The notes beneath the pieces were generated by a model. The model had not been told where the DNA came from. It did not search any database and saw nothing but the letters and a program-made list of their open reading frames with translations. Position numbers and translations under genes: made by a program. DNA of 64,000 bases from Myxococcota bacterium. Its GTDB lineage: Bacteria; Myxococcota_A; UBA9160; SMWR01. Within the stretch, counting starts at the first letter, position 1. Each line of letters starts with the position of its first letter. Shown piece after piece: positions 1 through 64,000 of the stretch. The DNA lies in assembly GCA_039030075.1 (NCBI GenBank), contig JBCCEW010000030.1, positions 1-64,000 on the forward strand, given 5' to 3'.

Positions 1-838
1 CCAGGCCGCCCACGGCCATCGCACCTTCACCTGCGCGACGGTGCGGGAGGTCGAGGGCATGGCCGCCGCCGGACTCGGCGACGACCTGCTGCTCGCCAAT
101 GAAGTCGTCGACGCCAGCCGGTTGGGCCGCGTCGATGCGCGGGTCACGCTCGCCGTCGATTCGAACGAGACCGTCGACGCCGCCGCAAAGGGTGGCGTCC
201 GCGAGGTGCTGATCGACGTGAACGTCGGGCTGCCGCGCTGTGGCTGCGCGCCCGAGGCGGCGGGAGCGCTCGCCGAGCGCGCGCGCGGGCACGGGCTCAA
301 CGTACGCGGGGTGATGGGCTACGAGGGACACCTGATGCTGCAAGCCGACGTCACCGAGCGGGCGGCCGGCGTGGCGACCGCCATGGAGAAGCTGGCGCGC
401 GCCCACGCCGACGTGGGAGGCGACGTCGTGTCGGCCGGCGGGACGGGCACCTATGCCGAGCACGAGATCGCCACCGAGATCCAGGCGGGCTCCTACGTGC
501 TGATGGACACCGCCTACGATGCGGTCGGGCTTCCCTTCCGTCCGGCGCTCTCGCTGCTCTCGACCGTACTCTCGGTCTCCGAGGGCTTCGCCGTGGCCGA
601 CGCGGGCTTGAAGGCCCAGGGCATGGACCACGGCAACCCGAGCCTGGAGGGCGCCCAGGTCTGGTTCTGCTCCGACGAACACGTGACCTTCGCGCCGGAG
701 TCCCCCGTCGCCGTTGGCGACCGGCTGCGCTTCCGGCCCGCACACGTCGATCCCACGCTGGCCTATCACGAACACTTGCACATCGTTGAAGGGGATACGG
801 TCGTCGACCGTTGGCCGATCGACCTACGCGGCTGGTAG
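1..838 (+). CDS. D-threonine aldolase / D-serine dehydratase-like PLP enzyme (5' end missing)
   Basis: The 3' part of an alanine-racemase-fold, PLP-dependent enzyme of the DSD1/D-threonine aldolase family. The frame is open from base 2, so the N-terminus and the PLP lysine lie upstream of the window. The visible part holds the barrel segments typical of the family (TCATVREVEGM, LLANEVVD, GVMGYEGH, SAGGTGTY) and a C-terminal D-Ser dehydratase-like domain ending in DRWPIDLRGW. The predicted metal site reads HVDPT. A His-x-Asp pair is what metal-dependent D-threonine aldolases use, whereas D-serine dehydratases usually have His-x-Cys, so I prefer an aldolase acting on a D-beta-hydroxy amino acid. 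The substrate is not determinable here. An internal GTG at 41 is not the real start. Confidence 0.82.
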   Translation, partial: QAAHGHRTFTCATVREVEGMAAAGLGDDLLLANEVVDASRLGRVDARVTLAVDSNETVDAAAKGGVREVLIDVNVGLPRCGCAPEAAGALAERARGHGLNVRGVMGYEGHLMLQADVTERAAGVATAMEKLARAHADVGGDVVSAGGTGTYAEHEIATEIQAGSYVLMDTAYDAVGLPFRPALSLLSTVLSVSEGFAVADAGLKAQGMDHGNPSLEGAQVWFCSDEHVTFAPESPVAVGDRLRFRPAHVDPTLAYHEHLHIVEGDTVVDRWPIDLRGW

Positions 839-922
839 CGCTCCCGGCGATCCTGCGGAGACGCGAGGAAGAAAACACCGACGGGGTCCAGACCGGGGCA
901 GGGCAGGCCGATACGCCGGCCG

Positions 923-2497
923 ATGTCCAACGCGAAGTCGATGCCGCTGCTGGGACGCCTCGCCGTCCACCTCAAAATGATCACGATGGACCAGCTGGTG
1001 GAGGTGACGCGCCTCCAGAGCCAGCAAGGGGGAGAGCCCCGGCTCGGGCAGTTACTCGTCGACCAGGGCTACATCGATCAGGCCCAGCTCGCGAAGCTCG
1101 CCGCCGCCCAGCAGCAGGTGATCGCGAAGCACCGCGCGAAGCAGAACAAGGGGCTGGTCGATGCGCCGCCGAAGCCGCGGAACGAGGACGCCGCACCGCT
1201 GCGCGCGGTCGAGCCCGCCCCCGAGACTCCCGCTGCCGAGTCGGCGCCCGAAGCGGCGACCCCCGCGGCGCCCACCCCGGGAGCGGCACCCCAGGCCGAG
1301 CCGACCGCCCCCCCGGTCGCAGAGGCGCCGCCCGCGAAGCCGGCGACGCCGTCGAAGAAGCCCGTCACGCCCACGCGGGCGCAAGCCGAGCCCGACGAGG
1401 ACTCGGCGATCGGTCGCGTCGAAGACTTCGCCGAACCGAGTGCCAGCGACCGCGAGGCCTTCCTCGATGTGCTGCGCGACGCGGTCGGTCGCGGCGCCAG
1501 CGACGTGCACCTGCATCCGGGTTCGCCGGTGCAGATCCGCGTCGGCGGATGCCTGCAGCCGGCAGGGAGCAGCGCTCTCGACACGCAGGTGGCCGAGCGC
1601 ATGCTGCTCTCGGCCCTCGACGACTCCCAGCGTCGCATGCTCGCCGCCCGCGGCGAGCTCGACGTGTGCCACACCTTCGAGGGGATCGGCCGTTTCCGCG
1701 CGAACTTCTACCGGGAGCAGCGCGGCCTCGACGGCGTCTTGCGCTACATCTCGGCCGAGCCGCCGACCCTCGAGCAGCTCGGGCTGCCGGCCCGGCTCGC
1801 GAAGTTCACCACCTACCACCAGGGCATGGTGGTCGTGACGGGGCCTTCGGGCTGCGGCAAGTCGTCGACGATGGCCGCGCTCGTGAATCTGATCAACGAG
1901 GAACGGCGGGAGCACATCCTGACGATCGAGGATCCGATCGAGTACGTGCACCCTTCGAAGCGCTGCCTCGTGAACCAACGCAGTGTGAATCTGCACACCG
2001 AGTCGTTCGCGCGCGCGCTGCGTGGCGCGTTGCGCGAGGACCCGGACGTGATCGCGATCGGCGAGCTGCGCGACCTCGAGACGATCTCGCTGGCGCTCTC
2101 GGCGGCCGAAACCGGCCACTTCGTGATCGCCACGCTGCACACGGACAACTCGATCCGCACCATCAACCGCCTGGTCGGATCGTTCCCGGCCGACCAGCAG
2201 GACCAGGTGCGCACGATGCTCTCTGAGTCGCTGCGCGCGGTGATCTCACAGCGACTGTTGCCGAAGGCGGATGGGAGCGGTCGGGTGCCGGCGCTCGAGA
2301 CCCTCGTGGTCAACCGCGCCGTCTCGAACCTCATCCGTGAGAACAAGACCTTCCAGATCCACTCGATCCTCCAGACCGGTGGATCCCAGGGCATGGCGCT
2401 GCTCGACAACGCGATCCGCGAACTCGTCCAGAGCGGCGACGTGACGGCGGAAGAGGCGGCGCGGCACCTCGAAGACGGCAAGGCCCTCGCGGCCTAG
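923..2497 (+). CDS. PilT/PilU-type pilus retraction ATPase with N-terminal T2SSE_N-like domain
   Basis: A 524-residue secretion/pilus ATPase. Residues about 5-75 resemble the small helical N-terminal domain of GspE/PilB-type ATPases (LLGRLAVH, LGQLLVDQGYI). A Pro/Ala/Glu-rich linker follows to about residue 165, then a PilT-type core. The core has Walker A GPSGCGKSST (canonical is GPTGSGKST), an Asp box around ILTIEDPIEYVH, Walker B DPDVIAIGELRD and a His box ATLHTDNS. It should hydrolyse ATP at the inner-membrane base of a type IV pilus and drive pilin depolymerisation. The linker and extra domain are not found in ordinary PilT. The next gene starts 15 nt downstream, so the two probably share an mRNA. 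No pilin or pilus assembly genes are nearby. Confidence 0.88.
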   Translation: MSNAKSMPLLGRLAVHLKMITMDQLVEVTRLQSQQGGEPRLGQLLVDQGYIDQAQLAKLAAAQQQVIAKHRAKQNKGLVDAPPKPRNEDAAPLRAVEPAPETPAAESAPEAATPAAPTPGAAPQAEPTAPPVAEAPPAKPATPSKKPVTPTRAQAEPDEDSAIGRVEDFAEPSASDREAFLDVLRDAVGRGASDVHLHPGSPVQIRVGGCLQPAGSSALDTQVAERMLLSALDDSQRRMLAARGELDVCHTFEGIGRFRANFYREQRGLDGVLRYISAEPPTLEQLGLPARLAKFTTYHQGMVVVTGPSGCGKSSTMAALVNLINEERREHILTIEDPIEYVHPSKRCLVNQRSVNLHTESFARALRGALREDPDVIAIGELRDLETISLALSAAETGHFVIATLHTDNSIRTINRLVGSFPADQQDQVRTMLSESLRAVISQRLLPKADGSGRVPALETLVVNRAVSNLIRENKTFQIHSILQTGGSQGMALLDNAIRELVQSGDVTAEEAARHLEDGKALAA

Positions 2498-2512
2498 CGC
2501 GGAGACGAACCC

Positions 2513-3589
2513 ATGGCTGCACTCGACACTCTGTTGATCGCTCTCAAGGACCGGAAGGGCTCGGACCTGCACCTCGCATCGGGCGTGGCTCCGCGCATGC
2601 GCGTGAAGGGGGCCCTCGACGTCATCGAGGGGCAGTGCGAACTCGACGACGCCGCCCTGCGCGCGATGATGCAGGAGATCGCCACGCCGGAGCAGTGGGA
2701 AGAGTACCTGCGCGATGGCGACCTCGACTTCGCCTACGGCCTGCCTGGCGTCGCGCGCTTTCGCGCGAACTACCTGGTTCAGGAGAACGGCGCTGGCGCG
2801 GTATTCCGGATCATTCCCGAGGAAATCCTGACCGCCGAGCAGCTGAAGCTGCCCGAGGCGGTGGTGAAGCTGGCCGAGCTCGAGAAAGGATTGGTCCTGG
2901 TGACCGGCCCGACCGGTTCCGGTAAGTCGACGACACTGGCCGCGATCATCAATCACATCAACACGAACCAGTGCCGCCACATCGTCACGATCGAAGACCC
3001 GGTCGAGTTCGTGCATCCGAACAAGCAGTCCGTCCTGTCACACCGGGAGGTGGGATCCCACACCCAGGGCTTCGGGCCGGCGCTGCGCGCCGCGATCCGT
3101 CAGGACGCGGACGTCGTGCTGGTGGGCGAGATGCGCGACCGCGAGACGATCGGGCTGGCGATCTCCGCCGCCGAGATGGGGTTGCTCGTCTTCGGGACGC
3201 TCCACACGAACAGCGCCGCCAAGACGATCGACCGCATCATCGACGCCTTCCCCGCGAAGGAGCAGAACCAGGTGCGGATCTCGCTCTCCGAATCGCTGGC
3301 GGCCGTCGTCTCGCAGATCCTGCTGCCGACCGCAGACGGCAAGGGTCGGTGCGCGGCCCAGGAGATCCTGCTGCGCACCCAGGGCCTGCCCAACGTGATT
3401 CGCGAGGGCAAGATCACGATGCTCAACTCGATCATCGAGTCCGGGAAGGCCCAGGGCATGCAGGCGATGGATGACGTGCTCTTTGCCTACGCCAAGGAAG
3501 GGCGCATCAGCGGCGCCGACGCCTACATGAAGGCGACGAACAAGCAGCGCTTCGAGAGCATGGCGGGCTCCGAGGAGCGCGCCGCCTGA
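2513..3589 (+). CDS. pilT: Type IV pilus retraction ATPase, PilT family
   Basis: A 358-residue PilT-family hexameric ATPase of normal length. It has an N-terminal PAS-like domain (SDLHLASG at about residue 18), Walker A GPTGSGKSTT, Asp box IVTIEDPVEFVH, Walker B DADVVLVGEMRD and His box GTLHTNSA. It acts at the cytoplasmic side of the inner membrane and powers pilus retraction and twitching. The ATG has a GGAG about 9 nt upstream. It follows the other PilT-like ATPase directly, a PilU/PilT-style pairing. Which of the two is the main motor cannot be decided from sequence, and PilU would be an alternative name. Confidence 0.9.
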   Translation: MAALDTLLIALKDRKGSDLHLASGVAPRMRVKGALDVIEGQCELDDAALRAMMQEIATPEQWEEYLRDGDLDFAYGLPGVARFRANYLVQENGAGAVFRIIPEEILTAEQLKLPEAVVKLAELEKGLVLVTGPTGSGKSTTLAAIINHINTNQCRHIVTIEDPVEFVHPNKQSVLSHREVGSHTQGFGPALRAAIRQDADVVLVGEMRDRETIGLAISAAEMGLLVFGTLHTNSAAKTIDRIIDAFPAKEQNQVRISLSESLAAVVSQILLPTADGKGRCAAQEILLRTQGLPNVIREGKITMLNSIIESGKAQGMQAMDDVLFAYAKEGRISGADAYMKATNKQRFESMAGSEERAA

Positions 3590-3683
3590 CCCTCCGCGGG
3601 TCGCGCACCACTCCGGCGCGCAGGCCGGGCGGTCGTGTAGAGCCCCCGGGCCCGCGGTGCGAAGCTGGCTATGGTCCCAGCCC

Positions 3684-4889
3684 ATGAGCGAGCCCGACGC
3701 CACTCGCGCAAAGCGCATCCGCGCCCTGGCCATGGGCGTCTTCGCCGTGCTCGGTGTGGGCTTTCTCCATCTGACGCACCGCTATCTCTACCAGCGGCTC
3801 GTCGTCGATCCGGGTTGGGGCGGTTCCTGGGAAACCTGGGGGGCTCTGATCGTCACCGGGTTGGGCGCGCTGCTCGTGCTGCAGCCGATCGCCGAGCGCA
3901 CCTTGCCCCATCGGCTCGGGCGCTTCATCGCTTGGCCCGCCTCGGTGTGGATGGGAGCGGGGTTCTGGCTCCTGCTGCTCTTGTTCGCGACCGACGCAGC
4001 GCTCTGGGTGGTGGGCAGCGAGGCCCATGCGGCCAGCCAGGCGAGCGTCGTTTCGAACGGCGCGCTGTGGCGGGCGGTGTTCGTCGGTGGGGTGACCGCG
4101 GTGGCACTGGGCTTCGGCCTGCGTTCCGGACTCGGCGGCCCGGAGCTGCGTCGCGAGACCTTCGAGATCGAGGCCTGGCCGGCCGCACTGGATGGGTTCC
4201 GGATCGTCCAGATCTCGGACATCCACATCGGCCCGATCCTCGATCGACGCTTCTCCGCGTCACTCACCACGCGCGTGAACGCCTTGGATCCGGATCTCGT
4301 CGCCGTCACGGGGGATCTCGTCGACGGCAGCGCTCGCTGGCTCGCGGAAGAAGTGGCTCCCTTCGCCGGGCTGCGCGGGCGTCACGGGGTCTTCTTCGTG
4401 ACGGGGAATCACGATCACTACTCGGGCGCCCAGGCCTGGGTCGACGAGGTCGAAGCATTGGGCATGCGTCCCCTGCGAAACGAACGCGTCGAGATCGGCA
4501 CGGACGCGGCGAGCTTCGATCTCGTGGGAGTCGACGATCATCATGCCCACTTCGTCGGGGATGGGCGCGAGGACCTCATGCGGGCGCTCGAAGGGCGCGA
4601 TCCCGATCGCGCCGCCGTGCTGCTCGCCCACGATCCCGCCACCTACAAGGCCGCGCGCCACGAAGCCCTCGATCTCCAACTCTCTGGCCACACGCACGGC
4701 GGTCAACTCTGGCCCTTCGTCTACTTCGTGCGTCTCGCCACCCGCTACGTCGCTGGCCGCTATCGGGAGGGCCGCGCGCACCTCTACGTGAGCCGCGGCA
4801 CCGGGTTCTGGGGTCCGCCGATCCGCTTCGGGGCTCCGGCAGAGATCACCGAGATCACACTGCGTTGCGCACCGGCTGCGGCCTCCTGA
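3684..4889 (+). CDS. Membrane-anchored metallophosphoesterase (YkuE/calcineurin-like)
   Basis: A 401-residue protein. The first 150 residues contain about four hydrophobic segments, followed by a calcineurin-like phosphoesterase domain. The metal-binding motifs appear in the usual order: SDIHIGPI, GDLVDGS, GNHDHY, HDP and GHTHGGQ. It is expected to be a dinuclear-metal hydrolase on the membrane. YkuE-type relatives act on phospholipid or UDP-diacylglucosamine-like substrates, but the substrate here is unknown. The ATG at 3684 was preferred to an in-frame GTG at 3657 because the residues between look non-coding. The gene stands 94 nt after pilT in the same direction. Confidence 0.88.
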   Translation: MSEPDATRAKRIRALAMGVFAVLGVGFLHLTHRYLYQRLVVDPGWGGSWETWGALIVTGLGALLVLQPIAERTLPHRLGRFIAWPASVWMGAGFWLLLLLFATDAALWVVGSEAHAASQASVVSNGALWRAVFVGGVTAVALGFGLRSGLGGPELRRETFEIEAWPAALDGFRIVQISDIHIGPILDRRFSASLTTRVNALDPDLVAVTGDLVDGSARWLAEEVAPFAGLRGRHGVFFVTGNHDHYSGAQAWVDEVEALGMRPLRNERVEIGTDAASFDLVGVDDHHAHFVGDGREDLMRALEGRDPDRAAVLLAHDPATYKAARHEALDLQLSGHTHGGQLWPFVYFVRLATRYVAGRYREGRAHLYVSRGTGFWGPPIRFGAPAEITEITLRCAPAAAS

Positions 4890-5019
4890 TCCCCGACTAC
4901 CCGACGACGCGCTGAGCGTCGATTCGCGCGGCAGCGGAAGCGCCCGCTCTCGTACCACTCGCGAGCGTTCGTCGATCGGCAACGGATTGCGCTGACATGC
5001 GACGCGTGCGCTGGAGCCG

Positions 5020-5038
5020 CACGAATGACGCATTCGTG
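5020..5038. repeat. Short perfect inverted repeat upstream of the PEP-CTERM gene
   Basis: The arms CACGAATG and CATTCGTG form a perfect 8-bp inverted repeat around ACG. It lies 140 nt before the PEP-CTERM start codon, inside the 289-nt intergenic gap 4890-5178. No run of T follows on the plus strand, so it is not a convincing terminator. It could be an operator or a weak hairpin. Nothing else recognisable was seen in that gap. Confidence 0.4.
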
Positions 5039-5178
5039 TGTTTCAGCAACGCGCAACGTCTCGGGAATCCACGTCGTTTCCCGACTTCCCGTCAAGGGTG
5101 GTCGTCGTCGCTCCGATAACGCCAAGAGCAAGTACTCCCGCGTGCATCCTTGCGCGCGGTTGCGCTCTTGGGAGAGTG

Positions 5179-5805
5179 ATGGCCGAACGGGCTCCGGCAC
5201 AGAAGCAGCACGGCAAGAAGCGGCACAGCCTGGCCGCTTTCCTGATCCTGCTGTTGCCGGCGTTCATGTTCCTCGGGATTCTGGCGCCGGGTGCGGTCAC
5301 CGTGGAGTACGAGGAGGAGGAGGAAGACTACGCGTCCGCCACCTTCCGCCGCATTCGGTCTTCGAAGCGCCCTCTGATCGGTCCCAACGATTTCACGAAG
5401 GGAACCGCTTCGCGTCCGGTCGACATCGAGGCGCTGTTCAAGAGCAGTCGCTATCGCGGACGCCAAGGGGTCCTCGTCGCAGGGCTGCCGAGCTTCCCGC
5501 GCAGCCAGGGCGACAGCATCGTCCTCGACGAAGCCGAGTACGCATCCGCCGCCTTGTTCGCGGACGCCGTCGACGAGCTGCGCGTCGACGTGACGCCGCT
5601 CTGGGATCCGGAGCTCTTCGACATCATTCCGCCGCCCGGTGGCGGCTTCGGTTTCGAGCAGTTCAACAACTTCAGCGGAAGTCCGGATCCGCCCACCGGC
5701 GATCCGGGACCACCGCCGCCGCCCATCGTTCCCGAGCCGGGGACCTTCGCGCTGCTCACCGCCGGCCTCGCGGCCCTCGCCGCACGCCGCCGCCGCTCGT
5801 CCTAG
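5179..5805 (+). CDS. PEP-CTERM sorting-domain protein
   Basis: A 208-residue exported protein. The N-terminus has a basic stretch (KQHGKKRH) and a hydrophobic signal segment (about residues 16-37). A strikingly acidic run, EYEEEEEDY, comes right after it. The body contains repeated Asp/Glu and ends in a Gly/Pro-rich region. The C-terminus is a textbook PEP-CTERM tail: VPEPGTF, a hydrophobic helix LLTAGLAALA, then ARRRRSS. In known systems such tails are cut by an exosortase during export of surface or exopolysaccharide-associated proteins. The middle matches no domain I recognise. The ATG at 5179 has GGAG 8 nt upstream, and earlier in-frame starts give an implausible leader. No exosortase gene is in the window. 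Confidence 0.82.
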   Translation: MAERAPAQKQHGKKRHSLAAFLILLLPAFMFLGILAPGAVTVEYEEEEEDYASATFRRIRSSKRPLIGPNDFTKGTASRPVDIEALFKSSRYRGRQGVLVAGLPSFPRSQGDSIVLDEAEYASAALFADAVDELRVDVTPLWDPELFDIIPPPGGGFGFEQFNNFSGSPDPPTGDPGPPPPPIVPEPGTFALLTAGLAALAARRRRSS

Positions 5806-5998
5806 GTCCCACGCTCCGGCGTTGCGCAGCCGATCGCTCCGTTCCCGCTGCCGTCCGGGAGCGCGGTGATGCCCGGGATCGGAGCGTTCGGGATCGTGAC
5901 GGCGGCCAGCCGGTTCGCCGGCGCGAGGTGTGGAGGCGCGCCGGAAGCGTCGGAAGACCAGGCACGCGAGCGGTCCCGAACTGCGGGGCTCGCGTCCC
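5806..5998. other. Convergent intergenic region with an imperfect stem
   Basis: A 193-nt gap between the convergent PEP-CTERM gene and the large kinase gene. CGCTCCG at 5835-5841 can pair with CGGAGCG at 5880-5886, enclosing a smaller TCCCG/CGGGA hairpin. This may be a bidirectional terminator, but no T-tract supports it. No gene is visible. Confidence 0.25.
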
Positions 5999-8900
5999 TC
6001 AGGCCATCGATTCGACGCAGGCGCGGAGCGACTGCGCCACGGCCACCGCGTGGGGCGGGCGTGCGTCCGGGTCCTTCTCGAGCAGCTGCAGGAGCAGGGC
6101 CGCGAAGTCCGCCGGAATGTCCATCTGGATCTCGCGGGGATCCGGCGGGGCCTCGTGGGCGTGCTGGTAGGTGACGTCTCCGTCACTGAAGGGCAGGCTG
6201 CCCGTCGCCAGCTGGTAGAGCGTGACGCCGAAGGCATAGAGATCGGCGCGGTGATCGACGCCCGCACCCGTCGCCTGCTCGGGCGCCATGTAGTAGGGCG
6301 TGCCGCCGACGATCGTGGTCGAGCGTCGCACCTCCTCGAGTGATTTCGCGATGCCGAAGTCCATGATCTTCACGACCTGGTCGTTCGTGAAGAAGACGTT
6401 CGCGGTCTTGATGTCGCGGTGGACGATGCGCTGCTGGTGGGCGTAGTGGAGCCCCGCGGCGATCTGCATGCCGATGCGGGCGGTATCCCGGACGGAGATG
6501 CGGCGGTGCTTCCGGACGATCTCGTTGAGCGGGCGTCCCTCGAGGAGCTCCATGGAGAGGAAGTAGTTGCCGTTCTCTTCGCCTGCGTCGAAGAGGGTGA
6601 CGATGTTGGGGTGGTTCAACGCCGCCGCTGCACGCGCTTCGCGCTCGAAGAGCTCGACTGCATTGGGGTGCTCGCGCAGATTCTCGGGCAGGCGCTTCAA
6701 GGCGACGATCCTGCCGAGTCGCTTGTCGCGCGCCTTGTAGACGACCCCCATGCCACCGCGCCCGATCTCTTCGAGGGTCTCGTAGCGGCTCTCGATCGGC
6801 TCGGTGCTCGCCTCGGGGCCAGCAGCGCTCGGGGAGCGTGCCTCGACCCGCGTGCGGAGCCGCTCGATGCGTTCGGTGATGTCGCCGCGTGCGACGTCGC
6901 GGCGCCGGATGATCTCGCAGGTCTCGAGGGCCTGGCTCGTCTTCCCCGCTTTCTCGAGGACGGTGGCGTAACTCTCCAGGATGTCGATCGAAGCGTTCTC
7001 GGCGCCCACGCCCGAGAGCGCCTCTTCGAACTTCTGGACGGCGAGTTCGTGATCGCCGCGTTCGCTGACGATCTCGGCGATCACACGGCAGGTATGCCCG
7101 TAGTTCGGGTGACGCTGGTCGATCTGCTGGAGGTTCTGGATCGCCCGATCGATGTCGCCCATGCTGCGGGCTAGCTCGGCGGCGTCGGTGTATTCGCCCA
7201 GTCGCTCTAGGAGGGCGAGCTCACGCTCCTCGTTGCCCGCCTCGCGCCAGCACTCGATCGCGTTGCCGTAGTCGTAGACTTCCTCGAAACAACGGGCGGC
7301 CTCCTCGAACTGGCCCGCTTCGCGGTAGGCTGCTCCGGCTCGCGCGTGGTCGCCGGCCTGCTCGAAGAGCTGCGCCGAGCCCTCGGCGTCCGAGTCTGCA
7401 CGCAGCTCCGCCGCATGGTCGAGGCGGCCCGCGGCTTCGAGTTCGATGGAGGCATCCTCGGAGCGGCCCTGGCGCTCGAGCAGCTCACCGCGCAGACGCG
7501 CGGCGGCCGTCTCGTCGCCGGCCCGCGCGAGCGCTTCAGAGGCGGTGTCGAGGTCACCGGTGAGGAACGGCTCGACGGCTTCCGGGCAGCCGCGGAAGAC
7601 CAGCTCGCACTCTTCGAGGTCGACGTGGAGCGGCACCGCCTTGTCGAGGTTCTCGATGTAGATCTGGAACTCGCCCGCGGCGTCCTTGTCCCCGAGGAGC
7701 ACGGTGTACTCCCCCTTCTGCAGGTACAGATAGGCGCGACCGTCGCGGGCGTAGCGCAGCGAGGATCGGTCGCCGCGGATCGCGACGCGGGCGTTCTTCG
7801 CCGGCTGGCCACCGCGCAGGATCTCCACTTCGACGGCGCATTCCTTCGGTCGGAAGTCGAAACAAAGATCCGAGCGGCCGCGCCGCTTCACCAGGACGCG
7901 CTGCTCTTCGAGGAAGTGGCCGATGACTTCTTCGCCCTTGGCGTCGAGCAGGGGCCCGCTCACCGTCACGGTGTAGGGGGTTCGGCGCGCCGGGATCCAC
8001 TTGAAGGTCGTTTCCCGCGCGGCCATGTGTCGCTCGAAGCGACGGAGGAAGTCGAAGCGCCGGTTGCCCTTCATCTTCTCGCGGCCGGTCCGCTTGTCGA
8101 TCGTCTTCTGCTTGACCTGGTCCGGTCGCGTCGTGACGTGGATGCTGAAGAAGCCCTTCGTCTTCTCGGGGAGCTTGATCCGGATGTCGATGGTTCCCCA
8201 ACCCCGGAACATCGGGAAGGCGCAGCCGAGCAGGAGCACGCCGAGCGCGGCCAGGGCCCAGGGGTTCCACGCGCCGTAGACGGCCAGGCCGCCGCCTACG
8301 CAGTGCGTGGCAGAGAGGACCTTCACCGTTTCCGGAGAGCGCCCGCGCAAGAAGCGCGTCTCGAAGGCGAACGAGCCTGCGTCGCATTCCACGCTCGCGT
8401 GATCGCCGGGGTGCGCGAACAGCCGAGCCACGAACACCCCGTCGGTGTCGAGTGAGCCGTTGACTGCTGCAATGACGTCGGCGGCGAGCGCGTCTTCGCG
8501 CTCGAAGCGGTACAGCTGGTCGATGTAGCGGGAGAGCGTCTCGGAGTGTTCGGCGGGCACCGAGCCGAGTCGGAACCGTGCGCCGACCGCTTCCCGGATT
8601 CCGTCCTCGAGTCGCGCGGCGTCCGGATTCTTCGGTCGCACGGCTCGCCGCAGCCAGGTCTTCCAGTCGGACGGCTCCCGCAGCCCGAGATGGACCACCT
8701 GGTGGCGGCTCGCCTGGGAAAGGCTCGAGGAGAAGCTCAGGATCATCGAGTCGAAGTCGTGGAACTCGGCGAGCGATTCGCCGCCTTCGGTCGCCTCGGA
8801 CGGGCCGCGCGTGAGCACCGCCGCGAGTTGGCGCGCTTCGATGGCGCCGCTCGAGTGGCCCGTGGCTTCGAGGGCGTCGGCGAGTTCCTCCTGCAGCACC

Positions 8901-10501
8901 GGGTCGTGGGGCTTCAGTTCGGCGGCACGCGTGAGATGCGCACGAGCTGCTTCGCTGTCGCCCCGTGCAGTTTCGTTGCGCGCGGCCTCGCGCAGCAGCC
9001 GTACGTCTTCGATCGAGCCTCCGCTCGACAACACGACGGCCGCGTCGCTGTGGGAGCCGACGAGGCGCAGGCTGCGGGCCAGACGCAGCTGGGTCGGGAC
9101 CCGGGTGGGCGCGAGCTCCTGTGCCTTCGCCAGGAGCGGTTGCGCCTCGCTCGCGCGATCGCTCTCGACGAGGATCACGGCGAGTTCGACGACGGCGTCG
9201 GGCTGGGACGTGTCGAGTTCGATGGCCTTGCGCAGGGCCGGTTCGGCCGCGGCGAGATCGCCCGCGCGCGCGGCCGCGGTGCCCAGCCCGCTCCACGTCT
9301 CCGCCTCGGAGTGCCCGGCGTCCAGCGCTTCCTGGAATGCGGCGCGCGCCTCGGCGGGACGGCCCAGACGGGCCTCCAGGCGGCCGAGCGCGGCCGCCGC
9401 CACACCCTGCCGGTTCGGGTCGAGCGAAGCGACGCGTCCGAAGTGGGTGCGGGCGCGATCGGTTTCGAGTCGGTGGGCTGCACGCTGCCCCGCGCGAAGC
9501 GCGTGGGATGCTGCGCGCCCCGGGACGTCGGCGTCGACCTTCAGGAGCCAGCGCAGGGCGAGGCCATCCTGCTCGTCGAGACTCGCGGCACGGTCGAGCG
9601 CCTCGCGTGCGGCTTCGCGGTCTCCCTGCTGAAAGCGCGCGCGACCCATCGCGATCCAGGCGTGCGGGTCTTCGGCGCGCTCGGTGAGCACCGGGTCGAG
9701 GTAGCGCAGCGCGGTCTTCGGGTTGTCGCGCGCCAGCTGGACTTCGGCGGCGGCGAGGAGCAGATGACCGTTCGGTTGCTGGGACTGCGCCGACCGGTTG
9801 GCGTCGTTTCCCACCAGTCGCCAAGCGCCCAGCAGGTCTCCGCTCGCCGCGAGCACCCGCGCCCGTTCGACCTTGTCGCCCTGGTTGCGGCGCGCCGCAG
9901 CCACGATCTCTTCGCGGGCGCGCATCGCGACCGGCGCGAGCTTGCCCTCCACGGCCCGCCAGGCGGCGTAGGGTTCACCGGCGTCCCGCAGGTCGAGGGC
10001 TCGGGTGGCGCTGGCGAGCTCATCGAGGAGCGGCGGCGTGATCGCCGACGCCGAGAGCCCGAGAGCGGGCGCCACCTGTTCGAGCGCGGTCGCGCAGGCG
10101 CTTCCGAGTTGGTGCAGGGTCGCAGTACCCACGCCCGTCGCGAGGATCTGGCGGGTTCCCGGTGCGTAGAGAACGACACGGAGCTCGACGGCACCGCGAT
10201 GCTCGGAGAGTTCGGTGAGCAGTGCGTGGTGGGCGCCTCGCGCGGCCGCCTCGTCGACGCCCGCCATGCCCGAAGCGGTGAGGGGCCGGGGCTGGAGGCC
10301 GCCGCGGCGCAGCGACTCGGCCACCCACGCATCGAAGCCGCGCGCGATCGGCGCCAGATCTCCGACGACCGAAGCCGGAGCCACGGCGACGGGGCGAGCG
10401 TCCTCGGCTCCGATCCGCGGAGCGAACGCGCATCCGAGGATCGCGGCCAACGCGATCACCCGGGCGGTGCGGACGTGGAAAGGTGCGAGGGCGCTCTGCA
10501 T
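5999..10501 (-). CDS. Large transmembrane Ser/Thr protein kinase with TPR-like repeats on both sides of the membrane segment
   Basis: A 1500-residue protein. Residues 1-32 look like a signal peptide (LAAILGCAFAPRIGA). TPR-like helical repeats follow between about 200 and 560, then a uniform domain and one transmembrane helix at about 744-766 (WALAALGVLLLGCAF). The following part has a beta-rich segment with KECAVEVEI and more TPR-like repeats between about 960 and 1210. The Hanks-type kinase domain lies at the C-terminus, about 1238-1495. All catalytic motifs are present: glycine loop IGRGGMGVVYKA, lysine in VALKRL, HRDIKTAN, DFGIAK and GGTPYYMAPEQ. Most bacterial membrane kinases have the kinase first and the sensor last, so here the order is reversed. 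By inference it senses something in the periplasm and phosphorylates cytoplasmic targets. It starts 125 nt after pgi in the same direction. Confidence 0.9.
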   Translation of the reverse strand: MQSALAPFHVRTARVIALAAILGCAFAPRIGAEDARPVAVAPASVVGDLAPIARGFDAWVAESLRRGGLQPRPLTASGMAGVDEAAARGAHHALLTELSEHRGAVELRVVLYAPGTRQILATGVGTATLHQLGSACATALEQVAPALGLSASAITPPLLDELASATRALDLRDAGEPYAAWRAVEGKLAPVAMRAREEIVAAARRNQGDKVERARVLAASGDLLGAWRLVGNDANRSAQSQQPNGHLLLAAAEVQLARDNPKTALRYLDPVLTERAEDPHAWIAMGRARFQQGDREAAREALDRAASLDEQDGLALRWLLKVDADVPGRAASHALRAGQRAAHRLETDRARTHFGRVASLDPNRQGVAAAALGRLEARLGRPAEARAAFQEALDAGHSEAETWSGLGTAAARAGDLAAAEPALRKAIELDTSQPDAVVELAVILVESDRASEAQPLLAKAQELAPTRVPTQLRLARSLRLVGSHSDAAVVLSSGGSIEDVRLLREAARNETARGDSEAARAHLTRAAELKPHDPVLQEELADALEATGHSSGAIEARQLAAVLTRGPSEATEGGESLAEFHDFDSMILSFSSSLSQASRHQVVHLGLREPSDWKTWLRRAVRPKNPDAARLEDGIREAVGARFRLGSVPAEHSETLSRYIDQLYRFEREDALAADVIAAVNGSLDTDGVFVARLFAHPGDHASVECDAGSFAFETRFLRGRSPETVKVLSATHCVGGGLAVYGAWNPWALAALGVLLLGCAFPMFRGWGTIDIRIKLPEKTKGFFSIHVTTRPDQVKQKTIDKRTGREKMKGNRRFDFLRRFERHMAARETTFKWIPARRTPYTVTVSGPLLDAKGEEVIGHFLEEQRVLVKRRGRSDLCFDFRPKECAVEVEILRGGQPAKNARVAIRGDRSSLRYARDGRAYLYLQKGEYTVLLGDKDAAGEFQIYIENLDKAVPLHVDLEECELVFRGCPEAVEPFLTGDLDTASEALARAGDETAAARLRGELLERQGRSEDASIELEAAGRLDHAAELRADSDAEGSAQLFEQAGDHARAGAAYREAGQFEEAARCFEEVYDYGNAIECWREAGNEERELALLERLGEYTDAAELARSMGDIDRAIQNLQQIDQRHPNYGHTCRVIAEIVSERGDHELAVQKFEEALSGVGAENASIDILESYATVLEKAGKTSQALETCEIIRRRDVARGDITERIERLRTRVEARSPSAAGPEASTEPIESRYETLEEIGRGGMGVVYKARDKRLGRIVALKRLPENLREHPNAVELFEREARAAAALNHPNIVTLFDAGEENGNYFLSMELLEGRPLNEIVRKHRRISVRDTARIGMQIAAGLHYAHQQRIVHRDIKTANVFFTNDQVVKIMDFGIAKSLEEVRRSTTIVGGTPYYMAPEQATGAGVDHRADLYAFGVTLYQLATGSLPFSDGDVTYQHAHEAPPDPREIQMDIPADFAALLLQLLEKDPDARPPHAVAVAQSLRACVESMA

Positions 10502-10626
10502 CGCACCTGCGCATCGGCGCTCCTGGGGCTCTGGCTGAGCGCGTTTTCATCCTCGCCGCGGAGTCTCGTGGCGGGCCACCAGGAGCCGGCAAAAAATCCG
10601 CTCAACCCGTTGATCTGGAAGCGCTT

Positions 10627-12242
10627 CTAGCTTTTCTGGCGATGTCGGCGGAAACGCTCGATCCAGGCGTTCGTCGAGCTGTCGTGCTGCGGCGCGCCCG
10701 CGCCCGTCAGCTCTTCGGCGATCCGCCGGGCCAGCTGCTTACCGAGTTCGACGCCCCACTGGTCGAAGGAGTTGATCCGCCAGAGCACGCCCTGCACGAA
10801 CACCTTGTGCTCGTAGAGGGCGAGGAGGGCACCCAGGCTGTGGGGCGTGAGGGCCGGGGCCACCAGGAGGTTGCTCGGCCGGTTCCCCGGGAAGGTGCGG
10901 TGCGGCACGAGGCCGGGTGCCGTGCCCTCGGCTTCGACCTCGGCGGCGCTCTTTCCGAAGGCGAGGGCTTCGGTTTGCGCGAACAGGTTGGCCAGGAGCT
11001 GGGTGTGCTGATCGCCTTGCGGGTGGCCGCTCTCCAGAAACCCGAGGAAGTCGCAGGCGACGAGTGCCTCCCCCTGGTGGAGCAGCTGGAAAAAGGCGTG
11101 CTGCCCATTCGTGCCCGCCTGGCCCCAGACGATCGGCCCCGTGGCCTGCGACACCGGCCGGCCGTCGTGGTCGACGCGCTTCCCGTTGCTCTCCATGTCG
11201 AGCTGCTGCAGGAACTCGGGGAGTCGCGCGAGGCGCTGGTCGTAGGGAAGAACCGCGGTGCTCTCCCAGCCGAGGACGTTGCGGTACCAGACGCCGATCA
11301 GCGCGAGTAGGACCGGCAGGTTCGTCTCGAGCGGTGCGTCGCGGAAGTGCTCGTCCATGGCGCGCGCGCCCGCGAGAAGCGAGCGGAAGGCGTCTCCGCC
11401 GACGGCGAGCGCGATCGAGAGTCCCACCGACGACCACAGCGAGTAGCGCCCGCCCACCCAGTCCCAGAAGCCGAAGGTGCGGTCGGTGTCGATCCCGAAC
11501 TCGGCGACGGCCGTCAGGTTCGTCGACACGGCGGCGAAGTGGTCGGCCACGGCCGCCTCGTCGCCCAGGGCATCGACGATCCAACGGCGAGCGGCGCGCG
11601 CGTTGGCGAGCGTCTCGAGGGTCGTGAACGTCTTCGAGCAGACGATGCACAGGGTCTCGGCCGGATCGAGGTCGCGGGTCACGAGGGCGAAGTCGTTGGG
11701 GTCGACGTTCGCCACGAAGCGCACGTCGAGCGCCTCGCTCGGCTGCCCACGCAATGCCTCGACGACCATCCGAGGCCCCAGGTCGGATCCGCCGATGCCC
11801 AGGTTCACCACGTTCCGGAAGCGCTTCCCGCTGAAGCCCTTCACCTCGCCTCCACGGACCTCGTCGGCGAACGCGGTGAAGCGGTCCAGGACGGCGTGGA
11901 CATCCTCGCCGACGCGCTGCCCCTCCAGAGCAAGGTCGGTGTCGCGGGGCGCGCGCAGCGCCGTGTGCAAGACCGCCCGCCCTTCGGTGTGGTTGATCGG
12001 CTCGCCTGCGAACATCGCGCGGGCGTGCGCGGCGACGCCGCAGGCGCGCGCCAGCGCGAGCAGGGCATCGCGGCCGCGCGCGTCGATCCGGTTCTTCGCG
12101 TAGTCGAGGGTCCAGCCCGCGCCCTCGGCCACCCAGGTTTCGCCGCGTGTGGGGTCGGCCTCGAAGAGGCCGCTTAGCTCGAGCCCGGCGCCGTGTTCCC
12201 GGAGTGACTCCAGGGCGCGCCAGGCTTCCGCGCTGGCGTCGC

Positions 12243-12246
<4 letters not shown>
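10627..12246 (-). CDS. pgi: Glucose-6-phosphate isomerase
   Basis: A 539-residue cytoplasmic enzyme that interconverts glucose 6-phosphate and fructose 6-phosphate in glycolysis and gluconeogenesis. Family signatures are present: [10 protein letters not shown] around residue 145, and a version of the second signature reading [18 protein letters not shown]. The length fits bacterial Pgi of the long type. The start is GTG and its GTGA overlaps the uvrA stop by 4 nt, so translation is probably coupled to uvrA. That pairing of repair and glycolysis genes looks incidental. Confidence 0.96.
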
Positions 12247-15095
<2,849 letters not shown>

Positions 15096-15150
15096 GAGGG
15101 GAGGGCGAGGATACCCGCCCGCTGCGCTTCTCGCCCCGCAGCGCGTCGTG

Positions 15151-16911
15151 CTAGGGGACGGCGATCGCGTCGGCGACGGCGAAACGGGGCGATGCCGCCG
15201 CTTCCTGCACACCCGTCGCCGGGTCGTGGCTCGCGGCGAGCACCCGCCCGTGGGCCCAAGGACCCGCTCGCAGTACGTCGTGGCCGCGCCCCTCCAGGTC
15301 TTCCAGCACACCGTCGGCGAACCGCGTTTCAGCAGAGATCGCGGCCGGCTTCGCGTGGCGCGGGTAGAAGGAGCTCGGCATGTGGTCCGAGTGCACGGTC
15401 GGGGCGTCGATCGCGGCTTGCAGGTCGTTCTCGCCGCGCGCGATCTGATCCAGGACGCGCAGGAAGAACTGGGAGGTCCACTGGTCCTGCTGGTCGCCGC
15501 CGGGCGTTCCGAACGCGAGCCAGCGTCCATCGGGAAGCTCGGCGAGCGAAGGCGAGAGCGTCGTGCGGGGGCGCTTCCCCGGCGCGAGGGCATTCGGGTG
15601 CTCGGGGTCGAGCACCGCCATCTGGAGCCGGGTACCGACGGGGAAGCCGAGTTCGGGGACGACGGGGGACGTGGGGATCCAGCCGCCACTCGGGGTCGCA
15701 GCGATGACGAGTCCGGACGCGTCGGAGGCGACGCACATCGTCGTATCCGTGCGGCCGCGCGAAGCGGCGAGGGCACCGGGCTCCACCGGTGCCTGGGGCG
15801 CGGCGGCGCCCAGCGGCCAGCCCTTCGGCAAGCGGCCCATGCCGGGCACGAGTTCGCGGGAGGCCTGCTTCGGGTCGATGCGGCGCGCGCGTTCGGCGGC
15901 GTACTCCGCCGAGAGCAGGCGGTCGAGCGGCACCTTCACGAACGCGGGATCGCCGTAGCAGGCGTCCCGGTCGGCGAAGGCGAGCTTCGCGACTTCGATC
16001 CAACGATGCAGGGCATCGGCCGTCGACAGGTCGCCGAGCGGCGTGGCGCCCAGGAGCGCGAGCTGCTGGAGGAACACGGGCCCCTGACTCCAGGCTCCCG
16101 CCTTCCACACACGCGACCCGCGGGAGGCGAGGTGGGCGGGTTCCTCACACGCTCCCGTGTAGGTCGCGAGGTCGTGGGCGGTGAGCAAGCCGGCATGGGC
16201 TTCGCCACTGGCGTCCTTCACCGGCTGGGTGAGGAAGCGCTCGATCGCCTCGGCGTCGGGACCCTCGTAGAAGACGGCGCGTGCAGCGCGGATCCCCGCT
16301 TCGCGCCCCGACGCCTGACGGTCTGCGTCGCAGAGACGTTTGAGCCACGCCGCCATCGCGGGGTTGGTCTGGCGACCGCCGATCGGCGGTACGGGCGTGT
16401 AGATCGCGGCGCTGCTCGGCCACTCGCGTTCGAAGCGCGGCGCGATCAACTCGAGCAGCACACGCAGGAACGGGTACATCGGGAAGCCGCGCTCGGCGAG
16501 CGCACGAGCGGGCGCGAACACCTCGGAGAGGCGACGCGTGCCATAGCGCTCGAGCAGCTGGCACCAGGCGTCGAGGGCGCCGGGGATGGCGGCGGAGAGC
16601 AGCCCGTCGGGCGGGATCAGAGACAGCCCGAGCTGTTCGAAGTGCTCGATCGTCGCGGCCGCCGGGGCCGGACCCTGGCCCGAGATCACCACCACCCGGT
16701 CCTCGCGCGGGTCACGCACGAGGATCGGAACTTCACCGCCGGGTCCGTTCTGGGTGGGTTCCAATACCCAGAGCGCCGCGCCCATGGCACAGGCGGCGTC
16801 GGCGGCGTTGCCGCCCGAGGCGAGCATCTGGGCCCCGATCTGGGTGGCGAGGTAGTGGCCGGCGGCGACCGTGCCCCCGAAGCTGCGCACCGGTGCGCGC
16901 GTTGTCGTCAT
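15151..16911 (-). CDS. Gamma-glutamyltransferase-family Ntn hydrolase
   Basis: A 586-residue member of the gamma-glutamyltranspeptidase family. It has the conserved N-terminal NAADAACAMGAAL and NGPGGE segments. The autoprocessing threonine is expected in GRTDTTMCVASDASG at about residue 396, followed by the small-subunit sequence with PSGGW. Family members cleave gamma-glutamyl bonds in glutathione-like peptides or related amides. No clear signal peptide is seen (MTTTRAPVRSFGG), so it may be cytoplasmic, unlike classical periplasmic GGT. The substrate cannot be assigned. It is divergent from the esterase gene across a 60-nt gap that must hold both promoters. Confidence 0.88.
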   Translation of the reverse strand: MTTTRAPVRSFGGTVAAGHYLATQIGAQMLASGGNAADAACAMGAALWVLEPTQNGPGGEVPILVRDPREDRVVVISGQGPAPAAATIEHFEQLGLSLIPPDGLLSAAIPGALDAWCQLLERYGTRRLSEVFAPARALAERGFPMYPFLRVLLELIAPRFEREWPSSAAIYTPVPPIGGRQTNPAMAAWLKRLCDADRQASGREAGIRAARAVFYEGPDAEAIERFLTQPVKDASGEAHAGLLTAHDLATYTGACEEPAHLASRGSRVWKAGAWSQGPVFLQQLALLGATPLGDLSTADALHRWIEVAKLAFADRDACYGDPAFVKVPLDRLLSAEYAAERARRIDPKQASRELVPGMGRLPKGWPLGAAAPQAPVEPGALAASRGRTDTTMCVASDASGLVIAATPSGGWIPTSPVVPELGFPVGTRLQMAVLDPEHPNALAPGKRPRTTLSPSLAELPDGRWLAFGTPGGDQQDQWTSQFFLRVLDQIARGENDLQAAIDAPTVHSDHMPSSFYPRHAKPAAISAETRFADGVLEDLEGRGHDVLRAGPWAHGRVLAASHDPATGVQEAAASPRFAVADAIAVP

Positions 16912-16960
16912 GGAGCGCAGTATGCCCGAAGCCGCGAGCGGGTATCATGCGCCGACTCCG

Positions 16961-16966
16961 AGGAGG
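16961..16966 (+). promoter_or_regulatory. Strong ribosome binding site
   Basis: A perfect AGGAGG five bases before the ATG at 16972. It settles the start of the esterase gene inside a much longer open frame that runs antisense through the neighbouring gene. Confidence 0.75.
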
Positions 16967-16971
16967 ACCCG

Positions 16972-17892
16972 ATGCCCGTCGACCCCCAGGCCCAGGCCGT
17001 GCTCGATCAGTTCCCGCCGATGCCCGACGATCTCTCCGGGATCGATGCCGTCGCCATGCGCGAGGGGATGAACCAGGGCGCCCTCGGCGATGCCGAGCCC
17101 GAGCCCGTCGCAAAGGTGATCGATCGCACGATTCCCGGACCTGCCGGCGAGATTCCCGTTCGGGTCTATCTGCCCGAGGGCGACGGCCCGTTCCCCGGGC
17201 TCGTCTACTTTCACGGCGGTGGCTTCGTGGTGGGCAACCTCGACACCCACGACGGTGTGTGTCGTCAGCTCGCGAACGGTGCGGGATGTGCGGTGGTCTC
17301 GGTCGACTACCGGCTCGCTCCGGAGCATCGCTTTCCCGCCGCTCCGGAGGACTGCTACGCGGCGACGGCGTGGGTGGCGAAGGAGGGCGCTGCGCTGGGC
17401 ATCGACACGTCGCGACTCGCCGTGGGAGGCGACAGCGCGGGTGGGAATCTGACGGCGGCCACTACCCTGCTGGCCCGCGAACGGGGCGGCCCGAAGCTGC
17501 GGTTCCAGCTGCTGGTCTACCCGGTGACCGACTGCGCATTCGACACCGCGTCCTACGAGGAGAACGCGACCGGGTACTTCCTCACGCGAAGCCTGATGCG
17601 TTGGTTCTGGGACCAGTACCTCGCGGAACCGGCCGAGGCCGAACAGGCGATTGCTTCCCCGCTGCGCGCGCAAGACGTGGCCGGACTTCCGCCCGGGATC
17701 TGCATCACCGCGGGCTACGATCCGCTGCGCGACGAGGGCGAGGCGTACGCGAAGCGCCTCGTGGACGCGGGAGTGGCCTGCCCCGTGTCGCGCTACGACG
17801 GAATGATCCACGGCTTCTTCAGCATGCCCTTCGACGCTTCTCGTCAGGCCCTGCAGGAGGCCGCGAAGGCGCTGCGCGAAGCGCTCGCCTAG
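16972..17892 (+). CDS. Alpha/beta hydrolase, hormone-sensitive-lipase-type esterase
   Basis: A 306-residue carboxylesterase of the HSL family (family IV). The oxyanion-hole motif HGGGFVVG is near residue 82, the nucleophile elbow GDSAGG near 156, an acid in YDPLRDEGE near 247, and the catalytic histidine in MIHGFFSMP near 283. It should hydrolyse short-chain acyl esters in the cytoplasm. No signal peptide is present. It heads a co-directional run with the luciferase-like oxidoreductase 18 nt downstream, then a Crp/Fnr regulator and a phosphatase. Confidence 0.93.
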   Translation: MPVDPQAQAVLDQFPPMPDDLSGIDAVAMREGMNQGALGDAEPEPVAKVIDRTIPGPAGEIPVRVYLPEGDGPFPGLVYFHGGGFVVGNLDTHDGVCRQLANGAGCAVVSVDYRLAPEHRFPAAPEDCYAATAWVAKEGAALGIDTSRLAVGGDSAGGNLTAATTLLARERGGPKLRFQLLVYPVTDCAFDTASYEENATGYFLTRSLMRWFWDQYLAEPAEAEQAIASPLRAQDVAGLPPGICITAGYDPLRDEGEAYAKRLVDAGVACPVSRYDGMIHGFFSMPFDASRQALQEAAKALREALA

Positions 17893-17910
17893 CGGCAGGG
17901 AGGCCCCACG

Positions 17911-18831
17911 ATGGCGGTGCGTATCGGCGTTGGTCTCGCCGGGTTTCCCTTCGAAGGACCGGCGGACTTCTGGCGCTGGATCGAGTTGTGCGAAGCGTCG
18001 GACGTCGACTCGTTCTGGCAGAGCGATCGGCTGATCTCGCGGGCGCCGGGACTCGACTCGATCGCGACGATGGGCGCCCTCGCGGGCGGGACGTCGCGGC
18101 TCAAGTTCGGGATGAGCGTCACCGTCGTCAGCTTTCGCGACCCGCTCGTGCTCGCAAAGGAGTGCGCGACGATCGACTACCTCTCGAACGGGCGACTGCT
18201 CCCCGCGTTTGGTGTGGGGACCGGGGGGGCGCCGGAGTGGCGCGCCTTGGGTATCTCGGAGAAGCGTCGCGGGGCGCGGGCCGACGAGGCGCTCACGCTG
18301 TTGGCGCGCCTCTGGTCCGAGGAGTCGGTGGACTTCGAGGGCGAGTTCTATCGCTACGAGGGCGTGACCATCGCGCCGCGCCCGGTCCAGCAACCGCTGC
18401 CGCTGTGGATCGGCGGAAGCAGCCCGGCGGCGATTCGGCGCACGGCCCGCCTGGGCACCGGTTGGCTCGCGGGGATCCAGACGCCTGCCGAGGCGGCACC
18501 GGTGGTCGCGGCGATCCGGGATGCGTCGGCCGAAGCCGGTCGTCCCGTGGACGCGGAGCACTACGGTGCCGGTTTCCCCTTCCGCTTCGGAAGCCAGGAC
18601 GATGCGGCGGTGCAGCAGACCGCGCGCGGGTTCCAGCGCTTCCGGCCCGACTTCGACCTGGATGCCTATCTCGCGGTCGGAGATGCGGCCACGGTTCTCG
18701 CACGGATCGAGGAATACCGTCGCGCCGGCATGACCAAGTTCGTGCTGCGACCGGTGGCCGAAGACGCGAAGGATCTCCTCGCCCAGACCGAGCGCCTGGT
18801 GGCGGAAGTGCTCGCGGCGATTCACGGCTGA
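17911..18831 (+). CDS. Luciferase-like (LLM class) flavin/F420-dependent oxidoreductase
   Basis: A 306-residue TIM-barrel protein of the bacterial luciferase superfamily. Typical segments include WQSDRLISR, a sequence about entries TIDYLSNGRLLPAFGVG, and APRPVQQPLPLWIGGSS. Members use FMN or F420 to oxidise or oxygenate small organic molecules. The F420 subfamily is plausible from the GIG-like N-terminus, but the cofactor cannot be fixed by eye. The gene is tightly packed between the esterase and the Crp/Fnr regulator and may be their target pathway. Confidence 0.88.
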   Translation: MAVRIGVGLAGFPFEGPADFWRWIELCEASDVDSFWQSDRLISRAPGLDSIATMGALAGGTSRLKFGMSVTVVSFRDPLVLAKECATIDYLSNGRLLPAFGVGTGGAPEWRALGISEKRRGARADEALTLLARLWSEESVDFEGEFYRYEGVTIAPRPVQQPLPLWIGGSSPAAIRRTARLGTGWLAGIQTPAEAAPVVAAIRDASAEAGRPVDAEHYGAGFPFRFGSQDDAAVQQTARGFQRFRPDFDLDAYLAVGDAATVLARIEEYRRAGMTKFVLRPVAEDAKDLLAQTERLVAEVLAAIHG

Positions 18832-18848
18832 ACGGGTATCTTTCTCGC

Positions 18849-19556
18849 ATGGCCTCTCTCTCCGACGAGCAGAAGCGCGATCTGCTCGCCCGCGTGCCGC
18901 TCTTCCAGGGTTTCTCTCCGAAGGAGATCGACGCCCTCGTGCCCGCGGCCCGGGCCGTTTCGGCGAAGGTCCGCGAGGAGCTGTTTCACAAGGGCGATAG
19001 CGGCTCCCAGCTCTACATCGTGATCGAGGGACGTCTGAAGGCCCTGACGACGTCGTTCGAGGGAGACGATGTCGTCTTCAGCGTCATGGGACCCGGCGAA
19101 GTCTTCGGTGAGGTCGCGTTGCTCTCCGAGAGCCCGCGTACCGCCACGGTGCGCGCGATCGACAAGTGCCAGCTCCTCGTGTTGGACCGCCGTGACTTCC
19201 TGGCGTTCCTGAAGCGCACGCCCGACGTCGCGGTTCGCATGCTGTCCGTCCTCGTGGAGCGACTGAAGAGCGCGAGCGAGTTCGTCGAAGACGTGCAGTT
19301 TCTCAACCTGCCCGTACGCCTGGCCAAGAAGTTCATGCACTTCGCCGATCGCTACGGCAAGGAGAACGGCAGCGAGTTGAAGATCGACATCAAGCTCTCG
19401 CAGGAAGAATGGGGAGATCTGGTGGGCGCGACCCGCGAGAGCATCAACAAGCAGATGCGTAGCTGGAGCGACGAGGGGCTGATCCGCGTCGACGCCGGCT
19501 ACGTGACCTTGCTCGACCCGGACGCCATCGAGCGACTGGCGTTCTCGACCTTCTGA
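18849..19556 (+). CDS. Crp/Fnr-family transcriptional regulator
   Basis: A 235-residue regulator. The N-terminal cyclic-nucleotide-binding beta barrel contains FHKGDSGSQLYIVIEGR and FGEVALLSESPRTATVRA. The PRTAT arginine keeps the phosphate-binding cassette pattern of nucleotide binders. A dimerisation helix follows, then a C-terminal winged helix with recognition helix region GATRESINKQMRSW. No Fnr-type N-terminal cysteine cluster is seen. It starts 17 nt after the luciferase-like gene. Its stop overlaps the phosphatase ATG (TGATG), so the two are translationally coupled. Confidence 0.93.
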   Translation: MASLSDEQKRDLLARVPLFQGFSPKEIDALVPAARAVSAKVREELFHKGDSGSQLYIVIEGRLKALTTSFEGDDVVFSVMGPGEVFGEVALLSESPRTATVRAIDKCQLLVLDRRDFLAFLKRTPDVAVRMLSVLVERLKSASEFVEDVQFLNLPVRLAKKFMHFADRYGKENGSELKIDIKLSQEEWGDLVGATRESINKQMRSWSDEGLIRVDAGYVTLLDPDAIERLAFSTF

Positions 19557-20287
19557 TGGCACCGCCCCGACGCGTCGAAGTGGCGGGATGCCACAACTTC
19601 CGGGATCTCGGCGGGTATCCGACCGAGTCGGGAGGCCAGCTGCGCTGGCGCCAGATCTTTCGCGCCGACGGCCTGCACGCACTCGAGGCGGGGGGCGTCG
19701 CCACACTGCGCGACGAGATCCAGCTCGGTGACATCATCGATCTGCGTTCGACCGCCGAGCTCGAGCTTGACGGTCGCGGTCCGCTGCAGCGCGAGGCCAT
19801 GCGCTTTCATCACCTGCCGCTCTTCGACGGGCCCGGCTCCACCGAGCGCCCGCCGATGGCGAGTCTCGCCGATCTGTACTTCGGCATGATCGAGTTCGCG
19901 CGGGGGCCGCTCGCGCGCGTGATCACGACGATCGCGCGCACGGACGATCCGGTCGTCTTCCACTGCGCCGCGGGAAAGGATCGCACCGGGGTCGTCTCGG
20001 CGCTGCTCCTGGCCCTGCTCGGCGTGCGGGACGAGGTGATCGTGGTGGACTACGCCGCGACCCGCGATTCCCTCGATGCGATCGTCGAGCGCCTGATGTC
20101 GAGCGAAGGCTACAAGGACATGTGGAAGGAACTACCGCCGGACACGCTCCATGCCGAGCCCGAGACGATGCGCTCCTTCCTCGAGCAGATTCGCGCGAAG
20201 TACGGATCGGCCGCTGACTACGTGGCGGACATCGGCGTCGCTCCGGACGACATCGCGCGCCTGCGTGAGCGGGTGGTCGAAGCCTGA
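19556..20287 (+). CDS. Tyrosine-specific protein phosphatase family (Y_phosphatase3)
   Basis: A 243-residue cysteine-dependent phosphatase of the PF13350 type. It starts with the family hallmark GCHNFRDLGGYPT and has the active-site P-loop HCAAGKDRTG near residue 141, with Cys and Arg both present. Relatives dephosphorylate phosphotyrosine proteins or phosphoinositides. The ATG overlaps the last base of the Crp/Fnr gene. Coupling to a regulator suggests a signalling role, but that is an inference. Confidence 0.92.
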   Translation: MAPPRRVEVAGCHNFRDLGGYPTESGGQLRWRQIFRADGLHALEAGGVATLRDEIQLGDIIDLRSTAELELDGRGPLQREAMRFHHLPLFDGPGSTERPPMASLADLYFGMIEFARGPLARVITTIARTDDPVVFHCAAGKDRTGVVSALLLALLGVRDEVIVVDYAATRDSLDAIVERLMSSEGYKDMWKELPPDTLHAEPETMRSFLEQIRAKYGSAADYVADIGVAPDDIARLRERVVEA

Positions 20288-20351
20288 AGATCGCGCTGGG
20301 TGCGGGCGTGCCGGTCCCGATGCCGCGAGCCACTCCGCTCGCGTGGGTCGA

Positions 20352-22076
20352 TCAAGACGCGTGGTCGACCGGGAGTCGCACCCGGAACACGCTGCCGCGT
20401 CCGTCCGCGGTCTCCACTTCGATCGTGCCGCCGTGGCTCTCGACGATGCGGTGCGCGATTCCGAGCCCGAGGCCCGTGCCCACGCCCACGGCCTTGGTCG
20501 TGAAGAACGGGTCGAAGATCCGGTCGACGACGTCGCGCGGGATGCCGCAGCCGTCGTCGGCCACGGCCACCACGACTTCGTCCTGCTCCACGCGGGTGGC
20601 CAGGAAGACCGTGCCGCCATCGTCGACGGCCTGCGCGGCGTTCACGACCAGGTTGAGGAAGACCTGGCGCAGTTGTTGGGCGGCTCCGCGCACGGGCGGC
20701 AGATCGCTCTCGAACTCGGACCACACCTCGACGCGGTCGCGCAGCTGGATCGACGCGATCCTCAGCGAGTCCTCCAGTAGCTGACGAACGTCGACGCTCT
20801 CCCGGGCATCCGAGCCGGAATGCGCAAAGCGGTTCACACTCCGGACGATCTCGACGGCCCGGTCGATGCCTTCGAGGGATTCTTCGAGCAGCTCTCCCGT
20901 GTCGGAGAAGGCCGAGGCGAACTCGGGCCCGAGGTCCCGACGCCGATCCCGCAGCTGCTTCCAGCGAGCCTCGAGCTGGGAGAGGTTCGAGCGGACGAAC
21001 GCGAGCGGGTTGTTGATCTCGTGTGCGATCCCGGCTGCGAGTTCACCCACGGCGGCGAGTCGCGCCGAGGTGAGGAGCTGGTGTCGGAGGTCCGAGACTT
21101 CCCGCAGGTCCCGCACGACGGTCACCTCGCCGAGCTGGATTCCCCGTTCGGTGTGGAGCGTGTGGGAGCGCGCCGCGACAGGGATGCGGGGGCCATCGCC
21201 AAAGATCAGTTCGAAGCGATCGTGCGCGTCTCCCGGCTGAAGCAGCGCGTCCATCGGCTTCCCTTCGAGCGCCTCGACCGAGGTCCCTGCAAGACGCGCC
21301 AGAGCGGGGTTGGCGAAGCGGATCCGTCCGTCCGAGCGGTGAAGCGCGACACCGTCCGGAAGGCTGGCCAGGATCTCCTCGGCGGCGCGTGACGGGGTGA
21401 GCGGAGACTGGCCGAAGCGCGCATGCAGGTAGAGCGACAAGAGCGCCACCGGCGCGAACACGGAAGGGATCAGCGGCGGGAACTCGCGACCCGCCAGCGG
21501 CATCACGAAATCCGTTCCGACCAGGATGGCCGTGGGAACGCTGACGCCGGCGAGCAACCACCGCGCGGGTCGGCGTCGATCCTCGGGCAATTCGCCGGTC
21601 GCGCGGCCCGCGATCCCGACGCCGATCAGCGTCCCCAACAGGTTGTAGACGAAGATGGGTCCGTAGAGCGGTCCGGGTTCGATCGAATAGCCCCAGGGCG
21701 CCGGGCGCATGCTCGCGACGACCCAGGGGGTCGTCACGGCGGCGACGAGCGCGACGAACGCCAGCCCATAGCCCAAGCGAAGCGGCGCGGAGAGCCAGCG
21801 TGCGCGCACGTGGAACCGCTCGGAGAAGACCTGCAGCGCCAGCGGCCCGAGGAAGACCCAACCCGGCGCGGAAGCGCGGGCGAGCCAGGCGGCCGCCTCG
21901 GGCGAGGGTTGGAGGTGGGCCATCAGCTGACAGACCCCGAGGTAGGCGAAGCCCAGCAGTAGCACCGCGCGACGCAGGTCCTCGCCGCTTCCGCGGCGCG
22001 CGTGCACGAAGATCCCTCCCGCGCAGGCGGCGCAGGCCAGAGTGGAGAGGGCGACGGCGACGTGTAGCGGGTGCAC
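20352..22076 (-). CDS. Membrane sensor histidine kinase with PAS-like domain
   Basis: A 574-residue sensor kinase. Residues 1-215 hold about seven hydrophobic segments, like the 7TM histidine-kinase sensor module. A PAS-like domain follows at about 225-340 (ILASLPDGVALH). The H-box GIAHEINNPLA carries the phosphoacceptor histidine near residue 351. The ATPase domain has the N box VVNAAQA, G1 DDGCGIP, F box FDPFFTTK and G2 GTGLGLGIAH. No receiver or response regulator lies next to it, so it is an orphan kinase. It starts with GTG and ends a long minus-strand gene series that makes surface glycan. Confidence 0.93.
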   Translation of the reverse strand: MHPLHVAVALSTLACAACAGGIFVHARRGSGEDLRRAVLLLGFAYLGVCQLMAHLQPSPEAAAWLARASAPGWVFLGPLALQVFSERFHVRARWLSAPLRLGYGLAFVALVAAVTTPWVVASMRPAPWGYSIEPGPLYGPIFVYNLLGTLIGVGIAGRATGELPEDRRRPARWLLAGVSVPTAILVGTDFVMPLAGREFPPLIPSVFAPVALLSLYLHARFGQSPLTPSRAAEEILASLPDGVALHRSDGRIRFANPALARLAGTSVEALEGKPMDALLQPGDAHDRFELIFGDGPRIPVAARSHTLHTERGIQLGEVTVVRDLREVSDLRHQLLTSARLAAVGELAAGIAHEINNPLAFVRSNLSQLEARWKQLRDRRRDLGPEFASAFSDTGELLEESLEGIDRAVEIVRSVNRFAHSGSDARESVDVRQLLEDSLRIASIQLRDRVEVWSEFESDLPPVRGAAQQLRQVFLNLVVNAAQAVDDGGTVFLATRVEQDEVVVAVADDGCGIPRDVVDRIFDPFFTTKAVGVGTGLGLGIAHRIVESHGGTIEVETADGRGSVFRVRLPVDHAS

Positions 22077-22115
22077 GCGAGGGCTTCGCTCCCGCTCGGT
22101 GTATCGGCGTGCGCG

Positions 22116-23180
22116 CTAGTGGGCTTGACGCGGCGCCTCCGCCTGTCGGGAGAGCAGCTGGGCGGCCGCCTCGACCGCCTGCTCCGGCGGCAGGTCGACC
22201 AGGCAGCGCTGGTGGCCCAGCGGACACTCCTTCGCGTGGCAGGGTCGGCAGGCGAGATCGAGGAAGAGGACCCGCTGGCGTTCGAGGTGGTGCGCCGTGT
22301 GGCGGGGGTCCGTCGGACCCATCAGGGTGACTACCGGGCGATCCAGCGCGACCGCGAGATGACGCGGCCCCGTGTCGTTGGTGAGAACGAGGGTGGCGCG
22401 GGCCACGACGGCCTTGAAGGTGCCGAGCCCATCCGTGGGCGGGAGCACGACGCACGCCTCTTGCATCGCCTGCGCCACCTGGGCGGCGATCGCCTCCTCT
22501 TCGGGATTGGGCGCGGGCGCGAGCACCACGCGCAGACCGAAGCGACGCGTGATCTCGTCGCACGCCTGGGCGAAGTGTCGAGGAGGCCAGAGTTTGCTGC
22601 GCCCGAAGGCGGCGCCGGGCGAAACGAGCAGCATCGCGTCGTCGCGCGCGACGCCGACCGCGGAGAGGGCCGCGTCAGCCGCGTCTTTGTCTGCCTCGGA
22701 GACGACCAGTGTCAGGCGATCTCCGGCGTCGGGAATCCCCAGCAGGCGGGGAATCCGCAGGTAGCGCTCGATCATCGAGAACGGAACGCGCTGGCCATGT
22801 TCGCGCGGTGCGTCGATCGACTGGGTGAGGAGCGCCCGCCGCAGCCAGTCACGCCCGTAGCCGATCCGGCGCGGAATGCGTGCAACGACGGCATCGAGGG
22901 CCGCCCGCGGCGAGTCGGGCAGGATCACCGCTACGTCGAACGCGAGATCCTGGAGCGCGCGCGCGCGTTCGCGCAGCGCCGCGAAGCTGCGCCCGCGATA
23001 GGGGTGGTAGACGTCGAAGCCCTCGACCCCCGCCAGCAAGGGCTCGTGCTGGGGAGGGCCAAGCGCGTGGATCTCCGCGTCCGGAAGGCCCCGCCGCAGC
23101 GCGCGCAGCGCCGGTGTGGCCATCACGGCGTCGCCCAATGGGTTGGGCAGCCGCACCAGGACGCGGCGGAGGGATTCCAA
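22116..23180 (-). CDS. ADP-heptose--LPS heptosyltransferase family (GT9)
   Basis: A 354-residue GT-B glycosyltransferase of family 9. The N-terminus VLVRLPNPLGDAVMATPALRAL is the RfaF/WaaF pattern, and the donor-binding site reads TNDTGPRHLAVAL followed by MGPTDP. It should add heptose, or a related sugar, to lipid A-core on the cytoplasmic face. Near the C-terminus sits a Cys-rich loop (CRPCHAKECPLGHQRC), common in WaaF proteins. The only start that keeps the conserved N-terminus is a TTG at 23180, one base after the radical SAM stop, so translation is probably coupled. Confidence 0.9.
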   Translation of the reverse strand: MESLRRVLVRLPNPLGDAVMATPALRALRRGLPDAEIHALGPPQHEPLLAGVEGFDVYHPYRGRSFAALRERARALQDLAFDVAVILPDSPRAALDAVVARIPRRIGYGRDWLRRALLTQSIDAPREHGQRVPFSMIERYLRIPRLLGIPDAGDRLTLVVSEADKDAADAALSAVGVARDDAMLLVSPGAAFGRSKLWPPRHFAQACDEITRRFGLRVVLAPAPNPEEEAIAAQVAQAMQEACVVLPPTDGLGTFKAVVARATLVLTNDTGPRHLAVALDRPVVTLMGPTDPRHTAHHLERQRVLFLDLACRPCHAKECPLGHQRCLVDLPPEQAVEAAAQLLSRQAEAPRQAH

Positions 23181-23181
23181 C

Positions 23182-24402
23182 CTAGAGGAAGAAGTCGAGG
23201 CGCTCGTCGCCGGGCTCGATCTCGATCTCGTCGCGCGGGTCTTCGATCATCTTCTCGAGCCACCAGTTCACGCCGTTGTACAGGCAGGTGACCTCGCGGC
23301 ACTCGTGGCTCGCGTCGAAGTCGTCCATCAGGTCGGCCAACTGTCCGCCGGTGATCTGGGCCATCGTCTTGTCGCCGTAGGCATCGAGTCCGCCGACGCG
23401 CGCCTTCTCGACGCCGCGATGGGCCGGGCAGTTGAAGGTGCCCATCGGCGTCAAGACCTGCCGCAGCGCCTGCATGTGGCAGACCTTCGGCTGGTGGGTG
23501 TAGTCCTGCCAGCTGCCTTCTTCGAGCACACGGAGGTTGGTACTCACCCGCACCGAGAACGTATCCGTCGCGAGTTCGCGGGCCTTGTCGACCTCGGCCC
23601 GGATCCGCGCGATGACGGCGTCGCGGTTCTGCGCGGCCTGGGGATCCATCACCTCGGCACCGTCGTCGCCGCGCTCGAGCACCGGCTTCAGCGCGATGTA
23701 GTCGAAGCCGTACTTGCGGGCCCGTTCGGTCGCCATCACGACTTCGTCGATGTTCTCGTGGATCTCGACGTCGTCGCGGGTCGCGCCACCCCACACGATG
23801 ATGTAGGAGAAGCCGAGCTGGAAACGCGGGTTGCGCTCCTTGATCTTCGGGATCCACTCGCAGATCTCGTCGAGCGTCAGCGACTTCCGGACGGGCTTGT
23901 GCATCGTGCGGAACAGCTCGTTGCTACCCGAGTCGAGGGAGAGCCGTACCCAGTCCCGCTCGTCCAGGTACTCGGCGATGTCGAGCAGTTTGTCGCCCTG
24001 GCTGCCATTGGAAACCACCGCGATCTGGAGTTTCAGGTCCTTCAAGAACTTCACGAAGTCGACGAAGCCCTTGTAGATCGTGGGCTCGCCGCCACCGATC
24101 AGGATCACCGAACGCAGCCCCCGCTCGGCCATGGTGACGATCGACGAGCGCAGCGTCTCCTCTTCGTGGCGGTGCTTCGTGTTCAGGATGTCCCAATCGA
24201 TGCAGTGGTCGCAGCGATAGTTGCAGGCCGTCGTCAGATCCAGATTGATCGAGATCGGCGCGATCGGCGGCGGCTCGGGATCGGGCTCACCCGCGGCGCG
24301 CGCGCGAGCCAATGCCTTCCGCCACCCGATGTAGGTGTCGAGATGTTCGCGCAGCGAAGGCTGGCGCAACTTCCCGGTGAAATCGTGAATGGCCTCCGTC
24401 AC
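23182..24402 (-). CDS. Radical SAM protein, SPASM/twitch-like, in a glycan operon
   Basis: A 406-residue radical SAM enzyme. The [4Fe-4S]-binding CNYRCDHC motif is at about residues 55-62, preceded by NLDLTTA. A SAM-contacting GGGEPT follows near residue 100. Four further cysteines in the last third (VCHM, FNCPAH, HEC, VTCLY) could hold an auxiliary cluster. The reaction is unknown; in this context a sugar, aminosugar or peptide modification is possible. The GTG start overlaps the upstream Gfo/Idh stop by 4 nt (GTGA), and the heptosyltransferase begins one base after its own stop. It is therefore in the middle of a co-translated surface-glycan operon. Confidence 0.9.
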   Translation of the reverse strand: MTEAIHDFTGKLRQPSLREHLDTYIGWRKALARARAAGEPDPEPPPIAPISINLDLTTACNYRCDHCIDWDILNTKHRHEEETLRSSIVTMAERGLRSVILIGGGEPTIYKGFVDFVKFLKDLKLQIAVVSNGSQGDKLLDIAEYLDERDWVRLSLDSGSNELFRTMHKPVRKSLTLDEICEWIPKIKERNPRFQLGFSYIIVWGGATRDDVEIHENIDEVVMATERARKYGFDYIALKPVLERGDDGAEVMDPQAAQNRDAVIARIRAEVDKARELATDTFSVRVSTNLRVLEEGSWQDYTHQPKVCHMQALRQVLTPMGTFNCPAHRGVEKARVGGLDAYGDKTMAQITGGQLADLMDDFDASHECREVTCLYNGVNWWLEKMIEDPRDEIEIEPGDERLDFFL

Positions 24403-25352
24403 AGGCCCTCCTCTCGGGCATAGGCAGCGATGAGCTCTTCGAGGAGCTCCATCCGCTGCACGATCTGGCGTGCGTGGGCGCTTCGTTCGGTTTCGTCCCC
24501 GCTGCCCAAACAGCGCACGAAATCAGCGATCAGCAAGGTCAGGGGGTCGTCCAGGGGAACGGTTCGCTCGGAGCCGGCGAAGGATAGCCGGTAGCTCTCG
24601 GGCTCCACCACACGCCGGGCTTCCCGACCATCGAAGGCCAGGCTGGCTCGGCGCGGGATGGTGTCCTCGCGAGCCAGATCGATCTGGACCGCGCAGCTCC
24701 CCGCGCCGGAATCGTAGTCGAATCGCACCTGAAGCGGCACGTCCGGATGTGAGCGGGTTGAAAAAACCACATTTCGGAGGGTCGTGGGACCGGGCAAGGC
24801 CCGCTGGAGCACCGAGATCGGATGGGACAGGGCGTCCCCAAGGGCCTGGAGCCCTTCGGAAACCGGCTGGAGCTGCATCCGGAACTGCTTCGGGGGGCTC
24901 TCGAAGGCCCCGGGGTAGAGGGCTTCGAAGCCCGGCAGCGTGAACGGCCATTGGCAGTTCTCGTAGAGCCAGAGCCCCTGGCCCGCGAAGCGTTCCACCA
25001 GCTCACGGCTGCGTTCGGCGAGGCCGGTCCCTCCCCACACGAGTGGCTTCTCGCAGAGGACCGACACGCCGGCCTCGGCCGCGCGCGCGAGATGCGCCTC
25101 GTGGGTCTCGGAGGGCGAGAGGATCGCCACCGCGTCGAGTGCTTCGGCGAAGAAGGCGTCGGACTCGGTGAACCCCGCCGCCTCGATCTCCGCGATCTCC
25201 CGCAGCGCGGCTTGGGTCGGTGCGATCGAGCTCTCTCGGGTCGCGAGGAAGACCGGAACTTCCACGCCGAGCGCGCGGAGGTCGCGTGCCACGAAGGGGC
25301 CGAGACCCTGGCGCGTGCGGCGTGCGCCGATCAACCCGACACGCAGCGTCAT
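24399..25352 (-). CDS. Gfo/Idh/MocA-family NAD(P)-dependent oxidoreductase
   Basis: A 317-residue oxidoreductase. A Rossmann N-terminus starts RVGLIGARRTRQGLG, and the family motif CEKPLVWGG follows near residue 102. Members oxidise or reduce hydroxyls or ketones on sugars and inositols. The second catalytic motif is harder to see and the glycine loop is GARRTRQG rather than GxGxxG, so it is a divergent member. Its ATG overlaps the glycosyltransferase stop (ATGA) and its stop overlaps the radical SAM start, which suggests it edits a sugar in the same pathway. Confidence 0.85.
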   Translation of the reverse strand: MTLRVGLIGARRTRQGLGPFVARDLRALGVEVPVFLATRESSIAPTQAALREIAEIEAAGFTESDAFFAEALDAVAILSPSETHEAHLARAAEAGVSVLCEKPLVWGGTGLAERSRELVERFAGQGLWLYENCQWPFTLPGFEALYPGAFESPPKQFRMQLQPVSEGLQALGDALSHPISVLQRALPGPTTLRNVVFSTRSHPDVPLQVRFDYDSGAGSCAVQIDLAREDTIPRRASLAFDGREARRVVEPESYRLSFAGSERTVPLDDPLTLLIADFVRCLGSGDETERSAHARQIVQRMELLEELIAAYAREEGL

Positions 25353-26467
25353 GTCGTCTCCGTCTCGGCCAGGATCTCGCGGTACAGCGCCACGTACTGC
25401 TCGACCATCTTCGACGCGGTGAAGGTATCGCGGATGCGCTGGGCGCCGGCGTGCCCGAGGCGATCGCGGAGCACGGCGTCGGCGTGCATGCGCTGCAGCG
25501 CTGCCGCGAGGGCATCTGCGTCCTCGGGCTGCACCAGCAGACCCGTCTCTTCGTGCAGGACGACCTCGGCGAGCCCGCCGACCGCACTGGCGACCACCGG
25601 GCGCGCACGTGCCATCGCCTCGAGCGCAGCGACGCCGAGCCCCTCGAGCCGCGACGGCAGGACGAAGACGTCGCAGGCCTCGAGCCAGTCGGCGATGTCG
25701 TCGCGTCGGCCGAAGAATGTGGCGCGCGCGGTGACGCCGCGTTCGCGCGCCAGCGCTTCGAGCGCCTCCTTCTCGACGCCGTCTCCGACCACCCAGAGCC
25801 GCAGGCCGGGGGCTTCCGCGCAGCGCGCCAGTGCCTCGATCAGCAGGTCGATGCCCTTGCGTCGGACCAGGTTCGCCGTCACCAGCAGCACGACGTCGTC
25901 GTCCCGAACGTCGCGTTCGCTGCGCAACTGCGCGCGGTCGGCGCTGGGGGTGAGGGTGGCGGGGTCGACGGAACTCCAGATCAGACGAATGCGGTCCGCG
26001 GCGACGCCGCCTTCCTCGAGTCGCGTGGCAACCGCAGGCGAGATCGCTGCCGCCCGGCGCATCACGCGTCCATACAGCCAGCGCGTGCGCGGTCCGCGCT
26101 TCACGCGTCGGTCCATCCGCCGCGTGGTCAGGGCGGGAATTCCCGCGCGCCAGGCAGCCAGGCCTCCCACCCAGTTGGCGCGACCGGTATGGCAGTGCAC
26201 CAAATGCGGGCGCTGTTCGCGGAGGATCCGGGTCGTGCGCCAGCTGGCGGGAAGCGAGAGGTCGTTGCGCATGGCCACGCTCGCCGTCGCGATACCGCGC
26301 TTCTCGGCCTCGGCGCGAGCCCGACTGTCGGGCGGGCAGATCAGCAGGTTCTCGTGGCCCGCGTCGCGGAGGCCTTCCATCAGCAGGAAGACCTGTACCT
26401 CGCCGCCCGAGAAACCCGTCTCGCCCGATACATGGGCGATCCGCAGGCCGGATTCGCTCCTGGCCAC
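25349..26467 (-). CDS. Glycosyltransferase family 4 (GT-B)
   Basis: A 372-residue retaining glycosyltransferase of the GT4 group. The C-terminal half has the donor-binding motif FVLPSRLEGLGVAALEAMARARPVVAS (conserved E-x7-E) and a GDGVEKE segment. The N-terminus has HVSGETGFSGGEVQVFLL. It likely transfers a nucleotide sugar onto a cell-surface polysaccharide or LPS intermediate at the membrane. It starts with GTG, 4 nt after the Hsp33 gene, and overlaps the Gfo/Idh gene. Confidence 0.93.
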   Translation of the reverse strand: MARSESGLRIAHVSGETGFSGGEVQVFLLMEGLRDAGHENLLICPPDSRARAEAEKRGIATASVAMRNDLSLPASWRTTRILREQRPHLVHCHTGRANWVGGLAAWRAGIPALTTRRMDRRVKRGPRTRWLYGRVMRRAAAISPAVATRLEEGGVAADRIRLIWSSVDPATLTPSADRAQLRSERDVRDDDVVLLVTANLVRRKGIDLLIEALARCAEAPGLRLWVVGDGVEKEALEALARERGVTARATFFGRRDDIADWLEACDVFVLPSRLEGLGVAALEAMARARPVVASAVGGLAEVVLHEETGLLVQPEDADALAAALQRMHADAVLRDRLGHAGAQRIRDTFTASKMVEQYVALYREILAETETT

Positions 26468-26471
26468 GCGA

Positions 26472-27377
26472 TCAGGAGGGCGGCGCGGAGGACTCCTCCC
26501 CCGCCTCGATCAGGACGCGCAGCCGGTCCGGGCCGACCTGGTAGGAGGCCGCGCAGAAGTGACACTCCACGCCGATCGGTTCCGCTTCTTCGATGGCGCG
26601 TTCGAGCTCCTCGCGCCCCAGCGTCTGCAGCGCGCGGGACACCCGCTCCTCGTTGCACCCACAATGGAAGGCCACAGGGAGTTCGTGGGCGTCGCGCATG
26701 CCCAGGCCCTCGAGCAGGCGCGCGAGCAGGCCGTGCGCATCGAGCCCCTCGGCCACCAGCTGGGACGGGTTCGGGGTGGCCCGCACGTTCTCTTCGACCC
26801 GGTCGATCTCGGCTTCGCTCGCACCGGGCAGGGCGTGCACCAGGTAGCCGGCCGCGGAGCGGACCCCACGCGGCGGATCCTCTTGCACGCCCAACGCGAG
26901 CGCCGTCTGGCTCTGCTCGCTCTCGGACAGGTAGTGGGTGAGGTCTTGCGCAATCGTTCCGTGCACGATCTGCACGATGCCGGTGTACGGCTGTTGGCCG
27001 GCGCGCATGCGTACGACCGTGAGCACCCCGGCCCCCACCGCGGCATGCACGTCGAGCTGACCGTCCACCCGAGGCGGGTGTGCCCGCGGGCTGCCGACGT
27101 AGCCGCGGGCATTCCCGAGGGCGTCGGCGCCGGCGACCACGCCCTTCAAGGGGCCATCCCCGCGGAACTGCACCTGCACGCTCTCGTCGTCTTCCTTCCC
27201 GCTGGCCGCCAGCAGCAGGGCCCCGAGCAGGGTGCGGCCGAGCGCAGTCGTCGCCGTGGGAGAGGTGCGATGCCGGGCGGCGCCCTCGCGGACGAGCTCG
27301 GTCCCGACGATGGCGCGCACGGCAATGCCTCCCTCTTCGGAGACACAACGAACGAGACGGTCCGGGGGCTGGTTCAC
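26472..27377 (-). CDS. hslO: Redox-regulated chaperone Hsp33
   Basis: A 301-residue Hsp33. The zinc-binding redox switch is present: CGC at about 238-240 and CHFC at about 273-276, the same spacing class as the Escherichia coli protein. Oxidation of these cysteines releases zinc and turns on holdase activity in the cytoplasm. Conserved core segments include ALGRTLLGALLLA and LVAEGLDAHGLL. The GTG start at 27377 agrees with the conserved N-terminus; longer frames upstream are antisense to the TraB-family gene. It lies 8 nt after the TraB-family gene, with MsrPQ further upstream in the same orientation. Confidence 0.95.
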   Translation of the reverse strand: MNQPPDRLVRCVSEEGGIAVRAIVGTELVREGAARHRTSPTATTALGRTLLGALLLAASGKEDDESVQVQFRGDGPLKGVVAGADALGNARGYVGSPRAHPPRVDGQLDVHAAVGAGVLTVVRMRAGQQPYTGIVQIVHGTIAQDLTHYLSESEQSQTALALGVQEDPPRGVRSAAGYLVHALPGASEAEIDRVEENVRATPNPSQLVAEGLDAHGLLARLLEGLGMRDAHELPVAFHCGCNEERVSRALQTLGREELERAIEEAEPIGVECHFCAASYQVGPDRLRVLIEAGEESSAPPS

Positions 27378-27385
27378 GCGATGCC

Positions 27386-28597
27386 TCAGAAGAGATTCGT
27401 GAAGATCTCGACGCCGCCGACGTACGTGCCGATGAAACTGCCAAAGGTGGTCAGCACGAATACCAGGAAGATGCGCAGCAAGCGGCTCTGCCACCAGTGC
27501 TTCCACTCGCCGAAGTCATCCCCCACGGTCTCGAACTCGCGCACCGTTGGCGGTTGCAGATAGGCCTGCAGGAACGCGCAGACGTAGCCCGCGCCGATCA
27601 CCGGGATCAGGCTGGTGACGGGTGCTGCGGCGAAGGCCCCGATGATGACGAGCGGGTGGGCGAGGGCGATCAGCGCTCCCAGCGAGGCGGGGATGCCGTT
27701 CGCGAGGATCCAGAACAGCAGGTTCTCGCCGGCCACGCGGGCTCCCTGCTGGACGCCGATCGCGATGAGGGCGCCGATGATCGCGGCGGGTACGCCCCAA
27801 CCGATCCACTTCCACAGCTTCCCGACGGGTGGGATCACGTTCAACGCCGCGAGGTCGACCGGGCTGCGCGACTCGATCGAGCGCCGGATGCCCTGGACGT
27901 GACCTGCACCGACCACGGCGACCACCCGCCGCCCAGCCGCGCTGCGGATCTTCTCGGCGAGGAACTGGTCGCGCTCGTCGATGAGCGTGGTCTTCACCGC
28001 CGGCAGCTCGTCGCCGAGTTCGCGCATCAGCTCGGAGAGCACGTCCTGGTCGCGGATGCGACGCAGCTCGGCCTCGTCGAGCTCGGGCCGGTCGACGACG
28101 CTGCCCAGCAGCGCAGCCAGCAGCTTCGCCTTGTTCCAGAGCGTCATCGCGCCCCAGGCGCGGCGCAGCGTCACGCGCACGTCGCGGTCGCAGAGTTCGA
28201 CGGGGATCTCGAACTCTTCGGCGGCCTTCGACGCCTCGAGCAGCTCGGTCCCGGGCGCGACGCCCAGCGCCCCGCCCAGCTTCTTCTGGTACGAGGCGAG
28301 GATCAGGTTCGCGAGGAGCGGAGCGAGCTGCCGTTCCCGAATGACCTGTCGAAGATCGAGGTCTTCCCAGCGGCGGCGCTGGGAGAGTGCTTCGAAGCGC
28401 TGGGTGTCGAGCTCGATGCAGACCGTGTCGGGTCGCTCCTTCTCGATGACCTCCCGGACGAGGTCGGCGGACTCGCGCGACACGTGAGCCGTGCCCACGA
28501 GCAGGAACTCGCGGTCATCGAGTCGCACGGTCTGGACGTCGGAGGGCCAGTCGGCGGCGGCTTCCGGGGTCGGTTCGGTGGGGCGCGCGTCGTCCAT
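27386..28597 (-). CDS. TraB/GumN-family membrane protein
   Basis: A 403-residue protein of the TraB family. It opens with the family core: LLVGTAHVSRESADLVREVI and CIELDTQRFEAL, then a central region with VVAVVGAGHVQGIR. The C-terminal 150 residues contain about four hydrophobic segments, so it is an integral membrane protein with a cytoplasmic or periplasmic enzyme-like head. Family members are linked to pheromone shutdown in enterococci, and a tiki-like metalloprotease fold has been proposed. The bacterial function is poorly known. The ATG at 28597 is the natural start. It sits between msrQ and hslO. Confidence 0.88.
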   Translation of the reverse strand: MDDARPTEPTPEAAADWPSDVQTVRLDDREFLLVGTAHVSRESADLVREVIEKERPDTVCIELDTQRFEALSQRRRWEDLDLRQVIRERQLAPLLANLILASYQKKLGGALGVAPGTELLEASKAAEEFEIPVELCDRDVRVTLRRAWGAMTLWNKAKLLAALLGSVVDRPELDEAELRRIRDQDVLSELMRELGDELPAVKTTLIDERDQFLAEKIRSAAGRRVVAVVGAGHVQGIRRSIESRSPVDLAALNVIPPVGKLWKWIGWGVPAAIIGALIAIGVQQGARVAGENLLFWILANGIPASLGALIALAHPLVIIGAFAAAPVTSLIPVIGAGYVCAFLQAYLQPPTVREFETVGDDFGEWKHWWQSRLLRIFLVFVLTTFGSFIGTYVGGVEIFTNLF

Positions 28598-28652
28598 GCG
28601 CGGGCCACGCTAGCAGGGAGGCCTCGGCCTCGGCGAACGCCTGGGGGACGCC

Positions 28653-29240
28653 CTAGGCCCGACTGCGCCGATGTCCCAGCCAGCGCAGGCCGAACAGGCT
28701 GGCGAGGAGCGCGGCGTGCACCAGCGGTGCGAGCAGGTCCGCCTTTACCAACCAGAGGTAATGCACCACGGCGGCGATGCCGGCGAGGTAGGCCAGCCGG
28801 TGCAGCGTGACCCAGCGCTTGCCGAGGCGACGGATCCAGCCCCGCGTGGACGTGATCGCGAGGGGCAGCATGCAGAGAAAACCGGCGAACCCCATGGTGA
28901 TGTAACGGCGCTCGACGACGTCTTCCCACATCGCGCCGAGGTCGAAGAACCAGTCGAGTCCCGCCCAGACGCCGAGGTGGAGCGAGGCGTAGCCGAACGC
29001 CGCGAGCCCGAAGGTGCGACGCAGGGGCGCCGCCCACTGCCAGTCGAGCCAACGTCGCGCCGGCGTCACGGCGAGACTCACGAGCAACCAGCGCAGGGCC
29101 CACTCGCCCGTCACATGCGTCAGGGTCTCGATCGGGTTCGCACCCAGATCGTCGCGCAGGGCGGCGACACCGAGTCCGATCAGCGGGAGGCAGGCGACGC
29201 CGATCGCGATCGCCTGAATGCGTTGCCGAGGGCGAAGCAA
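28653..29240 (-). CDS. msrQ: Heme-containing quinone-linked subunit of the periplasmic methionine sulfoxide reductase
   Basis: A 195-residue ferric-reductase-type membrane protein with about five to six transmembrane segments. Conserved histidines fall in HVTGEWALRW, ASLHLGVW, VTLHRLAYL and VVHYLWLVK, as in MsrQ. It passes electrons from the quinone pool to MsrP for repair of oxidised methionine in envelope proteins. It starts with TTG only 9 nt after the msrP stop, so the pair form an operon. Confidence 0.93.
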   Translation of the reverse strand: MLRPRQRIQAIAIGVACLPLIGLGVAALRDDLGANPIETLTHVTGEWALRWLLVSLAVTPARRWLDWQWAAPLRRTFGLAAFGYASLHLGVWAGLDWFFDLGAMWEDVVERRYITMGFAGFLCMLPLAITSTRGWIRRLGKRWVTLHRLAYLAGIAAVVHYLWLVKADLLAPLVHAALLASLFGLRWLGHRRSRA

Positions 29241-29249
29241 CGAGGCGAC

Positions 29250-30209
29250 CTAGTAGTTGGCGCGCAGATCCATCCCTTGATAGAGGGACGCTACCTGCTC
29301 GGCGTAGCCGTTGAACGGCAACGTCTCGCGGCGCCGGAACTCGCCGATGCGGCGTTCGCGCTTCTGGCTCCACCGCGGATGATCGACGGCCGGGTTCACG
29401 TTCGAGTAGAAGCCGTACTCGCGCGGCGCAGAGATGTTCCAGCTCGTGGGCGGCAGGGTCTTCGTCAGACGGATCCGCACGATCGACTTGATGCTCTTGA
29501 AGCCGTACTTCCACGGCACCACGAGGCGCAGGGGCGCGCCGTTCTGGTTGGGCAACACCTGCCCGTACATGCCGACCGCGAGCAGCGTCAACGGATGCAT
29601 CGCTTCGTCGATCCGCAGCCCCTCGACATAGGGCCACTCGAGGACCGAACGGCGCTGACCGGGCATCTGCGCGGGATCGTGCAGCGTCTCGAACGCGACG
29701 TACTTCGCGTTCGAGGTGGGCTCGAAGCGCTTCAGGAGATCTCCGAGCGAGAAGCCGACCCAGGGAATCACCATCGACCAGGCCTCGACGCAGCGAAACC
29801 GGTAGACCCGTTCCTCGAGCGTGTGCGGGCGGATCAGGTCTTCGATGCCGATCTCACCGGGTTTTCCGACCTCGCCATCGATGCGGACGTTCCAGGGCCG
29901 CGTCCGCAGGGTGTGTGCGTAGCGCGCCGGGTCGTCCTTGCCGGTCCCGAACTCGTAGAAGTTGTTGTAGCTGGCCGCGTCCGCAAACGGGGTCGGGGCC
30001 TCGGCCACGCTGAGGGGGCTCTTGACGACGCCCTGGAGCTTCTCGCCGGTCGGAGCCGTCGCGGCCGCGCCGGCCTCTTCCATGCCGCAGCCGATCGACA
30101 GACCGGCGCCGAGCCAGGCCGAGTGGCGCAGGAATTCGCGGCGTCGCAGGTACTGCGCCTCGGAGGTGATCTCACGGGAGGGCGGCTCGGGCTGGCGGTG
30201 GCGCGTCAT
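29250..30209 (-). CDS. msrP: Periplasmic protein-methionine-sulfoxide reductase, molybdopterin catalytic subunit
   Basis: A 319-residue sulfite-oxidase-fold enzyme exported by Tat. The signal carries RRREFLRHS at about residues 22-30 and a hydrophobic core with a Cys. The molybdenum-ligand cysteine is expected in [15 protein letters not shown] near residue 140. The family C-terminus has [11 protein letters not shown]. It reduces methionine sulfoxide in periplasmic proteins. msrQ follows directly. The N-terminal Cys in LSIGCGMEE looks like a lipobox, so the mature protein might be lipid-anchored, which is not typical. Confidence 0.95.
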
Positions 30210-30327
30210 ACGGTCCTCATCGGATGGTTCCCGGACTAGGGGTAGCGGATCGCGGGGCGTGGAATCGGTCCGATCCCGGGGGACGGGCGCGGAACGTGGG
30301 GTTGGATGCCCGAGGCGGCTCGGGGTG

Positions 30328-31467
30328 TCAGGGGCGTTCGCGGGCGGCCGCCTTGAAGAGCCGCTCGAGCGTCTCGGCAGGGGCCGGAGTCTCGCGGGCC
30401 AGAGCGAGGTTTTCGCGGACGTGCGGCTCTTCGCGCATCCCCACCACTGCGCTCGTGATCTGGGGCGTGCTCCGCACGAACTGCAGGCAGCGCTGCGCGT
30501 CGCTGTGGGCCTCGGGGAAGGCGTCGGTCAGGCTGTCCGGGAGCCGTCCGAGGACCCGACCCTGGACGAGGGGGGCGCTGGCCAGGACGACGGTACCGGT
30601 ACCGCGCAGGGTCTCGAGCACCGCCGCGGTGTGACCCTCGGGCCCGATCTGGGAGTCGAGACGGAAGGCCTGCGACATCGCGACGCTGTACGGGAGCTGC
30701 AGGTACCGCAGGTGATGGTCGCCGCCGCCCACCTCCAATGCCCAGTCGAAGACGTCCAGGATCGCGAGATGATCCCGCTCGGTATGGGGCTGGAGGAAGC
30801 CGTCCCACGTGCAGATGCCATAGGCCGAGATCTCGCCGTCCGAGACGGCGCCTTCCAGGGCTTCGAAGGCGGCGCATAGCTTGTTTCGAAACTCGTCGGC
30901 CGTGGCCCCCTCGAGGTGCAGCTCGGGCTCCTCGATCAGGTAGGCGTCCAGGGTGTCGAGCCGGAGGTTCTCGCGACTGCGACGCAGCTGGTCGCGCAGG
31001 AACGCCGGAGCGAGGGAGTGTACGCCCTGGGCGAGGTCCATCGGGTCGAGGAGGCCCGTCTCGACGTAGGTCTCCCGCAGGTACCGACGAGGCTGGGGAT
31101 GGCGGTCGAGGGAGTCGGGGTCCGCGGTCAGATAGCCGCCGCGTGACACGACCACGACCTCGTCGCGCTGCGCCAGCTCCTCTTCGAATGCGCGCTCCAG
31201 AGCCGCTCCCAGGCAGCGCTCGCTATGGAAGCTGCGATCCGAGAGCGCTGTGACGAAGACGTTCACCCCGCCTTCCAGCAGGAGCGGAACCGCGGAGCGG
31301 TAGAGGAGGTCGTCGACGCCGCCGGGCTCTCCATTCCGGGTGCCCAGTGCAAGCGAACTCAGAGAGAGCCGGTCGGGTGCCCGGAAGTGCCCCTCGAGAC
31401 CCGAGAAACGTGCAGCAAACCGCGCAGTCCCCTCGGGTGTGGCTCGGCCCGGCGTCGGTTCGCTCAT
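30328..31467 (-). CDS. Aldo/keto reductase-like protein
   Basis: A 379-residue protein related to aldo/keto reductases, longer than the usual 300-330. Matching segments include [28 protein letters not shown], an [15 protein letters not shown] region and [16 protein letters not shown] near the end. The canonical catalytic tetrad is not obvious by eye, so activity is uncertain. The ATG at 31467 starts MSEPTPGR; a longer frame upstream is antisense to the next gene. It is the first gene of the minus-strand run that continues with msrP. Confidence 0.72.
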
Positions 31468-31539
31468 CGCGTCGCGAGCGTAGCTCGGCCCGGGCCGGCA
31501 CTTCAGACCTGCGCGCGACTTGCCGATTCGGGGACCACG

Positions 31540-32130
31540 ATGCCCGATCACACCAACAACGGAATCAACGTGTCCGCGGAGGAGCGAAAGTTCCTGCGCC
31601 GCACCTTCCACCGCTTCGCCATGCCCTACGCCCTCGGCGCACTCGCGCTGGTCGGTGTGGTCATGCTCTCGCAAGACGGCTCGGATGCCGGGTCCGGCGT
31701 CGATGAGGCGACAATCACCGCACTCGAAGAACGCCTGGCCACGCTCGAGGGAAGTCTGCCGACGCTCGGGGAACGCATGGACCAGGTGAAGTCGGATCTC
31801 GCAGGAAGCACCCAGCGATTGACGGCTCTGGAGGAGAAGCGAGGCCAGGCATCGTCGCAGGACTGGGCTTCGACCCAGCGCGACGCACGTCGCGCAAACG
31901 AGCGGGTGAAGAAGCTCGAGTCGGCGTTCGAGAAGGCGGCTGCGACCCAACGCATCGATGCGCTCGCACAGCGCATGCAAAGGGTCGAAGAGCAGAGTGC
32001 GGCGGCGCTGGCTGCCGCGCGCCAGGTCGCGGATGCCGCCCGCGCACCCGCTCGCACCCCGGCACCGCCGGCTGCGGCGCCGCGCCCGGCGCCCACCCCC
32101 GGAGCCGCAGCTCCCGCATCCCGGCCCTGA
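31540..32130 (+). CDS. Membrane-anchored coiled-coil protein, function unknown
   Basis: A 196-residue protein I do not recognise. One transmembrane helix lies at about 29-45 (YALGALALVGVVMLS) after a short cytoplasmic head. A long predicted coiled coil follows from about 55 to 165, rich in Leu, Glu, Gln and Arg (TALEERLATLEG, AQRMQRVEEQ). An Ala/Pro tail closes it. The topology suggests a periplasmic spacer or scaffold. It is divergent from the aldo/keto reductase gene and 218 nt before htpX. Confidence 0.7.
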   Translation: MPDHTNNGINVSAEERKFLRRTFHRFAMPYALGALALVGVVMLSQDGSDAGSGVDEATITALEERLATLEGSLPTLGERMDQVKSDLAGSTQRLTALEEKRGQASSQDWASTQRDARRANERVKKLESAFEKAAATQRIDALAQRMQRVEEQSAAALAAARQVADAARAPARTPAPPAAAPRPAPTPGAAAPASRP

Positions 32131-32183
32131 CCGGGCCGACCCGAGTTCCCCGCGGGCCTGTCCGCCCGTTTGCACCGGGTCCA

Positions 32184-32208
32184 CGCGTCCCTAGCTTCCT
32201 TGGACGCG
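32184..32208 (+). terminator. Possible hairpin between the coiled-coil gene and htpX
   Basis: CGCGTCC at 32184-32190 pairs with GGACGCG at 32202-32208 around an 11-nt loop. It lies 54 nt after the coiled-coil stop. No T-run follows, so termination is only a possibility. Confidence 0.3.
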
Positions 32209-32348
32209 AGCGTGAGCACCTGGATGCGCGCGCTCGGACCTGCCGCCGGGTCGCGGGCGGGGAACGCTAGGCTCCCTCGCGACATCGGAAGATCGGTCAT
32301 CCCGATTTCGCAATCCCCGCCTACGCCGAAGGCGGAGAAGGAGCCCAC

Positions 32349-33224
32349 ATGAAGCGCATCGCCCTCTTCCTCGCGACGAACTTCGCGATCATGCTCGTGC
32401 TGTTCATCGCGGCGAACCTGCTCGAAGGGTTCCTCGCCTCCCAGGGCATCGTCTTCCAGAACAGCCAGCTGTTGGTCTTTGCGTTCGTCTTCGGCATGGG
32501 CGGCAGCTTCATTTCCCTCTGGATGTCGAAGTGGATGGCGATTCGCTCCACCGGCGCCCATGTCATCGAGGAGCCCAGCAACAGCACCGAGTCGTGGCTC
32601 GTTCAGACCGTTGCCCACCAGGCGCAGGCCGCCGGGATCGGCATGCCCCAGGTGGCGATCTTTCCGTCCGATTCTCCCAATGCGTTCGCCACGGGCGCGC
32701 GCCGCGACAAGTCCCTGGTCGCCGTGAGCACCGGCCTGCTTCAGCGCATGGACAAGGGCGAAGTCGAAGCGGTGCTGGGCCACGAGGTCAGCCACGTCGC
32801 GAATGGCGACATGATCACGCTCACGCTCATTCAGGGCGTGGTGAACACCTTCGTCTTCTTCCTCTCCCGCCTGATCGGCGGGTTCATCGACCGCGTCGTC
32901 TTCCGCAACGAGGAGGGCTACGGGATCGGCTACTTCGTGTCCGTGATCTTCGCCCAGATCGTGCTCGGGATTCTCGCGAGCATCCTGGTGATGTGGTTCT
33001 CGCGACGCCGCGAGTTCAGCGCCGATGCCGGCGGTGCTCGACTGGCGGGCCGGACCGAGATGATCAACGCGCTGCGCCGCTTGAAAGCAGAGACCGACCC
33101 GGAGCCGTTGCCCGAGCAGATGCGCGCCTTCGGAATCTCGGGTGGCAGCGCGTTCTCGCGGCTGTTCATGTCGCACCCGCCGCTCGACGAGCGGATCGCG
33201 GCCCTCGAACGCGGGACCGTCTGA
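32349..33224 (+). CDS. htpX: Membrane zinc metalloprotease HtpX
   Basis: A 291-residue M48 protease of normal length. Two N-terminal transmembrane segments ([19 protein letters not shown] and a second at about 37-55) are followed by the zinc motif HEVSH near residue 145, and a second pair of hydrophobic segments comes later. The third zinc ligand is expected in [11 protein letters not shown]. It degrades misfolded inner-membrane proteins with FtsH. The ATG has AAGGAG 6 nt upstream. Confidence 0.97.
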
Positions 33225-33230
33225 CGGCTC

Positions 33231-34367
33231 CTACGGACCGCCGATCGAGGCGACGCCCGAGAGCACCAGCCGGACCAGCTCACTCTGTCGACCCGTATGG
33301 GTCTTCGCGAACACCTGCTTGAGCTGGCTGCGCGCGGTGTTGACGGTGACGCCGCGGGCCTCGGCCGCTTCATCCAGCGAGCATCCCTGGCACAAGAGCT
33401 CTACCAGGTGGGTCTCGGCTTCGGTGAGCCCGTAGAGCGCATTCAGGGCTTCTCGCCTGCGGAGCGTGCCCTCGTCGAGGTCCGAGAAGTAGATCACCGC
33501 GACGGCGTCGGGGAGCGTGGCATCGCCTTCGTCGGGACGCAGAGGTGCCACCATTGCGGGGTAGGCGCGACCCTCGGAACGTCGCCGGATCGCGAGCACG
33601 TCGCTGTTGCGGGCTTCCCCGTCGGCAGCGGCGCTGATCGCGAACTGGATGTAGCGCTGGAGCAAGCGCTGGTCGTCCGGGTCGCTCGCGCGCAATGCGC
33701 CCTCGTGCAGGGACAAGCCGTCGCCGTCCGCGAGTAGGGAGACGGCGAGGCGGTTTGCATGCAGTACCTGGCCGCGGGCGTCCAGCAGGACGAGACCCGT
33801 CGGGAAACGATCGATCGCCTTGCTCAGGGCGTGCTGGCGTCGCGTCGTGGCGTGGATCGCGTAAGCGCGCGCCAGGTGCGGCACGAGCTGATCGGCGAAC
33901 CCCAGGTCCTGCATCGTGAACGGAGCGCGGCCCTCCTGCGGGAAGATCGCGATGCCGGCCACCGGGCGGCCCCCGTCGAGTGCGACGGTGTGTCCGATCG
34001 GTCCGTGGTCGGCGAGTCCCTGGGGCTTCATCCACTGCAGGTAGAAGTCGCTCTCGGCGATGCGCTCGGCCGAGACCACCTCGCTCGCCAGGCCGAAGCG
34101 ACCCACGAACTGGTTGCGCCGCGCCTCCTCCCAGGGCAGGCCGCGGGTCACGTAGTGGGCGAAGGTGGGCTGGAACTCGTCCGCGAAGCCCCCGGTGCTC
34201 GCGAAGAAGACGCCGGAGAGGGGCGCCCCCGGTAGCTGGAGCGCGTACCCGGTGGGAGCTCCGCCGTAGGCCTCGGACAGGGCGTCGACGAAGCCCTGCC
34301 AGCGCGACGTCTCGAGGGAGGCGTCGTAGATCTGCTCGATCAGCGGCAGGACGGCTGCGGGGTCCAC
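33231..34367 (-). CDS. LuxR-type helix-turn-helix regulator with PAS-like sensing region
   Basis: A 378-residue regulator. The C-terminus is a LuxR/FixJ HTH: LTEAETHLVELLCQGCSLDEAAEARGVTVNTAR near residues 310-345, then KQVFAKTHTGRQSELV. The central part (about 200-290) resembles a PAS domain (AIDRFPTGLVLLDARGQVLHANR). The first 190 residues match no autoinducer domain I recognise. GTG at 34367 is chosen because its product begins cleanly (MDPAAVLPLIEQIYDAS). A TTG 57 nt further upstream also keeps the frame. It is convergent with htpX, 6 nt apart, and its leader lies just past the terminator at 34502-34527. Confidence 0.85.
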   Translation of the reverse strand: MDPAAVLPLIEQIYDASLETSRWQGFVDALSEAYGGAPTGYALQLPGAPLSGVFFASTGGFADEFQPTFAHYVTRGLPWEEARRNQFVGRFGLASEVVSAERIAESDFYLQWMKPQGLADHGPIGHTVALDGGRPVAGIAIFPQEGRAPFTMQDLGFADQLVPHLARAYAIHATTRRQHALSKAIDRFPTGLVLLDARGQVLHANRLAVSLLADGDGLSLHEGALRASDPDDQRLLQRYIQFAISAAADGEARNSDVLAIRRRSEGRAYPAMVAPLRPDEGDATLPDAVAVIYFSDLDEGTLRRREALNALYGLTEAETHLVELLCQGCSLDEAAEARGVTVNTARSQLKQVFAKTHTGRQSELVRLVLSGVASIGGP

Positions 34368-34778
34368 CGGCGACTCGCGGTTGGAGGGAGACCCAGGATA
34401 TCCCGGGCCGGGATCGCGGAACAATCAGGAAGGTCGGCGCGTCCCCAGGGGGATCGGAGGCTCGACAAGGGGCCCTCCGCGCGCGAGAGGCCCCAAAAAA
34501 TGAGGCCCGCTCCGAAGAGCGGGCCTCGAGGAACCATCAGTGTGCGCAAGTCGTTGGAGTTGTGATTGTTCCTCTACCGAGGAGAAACCGGAAAGGCCGT
34601 GTGGGCTCGTGTGGCGCCGCCGGTCCCTCATCCGTCGGCACCACCGGCCTCTCCAGGTCCGCCTGAAACGAGCATGACGGATGGCCGAAGCGCCATCTTC
34701 CCCCAAATGGGGGGAGTTTCCCCGAAACCCGAGGCGTCGCTAAGCCTCGGCTGCTTCAGCGCTTTCCAGTCTGGCCAG
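34368..34778 (-). ncRNA. 411-nt non-coding stretch with tandem hairpins and terminator; candidate structured RNA or leader
   Basis: No convincing gene lies between gcvP and the LuxR-type gene. Read on the minus strand it holds three consecutive hairpins and then a strong terminator. The first pairs CCGAGGC with GCCTCGG (34729-34735 with 34744-34750). The second is a CCCCC-AAAT-GGGGG stem (34700-34713). The third pairs GATGGC with GCCATC (34680-34685 with 34692-34697). These could be gcvP 3' UTR, an independent small RNA, or a leader controlling the LuxR-type gene by attenuation. I could not match it to a known riboswitch. A 93-codon open frame here overlaps the terminator and is not credible. 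Confidence 0.4.
34502..34527 (-). terminator. Strong intrinsic terminator
   Basis: A perfect 11-bp stem, GAGGCCCGCTC with GAGCGGGCCTC, around a CGAA loop. On the minus strand the stem is followed by ATTTTTT (complement of the A-run at 34495-34500). It stops transcripts coming from gcvP or from an RNA starting in between, 250 nt after the gcvP stop. Confidence 0.88.
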
Positions 34779-37680
<2,902 letters not shown>

Positions 37681-37682
<2 letters not shown>

Positions 37683-38475
37683 GAAGGTCTTCTTTCGCTG
37701 CGGGCTCGGCGGAGGACGGGAGCCGCGGGTTCCGAATGGAGCAGGGCAGGAACGCGGTACGCGGGGCCGAACGACGTTTGCGCGACGCCTGGGGGAGGCC
37801 TCGAACGCGGGAGCACCGAAGGGATACCCGCTCGTTCGCAGTCTCGCCATCGCATTGGCGTGTGTTGGCGTTGCCCTGGGGGGCGACGCTGCCGTCGCAG
37901 CCGACGAGAAGCCCGAGCTGCGCATCGTGTGTCTCGGAGACTCGCTCACCGAGGGCTACGGACTCGCGCCCGAGCTGGCGTACCCGTACTTGCTGGAGGC
38001 GGCGCTTCGAGAACAGGGGCACCCGGCGCGCGTCGTCAACGCGGGTATCAGCGGTTCGACGTCGGCCAGCGCCGTGGGCCGCCTGCGCTGGCAGCTGCGG
38101 AGCGAGCCCGACATCGTGATCCTGGCGCTCGGCGGCAACGACGGACTTCGCGGCGTCGACGTGACGGCAACGCGCAAGCACCTCTCGGAAGCGATCCGCC
38201 TCGCGACCGATCGTGGCGTCCGGGTGCTCCTGGCCGGCATGAAGATGCCGCCGAACTATGGTCCCGAGTACACGCGCGACTTCGAGGCCTTGTTTCCCGA
38301 CCTCGCGGAGAAACACAGCGTCCCGCTCATCCCATTCCTCCTCGAGGGAGTCGCAGCCGATCCGAAGCTGAACCTTCCGGATGGAATCCACCCGAACGCC
38401 CGCGGAACCGAGATCATGACCCAGAACGTGCTGTCCGCTCTGCTTCCCATGCTCGCCCAGGAGGCGGGCTCTTGA
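37681..38475 (+). CDS. tesA: SGNH/GDSL arylesterase-lysophospholipase, TesA-like
   Basis: An SGNH hydrolase exported to the periplasm. The catalytic blocks are [11 protein letters not shown] (Ser), [10 protein letters not shown] (Gly), [10 protein letters not shown] (Asn) and DGIHPN (Asp-His), in that order. Relatives of E. coli TesA hydrolyse acyl-CoA, lysophospholipids and esters. A hydrophobic signal-like segment ([15 protein letters not shown]) precedes the domain, but the N-terminal start is uncertain. The ATG at 37681 gives a 52-residue head before the signal, and its bases overlap the gcvP start on the other strand, so the real start may lie inside. It overlaps the next gene by 4 nt (TTGA). 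The order tesA-ABC ATPase-ABC permease resembles E. coli tesA and ybbAP. Confidence 0.85.
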
Positions 38476-39134
38476 TCCTGTCCGTCGATCGGGTTCGCAA
38501 GGAGTTCACATCGCCGGCCGGGACCATCGAGGTCCTGCGCGGCGTCGACCTGTCGGTGCAGGCGGGTGAGACGGTGGCGATCGTCGGTGAGTCGGGAAGC
38601 GGCAAGTCGACCCTGCTCTCCCTGCTTGCGGGGCTCGACGTACCGACGCAGGGTGAAGTACGCGTCGACGGGGAGAATCTCGCCGCGCTCGGCGAAGCCG
38701 ACCTCGCGCGCTTTCGCGCCCGCAAACTTGGCATCGTGTTTCAGCAGTTCCACCTGATGAGTGGCCTTTCCGCCCTCGAGAACGTCAGCCTCCCGCTCGA
38801 GCTGCAGGGAGTCGCAGAGGCCACCCAGCGCGCGGGCGAAGTGCTCGAACAGGTGGGCCTCGGCCACCGCGCGGACCACCTGCCGTCCCGGCTCTCCGGC
38901 GGCGAGTGTCAGCGCGTGGCGATCGCGCGCGCTCTGGTGGTGGAGCCGAGCCTGCTGCTCGCCGACGAGCCGTCGGGCAGCCTCGATGCGAAGACCGGCG
39001 CCGCCATCGACCGCTTGCTCTTCGATCTGGTGGAACGCCGCGGCGCGACGCTCGTCCTGGTGACCCACAGCGATCGGCTCGCGGCGGCGTGCGATCGCTG
39101 CCTCCGCCTCGTCGACGGCAAGCTGGACGGCTAG
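38472..39134 (+). CDS. ybbA: ABC transporter ATP-binding protein, YbbA/LolD-like
   Basis: A 220-residue ABC ATPase. The motifs are Walker A GESGSGKST, Q-loop VFQQFHLM, signature LSGGECQRV and Walker B LLLADEPSGSLD. The MacB/LolD-type subgroup fits because its partner is an FtsX-type permease. It starts with TTG overlapping the tesA-like stop, and the permease ATG is 2 nt after its own stop. The pair may extract or move a lipid or other hydrophobic substrate at the inner membrane, and its linkage to TesA fits that reading. Confidence 0.93.
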   Translation: MILSVDRVRKEFTSPAGTIEVLRGVDLSVQAGETVAIVGESGSGKSTLLSLLAGLDVPTQGEVRVDGENLAALGEADLARFRARKLGIVFQQFHLMSGLSALENVSLPLELQGVAEATQRAGEVLEQVGLGHRADHLPSRLSGGECQRVAIARALVVEPSLLLADEPSGSLDAKTGAAIDRLLFDLVERRGATLVLVTHSDRLAAACDRCLRLVDGKLDG

Positions 39135-39136
39135 CC

Positions 39137-41713
39137 ATGCTGCTGCTCCGGCTCGCGTTGCGCGAGATTCGCAACCATCCGCGTTTCTCCCTCTTCTTCA
39201 CGCTGAACCTCGCGCTCGGTTTCGCGGGCTTCGTGGCGCTCGACGCGTTCGAGAGTTCGGTATCGCGCGCCCTCGAAGCACGCTCCCAGGCGTTCCTGGG
39301 AGCCGATGTCGCGGTCAACGGATCGCGGCCCTTCTCCGATGCGGAAGTGGAAGAACTCGATGCCGCTGCCGGTGAAGGGGCGAGCATCGCCCGGGCCGTC
39401 GTGCTCTTCTCGATGGCCGGCAATGGCGAGCGCGCGCGACTCGTCGAGCTTCGGGCCATCGACACGGCATTCCCGCTGTACGGGGAGATCGCGCTCGACG
39501 ACGGCAGCCTGGGGAGCGCGCCGGACGTCCGGGGCGCCTTCCGCGACGCACCGGGTGCCTGGATCGACCCGCCGTTGCTGGCCCAGCTCGGCCTCGCTCC
39601 TGGCGACGGTTTGCGCATCGGACAGGAGACGTTCCTCGTCCAGGCCGTGATCGGCCGGGACGGGGGAAGGGCGAGCAGCGGGTTCTCGATCGCGCCGCGC
39701 GTCTACATCGACCTCGGGTCCCTCGACGCCACCGGCCTCGTGGCGACCGGGAGTCGACTCGACTTCCAACGCCTCTATCGCCTGCCCCCGGGCCGCGACG
39801 CGTCCGCCGTGGCCCAGAGCATGCGCTTCGCCCTCGAAGACCCGCGTACCAACGCGCGCTCTCACGACGAAGCCACTCAGGACCTCGCACGGAGCTACGG
39901 AGCGGTCACGCGCTACCTCGGGCTCGTCGCCCTGGTAGCCATCTTTCTCGCAGGGCTGGGAGCGGCGCATCTCTTCCGGGCGCATCTCACGCGCCGCGTT
40001 CGGGACCTCGCGATCCTGGTGAGCCTGGGCGCGACGCGGGCCCGCGCGCAGGCGATCTTCCTGGCACAGCTGTGCCTGCTGGGAGGGTTCGCGGCCCTGT
40101 TGGCGTCGGCGCTCGGGGCGGCCCTGCTGCCGTTGCTCACGGCGATCGTGGCGGACGCGATGCCCATCGGTTTCGCGCCGAGCGTGGGTCTTCGCAGTGT
40201 GTTCGTCGTGACCGCGCTCGCCACGGTCGGCAGCAGCCTGGCCTGCTTGCCTCTGATCGCGCGCTTGCGTCGATTACGCGCCAGCGAGTTGTTCGCAGAA
40301 CAGGCGACGCCCAGCCTGGCCGCCTCCCCCCGCGACGCCTGGTGGTGGCTGCCGGCCGCCGCTGCATTCTGGGCCCTGGCGTGTTGGCGCGCGCAGAGCC
40401 TGTTCGTGGGCACGGCGTTCAGCGGTGCGTTCGCGGCCTCGGCGATCACCTTCGGACTGCTGGGTCTGGTTGCGCTGACCCTGCTCGGCAATCTCCCGCC
40501 ACGTCGGAACCTGTCCTGGCGGCTGGCCATCCGCGAACTGGCGCGCGGGCGGGTTCGCGCGATCTCGAGCTTCGTGTCGCTGGCGCTGTGCGCGTTGCTC
40601 GTGAGTGTCGTGCCCCAGATGCGCGCGGTCCTCGATCGGGACCTCGAGACGCCGCAGGGCACGCAGCTGCCCGGTCTCTTCCTCTTCGACATCCAGCCCG
40701 ATCAGCGAGATGCCCTGCGCAGTCACGTGGCCGGGGAGGGGACCGAGCTCCAGCGCTTGTCCCCGATGATTCGTGCACGCCTCGATCGCATCAACGGCGA
40801 GTCGGTGCGGGCGGCTCCGGGCGAGGCGCGCCCACCGGGGTTGCGGGCGAACCGGGACGCCGAAACCGAGGCGCGTCGACTCCGAGCGCGTCGCTACAAC
40901 CTGACCTATCGCGAAGCTCTCACCGACTCGGAGCGCATGGTCGAAGGACGACGGTTCTCGGGAGCATTCGATCTCACGGGTGACCGCCCGCCCGAGATGT
41001 CACTCGAGGCCGATTTCGCCGAGCGTCTCGGAGTTGGGTTGGGAGACACGCTGACCTTCGACGTGCAAGGCGTTTCGGTCGAAGGGGAGGTCGTCAATCT
41101 GCGCGAGGTTCGCTGGAACAGCCTGCAGCCGAATTTCTTCGTGCTCTTTCAGCCGGGTGTGCTCGAAGAGGCCCCTTCGGTGTTCCTCGCCTCGGTGCCG
41201 AAACTCGAGCCCGAGCGACTCGATGCCCTCCAGGCATCGATCCAGAACGCGTTTCCCAACGTATCGAGCATCGACGTCACCCGCGCCGTGGCGCGCATGC
41301 TGGGCCTGATCGACCAGCTGCAGTGGGCCCTGGCCGGCTCAGCCTGGCTGTCTCTGGCCGTCGGCTGGCTCCTTGTCACCTCGTTGGCGCGCGACGCAGC
41401 AAGGGCGCGGCGCTGGGAGACGAACCTGCTCAAGGTGTTGGGGGCCGAGCTTCCGGCGATCCGGCGCGCCCTCGACGTCGAGTTCGGTCTGCTCGGGTTC
41501 TGCGCCGGATTGATCGGCGCTGGACTCTCCGTGATCGTGGCCGGCGCCTTCAGTACCTGGGTAGTCGAGGTGCCCTGGGCTCCCGAGTGGCGATCTCTCC
41601 TTCTCCCCTGTGTCGGAATCCCACTGATCTGCATCTGGAGTGCAAGGGCGGCAGCCCGCGGGGTACTCCAGGAGCGGCCCCTGGCGCTCCTCCAGGCCGC
41701 AGAAGCCACCTAG
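39137..41713 (+). CDS. ybbP: FtsX-type ABC permease, YbbP-like
   Basis: An 858-residue permease with two FtsX modules and about ten transmembrane segments. An N-terminal anchor ([15 protein letters not shown]) leads to a periplasmic domain starting [17 protein letters not shown]. FtsX-like membrane blocks follow at about 255-450 and near the C-terminus at about 725-850, with a second large periplasmic part between. This length and order are those of YbbP. It is the transmembrane partner of the ATPase before it. Confidence 0.92.
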
Positions 41714-41830
41714 GCGCCGGGGGAATCCTCGTCCCCGCAGCCGCTCCGCTGCGCCTTCCGCCTTTCTGAGGCGCCATGTGAACGCTTTTCGCGTTTCCGG
41801 CGTCCAAGAATCCGTGCGGACAGAGCCATT

Positions 41831-41836
41831 GGGAGG
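41831..41836 (+). promoter_or_regulatory. Ribosome binding site supporting the sigma factor start
   Basis: GGGAGG lies 10 nt before the GTG at 41847. It is the best Shine-Dalgarno match among several in-frame GTG/TTG candidates (41778, 41814, 41829). Confidence 0.45.
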
Positions 41837-41846
41837 TGTTTCGAGG

Positions 41847-43247
41847 GTGTGGGATCGAGACGCTGAGACTTCTGCGGATGCATCGTGGGCCGAGACGACC
41901 CCGGGAGACTGGGAACGATCGGCCTCCAGAGCCCTTCCCGGTTGGGAAGAGGCGTCGAACCGTTCTCCTCGATCGACGCCGCGTGCGAAGGCACGGCGGG
42001 GTCGCGACGACGACGCGGGTCCGCTGGACGCCCGTCAGCTCTACATGAGCCAGATCCAGGACGTCCCGGTGCTGGGTCGCGAAGCCGTGGCCGAGCTCTG
42101 TGGTCGCATGCGCGAGCAGCAGGAGCGCTTCGAGAGCGCACTCTTCGCGATCCCCGGGACCGCACGCATGCTGGTCGAGCGCTGGGAATCGCGCCGTCAG
42201 CGCGGACTCGTGACCGCCGTCCTGTGTCGACACGCGCGCGACGGCAGCGGAAAGAACTGGGGTGAGCACGTCGACACCCATCTCGCACGGGCGCGGCGGC
42301 AGCTTTCGCGCAACCCGATCGCCTGGCCCCGCGTGGCTGCCACCTTGCGAGCGACGGAATTCGCGTTCGACCTGCTGATCGAAGTGCACGACGCACTGAT
42401 CGAAGCCGCGTCGCCCGAAGCCACTGACCGCAGCGCCCGAGTGGAGCTCGGACTGGACACGGCCGCAGCCCGGCGCGAACTCGCATCGGCGGCACGCGCC
42501 CTCGACGAGTACCACCGTGTCGTCCAGGTGCTGGCGCACCACAACCTTCGGCTCGTCGCGAAGTGCGCGCACCGCTACAAGAACCTCGGTGTTGCGTTCA
42601 TGGATCTGGTTCAGGAGGGCAACCTCGGCCTGATCCGCGCGATCGAGAAGTTCGAGCCCGAGCGCGGCTTCATGTTCTCGACCTATGCGGTCTGGTGGAT
42701 CCAGCAGGCGATGATCCGCGCGATCCAAAATCAGCGTCGCACGGTCCGCGTGCCGTCCCACGTCTGCGAGCTCCAGCTGAAGTACCGTCGCATCGAAGCC
42801 GATCTCGAACGGCGGCTGGGACGGGAGCCCACGCAAGAGGAGATCGCACCGGAGCTCGGCATCGAGCCTTCGGCGGTCGATGATCTGGTCTCGACACTCG
42901 CGCCGATCCGGTCACTGCAGTCTCCGGCCCAGGGCCTCGAGGACGTCGACTTCGGCGATCTGATCCCCGACGAGTCCGTGGCGGATCCCATCGAGGGGCT
43001 CGCGGACGGCGAGCTGGGACAGGCGCTCTCGAAGCTCTTGTCGTCGCTCCCGAGCCGCGAGCGTCAGGTGATCGATTGGCGCTTCGGACTGTCGGAGTCG
43101 GGTGAGCCGTCCACGCTGGGCGAGATCGGAAAGCGACTGGGTCTGTCTCGCGAGCGTGTGCGGCAGATCGAGGCCAACGCGCTCGCGCGGCTTCGGGTGG
43201 GCGCACGCGAAGACCGGGACCTCGGGACCTTCGACGACGCCGCCTGA
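41847..43247 (+). CDS. RpoD-like sigma-70 factor (group 2 type)
   Basis: A sigma-70 of about 466 residues with a charged N-terminal head. Region 1.2 is recognisable at [20 protein letters not shown] near residue 65. Region 2 runs from about 232 ([51 protein letters not shown]). Regions 3 and 4 follow, with the HTH at [24 protein letters not shown]. Between regions 1.2 and 2 lies a non-conserved segment of about 150 residues. No region 1.1 is seen. It is likely an alternative or stress RpoD-paralogue rather than the main sigma. It lies 133 nt after the YbbP-like permease; the start is the least certain part. Confidence 0.92.
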
Positions 43248-43275
43248 GTAGGGCGACGGCGAGACAGGGTCGCTG

Positions 43276-43896
43276 CTAGGGGGCCTCGGCGCGCGGGACG
43301 TGTACCGCGAGACGGCGCAGCTGGTGTTCGAAGTCGCGTCGCAAGCCCTCGGGCAGGGCCGCCGCGAACCGCGCCGCCGCCGACTCGTAGTACCAGCGCG
43401 TCTTCGCCGGTTCGGCGGTGAAGCGCTCGAGGGTTTCGGGGCCCTCGGATTCCAGGTCGACGACCAGGCCGCGGAGATTGTGCAGCTTGTCGCAGGCGGC
43501 GACCAGCTGGGTTCGCGGGGCCGCGCTGGCCAGGCGATCGAGGTAACGCGTCTTGCGTTCACCCCACGGGGCTTTGGCGCCGGGTCGGTCTCCTGGTAGG
43601 AGATCGCTGCAGGTCTCGACGATCTCGGCGACCTCGCCACCGAACTGGGTGCGAATGCTGGCGAGGTCGACGCTCGGGCAATCCTCCAGGGTGTCGTGGA
43701 GCAGCGCTGCGACCGCTTGCACGATGTCACCGCCTGCTTCGTAGACGAGCGCTGCTACGCCCAACAGATGACTCGCGTAGGGGATGCTGGAACCCTTGCG
43801 GGTCTGGTCTCCGTGGGCCGCGAGCGCGAAACGAAGTGCCTCGACCAACCGCGCTTGATCCGCTGCTGTCACGCTTTCTCCCACGCTGTGCCCCAC
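43276..43896 (-). CDS. HD-domain phosphohydrolase, RelA/SpoT-like (small)
   Basis: A 206-residue protein consisting of a single HD domain. Key motifs are PYASHLLGVA, the metal-binding HDTLED near residue 67 and CDKLHNLRGL near 137, as in the hydrolase domain of SpoT and Mesh1. No synthetase or ACT domain is present. It could hydrolyse ppGpp-type nucleotides, but other substrates are possible. It starts with GTG; a second GTG 8 codons later is equally possible. It is convergent with the sigma factor gene, 28 nt apart. Confidence 0.85.
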   Translation of the reverse strand: MGHSVGESVTAADQARLVEALRFALAAHGDQTRKGSSIPYASHLLGVAALVYEAGGDIVQAVAALLHDTLEDCPSVDLASIRTQFGGEVAEIVETCSDLLPGDRPGAKAPWGERKTRYLDRLASAAPRTQLVAACDKLHNLRGLVVDLESEGPETLERFTAEPAKTRWYYESAAARFAAALPEGLRRDFEHQLRRLAVHVPRAEAP

Positions 43897-43981
43897 CGCC
43901 GCCTGCCGAGGGATGTGATAGCTTTCCCGCGGGTCGCCGTCTTCCCCTTCGAAACGTCACACAAGCGCCGGGCCGGCCCGG

Positions 43982-45070
43982 ATGGCGCTTTGTGGGGGGT
44001 ATGAATTCTTGAGCCAACCGCTGATCGAGCTCTCGAACGATCGTGCCGTGAAGCAGGCCGCCGAGTTCAAGAACGCGGCCGCGGAGATTACGGCCGAGCG
44101 TCTCGCGGCAGCCTTCGAGACCGAGCGCGCCAACGCACCGAGTGTTCACGACGCGGGCCGCACCTATTTCGTCAAGCGCACCGGGAAGCCGGCAAATGAG
44201 CGGAAGAAGAACCGCGATGAGGAGCATCTCGGCGCGGCGCTCCTGCGCGTTCAGGGTGAGAAGGGCCTCGAGCTGCCCGACGACGAGGGGTTCTTGCATC
44301 TCCTCGACTACCAGGTGCGCGCGAAGACCGGTCCCGCGGATGACCCTGCGACCAAGGGGATCACGCGTTTCGATCTGTTGGCGATCGGACCCGACGATCG
44401 CCTCGCGGTGATTTGTCTGCGCTACGCAGCGCCGTCCGACACGCGATGCCGTGTGGGCGATACCCCGCTCCGACAGCTGCTCGAAGGCTTCGCGTATGCC
44501 GCGATCGCCCAGTCCAACCACGACGCGCTGGCGAAGGAAGTCGAGGAGCGATTCGGCCGCACGCTCAGCACGGAACCGCCGCATCTGATCATGTGCGCCA
44601 CGCAGCGCTATTGGGAGTTGTGTCGGAAGCGCTCGACCCAGAAAGGCGCTGCCTGGATTCGCGAGCTCGAGCGCATCACCCAGGAGGCCCAGGAGTCGTT
44701 CGGCGTGACCGTGCGCTTCCTCGGGCTCCGTCTCAACTCGGACCCGGGCTGGGAATACGATGAGACCGGTCCGCTGCTGGACGGCATGCCTCGGCTCCTG
44801 CCTGCGTGGGAGCCTGGTGCCGGAAAGATCAAGCCGAAGCCGCGTCCGCGCGCGCGCGCTCGCACGGAACCGGTCGAGACCGTCGTCGAAGCCGACCTCT
44901 CACGGCCGGTGCGCACCTACAACTTCGGAGACAGCTACAGCGCTGGCGATCGCATCGATCACCCGAAGCTTGGCACCGGCGTCGTTCAGGGGATCGCGGG
45001 GCCGGGCAAGATCCGGGTCCGGTTCGACGAGGAGCGGCAGAGCGTTCTGATTCACGAACGCTCCGCGTGA
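43982..45070 (+). CDS. Unknown protein: nuclease-like N-terminal domain plus Tudor/CarD-like C-terminal domain
   Basis: A 362-residue protein. Residues about 20-260 hold an alpha/beta domain. A PD-(D/E)XK-like core may be present: RFDLLAIGPDDRLAVICLRY near residue 130. The Asp is there, but the usual E-x-K on the next strand reads I-C-L, so it would be inactive or belong to another fold. A basic linker (KPKPRPRARARTE) leads to a C-terminal beta module, YSAGDRIDHPKLGTGVVQG and IRVRFDEE, like the Tudor/CarD domains of UvrD/PcrA and Mfd. That points to nucleic-acid or RNA-polymerase binding. A TTG at 44009 with GGGGGG about 10 nt upstream is an alternative start. The HD gene is divergent upstream. 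Confidence 0.65.
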   Translation: MALCGGYEFLSQPLIELSNDRAVKQAAEFKNAAAEITAERLAAAFETERANAPSVHDAGRTYFVKRTGKPANERKKNRDEEHLGAALLRVQGEKGLELPDDEGFLHLLDYQVRAKTGPADDPATKGITRFDLLAIGPDDRLAVICLRYAAPSDTRCRVGDTPLRQLLEGFAYAAIAQSNHDALAKEVEERFGRTLSTEPPHLIMCATQRYWELCRKRSTQKGAAWIRELERITQEAQESFGVTVRFLGLRLNSDPGWEYDETGPLLDGMPRLLPAWEPGAGKIKPKPRPRARARTEPVETVVEADLSRPVRTYNFGDSYSAGDRIDHPKLGTGVVQGIAGPGKIRVRFDEERQSVLIHERSA

Positions 45071-45239
45071 CCGGATCCGTCACAGCCAGGCCGTAGCCTC
45101 CGGGGTGAGTCGCCGCTCGCCCCCCAGGCGTCGGCCCCCCGCGCTCTCGCTGCCGTGGCCCCCCAAGGTCGAATCGATCGGTGAGACGCCCGGGCGGCGA
45201 CTCGCGTCTCGACGCGGGCTTCCGTGAGGATGGCGCGCG

Positions 45240-46793
45240 TCAGCCGCCAGACGCCTCGAGGGTGGTCTCGCGACGGGTACCCGGCAGCACGCCGCGGTTC
45301 GTTCCCACGCGCACCGGGAGCTCGGGCCGGCGCGGCGAGTAGAGCACGAAGTCCGAGAGCCCATCCGCATCGAGGTCCCCGAAGCGGATACGACCGCTGG
45401 TGTCGAGGGTCTGGGTCGCGTGGCGCGCGCCGTAGCCATCGGTGTTGCTGCCGAGGTGGACCTCGAGCTGGTCTCCGTCCCCCGAGTTCAGCATGTCGAG
45501 CATGCCGTCCCCGTTGAAGTCCGCCGAGAGGGTCGGCACGAAGCCCTTCGACCGGAACGTCTCGAAATCCCACGCCACGCCGAGCTTGCGCGAGTGCCAG
45601 GGTTCGGTCTCGAAGAGTCCGGAATCCGCGCGTCGGTGCAGCGTGACGTTCGCATCGATGGCGCGCGTCACCAGCACTTCGACGATCTCCAGGACGCCCG
45701 TCGGGACGCGCACTTCCATCAGCTCTACGGCGCCGTCGCCGTCGATGTCGACGAGCATGTTGGCGTTCATGCCGCCGACCGTTCGGAAGACCTGGTCCGG
45801 CGCGTCCAGGTTCCACTGACCGCCCTGGTTCAAGTGGAAGCCGACCACCGTCGTGGCGTCGAACACGCTCCCGGACGAGGTCGACACGAGCAGGTCGACC
45901 AGGCCATCCCCGTTCAGGTCGGAGCCGTCTACGCGGACGAGGCCCGAGTTGCGGACGTGGTCCTCCGGCGTCACACGGCCCAAGGCGATGCTGCGACTCG
46001 GCTTCGCCGGAAAACGACCCTGCGCGTTCTGGAGGAAGACCTTCAGCTCATGGCGGTTGGCGCTGATGACGTCGCCACGGCCGTCTCCGTTCACGTCGCC
46101 GATCGAGAGCCGCGGGTGGTCCAGATAGATCTCGACCTCACTCTCGGACACGAGGGGTCCGGGACGCTGGGGCAGGTAGTAGTTGGCTCGGGCGCCGACC
46201 TCGAGCAGGCCGAGCACTTCGCCGCCGGGATCCAACACCGCGGTCCAGCTCATGCCCGGCGCCACCAGGCGCGGGCCGTCCCCGAGGCCTTCGCGCACCA
46301 GCATCATCCGGTCGAGGCCACGCTCGTCGACGACCACGGCAATGCTGGGTTCGATCCCGAGCGGAAGATCGCGGAAGGACGGACTGCGTCCCGGCATCGA
46401 GAAGAGGGTCAGGCGATCGCGCCGCAGCAGTACGAGTTCGGTAGCGGGCGAGTCATCCAGGTTGGCGAGGTCGTAGGCGGCCGCACCCGACGGCAATGGG
46501 CCCTTCCAATCGGGCTTGGCGGCGAAGCTCCCATCGTCTCCCTGGAAGAAGACATGGATCTCGCGGCGTTCGTTCGGCGGAAGTCCGCTGGTTACGACGC
46601 AGAGCAGATCCCCGCGCGAATCTCCATCGAGATCCGCGAGATCGGCTTGCACCACTCGGCCTTCGAGCCGGAGATCCTGCACGAAGAAAGGGTCGTCATC
46701 GGCAAGCGCCGCCGAGACGCCGAAGCAGAGCGCCACGCCCATTCCGGTGGCTCGGGCCACCTGGGCCCGCGCACGCGCGAACAGCTTTTTCAC
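45240..46793 (-). CDS. Exported FG-GAP/VCBS repeat protein
   Basis: A 517-residue secreted protein with a signal peptide (MGVALCFGVSAALA at about 19-32) and a run of calcium-binding FG-GAP-like repeats. The repeat cores are DLDGDSRGDLL, DVNGDGRGDVI, DLNGDGLVDLL, DIDGDGAVELM, DFNGDGMLDML and DLDADGLSDFV. These form a beta-propeller like that of integrin alpha chains and are common in bacterial surface proteins. No enzymatic motif is seen. The GTG start overlaps the upstream hydrolase stop by 4 nt (GTGA). The C-terminus lacks a PEP-CTERM or sortase tail. Confidence 0.88.
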   Translation of the reverse strand: MKKLFARARAQVARATGMGVALCFGVSAALADDDPFFVQDLRLEGRVVQADLADLDGDSRGDLLCVVTSGLPPNERREIHVFFQGDDGSFAAKPDWKGPLPSGAAAYDLANLDDSPATELVLLRRDRLTLFSMPGRSPSFRDLPLGIEPSIAVVVDERGLDRMMLVREGLGDGPRLVAPGMSWTAVLDPGGEVLGLLEVGARANYYLPQRPGPLVSESEVEIYLDHPRLSIGDVNGDGRGDVISANRHELKVFLQNAQGRFPAKPSRSIALGRVTPEDHVRNSGLVRVDGSDLNGDGLVDLLVSTSSGSVFDATTVVGFHLNQGGQWNLDAPDQVFRTVGGMNANMLVDIDGDGAVELMEVRVPTGVLEIVEVLVTRAIDANVTLHRRADSGLFETEPWHSRKLGVAWDFETFRSKGFVPTLSADFNGDGMLDMLNSGDGDQLEVHLGSNTDGYGARHATQTLDTSGRIRFGDLDADGLSDFVLYSPRRPELPVRVGTNRGVLPGTRRETTLEASGG

Positions 46794-47980
46794 TCGCGTT
46801 CCCTCGGCCGCGACCGCGCCTCGCGCACCGGCGGGGCCGGTTTCGGCTGGGTGGAGGACGGAACCGGCCAGCGCTCCCCGACCGCGAGTGCCCGAACGCG
46901 GTCCGAATCGACGCCCGTCCGCGCGATCACGTTCGCCAGTTCGACGGGCGGGTGGTCGACGGGTTCGTCGGTGAGGTCGAAGGTGCCCCAGTGCATTCCG
47001 AGCATCGCGCGGGAGCCCAGGTCGAGATGTGCCTGCACGGCCTCCTCCGGGTCCATGTGCTGCCACTTCATGAACCAACGTGGTGCATACGCGCCGATCG
47101 GCAGCATCGCCACGTCGATCGGTCCGAAGCGCCGGCCAAACTCGGCGAAGCCGTGAAAGTAGCCCGTGTCGCCGCCGAAGAAGTAGCTCCGTTCACCGGA
47201 AGCCATCAACCAGGTGCACCAGAGCGATTCGTTGGTGCCCTGTTCGATCCGGCGCGACCAGTGCTGCGATGGAAGACAGGTGATGGTCCAGCGGCCGAAG
47301 CGCGCGCTCTCCCACCAGTCGAGTTCGATGACGTTGGGGCGCTCGCGCTCGCGAAACCAATCGGCCAGCCCAAGGGGGACGAACCAGCGCACGCTCGCGG
47401 GAAGACGCTCGACCGTGTCGACGTCGAGGTGGTCGTAGTGGTTGTGGGACAGCACGGCGAACGCGTCGTCGGGCACGGCTTCGAGCGGGATCCCCGGCGG
47501 CGACTCGCGCCCAGGGATCAGTGCTCGCGGCCCCCAGTGGGGGTCCGTCAGGATCACGTCGTCCCCGTCGTGAATCGCGAACGTGGAATGGCCGACCCAG
47601 GTGATCGTGGGGTCGGCGGCGTGACCCGCGAGGTAGGCCCCGTCGTTCTCGACGATCGGAATCTCGAGGGGGCGGCTGGTGTCGAACTCGTTCGGGCTGA
47701 AGAGCCACTGCACGAGACGCCAGGTCGTCTTCGGATCCTCCGACCACGGAACGAAGAACCCGTCCTCCGGGTCGCCATGGGCGAGGTAGAGCGACTGCGC
47801 CTCGACCGGGGTGCCGATCGGCACACCCACCGGTTTCGAAGGCGCGGCGTGGGCCGCGAAGAGCCAACCGGCGGCGAAGGCGAGCCCCCAGGCTCCGATT
47901 CGCAAGGGCAACGGTCTCCTCCGGGGCGCGCCGTGGGGAGGGGGGCTGCCTGGCAAAGCAGACGAAGCCCCGGCGGGCAT
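46790..47980 (-). CDS. Metallo-beta-lactamase-fold hydrolase, NAPE-PLD/UlaG-like
   Basis: A 396-residue hydrolase with an N-terminal signal or anchor (LRIGAWGLAFAAGWLFAA). The catalytic motif HNHYDHLDVDT sits near residue 180. Further ligands are expected in PSQHWSRR, GGDTGYFHG and MHWGTF. The sequence with W-W-E-S and TITWVGHST resembles the NAPE-PLD family, which cleaves N-acyl-phosphatidylethanolamine to N-acylethanolamine. The substrate here is not proven. ATG 47980 was chosen because a signal peptide follows. The next gene starts in its stop codon. The two hotdog-like genes upstream are in the same orientation. Confidence 0.88.
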   Translation of the reverse strand: MPAGASSALPGSPPPHGAPRRRPLPLRIGAWGLAFAAGWLFAAHAAPSKPVGVPIGTPVEAQSLYLAHGDPEDGFFVPWSEDPKTTWRLVQWLFSPNEFDTSRPLEIPIVENDGAYLAGHAADPTITWVGHSTFAIHDGDDVILTDPHWGPRALIPGRESPPGIPLEAVPDDAFAVLSHNHYDHLDVDTVERLPASVRWFVPLGLADWFRERERPNVIELDWWESARFGRWTITCLPSQHWSRRIEQGTNESLWCTWLMASGERSYFFGGDTGYFHGFAEFGRRFGPIDVAMLPIGAYAPRWFMKWQHMDPEEAVQAHLDLGSRAMLGMHWGTFDLTDEPVDHPPVELANVIARTGVDSDRVRALAVGERWPVPSSTQPKPAPPVREARSRPRERE

Positions 47981-48039
47981 GGAGACTAACGCTGGGCGCC
48001 GAGATTGCCCGTCCGCGCTGGGGCGAGGAGCGGGATCCG

Positions 48040-48546
48040 TCACAGTTCCGCGTCCTTGAAGAACATGGCGGACTGGTCGCCCTGGTAGACCAGGTCGCCC
48101 TCCTGGAGGAAGTGGAACTCGTAGCGGAGCACCACGCGCTTCGGACCGATGCGCTTGCGGGTCTCCTGGCTCTCGAGGTGGAGCGGTGGCCCGAGTCGTG
48201 CCAGCCGCTTGAAGTCGGCGCGGTGGATCCGGTTCCCGAACCCCGACCATCCTTCGTCCCACTTGCAGCCGTGAAAGAACCAGGCGTGCAGGCAACCGAG
48301 GTTTCCCGTCAGAATGAGCATGTCTGCCGCGGACACATGGGCCGGATGGCCTCGATCGACCCGCTGAAAGCGCGCGATGGGAAGCTCCTGGGTCGTGTCG
48401 AGCCGGGCCTCGATGCGCCCCGCATCGGCGTCCAGGCGCGAGATCTCGTCGATCAAGAAGATCTCGTCCCGGTACAAGAACGTGTCGAGGAAGCGCCGCA
48501 GGTCGCCGGGCGTCCAGGGAGGGGGCAGGGCGGTCGGGGCGTTCAC
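48040..48546 (-). CDS. Small hotdog-like protein, function unknown (dehydratase-like)
   Basis: A 168-residue protein I cannot name with certainty. Segments NLGCLHAWFF, GFGNRIHRADF, GPPLHL and QEGDLVYQGDQSAMFF are arranged like a FabA/FabZ-type hotdog fold. The single helix in the middle and a GDQSA-like end support an acyl-chain-binding role. No strong catalytic His/Glu pair can be assigned. It starts with GTG overlapping the previous gene by 4 nt, and is 59 nt from the NAPE-PLD-like gene. Confidence 0.6.
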   Translation of the reverse strand: MNAPTALPPPWTPGDLRRFLDTFLYRDEIFLIDEISRLDADAGRIEARLDTTQELPIARFQRVDRGHPAHVSAADMLILTGNLGCLHAWFFHGCKWDEGWSGFGNRIHRADFKRLARLGPPLHLESQETRKRIGPKRVVLRYEFHFLQEGDLVYQGDQSAMFFKDAEL

Positions 48547-49058
48547 GACTTCCTTTCGAGCAGCGTCGCATGGGCGAGCGCGCACAGCGATTCGCCCGCT
48601 TCGAAGCGGATCTCCACGTGGGCGCTGCGGTCCCGCTTGTGGACGACGTGGCCTGCCATCTCGAACTCGGGACCCTGCACGGGCGCGAAGTAGTCGACAC
48701 GAAGGTGCGTGGTGGCCAGCCATTGGCGCGGCTCGTCTGCCGCCCGGGACTGGTGGAAGACGAAGAGCGCGAAGAAGTCGACATAGGTCGGAGTGAACCC
48801 GCCGAAGAGCTCTCCTTTGGGATTGCGCACCGCCTCGACGAGCGCGCAGCGCACCCGGAGCCGACCGGGTTCGCGTTCGAGGACGACCCAGCGATCGGCG
48901 GCCAGGAAGTCCCCCACCGGGTGGCCGCGGCCGACCAGGCGCTCGGGGTCCTCGGTCGACCAGGCCTTCGCCCATTCTTCGAGCGGGACGTCCTTCAACA
49001 CGGAGCCGCGATCCGCGTCGGATTCGGCGAGCGTAAGACGAGATCGGCCGAGAGCCAC
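48543..49058 (-). CDS. Hotdog-fold protein, PaaI-thioesterase-like
   Basis: A 171-residue hotdog protein. The central helix motif GELFGGFTPTYVDFFALFVFHQ matches PaaI/YbgC-type thioesterases, and the last strands read LRVDYFAPVQG and HVEIRFEAGESLCALAHATLLER. It probably binds an acyl-CoA or acyl-ACP. It starts with GTG and heads a minus-strand operon. The next gene overlaps it by 4 nt, so the two hotdog proteins may work as a pair. Confidence 0.78.
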   Translation of the reverse strand: MALGRSRLTLAESDADRGSVLKDVPLEEWAKAWSTEDPERLVGRGHPVGDFLAADRWVVLEREPGRLRVRCALVEAVRNPKGELFGGFTPTYVDFFALFVFHQSRAADEPRQWLATTHLRVDYFAPVQGPEFEMAGHVVHKRDRSAHVEIRFEAGESLCALAHATLLERKS

Positions 49059-49143
49059 ATAAGGCCCCTACGGTATCGACTCCGATGGCGTTGAGCCCAG
49101 CGTGTACACTTCGCACCGCAGCGTGCCAACGGGAGGGTCGCGG

Positions 49144-50046
49144 ATGGCAAAGCGCACAGGCGGGGGGCGAGCAGCGTGGCTCGTGCTCGCTCTGTCCATG
49201 GCCCTGCCGAGTTGGGCGCAGGATGCCACCGTCGAGATCCGGACCCTCCCCGTCGCGGATGGCGTTCACATGCTGATCGGCCGCGGCGGCAACATCGGCG
49301 TGTCGACCGGGGCGGACGGGGTGCTGTTGGTCGACGATCAGTTCGCGCCGCTCACTCCGAAGATCCGGGCGGCGGTGGAAGCGCTCGGCGGAGGCGCTCC
49401 GCGTTTTCTGCTCAACACCCATTGGCACTTCGACCACACCGGCGGCAATCAGAACTTCGCAGGGATGGGCGCCACGATCCTCGCCCACGACAACGTCCGT
49501 GCGCGCATGAGTCAGCTCCAGCGGATCCGGGGCCGCGAGATCCCGGCTTCACCGCCGGACGCGTTGCCCGTCGTCACCTTCGGGCACGATGTGACGCTGC
49601 ACTGGAATGGGGACGAGATTCACGCGCTGCACCTGTCCGCCGCCCACACCGACGGAGACGCCGTGGTGCACTTCCGACGCGCGAACGTGATCCACACGGG
49701 CGACCTCTTCTTTGCGGGCGGGTTCCCCTTCATCGACCTCGAGAGCGGCGGATCGATCGATGGCCTGATTGCCGGTCTCGAAGCTGTCCTCGCCCTGACC
49801 AACCCCAGGACATCGATCATTCCCGGGCACGGACCCCTCTCGAAAGCGGCCGATCTGAAGGAGTACGCAGCCATGCTCCAGGACGCGAAGAATCGCGTAG
49901 AGGCGGCCTACAACAAGATGCAGGACGTCGAAGCCGCAGTGGCGGCATCGCCTCTGGCCGAGCTCGCTCCACGCTGGGGGCAGGGCTTCGTCGACGCCGA
50001 GGCGTTCACGCGCACGGTCGCGACCGATCTCGCGAGACGGCGGTGA
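49144..50046 (+). CDS. Exported metallo-beta-lactamase-fold hydrolase
   Basis: A 300-residue MBL-fold protein with a signal peptide (AAWLVLALSMALPSWAQ, cleaved after about residue 32). The zinc motif is NTHWHFDHTGG near residue 93, with later ligands in SAAHTDGD and the IIPGHG of the last third. Cofactor arrangement resembles quinoprotein-relay/SoxH-type or B3 MBL proteins. GGGAGG lies about 7 nt before the ATG at 49144. An HAD gene follows 4 nt after the stop, so they form an operon. Confidence 0.9.
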   Translation: MAKRTGGGRAAWLVLALSMALPSWAQDATVEIRTLPVADGVHMLIGRGGNIGVSTGADGVLLVDDQFAPLTPKIRAAVEALGGGAPRFLLNTHWHFDHTGGNQNFAGMGATILAHDNVRARMSQLQRIRGREIPASPPDALPVVTFGHDVTLHWNGDEIHALHLSAAHTDGDAVVHFRRANVIHTGDLFFAGGFPFIDLESGGSIDGLIAGLEAVLALTNPRTSIIPGHGPLSKAADLKEYAAMLQDAKNRVEAAYNKMQDVEAAVAASPLAELAPRWGQGFVDAEAFTRTVATDLARRR

Positions 50047-50050
50047 GCGC

Positions 50051-50818
50051 TTGACCATACGCGCCATCGTCTTCGATCTCTTCGACACCCTGGTCGATCT
50101 GCGCTGGGAACGGCTTCCCGTCGTCGAGCACGACGGCAAGCGCATCCCGGGCTCGTCCCAGGTGCTCTACGAGCGAGTGGCGCGAGAACAAGACCTGCCG
50201 ATGGACGCGTTCATGGAGGCGATGCGCGCGAACGCCCAGGGGTTCGCGCGGTCCCACTATGCGCAGGACAAGGAAGTACCGACCCCACTCCGCTTCCGGG
50301 CACTTCTCCGGGAGCTCGAGATCGAGGCGGCCGGCCTGGCCGACGAACTGACCGAACTCCACATGGGGGTCTTGCAGAGCGCCGTCGAGAACCTCCCGCA
50401 CCACCCGGCCGTGCTGGATCGGCTTGCAGAACACGTCTCCCTCGCGGTGTGCTCGAACTTCAGTCATTCGCCGACGGCACTGTCGGTGCTCGAAAACGCC
50501 GGCCTGCGGGACCGCTTTTCCCCGGGATCGATCATCGTGTCCGACGCTTTCGGCCTGCGAAAACCGCGAGCGGAGATCTTCGAAGCCGCGCTCGACCCAC
50601 TCGGTGTTGCGCCCGAAGAAACTCTGCACGTCGGCGACAGTTTGCGCGCCGACGTCGGGGGAGCGAGCCCGCTGGGGATCCGAACGGTGTGGATCACGCG
50701 ACGGATCTCCGATCACGACAAGGCACTCCGGGAACACGAGGGGCCCGAGCCCGACTTCGTGATCCAGGACCTCGACGAGCTTCCCACTCTGGTCCGGTCG
50801 CTCGCGGGCGCGTCCTAG
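50051..50818 (+). CDS. HAD-superfamily hydrolase
   Basis: A 255-residue HAD-like protein with a four-helix cap. Motif I reads VFDLFDTLVD, motif II CSNFS, motif III lysine GLRKPRAEIF, motif IV GDSLRADVGGA. The first Asp is present. The second motif I position is Phe, as in dehalogenase-like or some phosphatase relatives that lack the usual general acid, so activity is open. It starts with TTG, 4 nt after the metallo-hydrolase gene. Its stop overlaps the stop of the convergent SMP-30 gene. Confidence 0.85.
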   Translation: MTIRAIVFDLFDTLVDLRWERLPVVEHDGKRIPGSSQVLYERVAREQDLPMDAFMEAMRANAQGFARSHYAQDKEVPTPLRFRALLRELEIEAAGLADELTELHMGVLQSAVENLPHHPAVLDRLAEHVSLAVCSNFSHSPTALSVLENAGLRDRFSPGSIIVSDAFGLRKPRAEIFEAALDPLGVAPEETLHVGDSLRADVGGASPLGIRTVWITRRISDHDKALREHEGPEPDFVIQDLDELPTLVRSLAGAS

Positions 50819-51660
50819 GGAAACCCTGCGCCGGGGACCGCGACGCGCTTGGACACGATGCGCGCGGCACGATCCCGCTGACACGCCTCCGGGTCGATGG
50901 TCGGCGAGATGCAGACGAACAGGGTGCGACGGTCGTCACCGCCGAGTGCGCAGGCGATGGCCTGGTCTCCGGTGGGAATGCGCTCGCTGACTTCGCCGCC
51001 CTCGTGGACCCGCAGCACCTCGTGGCTCACCGGCGAAGCCACCCACACCGCACCCTCCGCATCGAGCCCGATGCCATCGGGAACCGCCCCTTCTAGGCTC
51101 GCCCACACGCGTCGGTCGGTGAGGGAGCCATCGTCCGCGATCGTGAAGGCGGTGAGCCGGGCGCCGAACGACTCTCCGACGATCAGGGTGTTCCCATCGG
51201 GAGTGATCACTGCACCGTTCGGAAACGCGAGTTCGTCGGCGACGACGCGACTCTCTCCGTCCGGCGTCACGAGGGTCAGGTGGGTCGTGCGGGGCTTCTC
51301 ACCTTTGTGGAGATCGAACCCGAAGTTCCCGACGTAGGAGCGCCCGGCCGCGTCCGTCACCATGTCGTTGCAGGGTTGCGCGCCGAACGCCGACAAGTCC
51401 GCATGCACCGACAAGCGGTTCCCGTCCCAGCGCAGGATCTGGCGGGCCGTCATCGAAACGACGAGCAGGGTGCCGTCGGGGAGCCAGCCCAGCCCCGACG
51501 GCTCGTCATCGAGCGTGAGCACCACGGAACACGTGCCGGTCGCGTCGAGCCGGCGCACGCAATGGTCGTGCATGTCCGAGAACCAGAGTGCGCCGTCGTA
51601 CCAGCGCGGCCCCTCGGCGAAAGTCAGGCCATCGACGCGCGCTTCGAGTGATTCGCTCAT
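50815..51660 (-). CDS. SMP-30/gluconolactonase-family protein
   Basis: A 281-residue six-bladed propeller of the SMP-30/LRE family. The N-terminus GLTFAEGPRWYDGALWFSDM with its metal-binding Glu is typical, followed by PNGAVITPDGNTLIVGES and PDGIGLDAEGAVWVAS. Members are metal-dependent lactonases on sugar or aromatic lactones. No signal peptide is seen, so it acts in the cytoplasm. The stop codons of this gene and the HAD gene overlap in tail-to-tail orientation. Confidence 0.92.
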   Translation of the reverse strand: MSESLEARVDGLTFAEGPRWYDGALWFSDMHDHCVRRLDATGTCSVVLTLDDEPSGLGWLPDGTLLVVSMTARQILRWDGNRLSVHADLSAFGAQPCNDMVTDAAGRSYVGNFGFDLHKGEKPRTTHLTLVTPDGESRVVADELAFPNGAVITPDGNTLIVGESFGARLTAFTIADDGSLTDRRVWASLEGAVPDGIGLDAEGAVWVASPVSHEVLRVHEGGEVSERIPTGDQAIACALGGDDRRTLFVCISPTIDPEACQRDRAARIVSKRVAVPGAGFP

Positions 51661-51771
51661 GGGATCACCATACGCCTCACGCCCGGCGGCGACGAGTGGT
51701 CCCGCGCGACTTCGCGGTTCGCGTTACCCTCCCCGCCGGACGACCGGCTCATCGGGGGGTTGCGAGAGTCC

Positions 51772-52698
51772 ATGCAGGCCGGCTACCGGCTGCGCTCGGC
51801 GAAGGAAGAGGAGTTGGCGCTGCTGCCGGCTCTCGAGAAGCGGGCAGGCACCCGTTTCGAAGGGCAGGGGCTGTCGGCCGAAGTCCTGGCGTCGACGACG
51901 TCCGCGGACGACTTGCGTACGGGTTGGAAACGGGGGCTGCTTTGCGTCGCCGCGGACGCCCAGGACCACCCGGTCGGGTTCGCCCTCCTGACCGAAGAAG
52001 CGTGGGGCGCGCACCTCGAGGAGATCGACGTCGACCCCGAACACGGCGGGCGCGGGGTTGGCACCGCGCTGCTCGACGCCGCGTGCCAGATCGCGAAGCA
52101 TCGCGGCTACGACCACCTCACGCTGACCACCTTCTCCGACATTCCCTGGAATGCACCGTTCTACGCGAGCCGAGGGTTCCGGGTGCTCGCGACGGGCGAG
52201 CGCACTGCCGCGCTCGATGCGCACATGGAAGAGGAGGCGGCGAGCGGTCTCGATCCCGGTCGCCGGGTCGCCATGCGGCGTCGGGTCGGCTGGCGCAAGG
52301 ACGCGCTGGCCTGGTTCGCGGGGTTCTGGCTGCTGGCGATGGTGGGACTCAGCATGATGGCGAGCCGCCGCGCCCGTGCGCTGATCGAGGCGGTGGGTCT
52401 CCTGCCCGGGCGGGACAAGACGGCGCACTTCCTGTTGATGGGCGGCCTGGCGTTCGTGGCGGTGTTGGCGCTCACGGGTCGTCGCATCGGAAGCGTCCAG
52501 TTCACGCCCACCGGCGCGCTCACCCTCGTCGTCGGGGTGGTGATCGTGGAGGAGACGGTGCAGCAGTGGATCCCGCTGCGCAGCTTCTCGCTCGTCGATC
52601 TCGCCTACAGCCTGGCGGGCGTCGCCTGCTTCGGCGCGCTCGGAATCGCCTGGCAGGCGTTCCGCACGCGCTCACGCGACTTCGAGCCGGAGCGCTAG
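51772..52698 (+). CDS. GNAT acetyltransferase fused to a VanZ-like membrane domain
   Basis: A 308-residue two-domain protein. Residues about 5-165 form a GNAT domain: IDVDPEHGGRGVGTALLDAA is the acetyl-CoA loop, and APFYASRGFRVL is the usual last block. The second half has four transmembrane segments and the VanZ-like pattern DKTAHFLLMGG near 218 and EETVQQWIPLRSFSLVDL near 262. VanZ proteins can confer teicoplanin tolerance; many homologues have unknown roles. The fusion would place a cytoplasmic acetyltransferase on the membrane. No in-frame stop separates the two parts. An in-frame TTG at 51760 is an alternative start. Confidence 0.88.
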   Translation: MQAGYRLRSAKEEELALLPALEKRAGTRFEGQGLSAEVLASTTSADDLRTGWKRGLLCVAADAQDHPVGFALLTEEAWGAHLEEIDVDPEHGGRGVGTALLDAACQIAKHRGYDHLTLTTFSDIPWNAPFYASRGFRVLATGERTAALDAHMEEEAASGLDPGRRVAMRRRVGWRKDALAWFAGFWLLAMVGLSMMASRRARALIEAVGLLPGRDKTAHFLLMGGLAFVAVLALTGRRIGSVQFTPTGALTLVVGVVIVEETVQQWIPLRSFSLVDLAYSLAGVACFGALGIAWQAFRTRSRDFEPER

Positions 52699-52701
52699 GC
52701 C

Positions 52702-53034
52702 TCAGCCGTCGCAGCGGTAGACGTCGAACGAGCGTCGCCCCCCAGCCGACGGGCCCTGGGGCACGATGGCGGTGGCACCCATCTCGGCCGCCTCGTTGCG
52801 CGCAAGCGCTTCGAGTTCGTCGTCCACGGTTTCGAGGCTGCGTGCGAAGATCCAGACGCGGTCGCTGGTCTTCGCGTGGGTCGCACCGAGCTGCGTGCAT
52901 TCGGACACGTCCGCGGTCTGGGCCAACCGCACACCGCCGCCGCCGTCGGTCAAGGGCACCCAGGTGCACGCGGCCGTGCCGAGGAGCATGGTGATGGCGA
53001 GTCCGGTGGTGAGCTTCGAGAGCGGTACGCGCAA
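52702..53034 (-). CDS. Small lipoprotein-like protein, DUF4156 type
   Basis: A 110-residue protein with a signal peptide and a Cys at its end (TMLLGTAACTWVPLT), probably a lipoprotein. The mature part (VRLAQTADVSECTQLG, NEAAEMGATAIV, FDVYRCDG) resembles DUF4156/YjeI-like small envelope proteins. TTG at 53034 has GGGGAAG upstream, and is chosen because it gives the short basic start of a signal peptide. The role is unknown. Confidence 0.7.
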   Translation of the reverse strand: MRVPLSKLTTGLAITMLLGTAACTWVPLTDGGGGVRLAQTADVSECTQLGATHAKTSDRVWIFARSLETVDDELEALARNEAAEMGATAIVPQGPSAGGRRSFDVYRCDG

Positions 53035-53107
53035 CGTGTCTTCCCCCCTACAACGCGACGCAGGGTACCAGAGCCGCTTCGGACAGGAAGGGTGGTAGCC
53101 TTCGGGC

Positions 53108-53443
53108 ATGCGATCGATCGTGCACACTTCGTGGCGACGCGGGCAGGTTCTCGTCCTGGCGGTCGCCGGTCTGCTGATGCTCGGAAACAGCTGTGCGAGC
53201 GCACCGGGCGAGCCGACCCCGCTTCCCGCATCGCTCACGGCCTGCGAAGACCCGCGTCCCGAAGCCTGCACCCACGACTACCGGCCGGCTTGCGGTCACC
53301 GGTGTGCGGCACCGCCGTGTACCGCAGCCCAGCGCAAGACCTATGGGAACGCATGCTCGGCCTGCAGTGATTCCGCCGTGATGGCGGTAGAACCGGGCCG
53401 ATGTGAGGACGGCGCGGCGCCATCGGCGCCGCTGCTTCGCTAG
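53108..53443 (+). CDS. Small exported protein with a Kazal-like domain
   Basis: A 111-residue exported protein. The signal peptide is about 1-31 (VLVLAVAGLLMLGNSCAS). A cysteine-rich domain follows: CTHDYRPACG, then KTYGNACSAC and EPGRC. This is the C-x-C-G and T-Y-x-N-x-C pattern of Kazal serine-protease inhibitors, here with an extra Cys pair. The Cys in NSCAS could be a lipobox but the -3 to -1 residues fit poorly. Its ATG at 53108 is separated from the divergent DUF4156-like gene by 73 nt. The stop overlaps that of the convergent pyruvyl transferase gene. Confidence 0.72.
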   Translation: MRSIVHTSWRRGQVLVLAVAGLLMLGNSCASAPGEPTPLPASLTACEDPRPEACTHDYRPACGHRCAAPPCTAAQRKTYGNACSACSDSAVMAVEPGRCEDGAAPSAPLLR

Positions 53444-54450
53444 CTCGCCTCGCCCCAGGCGCCCCAATGGTGCAATGCGTCGCGCGCGCGCTCCGCGAAG
53501 GCGACGAGTGGGGCCGCATCGATGCGCCGCGCCTGAACCGGTGCCTGGTCGAGGGCACCCCCCAGCGCATCCCAGTCATCGACGCAGACGCCCGTGCGAC
53601 TGCGCGCCGCGAAGGCCCGCAGCTTCTCGTCGCGTGCCAACGCGATCCACGGGATGCCGAGGCTCGCCGCGATGATCGCGCCGTGCAGCCGCGTGGTGAC
53701 GACGCGTCCCGCGCGGGCGTAGCGCCGACCTAGCAGGTCGCGCAGTCCCCACCAGCGCGTCTCGGTGTGGTCCGTCGACCAGGGACGCTGCTCGCGACTC
53801 ACCAATCGCAACAGCTTGTGTTGCTCGTCGGCGCTCAGCAGCTCGGGGTGCACGGCCAGGAGCGTGCGATCCGAGGGGGCGCGCTGCACCGAATGTTGGA
53901 CGAACGGCACCGTCGGACAGTCGCCGATTTCGGCATGACACCAGGCGTGGAACTCGGCGCTGCGTTCGTCGCGCACGTGCACCAGCGCGGCGCGTGTACC
54001 GACGCTCACCGCCGAGGGACAGCGAGGAGATGCGGCGCCAGCATCGGGCCAACAACCTCCGATGCCCCAAAGGATCAGCGGCAAGCGGCACGCGCGGTCG
54101 AGCTCCTGCCAGAAGGGTTCGAAGGCCGGGTGGAGGAGCCCGGCGCCTCCCACGATCACGGCGCGGTAGCGCCGGTGGATCCATTCCCAATCGATGGGCC
54201 GCTGATGGGCGTTCCAGACCTCGAGGGTCTGGCCGAGCAGGTGCTGCACTCCGAGCGCAGCCGTGAAGTTCCCGATGTTCGGAACGGCCGAATAGAACTG
54301 CAGCACGGCGGGGCCGCGCAGCGCGCCGGTGGGGCGCACCCGCGACACGTCCCGGAAGCGGGTGCGGCGATCGAAGGCCGAACCCCGCTCGAGCCGGGCG
54401 CTCGGCGCCAAGGGCCGTCCGAGCGCGGAGCGGAGGGCGAATCCCGTCAT
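53440..54450 (-). CDS. Polysaccharide pyruvyl transferase-family protein
   Basis: A 336-residue GT-B-like enzyme of the PF04230 family. The segments FYSAVPNIGNFTAALGV and VTTRLHGAIIAASLGIPWIALARDEKL, with DxR-like TTRLHG, are hallmarks. It should transfer pyruvate from phosphoenolpyruvate to a sugar of a surface polysaccharide or teichoic-like polymer. Its neighbours encode a sulfotransferase, a methyltransferase and a flippase. No membrane segment is seen. Confidence 0.87.
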   Translation of the reverse strand: MTGFALRSALGRPLAPSARLERGSAFDRRTRFRDVSRVRPTGALRGPAVLQFYSAVPNIGNFTAALGVQHLLGQTLEVWNAHQRPIDWEWIHRRYRAVIVGGAGLLHPAFEPFWQELDRACRLPLILWGIGGCWPDAGAASPRCPSAVSVGTRAALVHVRDERSAEFHAWCHAEIGDCPTVPFVQHSVQRAPSDRTLLAVHPELLSADEQHKLLRLVSREQRPWSTDHTETRWWGLRDLLGRRYARAGRVVTTRLHGAIIAASLGIPWIALARDEKLRAFAARSRTGVCVDDWDALGGALDQAPVQARRIDAAPLVAFAERARDALHHWGAWGEAS

Positions 54451-54530
54451 CGTGCTCGCTGCATCGGCCGCGGTGGCCCCTCACTTTCGCGCAAAAGTCC
54501 GCCCAGCCGCCCGCCGATACAGGGGGTGTC

Positions 54531-55280
54531 GTGAAGGGAGTCGTTCACACCGGAAGTCCCGCACCGATCTTCGTGGTCGGCTGCGGTCGCTCGGGCACCC
54601 ACTGGCTCGCCGAGACCCTGGACGCCCACCCGGAGCTCCACAGCTGGGGTGAAAATCCATCGGTCTTCGGGGACGTGACCCAGCTCGCGCTCGACCCGCG
54701 TCGCGAGAACGATCTGCTCCCGCGGCTCCTGCGCCGCTACCGAGACGCGGTTCGGCGCTTTGCGCCGCTGCGACTGGTCGACAAATGCCACCCGAACCTC
54801 TGGCTCGTCGATCGGCTGCGCTTCGCCTTCCCCGACGCCCGCTTCGTGGCGATCCGCCGGGACCCCTACGCCACGGTTTCCAGCATGCTCGAGCACCCCG
54901 GCGTGCGGCGCTGGTGCGAGCAGTGGCAGCGCTACCCGCTCCCCAACCGGTTCCTCGGGGTGCGGCGCGAGACGGCCGCGACCTACGCGCGGGCTCCGAT
55001 CGCGGAACGGCTTGCCCTGCGCTGGCGCGCTCACGCCGAGCGCATCGCCCACTGGGAGCACCAGGATCCCGCGCGCTTCTTCGCCATCGACTACGAGGCG
55101 CTGCACGAACCGGGAGTTGCGGTTCTCGCCGACCTCTCCCAATTTTTGGAGTTGGAATCCCCCCTGCGGCCGAGACCGGCCCGAAGGGAATCGCTGCACC
55201 AATGGCGCGCGAGGCTCGGGGATCAAGAACGCGACGCGATCGCACGCGTGGCGCACGGCGCGGCCGCCGCAGGTCAATGA
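54531..55280 (+). CDS. PAPS-dependent sulfotransferase
   Basis: A 249-residue sulfotransferase. The 5'-phosphosulfate loop GCGRSGTHWLAE is near residue 18, and the 3'-phosphate motif reads FVAIRRDPYATVSS near residue 105. The acceptor is unknown; an exopolysaccharide or small molecule is likely given the neighbours. The GTG start leads a short plus-strand pair with the methyltransferase 10 nt downstream, divergent from the pyruvyl transferase gene. Confidence 0.88.
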   Translation: MKGVVHTGSPAPIFVVGCGRSGTHWLAETLDAHPELHSWGENPSVFGDVTQLALDPRRENDLLPRLLRRYRDAVRRFAPLRLVDKCHPNLWLVDRLRFAFPDARFVAIRRDPYATVSSMLEHPGVRRWCEQWQRYPLPNRFLGVRRETAATYARAPIAERLALRWRAHAERIAHWEHQDPARFFAIDYEALHEPGVAVLADLSQFLELESPLRPRPARRESLHQWRARLGDQERDAIARVAHGAAAAGQ

Positions 55281-55290
55281 GGCGGCGATC

Positions 55291-55962
55291 GTGAGAGCAC
55301 TCCCGCTTCGCATGAGCCTGTCGATCGACCGGCTGCGCAATCGCCTGCGGCCCGGCGTCCACCAACGCTCCCATGTGACGGGTTGGCATCGCTACCCGGT
55401 GCTGTTCCGCGAAGTGCGCCGCGTCGCAGAGCAGGAACGCCTGGAGCGCCCGCACATCCTCTCGTTCGGATGCTCCTCGGGAGAAGAGTGCGCGTCACTC
55501 TCCGAGCAGTTCCCCGGAGCGCGCGTCGTCGGGACGGACATCAGCCCGCGGATGCGCGCGCGCGCCCAGCGCATCGCCGACGAGAACCCGGCCGTCGTAA
55601 TCGTTCCGAGCCGCGACGACCTGGTCGCGGCGTTCGGTCCCTACGACATCGTCTTCGCGTTGTCGGTCCTGTGCCGGCATCAAGAGACGCGCCACGTCGA
55701 CAACTGTGCGCGGGTCTATCCGTTCGAGCGCTTCGAGACAGCGGCAGCGCGACTGGCGAACTGGGTGGCGCCCGGGGGCCTGCTCGTGCTCTACAACACG
55801 ACTTTCCGCTTCCAGGACACGCTCGCGTCGGAAGACTTCGTCGACGTCACGCCGCCTGCGATCGCGGCGAGCGGCACGATCGCGCAGTTCGATCGGGAGC
55901 ACCGGCGACTCGATCAGCCCGACCGCGCGTGCATCTTCCGCAAGCGCGAGACCCACGGCTAG
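55291..55962 (+). CDS. Class I SAM-dependent methyltransferase
   Basis: A 223-residue methyltransferase. Motif I reads ILSFGCSSGEEC near residue 52 and the acidic strand end VVGTDIS follows. The rest, with CARVYPFERFETAAARLANW and GGLLVLYNTT, is CheR-like in size but not in domain order. The GTG at 55291 has GAGG 8 nt upstream; an ATG at 55312 is an alternative. It follows the sulfotransferase and precedes the convergent flippase. Confidence 0.85.
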   Translation: MRALPLRMSLSIDRLRNRLRPGVHQRSHVTGWHRYPVLFREVRRVAEQERLERPHILSFGCSSGEECASLSEQFPGARVVGTDISPRMRARAQRIADENPAVVIVPSRDDLVAAFGPYDIVFALSVLCRHQETRHVDNCARVYPFERFETAAARLANWVAPGGLLVLYNTTFRFQDTLASEDFVDVTPPAIAASGTIAQFDREHRRLDQPDRACIFRKRETHG

Positions 55963-55977
55963 CGGATCCGCCCGCGT

Positions 55978-57483
55978 TCAAGAAGTACGGCGGAGGAGCT
56001 GCGCGCTCGCCCACAGCGAGGCGGCGTCGCGCCGGCCCGCGGGCCACGCCCAGACCAGGACCACTCCCGTCACGAGCGCAGCCGCCGCACCCGCCGCCGC
56101 GGTCGCCACGCTGGGCGGGAGAGGAACCGCTTGGCGCGCTACCGCCGCCGCGAGCGCCACCGCGAGCGCGAGCAACGCGGGCCGCAGCACGACCGATCGC
56201 AATCGCTCTGCTCCGACGGGCGTGTCGGCGATGGCCGCTCGCAGCTGGGGCCCCACCAGGGCCCACACGGCGATCGCGTAGCTCGCGGCGATGCCGCGGG
56301 GTCCAAAGGGCAAGCCAAGCACGATCGAAGCGATCACGAGGCTACCGCCGCGCACCGACCAGCCCAGAAGGCGGCTGCTTCGGCCGTACGCGAGGTGCAA
56401 CCAGGAAGCGGTGCTCGCAATCGGCTGCCAGAAACCCGCCAGCGCCAACCAGCGCAACAGAGGAGCCGTCGCTTCCCAGCCGGGCCCGAGTGCGAGCGCC
56501 ACGACGTCTTCCGCACACACCACCAGCAGGGCACAACCCGGCATGCAGAGGTAAGCGATGGCCTGGACGAAGCGCAGGTAGACCCGTTCGAAGCGCTCGG
56601 GGTCGTCGCGAAGACGCGCCAACGTCGGGATCGCGACCTGGGCGAGGGGCGCCACGAGCTGGGACAGCGGGAGCAGGAGCAGGGCGTAGGCGCGGCCGTA
56701 GAAGCCGAGGGAAGCGGCACCGAAGACGCGTCCGATCAGGACATCGTCGAGGTTGCGCGCCAGGAAGTTCACGAAGCTCGCGCCGGTCAGCTCCGCGCCG
56801 AAGCGGAGCGCGTTCACCGGCGCAATGTCGAAGGCCGGGCGGCTCGGTCGCCACGGGTTGGCGGCGAATGCGCCACACGCGGTGGTCGCGGCCGTCGTCA
56901 CGTGGCCGGCGACGAGTGCCCAGAGGCCGAAACCGGCCAGGGCCGTTCCGATCGCTACCGCGAAACCCGCGAGCGCGGCACCCGTCTCGACGGCGCTGGC
57001 CCGACCGAAACGTCCGCCGCGTCGCAGGAGCGCGAGCGGTTGCACCGCGACCCCCTGCAGTGGGAAACCGAGGCTGAGCGCGGCGAGCGCATCTCCCAGC
57101 GCGGGCTCACCGAAGAAGCGCGCGAGCGTGGGACCGAGCGCGAGCAACGCGACGCCGAGCCCGAGGCCGGAGAGGGCGTTGATCCAGAACAGATGGGAGG
57201 CTTCGCGTTCGCACAGGGCGTCGCGTTCCAGCGTCTTCCATGCGAGGCCCGACTGGGCGAACAGCCCGAGCGCGCCCACGCAGACGAGAGCCATCGCGAA
57301 ACGTCCGAACTCCGCGGGTTCGACCCAGCGCGCGAGTGCGATGACGCATCCGACCTGTGCCACGCCCCGCACACCCTGGGCAGCGAGCACCCAGGCACTG
57401 CCGCGCGAGGCGGTGGAAGCCAACTCGGTGGCGCGAGGGGTCGGCAGCAGCGTGCTGGCCGGCGGCTCGGATCGCGGCGCCAT
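55978..57483 (-). CDS. Polysaccharide flippase (Wzx/MATE-like, MOP superfamily)
   Basis: A 501-residue integral membrane protein with about 12 to 14 transmembrane segments. Typical Wzx features are RGSAWVLAAQGVRGVAQVGCVIALARWVEP at the start and FVNFLARNLDDVLIGRVFGAASLGFYGRAYAL in the middle. It should flip a lipid-linked oligosaccharide across the inner membrane. The ATG at 57483 is preferred; a longer upstream frame is antisense to the next gene. The sulfotransferase/methyltransferase pair is convergent with it. Confidence 0.9.
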   Translation of the reverse strand: MAPRSEPPASTLLPTPRATELASTASRGSAWVLAAQGVRGVAQVGCVIALARWVEPAEFGRFAMALVCVGALGLFAQSGLAWKTLERDALCEREASHLFWINALSGLGLGVALLALGPTLARFFGEPALGDALAALSLGFPLQGVAVQPLALLRRGGRFGRASAVETGAALAGFAVAIGTALAGFGLWALVAGHVTTAATTACGAFAANPWRPSRPAFDIAPVNALRFGAELTGASFVNFLARNLDDVLIGRVFGAASLGFYGRAYALLLLPLSQLVAPLAQVAIPTLARLRDDPERFERVYLRFVQAIAYLCMPGCALLVVCAEDVVALALGPGWEATAPLLRWLALAGFWQPIASTASWLHLAYGRSSRLLGWSVRGGSLVIASIVLGLPFGPRGIAASYAIAVWALVGPQLRAAIADTPVGAERLRSVVLRPALLALAVALAAAVARQAVPLPPSVATAAAGAAAALVTGVVLVWAWPAGRRDAASLWASAQLLRRTS

Positions 57484-57682
57484 GATTCTCCGCCGGGGGG
57501 CAGGAACTCCGGTGACGTCTGGGGGAAAGACGGCATTGTTCCGATCGACGCCGAGGGACCCGAGGTTGAGCGGGCCCGGCCGACTCGTTTTCCCCGCGGG
57601 GCACATTGACGCCGGACCGCGGAGAGAGCGGCCCGGGTCGGGCCTCGGCGCTAGCCTTCCTGCCCCTGGAGGATCGCCCCCC

Positions 57683-58864
57683 GTGTCCATCGACTATCTC
57701 GCTTTCGACTGCGACAACCACTACTACGAGGCGCAGGACGCCTTTACACGCCACGTCCCGGCCCAGATGCAGCCCCGCTGTGTGCAATGGGCCGACATCA
57801 ACGGTCGCAAGCACCACATCGTGGGCGGTCAGCTGGCCCGCGCCGTCGTGAACCCGACCTGGGATCCGATCGCGAAGCCCGGCGCGATGTACGAGTACTT
57901 CCGCGGCAATCCGCATGGCCGCAACCCGCTGGAAATGCTGCGCGACCGCGAGCCGCTGCCGGCCGAGTACATGGACCGCGACGCCCGCGTCTCGGTGATC
58001 GAACGCCAGGGCCTCGAGGGGGTCTGGCTGTTCCCGACCCTGGGCGTTCTCTACGAAGAGCTCCTGAAGCACGACATCGAGGCCGTGAAGGCCCTGGTCC
58101 TGGGCTTCAATCGTTGGATCGAGGACGACTGGGGCTGCAACTACAAGGGCAAGATCTTCACCGCGCCCTATGTGACGCTCGCTGATGTCGACTTCGCCTG
58201 CAGCGAACTCGACTGGGCCCTCGCCCAGGGGGCACGCGTCGTGGTGATGCGGCCCGCTCCGGCCTGGACCTCCGATGGGCCCCGATCGCCCGCCGACGAG
58301 ATGTTCGACCCCTTCTGGGCCCGCGCGGCCGAGGCCGGCATCACCGTCGTCGTGCATGCCGGCGACTCGGGCTACTCGACCCACGGATACACGCGAGACG
58401 GCTTCGCTTCCGGCTTCAGTGGCAACAACTACAAGCCCTCGGTGAAGTCCTTCCTGATCGAACGCGCCGCCTACGATTTCCTGATCACGCTCTGCTACGA
58501 GAAGCTCTTCGAGCGCTTCCCGAACCTCCGCATCGCATCGGTCGAGAACGGTTCCGAGTTCCTGCCCGACCTGTTCCGGAAGCTCGAGCAGTCGAAGAAT
58601 CGCATGCCCGGCTACTACGCCGAGGATCCCGCCGAGCTCTTCAAGCGCAACGTGTGGATCAACCCGTTCTGGGAAGACGACGTGAACGAGGTCGTCGAGA
58701 TGATGGGCGCCAATCGGGTGATCTTCGGATCGGACTGGCCCCACATCGAGGGAATGCCCCAGCCGCTCGACTACCTGCTGGACGTCGAGCACTTCGACGC
58801 CGGGATCCAGCAGAAGATCCTGCGCGACAACACACTTGAGTTGAACACGCTGCGTCCCGCTTGA
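57683..58864 (+). CDS. Amidohydrolase family 2 (TIM-barrel metal-dependent hydrolase)
   Basis: A 393-residue amidohydrolase_2 protein. Metal-binding D-x-D-x-H is visible at FDCDNHYYE near residue 8, VVVHAGDSGY in the middle, and the terminal Asp in VIFGSDWPHIEG. Members decarboxylate or hydrolyse aromatic or carboxylic compounds. GGAGG lies 10 nt before the GTG at 57683. It is divergent from the flippase gene. Many such genes in a genome suggest xenobiotic or lipid catabolism. Confidence 0.9.
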   Translation: MSIDYLAFDCDNHYYEAQDAFTRHVPAQMQPRCVQWADINGRKHHIVGGQLARAVVNPTWDPIAKPGAMYEYFRGNPHGRNPLEMLRDREPLPAEYMDRDARVSVIERQGLEGVWLFPTLGVLYEELLKHDIEAVKALVLGFNRWIEDDWGCNYKGKIFTAPYVTLADVDFACSELDWALAQGARVVVMRPAPAWTSDGPRSPADEMFDPFWARAAEAGITVVVHAGDSGYSTHGYTRDGFASGFSGNNYKPSVKSFLIERAAYDFLITLCYEKLFERFPNLRIASVENGSEFLPDLFRKLEQSKNRMPGYYAEDPAELFKRNVWINPFWEDDVNEVVEMMGANRVIFGSDWPHIEGMPQPLDYLLDVEHFDAGIQQKILRDNTLELNTLRPA

Positions 58865-58948
58865 CGGGGCCAGCCCACGACGTGCATTGCGTTCGCAGTG
58901 GCTCGCTCTCGCGGGTCTCGGGACGCCACAACGAGAGGGAGAGCACGA

Positions 58949-59311
58949 ATGAAGCGAACGATTACGGTTCTCGCGTCCTTGGCGCTGGCGGCACTGCTGT
59001 TGCCCGCGCTCGGCTGTGGTTCGGGGGACAGCACCCCCGCGCCGGAAGCTCCGTCGAGCCCGGCGCCCCAGGCGTCGACGCCTGCTCCGCCGGAGCCGCC
59101 GCCGGCCATGCCCGAAAAAGAAGAGATGGAAGAGATGGCTGGCGAGATGACGCCGCTCGAGGAGTGCCACAAGCTCGCCGACGCGGAGCAGTGGCTCGAC
59201 GCCGTCGGTCCGTGCAAGGCCGCCGCGGAAGATCACCCGGACGATCTGAAGATCAAGCATGCGCTTCAGCAGGCCGCCGCTGCTGCGACTTCACTCGTCG
59301 AGGGGAGCTAG
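58949..59311 (+). CDS. Small lipoprotein
   Basis: A 120-residue lipoprotein. The signal peptide ends in a good lipobox (LLPALGC), with the lipidated Cys at about residue 23. A proline/alanine-rich linker and then a short helical, acidic part (MPEKEEMEEMAGEM and ECHKLADAEQWLDAVG) follow; the last 60 residues look like a single TPR-like pair. It is the first gene of a cluster of three, 3 nt from the LysM gene. Confidence 0.8.
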   Translation: MKRTITVLASLALAALLLPALGCGSGDSTPAPEAPSSPAPQASTPAPPEPPPAMPEKEEMEEMAGEMTPLEECHKLADAEQWLDAVGPCKAAAEDHPDDLKIKHALQQAAAAATSLVEGS

Positions 59312-59314
59312 CCC

Positions 59315-59773
59315 GTGGGCCTCATCGATTTCGTGAAGAGCGCGGGAGAGAACCTCCTCCAGCGCGTTTCCGGTGGACCCGAAGTCAACGCCGACGGCAT
59401 CGTCCAGGCGATCCAGTCCCACGGCCTCCAGGTGCAGAACCTGCAGGTAGGCGTCCAGGAAGACGTGGCCACCGTCGCGGGCACCACGGAGACCCAGACC
59501 GACAAGGAAAAGGTCGTGCTCGTCGTGGGCAACACCCAGGGCGTGGCCAGGGTGAACGACGAACTCCAGGTCGAGCCGCCGAAGCCCGAGACGCCGCCGC
59601 AGCCGCCGTCGACCTACTACGAAGTCGTGTCGGGCGACTCGTTGTCGAAGATCGCGAAGGCGCACTACGGGGATGCGATGAAGTACCCGGTGATCTTCGA
59701 AGCCAACAAGCCGATGCTGACCGATCCCGACAAGATCTACCCGGGTCAGGTGCTGCGGATCCCGCCGCTCTAG
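59315..59773 (+). CDS. BON-LysM protein, Kbp (YgaU)-like
   Basis: A 152-residue protein with a BON domain at about 25-85 (IVQAIQSHGLQVQNLQV) and a C-terminal LysM at about 102-150 (YYEVVSGDSLSKIAKAHYGD, PGQVLRIPPL). This length and order match E. coli Kbp, a cytoplasmic potassium-binding protein of 149 residues. The N-terminus GLIDFVKSAGENL also matches. It starts with GTG 3 nt after the lipoprotein stop, so both are likely co-translated. Confidence 0.92.
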   Translation: MGLIDFVKSAGENLLQRVSGGPEVNADGIVQAIQSHGLQVQNLQVGVQEDVATVAGTTETQTDKEKVVLVVGNTQGVARVNDELQVEPPKPETPPQPPSTYYEVVSGDSLSKIAKAHYGDAMKYPVIFEANKPMLTDPDKIYPGQVLRIPPL

Positions 59774-59796
59774 GCCCCGAGCGAGAAGAGAAGAAC

Positions 59797-60207
59797 ATGG
59801 CGAATAGCAAGATCGAAGAAATCGAAGGCATCGGACCGGCCTACGCCGAGAAGCTCGCCGCCGCGGGCATCAAGGACACGGACGGGCTGCTCGAGAAGTG
59901 CTGCGACAAGAAGGGCCGCAAGGCCACCGCGGAGACCACCGGCGTGTCCGAGTCGCAGCTCTTGAAGTGGGCGAACATGGCCGACCTGTTCCGCATCAAG
60001 GGTGTCGGGTCGGAGTACGCCGAACTCCTCGAGTGCTCGGGCGTCGATACGGTCAAGGAGTTGGCGACGCGCAACGCCGCCAACCTGGCCGCGAAGATGG
60101 CCGAAGTGAACGAGGAGAAGAACCTCACCCGTCGCGTCCCCAACGAGGCTGCGGCGACGGACTGGGTGGAGCAGGCAAAAGGCCTGCCCGCGAAGATCAC
60201 CCACTAG
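59797..60207 (+). CDS. DUF4332-like helix-hairpin-helix protein
   Basis: A 136-residue small protein with two helix-hairpin-helix-like repeats: IEGIGPAYAEKLAAAGI and IKGVGSEYAELLECSGV. These are the DUF4332 pattern. HhH motifs usually bind DNA non-specifically, but for this family the role is unknown. No signal peptide. It is 23 nt after the Kbp-like gene and ends the cluster at a hairpin. Confidence 0.85.
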   Translation: MANSKIEEIEGIGPAYAEKLAAAGIKDTDGLLEKCCDKKGRKATAETTGVSESQLLKWANMADLFRIKGVGSEYAELLECSGVDTVKELATRNAANLAAKMAEVNEEKNLTRRVPNEAAATDWVEQAKGLPAKITH

Positions 60208-60227
60208 ACCGTTCCAAGACCGAGACC

Positions 60228-60263
60228 GCGGGCCCCGAGGAGTGAATGCTCCCCGGGGCCCGC
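60228..60263 (+). terminator. Long GC-rich hairpin after the DUF4332-like gene
   Basis: GCGGGCCCCGAGGAG (60228-60242) pairs with CTCCCCGGGGCCCGC (60249-60263), 14 of 15 positions, around TGAATG. It starts 20 nt after the stop codon. There is no T-tract, so it is a terminator or an mRNA end-protecting hairpin. Confidence 0.65.
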
Positions 60264-60350
60264 GCCGTCTGGGGCGATGCCCAACGCTGCGCACAGGATT
60301 CTCGCCGACCCACGGTAGAATCCGCGGCCCACGCGAAGAGGAGTGCGACC

Positions 60351-62804
60351 GTGTCGCTACCCGATTTCGAGAAACTCGGAGCCTTCTACCTCGGCCGCGT
60401 CTACGACGGCGCGAACAACCGGGTCTCCGAGCAGACGCTCCTCTATGACGCCAAGGACCTCACCACTCACGCCGTCTGCGTGGGCATGACGGGTTCGGGG
60501 AAGACGGGTCTGTGCCTCTCCCTGCTCGAGGAGGCCGCCCTCGACGGCATCCCGGCGATCGCGATCGATCCGAAGGGCGATATCGCGAATCTTCTGCTCA
60601 CCTTCCCGAAGCTCGCGCCGGCCGACTTCCGGCCCTGGGTCGATCCCGGCGAGGCGACTCGCAAGGGCATGAACCCGGACGAGTACGCCGACGCCACGGC
60701 GAAGAAGTGGCGCGAAGGCCTGGCCTCCTGGGGTCAGGACGGCAAGCGGATCGAACGCCTGCGCGCCGCCGCCGACTTCGCGATCTACACGCCCGGCTCG
60801 AGCGCCGGGCTGCCGCTCTCGGTGCTGCGCTCCTTCGACGCGCCGCCGCCCGCCCTGCGCGAAGACAGCGACGCGCTCCGCGAGCGCATCCGCGCCGCGG
60901 TCTCGGGCCTGCTCGCGCTGCTCGGCATCGAGGCCGACCCGATCCGCAGCCGCGAGCACATCCTGCTCTCGAACATCCTCGATCGAGCCTGGCGCGAGGG
61001 GCGGAACCTCGACCTCGCGGCGCTGATCGGCGAGATCCAGAAGCCTCCCTTCGACCGCGTCGGCGTGCTCGACCTCGAGAGCTTCTACCCGCCCGGGGAT
61101 CGCTTCGAACTCGCGATGACCCTCAACAACCTGCTCGCTTCGCCCGACTTCGCGAGCTGGATGGAGGGCGAGCCCCTCGACGTGAAGCGCCTGCTCCACG
61201 GACCCGACGGCAAGCCGCGCGTCAGCATCCTCTCGATTGCCCACCTCTCGGATCCCGAGCGCATGTTCTTCGTGACCCTGTTGCTCAACGAAGTGGTGGC
61301 GTGGATGCGAACCCAGGCGGGCACCTCGAGCCTGCGCGCTCTTCTCTACATGGACGAGGTGTTCGGTTACTTCCCCCCGACGGCGAACCCGCCCTCGAAG
61401 ATTCCGATGCTGACCCTGCTGAAGCAGGCGCGGGCGTACGGGCTGGGTTGCGTGCTCGCCACCCAGAACCCGGTCGACCTCGACTACAAGGGCCTGTCGA
61501 ATACGGGCACCTGGTTCCTGGGGCGCCTGCAGACCGAGCGCGACAAGGCGCGCGTGCTCGATGGGCTCGAAGGCGCAGCGGCGACGACCGGCGCTGGCTT
61601 CGATCGCGCGCGGACCGAGGCGACGCTCTCGGGGCTCTCGAGCCGCGTCTTTCTGATGAACAATGTTCACGACGACGGCCCCGTTCTCTTTCACACGCGC
61701 TGGGCGATGTCGTACCTGCGCGGGCCGCTCACCCGCGCTCAGATCAAGGAGCTGCAGGAAACGTCGCCGCCGGCCGCCGCGCAGGATGCCGAGCTTGCGA
61801 CGCCCACCGCTCCGGCCCCCGATAAGCCCCGCGCCCAGGCGGAGAACGCCCGGCCCGTGGTGCCGCCGGACGTGCCCCAGGGCTTCCTCGACGTGATGAA
61901 ACCGATGCCCGCTGGCGCTTCGCTGCTCTACCGGCCGGCGGTGCTCTCGAGCGCCCAGCTGCACTTCGCGAATGCCAGTCGCGGGATCGACGTCTGGGGG
62001 CAGAAGACGCTGCTCGCTCTCCTCGACGGTGCGAGTGCGCCCGCCGACCCGTGGACGAAGGCCACGACGGTCGACGGTGCCGCACCCACCCTCTCGCCGG
62101 AAGGCGAAGAGGAGGCGAGTTTCGCCGCACTGCCGAAGGGCGCAGCGCAGAAGAAGCGCTTCGGCAGCTGGGAGAAGCGCCTCAAGTCGGCCGTGTATCG
62201 CGACCACACCCTGCCGCTCTGGTACTGCAAGCCGATGAGGGCCTGGTCGGAACCGCCGGAGAGCGAGGGTGAGTTTCGCACGCGGCTCGTTGAACTCTCT
62301 CGCGAGAAGCGCGACCTCGCGGTGGAGAAGCTGCGCAAGCGCTACCAGCCGAAGCTCGCGCGTCTCGAAGACCGCCGTCGCCGGGCCGAAGAGAAGATCG
62401 GACGCGAAGAAGCCCAGGTGGAAGCGCAGAAGCAGAGCACCTGGATCTCGGCGGGTACGGCGGTGATCGGTGCGCTCTTCGGACGCAAGGCGCTGAGCAC
62501 CGGAACCGCGAGCCGCGTCGGGACGACCCTGCGCCGAGGGACGCGGATCGCGAAGGAGAAGGAAGACGTCGAGCGCGCGATGGCCGATCTGGAGGCAATC
62601 GAGGAGAAGCTGCGCGCGCTCGAAGCCGAGTTCGAGGACGAGATCACCGAACTCGAAGCGACACCCGACGCCACCTCCTTCGACGTCGACGCGCGCCCGC
62701 TGCGCCCGCGCAAGGGCGACCTGGCCGTCGAGCCGATCCGGCTGGTCTGGACGCCCTGGGCATTGGGCTCCGACGGCGTGGCCCAGCCGCTCTTCGAGCT
62801 CTGA
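60351..62804 (+). CDS. HerA/VirB4-like ATP-binding protein (DUF87-type) with coiled-coil tail
   Basis: An 817-residue P-loop ATPase. Walker A is GMTGSGKTGL near residue 46, then AIDPKGDIANLL. Walker B is LLYMDEVFGYFPP near residue 342, and LATQNPVDLDYKGLSNTGTWFLGRLQ follows, as in HerA/FtsK-type translocases. The C-terminal third has a long charged coiled coil at about 640-690 and 730-775 (RRRRAEEKIGREEAQVEAQ). It could be a DNA- or protein-translocating motor. No NurA or other partner nuclease lies next to it. The GTG at 60351 has GAGGAG about 10 nt upstream. Confidence 0.87.
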   Translation: MSLPDFEKLGAFYLGRVYDGANNRVSEQTLLYDAKDLTTHAVCVGMTGSGKTGLCLSLLEEAALDGIPAIAIDPKGDIANLLLTFPKLAPADFRPWVDPGEATRKGMNPDEYADATAKKWREGLASWGQDGKRIERLRAAADFAIYTPGSSAGLPLSVLRSFDAPPPALREDSDALRERIRAAVSGLLALLGIEADPIRSREHILLSNILDRAWREGRNLDLAALIGEIQKPPFDRVGVLDLESFYPPGDRFELAMTLNNLLASPDFASWMEGEPLDVKRLLHGPDGKPRVSILSIAHLSDPERMFFVTLLLNEVVAWMRTQAGTSSLRALLYMDEVFGYFPPTANPPSKIPMLTLLKQARAYGLGCVLATQNPVDLDYKGLSNTGTWFLGRLQTERDKARVLDGLEGAAATTGAGFDRARTEATLSGLSSRVFLMNNVHDDGPVLFHTRWAMSYLRGPLTRAQIKELQETSPPAAAQDAELATPTAPAPDKPRAQAENARPVVPPDVPQGFLDVMKPMPAGASLLYRPAVLSSAQLHFANASRGIDVWGQKTLLALLDGASAPADPWTKATTVDGAAPTLSPEGEEEASFAALPKGAAQKKRFGSWEKRLKSAVYRDHTLPLWYCKPMRAWSEPPESEGEFRTRLVELSREKRDLAVEKLRKRYQPKLARLEDRRRRAEEKIGREEAQVEAQKQSTWISAGTAVIGALFGRKALSTGTASRVGTTLRRGTRIAKEKEDVERAMADLEAIEEKLRALEAEFEDEITELEATPDATSFDVDARPLRPRKGDLAVEPIRLVWTPWALGSDGVAQPLFEL

Positions 62805-62814
62805 GCGTCGGCGG

Positions 62815-63474
62815 CTAGTTCGCCGACGGTTTTTGCGCCTCGACGATCACACTGTCGCGCGTGCGCTCTGCCGTCTCGACGGCGTCGATGTCGGCGATTC
62901 CGGAGACGAAGGGCAGGGCGGCTTCTCCCTGGAGCCCGGCCTCCGCGAACGCGTCGATCAGGCAGGCGGTGTCGTACATGCAGCGGTGGGGAAAGCGGAA
63001 GTAGGGCGCGAGCAACGCTTTCCACCACGGATCCGATGCACGCGAGGTCTGTACGTCGAGCTGGTCGAGGAGTTCGACCGCACGCAGCTCGCCCTTCTCG
63101 AGTCGCCCGAGAAACACGGCGAGATCGGGAACGACGATCCGGAGCACGCCACCGGGCGCGAGCACCCGTGCGCACTCGTTCAGAAAGCGACGCCCCTGTT
63201 CGCGGTCGAGGTGCTCGAGGGTGTGGCTGCTGTAGATGCACTGGGCCGATCCGTCGCGCCAGGGGAACGGCTTGCGCAGGTCATGGATCGTGAGATCCGA
63301 AGGCCAATCGAGGTCCACCCAACCCAGGTGACGCTGGAGCCAACGCCAGGGCGCCAGGCGCGCCAAGCGAGCGCCGATGGCGCCGTCGACGTTCGTCCAG
63401 CCTGCGGGTGCGCGGGTTCCGCAACCGAGGTGGAGCTTCGCGCCGGTGGGTGCTCGAGACATCCCCTCGCGCAT
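62815..63474 (-). CDS. Class I SAM-dependent methyltransferase (Methyltransf_11-like)
   Basis: A 219-residue methyltransferase. Motif I is KLHLGCGTRAPAGWTNVD, then YSSHTLEHLDRE and CARVLAPGGVLRIVVPDL. The pattern is typical of small enzymes in polysaccharide or lipid biosynthesis. The ATG at 63474 is used; TTG at 63489 and ATG at 63462 are alternatives. It is convergent with the HerA-like gene, 10 nt apart. Confidence 0.88.
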   Translation of the reverse strand: MREGMSRAPTGAKLHLGCGTRAPAGWTNVDGAIGARLARLAPWRWLQRHLGWVDLDWPSDLTIHDLRKPFPWRDGSAQCIYSSHTLEHLDREQGRRFLNECARVLAPGGVLRIVVPDLAVFLGRLEKGELRAVELLDQLDVQTSRASDPWWKALLAPYFRFPHRCMYDTACLIDAFAEAGLQGEAALPFVSGIADIDAVETAERTRDSVIVEAQKPSAN

Positions 63475-63528
63475 CGGCGGAACCGCCAAATCCCTTGAGT
63501 CGACGGGCTTCTCGGGGCGGACCTGCGC

Positions 63529-64000
63529 CTAGTCGGAGCCGGACGCCGAGGGATGCTGGGCCAGGTAGCGAGGCCAGGCGCTCCGTACGCGGCGCATCAG
63601 GCTCGGGTAGACGATGCCGTGTCGAAAGGGCCCGATCGCCGCCATGTACGCCCGGCCCAAGAAGCCGCGAGGTTTCGCGTACACGGCCATCAGTGGCGCC
63701 CAGCGTCCGTCCGTGCCCTGCGTCGACTCGAGTGGATCCCTGCCGAGATGCAGCAGTGCATGCACGGTGGCGTTCGAGAGCTCGAGCAGGATTTCGTCCG
63801 GGTCTTCATAGACGGGCTCGAAGGCTTCGACGGCCGGACCCGCCATCTCGAGAGGCGCGAACTCCTGGCGGTCTTGTGCAGGGATCCGCTCGCACACTGA
63901 GGTCTCTTCGCAACCCGGGATCGGGTGACGGACCGCCTCGTCGTCCCAGCCGAAGCGTTCGCCCAACCAGGCCCGCAACTGGAAGAGCCGTGCCGCGGCC
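63529..64000 (-). CDS. DUF2867-like protein (5' end missing)
   Basis: The C-terminal about 157 residues of a protein that continues beyond the window. The frame is open to base 63999, so the TTG at 63978 is only an internal codon. The parts ARLFQLRAWLGERFGW, VHALLHLG and FLGRAYMAAIGPFRHGIVYPSLMRRV match DUF2867-type proteins, a start-like lipid-binding fold. The function is unknown. Confidence 0.7.
   Translation of the reverse strand, partial: AAARLFQLRAWLGERFGWDDEAVRHPIPGCEETSVCERIPAQDRQEFAPLEMAGPAVEAFEPVYEDPDEILLELSNATVHALLHLGRDPLESTQGTDGRWAPLMAVYAKPRGFLGRAYMAAIGPFRHGIVYPSLMRRVRSAWPRYLAQHPSASGSD

Follow-up and report, generated by a model that had tools for sequence, protein, structure and literature searches.

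Among radical SAM enzymes, BtrN contains one fully ligated auxiliary cluster, and radical SAM epimerases employ a cysteine as hydrogen donor. To our knowledge, no enzyme of this superfamily takes part in the synthesis of heptose, a core sugar at the surface of bacteria, or of the LPS core; in the open-access literature searched, "radical SAM" and "ADP-heptose" occurred together in no paper, and none of the titles and abstract openings listed describes the family presented below. Radical chemistry on sugars is better documented elsewhere. AprD4 and AprD3 of the apramycin pathway are a radical SAM diol dehydratase and an NADPH reductase (PMC5461906). DesII is a radical SAM deaminase of TDP-4-amino-4,6-dideoxyglucose and is described with a single cluster (PMC11434129, section 2.1).

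It is proposed here, with a probability of about 0.4, that a pair formed by a Gfo/Idh/MocA oxidoreductase (Gfo) and a radical SAM protein (rSAM) alters heptose, either as ADP-heptose or in the core, to serve a heptosyltransferase of its own; substrate, sequence of steps and reaction are all putative. The locus lies in a window of 64,000 nucleotides, i.e. the whole stretch of DNA that was analysed, and comprises the following features:

26467-25349, minus strand: GT4 glycosyltransferase, 372 aa, GTG start (PF00534 1.7e-40, PF13439 2.3e-20)
25352-24399, minus strand: Gfo/Idh/MocA oxidoreductase, 317 aa, first half of the pair (PF01408 7.9e-10)
25044-25052, minus strand: Glu-Lys-Pro motif of Gfo; Lys102 invariant in 47 aligned homologues
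24822-24836, minus strand: DALSH, the D173-x3-H177 motif of Gfo; H177 invariant and D173 in at least 90% of the 47
24402-23182, minus strand: rSAM, 406 aa, GTG start, second half of the pair (PF04055 8.1e-19)
24202-24225, minus strand: CNYRCDHC, CX3CX2C motif for the SAM-binding [4Fe-4S] cluster, residues 60-67; Cys60, 64 and 67 in 113/113 homologues
23284-23481, minus strand: twitch-like C-terminus of rSAM, C308-X16-C325-X42-C368-X4-C373; all four Cys in 113/113
23180-22116, minus strand: GT9 heptosyltransferase-family protein, 354 aa, TTG start (PF01075 1.9e-36, TIGR02195 passed)

Locus layout and the two enzymes

The tight spacing reported in the original prediction was recovered: GT4 and Gfo overlap by 4 nt, Gfo and rSAM by another 4 nt, and 1 nt separates rSAM from GT9, with all four genes on the minus strand. 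The third-position GC is 0.82-0.90 across them and other genomes carry their homologues in the same order, and by both measures the four ORFs look like real genes. Hsp33 ends only 4 nt ahead of the GT4 start, so the operon may begin further upstream. GT4 (best NCBIfam match TIGR03088, with 180.5 bits where the cut-off is 409) is a minor component of related loci; homologues of at least 50% identity were found in four (L018, L019, L025, L027) of the best 80 of 189 loci. The GT9 protein exceeds the TIGR02195 (heptosyltransferase II) cut-off with 176.2 bits against 134.6.

Comparisons were made over 113 unique loci, which remained of 125 after 12 near-duplicates had been dropped and are not a random sample: the 125 were the best 80 of 189 from one scan, the window, four further loci and 40 picked from 65 hits. 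The alignments, with 57 rSAM and 47 Gfo rows, cover a subset of the loci, and the Gfo of L080, whose reading contains a stop, was omitted.

Gfo belongs to the Gfo/Idh/MocA group by its PF01408 score (39.9 bits, cut-off 24), the lysine of Glu-Lys-Pro and the DxxxH motif. Lys102 is taken by us to be the catalytic lysine of Gfo/Idh enzymes, and the D173-x3-H177 motif presumably has a catalytic role too. The glycine loop reads GARRxRQGLGPF in most of the 47 aligned rows. The structure model (pLDDT 96) has GenD2, GnnA and KijD10 as its nearest folds, all matching over the whole length (Z 26-27, rmsd 2.9-3.2) at only 16-18% identity; these three stand within 1 Z of each other and many other Gfo/Idh enzymes follow close behind.

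Membership of rSAM in the radical SAM superfamily follows from the PF04055 match and the three invariant cysteines of CX3CX2C; a Pfam search at E<=0.01 gave PF04055 alone, without SPASM. The four extra cysteines noticed earlier are confirmed as residues 308, 325, 368 and 373, so that seven cysteines, three for the SAM cluster and four at the C-terminus, are among the 66 positions invariant in the 113 homologues. The C-terminal four would suffice for one auxiliary [4Fe-4S] cluster, whose binding is predicted from the sequence. A further cysteine, Cys181, is replaced by Leu in 6/113.

The rSAM structure model (pLDDT 93) was compared by Foldseek and VIA, and the nearest folds were DesII, BlsE, SkfB and SuiB. 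The top VIA Z (23.0) belongs to the peptide enzyme SkfB, with BlsE and DesII at 20-22, and BtrN, EpeE, MoaA and anSME also appear at lower rank. AprD4 and NeoN are absent from the structural matches listed, which excludes neither. Among the 25 NCBIfam models listed rSAM rises above no cut-off, and since neither these nor the solved structures listed match it closely, its reaction stays unassigned, as the original prediction had it. A scan of viral contigs with the window protein alone, which detects close relatives only, returned none.

The fold neighbours SkfB and SuiB might suggest a peptide maturase, and the top NCBIfam and PADLOC matches of rSAM are viperins (67.9 and 65.9 bits), which would point to antiviral defence. 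Both identities are highly improbable. The viperin model NF038283 covers only residues 50-196 and its 67.9 bits are far under the cut-off of 180, on which ground the viperin or defence identity was dropped; we know of no viperin with the C-terminal cysteines, and the constant partner of rSAM folds like sugar oxidoreductases.

Gene neighbourhood of the pair

The conserved unit is the Gfo-rSAM pair. Gfo lies not more than 300 bp upstream of rSAM on the same strand, or overlaps it, in 95 of the 107 unique loci with at least 1.2 kb of upstream DNA; the 12 exceptions are nine loci in which Gfo was not found (some with little upstream DNA), two with Gfo elsewhere (L143, L107) and one at 307 bp (L144). 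Gfo and rSAM form a single fused ORF in two genomes (L156 and L157), which are sister rows in the rSAM tree, and this fusion is one lineage, not two events.

The heptose genes scored around the pair were GT9, HldE, HldD and GmhB-like genes, GmhA not being among the genes sought in the loci. With at least 4 kb available on both sides, a heptose gene was found within 4 kb in 35/73 loci and none in 38/73; the question whether rSAM homologues occur mainly outside glycan loci, which the original prediction took as decisive against itself, comes out near even. With flanks of 6 kb, a heptose gene lies within 6 kb in 22/54. GT9 stands within 4 kb in 26/73 well-flanked loci, a less biased figure than that obtained from 30 genomes hand-picked among rSAM carriers, some with contexts already known; these contain 102 GT9 genes, and in 17 of the 30 rSAM has a GT9 not more than 4 kb away (0.21 expected). 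Several arrangements around the pair, with four kinds of heptose gene, are spread over the rSAM tree. The heptose trait changes 11 times on this tree, which may reflect the loss of an ancient block as well as gains. GmhB-like genes lie beside the pair in L169 and L081 (=L168), the L169 protein scoring 122.1 bits, under the TIGR00213 cut-off of 149.6. Both fused ORFs are followed by GT9 at 101-164 nt; the one next to the L157 fusion reaches 120.7 bits, under the TIGR02195 cut-off of 134.6.

The 58-row GT9 tree requires 3 changes between linked and other GT9s, and most linked ones, that of the window included, group together. This tree took in the 39/42 linked and 19/20 other GT9s that were long enough, from a search profile built from linked GT9s; four of the other GT9s (L186, L188, L193 and L194) are placed with the linked ones, and that of L156, although linked, with the others.

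On this gene context heptose is probably the substrate of the pair, and since the pair is often found beside heptose genes, an altered heptose may be its product. That a sugar of the envelope glycan is unusually modified, as first suggested, is thereby supported and narrowed to heptose, with GT4 reduced to a minor part. The pair might otherwise make a non-glycan product (a cofactor, a lipid or a nucleotide-repair product) and merely travel with heptose genes in some lineages. Such a role would suit the 38 loci without a heptose gene, the saccharopine-dehydrogenase-like and methyltransferase genes that adjoin the pair in some clades (read from sequence alone) and a Nudix partner resembling ADP-ribose pyrophosphatase. 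It is, however, rather unlikely in view of the GT9 counts far above chance, the varied settings in which heptose genes of four kinds accompany the pair, and the linked GT9s that mostly group together.

The pair could also be thought to substitute for HldD, the ADP-heptose 6-epimerase, as no HldD at E<=1e-40 was found in the window genome or in 30/40 rSAM-positive genomes. This is very improbable because HldD co-occurs with the pair and stands beside it: it is above cut-off in 10/40 rSAM-positive and 6/40 rSAM-negative genomes, and genes above the TIGR02197 cut-off adjoin the pair in G494 (L141), G421 (L146) and G322 (L139).

In relatives, the pair is often joined by a divergent HldE2 and by a Nudix hydrolase. 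Of the linked HldE2 proteins tested, all 10 that do not belong to a full-length HldE reach 135-162 bits, under the TIGR02199 cut-off of 181.5 that the HldE2 of the window genome and two full-length HldE proteins pass with 189-204 bits; in the HldE2 tree the linked proteins of L144, L152 and L153 are placed, though weakly, with the full-length HldE. The Nudix partner matches profiles of ADP-ribose and GDP-mannose pyrophosphatases (best 6e-9). In Planctomycetota RfaE2 is present in 334/392 genomes, namely 64/65 rSAM-positive and 270/327 rSAM-negative, a comparison of little weight, as nearly all genomes there have the gene and are related to one another. At least two RfaE2 matches occur in 51/65 positive against 96/327 negative genomes, by a hand count that ignores kinship. 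The window genome encodes HldE1 and HldE2, both scoring above cut-off, as well as a GmhA-like protein, and a GT9 search at E<=1e-15 gave two genes, one being that of the locus. The RfaE2 search gave one copy only in this genome, and a Nudix query, run without positive control, gave none, so the Nudix and extra RfaE2 partners are accessory.

Possible reaction and product

In the proposed mechanism, Gfo and rSAM would act jointly on envelope-glycan heptose, whether still activated as ADP-heptose or built into the core. rSAM would abstract a hydrogen adjacent to a hydroxyl, the substrate radical would shed water to give a deoxy-keto sugar, and Gfo would reduce the ketone with NAD(P)H. The net result would be the removal of one hydroxyl from heptose, like that by AprD4/AprD3 on paromamine, and the adjacent GT9 would place or extend the modified residue. 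Given a heptose substrate, deoxygenation may be regarded as the leading outcome, not by far, with the chemistry argued by analogy.

A less probable course on the same substrate is that rSAM works as a BtrN-like dehydrogenase, with the auxiliary cluster as electron acceptor, and Gfo reduces the resulting ketone at its opposite face to yield an epimer, or that Gfo oxidises first and rSAM alters the neighbouring carbon. The four invariant C-terminal cysteines agree with a single auxiliary cluster that is fully ligated, a 3-dehydrogenase and a 3-ketoreductase are among the nearest Gfo folds, and BtrN is among the structural matches of rSAM (Z 14.4, rmsd 3.5, 226 aligned), but well under DesII and BlsE in the ranking. 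Direct epimerization by rSAM with a cysteine donor is less likely, as the seven invariant cysteines look like cluster ligands and Cys181 is not invariant.

The Nudix protein, of nucleotide-sugar pyrophosphatase type, and the divergent heptose adenylyltransferase in many relatives hint at a separate activated sugar. Tentatively, many Planctomycetota and a few members of the phylum of the window may possess a dedicated and undescribed pathway that supplies their outer membrane with a radical-modified heptose (e.g. a deoxyheptose) and has a redox pair, a nucleotide-sugar hydrolase, an adenylyltransferase and a heptosyltransferase of its own. The proposal that the pair modifies heptose is rated no higher because the fusion is one lineage, the GmhB-like protein is under its cut-off and the changes in the tree may be losses as well as gains. 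If true, it gives an unassigned radical SAM family a concrete substrate class, implies that Planctomycetota have an as yet unknown core sugar, and provides a system of two enzymes that can be tested and that one lineage has fused into one protein.

Comparison with known systems

The likeness to AprD4/AprD3 is that a reductase would work alongside a radical SAM enzyme on one sugar ring, of which the gene pairing is seen here; the known substrates of AprD4/AprD3 are aminoglycosides (PMC5461906), whereas the Gfo-rSAM genes often stand with heptose and GT9 genes. The partner here is a Gfo/Idh enzyme. DesII is the top Foldseek match to rSAM (E 3.8e-13, TMq 0.57), and nearly the whole protein is aligned (333 residues, Z 20.6, rmsd 4.4) at about 14% identity. 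In contrast to the single cluster given for DesII in the section cited above (PMC11434129), rSAM has four additional invariant cysteines, which suggests a second cluster. No aminotransferase was seen among the identified neighbours, part of the neighbours being annotated. BlsE, the radical SAM cytosylglucuronate decarboxylase (PDB 7vob), aligns over 308 residues with Z 21.7, rmsd 4.2 and 14% identity. Both DesII and BlsE act on sugar nucleotides.

The four-gene cluster and the Gfo-rSAM pair

The radical SAM gene of the window (rSAM) lies directly downstream of a Gfo/Idh/MocA oxidoreductase gene (Gfo) in a cluster of four genes, all assigned by Pfam, whose successive junctions are a 4-nt overlap, a second 4-nt overlap and a 1-nt gap:

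26467-25349, minus strand: GT4
25352-24399, minus strand: Gfo/Idh
24402-23182, minus strand: radical SAM
23180-22116, minus strand: GT9 heptosyltransferase, over the NCBIfam heptosyltransferase II cut-off

TraB/PrgY-family and Hsp33 genes (26472-28597) stand directly upstream of the cluster, and since they also occur upstream of the Gfo-rSAM pair in two other loci (L018 and L024), the operon may begin there. A histidine kinase gene (N-terminal 7TM region and PAS domain; 20352-22076) is located on the same strand 39 nt after GT9.

The unit is the Gfo-rSAM pair. In 95 of the 107 unique loci having at least 1.2 kb of upstream DNA, Gfo lies at most 300 bp upstream of rSAM in the same orientation (the 113 unique loci were picked from 125 after removal of near-duplicates and are not a random sample). 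In one lineage (L156 and L157) both are encoded in a single open frame, Gfo portion first, with a GT9 gene adjoining the fusion; as these loci are sister rows of the rSAM tree, the fusion was probably one event. The rSAM protein is better conserved than Gfo (mean column identity 63% vs 36%, in alignments of overlapping, non-identical sets), and its family is tight, with 66 positions invariant across 113 unique homologues, including seven putative cluster cysteines. Eight cysteines are present in the window protein: 60, 64 and 67 (SAM cluster), 181, which is replaced by Leu in 6 of the 113 homologues, and 308, 325, 368 and 373. Gfo keeps Lys102 and His177 across 47 aligned rows; its glycine loop is unusual (consensus GARRxRQGLGPF over 47 homologues).

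The window's own genome carries one rSAM copy and two remote matches (E 2e-4 and 5e-4). Counting this genome, rSAM was present in 7/60 genomes of the relatives search and in 7/282 sampled from its phylum, and it was found in 65/392 Planctomycetota genomes. A scan of GTDB-species contigs gave 189 relatives; record titles assign most of the best 80 to Planctomycetota and some to 'Deltaproteobacteria' or to Myxococcales MAGs. One homologue (L017, G035:C398), counted among the 7/60, is split in three pieces, by gene decay or poor assembly; another (L066), titled Candidatus Kuenenia stuttgartiensis, nests among MAGs titled just Planctomycetota, and its label or binning may be worth checking.

Heptose genes beside the pair

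Loci were scanned with profiles and queries for GT9, HldE, HldD and GmhB. At least one of these lies within 4 kb of rSAM in 35 of the 73 unique loci with at least 4 kb on both sides, two or more in 15 and none in 38; when flanks and distance limit are both set at 6 kb, the count is 22/54. By gene, GT9 occurs in 26 of the 73 loci, HldE in 19, HldD in 3 and a GmhB-like gene in 2, in varied arrangements.

Arrangements of heptose genes around the Gfo-rSAM pair
GT9 then HldE2, downstream, same strand: window's clade (window itself without HldE2)
GT9 upstream, opposite strand: L140, L142, L147, L150, L174
GT9-HldE2 divergent from Nudix-Gfo-rSAM: L154, L177
HldD upstream: L141, L146
HldD convergent: L139
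GmhB-like gene upstream, full-length HldE close by: L169, L081 (L169 protein below family cut-offs, 122.1 vs 149.6)

The trait requires at least 11 changes on the rSAM tree, which may be gains or losses. The pair lies near heptose genes beyond chance: thirty rSAM-positive genomes carry 2 to 6 GT9 genes apiece (102 in total), and a GT9 stands within 4 kb of rSAM in 17 of them vs 0.21 expected under random placement, the genomes being hand-chosen, which inflates the fraction and not the expectation. Of the two GT9 genes in the window's genome, one is that beside rSAM.

In a GT9 tree of 39 linked rows and 19 others from carrier genomes (FastTree, midpoint root, some long branches), the linked/other label needs 3 changes. 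One side holds 38 of the 39 linked rows along with non-linked L186, L188, L193 and L194; the remaining 15 non-linked group with linked L156. The window's GT9 sits among the linked ones and its genome's other GT9 (L180) among the rest. For linked heptose adenylyltransferases (HldE2/RfaE2) other than full-length HldE, the TIGR02199 scores are 135-162 bits, 10/10 tested being under the cut-off of 181.5, which is exceeded by the C22 copy of the window's genome (190.9) and by full-length HldE of L076 (203.7) and L169 (189.5). Both kinds occur in one locus in L169 and L081; in L169 (5827-7785 and 12801-14990) full-length HldE and divergent HldE2 are of different lineages.

A third partner lies within 4 kb of rSAM in 33/73 well-flanked loci. 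Profile comparison relates it to ADP-ribose and GDP-mannose pyrophosphatases (best match 6e-9), which by sequence makes it a divergent Nudix hydrolase. The family (L068:6275-7027, with members in another 33 loci) is nearly missed by Pfam (1/14 members, 0.0045) and has 47 invariant columns across 14 aligned members. A search of the window's genome, run without positive control, gave no Nudix match, and one RfaE2 was found there, so the core set in this genome is Gfo, rSAM and GT9. The same genome encodes HldE1 (347 bits, over the cut-off of 345), HldE2 and a GmhA-like protein (181 bits, under 209), with no HldD match at E<=1e-40; together with the two GT9 genes this suggests that the activated form may be ADP-D,D-heptose.

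Fold comparisons and proposed chemistry

Of 47 NCBIfam models matching rSAM at E<=0.01, none of the best 25 is over its cut-off; the top model is viperin (67.9 bits vs 180). The closest solved structure by sequence, YydG (6.4e-8), matches residues 50-183 only. Foldseek on the predicted rSAM model (pLDDT 93, pTM 0.92) placed DesII first (E 3.8e-13), then SuiB, BlsE, SkfB and viperin.

Structural comparisons of the predicted models (Z; rmsd; aligned residues)
rSAM (VIA): SkfB 23.0; 5.4; 311
rSAM (VIA): BlsE 21.7; 4.2; 308
rSAM (VIA): DesII 20.6; 4.4; 333
rSAM (VIA): SuiB 20.1; 4.1; 292
rSAM (VIA): MoaA 19.1; 3.4; 272
Gfo (pLDDT 96): GenD2 26.7; 3.0; 284
Gfo: GnnA 26.3; 2.9; 280
Gfo: KijD10 26.1; 3.2; 287

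Sugar-nucleotide and peptide enzymes are both near rSAM, thus the fold alone cannot choose between them. The three folds nearest to Gfo are tied; GenD2 (PMC5461906) and, going by their entry titles, GnnA and KijD10 act on hydroxyls or ketones of sugars.

We infer that heptose is the substrate of the pair. In the route modelled on AprD4/AprD3, rSAM would abstract a hydrogen beside a hydroxyl of heptose, the radical intermediate would lose water and Gfo would reduce the resulting ketone. The main rival to this deoxygenation is epimerisation by dehydrogenation and re-reduction, in which the four extra cysteines of rSAM would act as an auxiliary cluster. Among the open-access PMC titles and abstract beginnings listed, none describes the rSAM family, and no open-access PMC paper combining 'radical SAM' with 'ADP-heptose' was found.

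DesII has a single cluster (PMC11434129), whereas the rSAM family has four further cysteines, and it is therefore unlikely that rSAM is a DesII of known kind. AprD4/AprD3 are a radical SAM diol dehydratase and its NADPH-dependent reductase partner (PMC5461906), the combination proposed for the Gfo-rSAM pair. The principle of a radical SAM enzyme and a reductase acting on a sugar is known, and the setting of the pair seems to be new.
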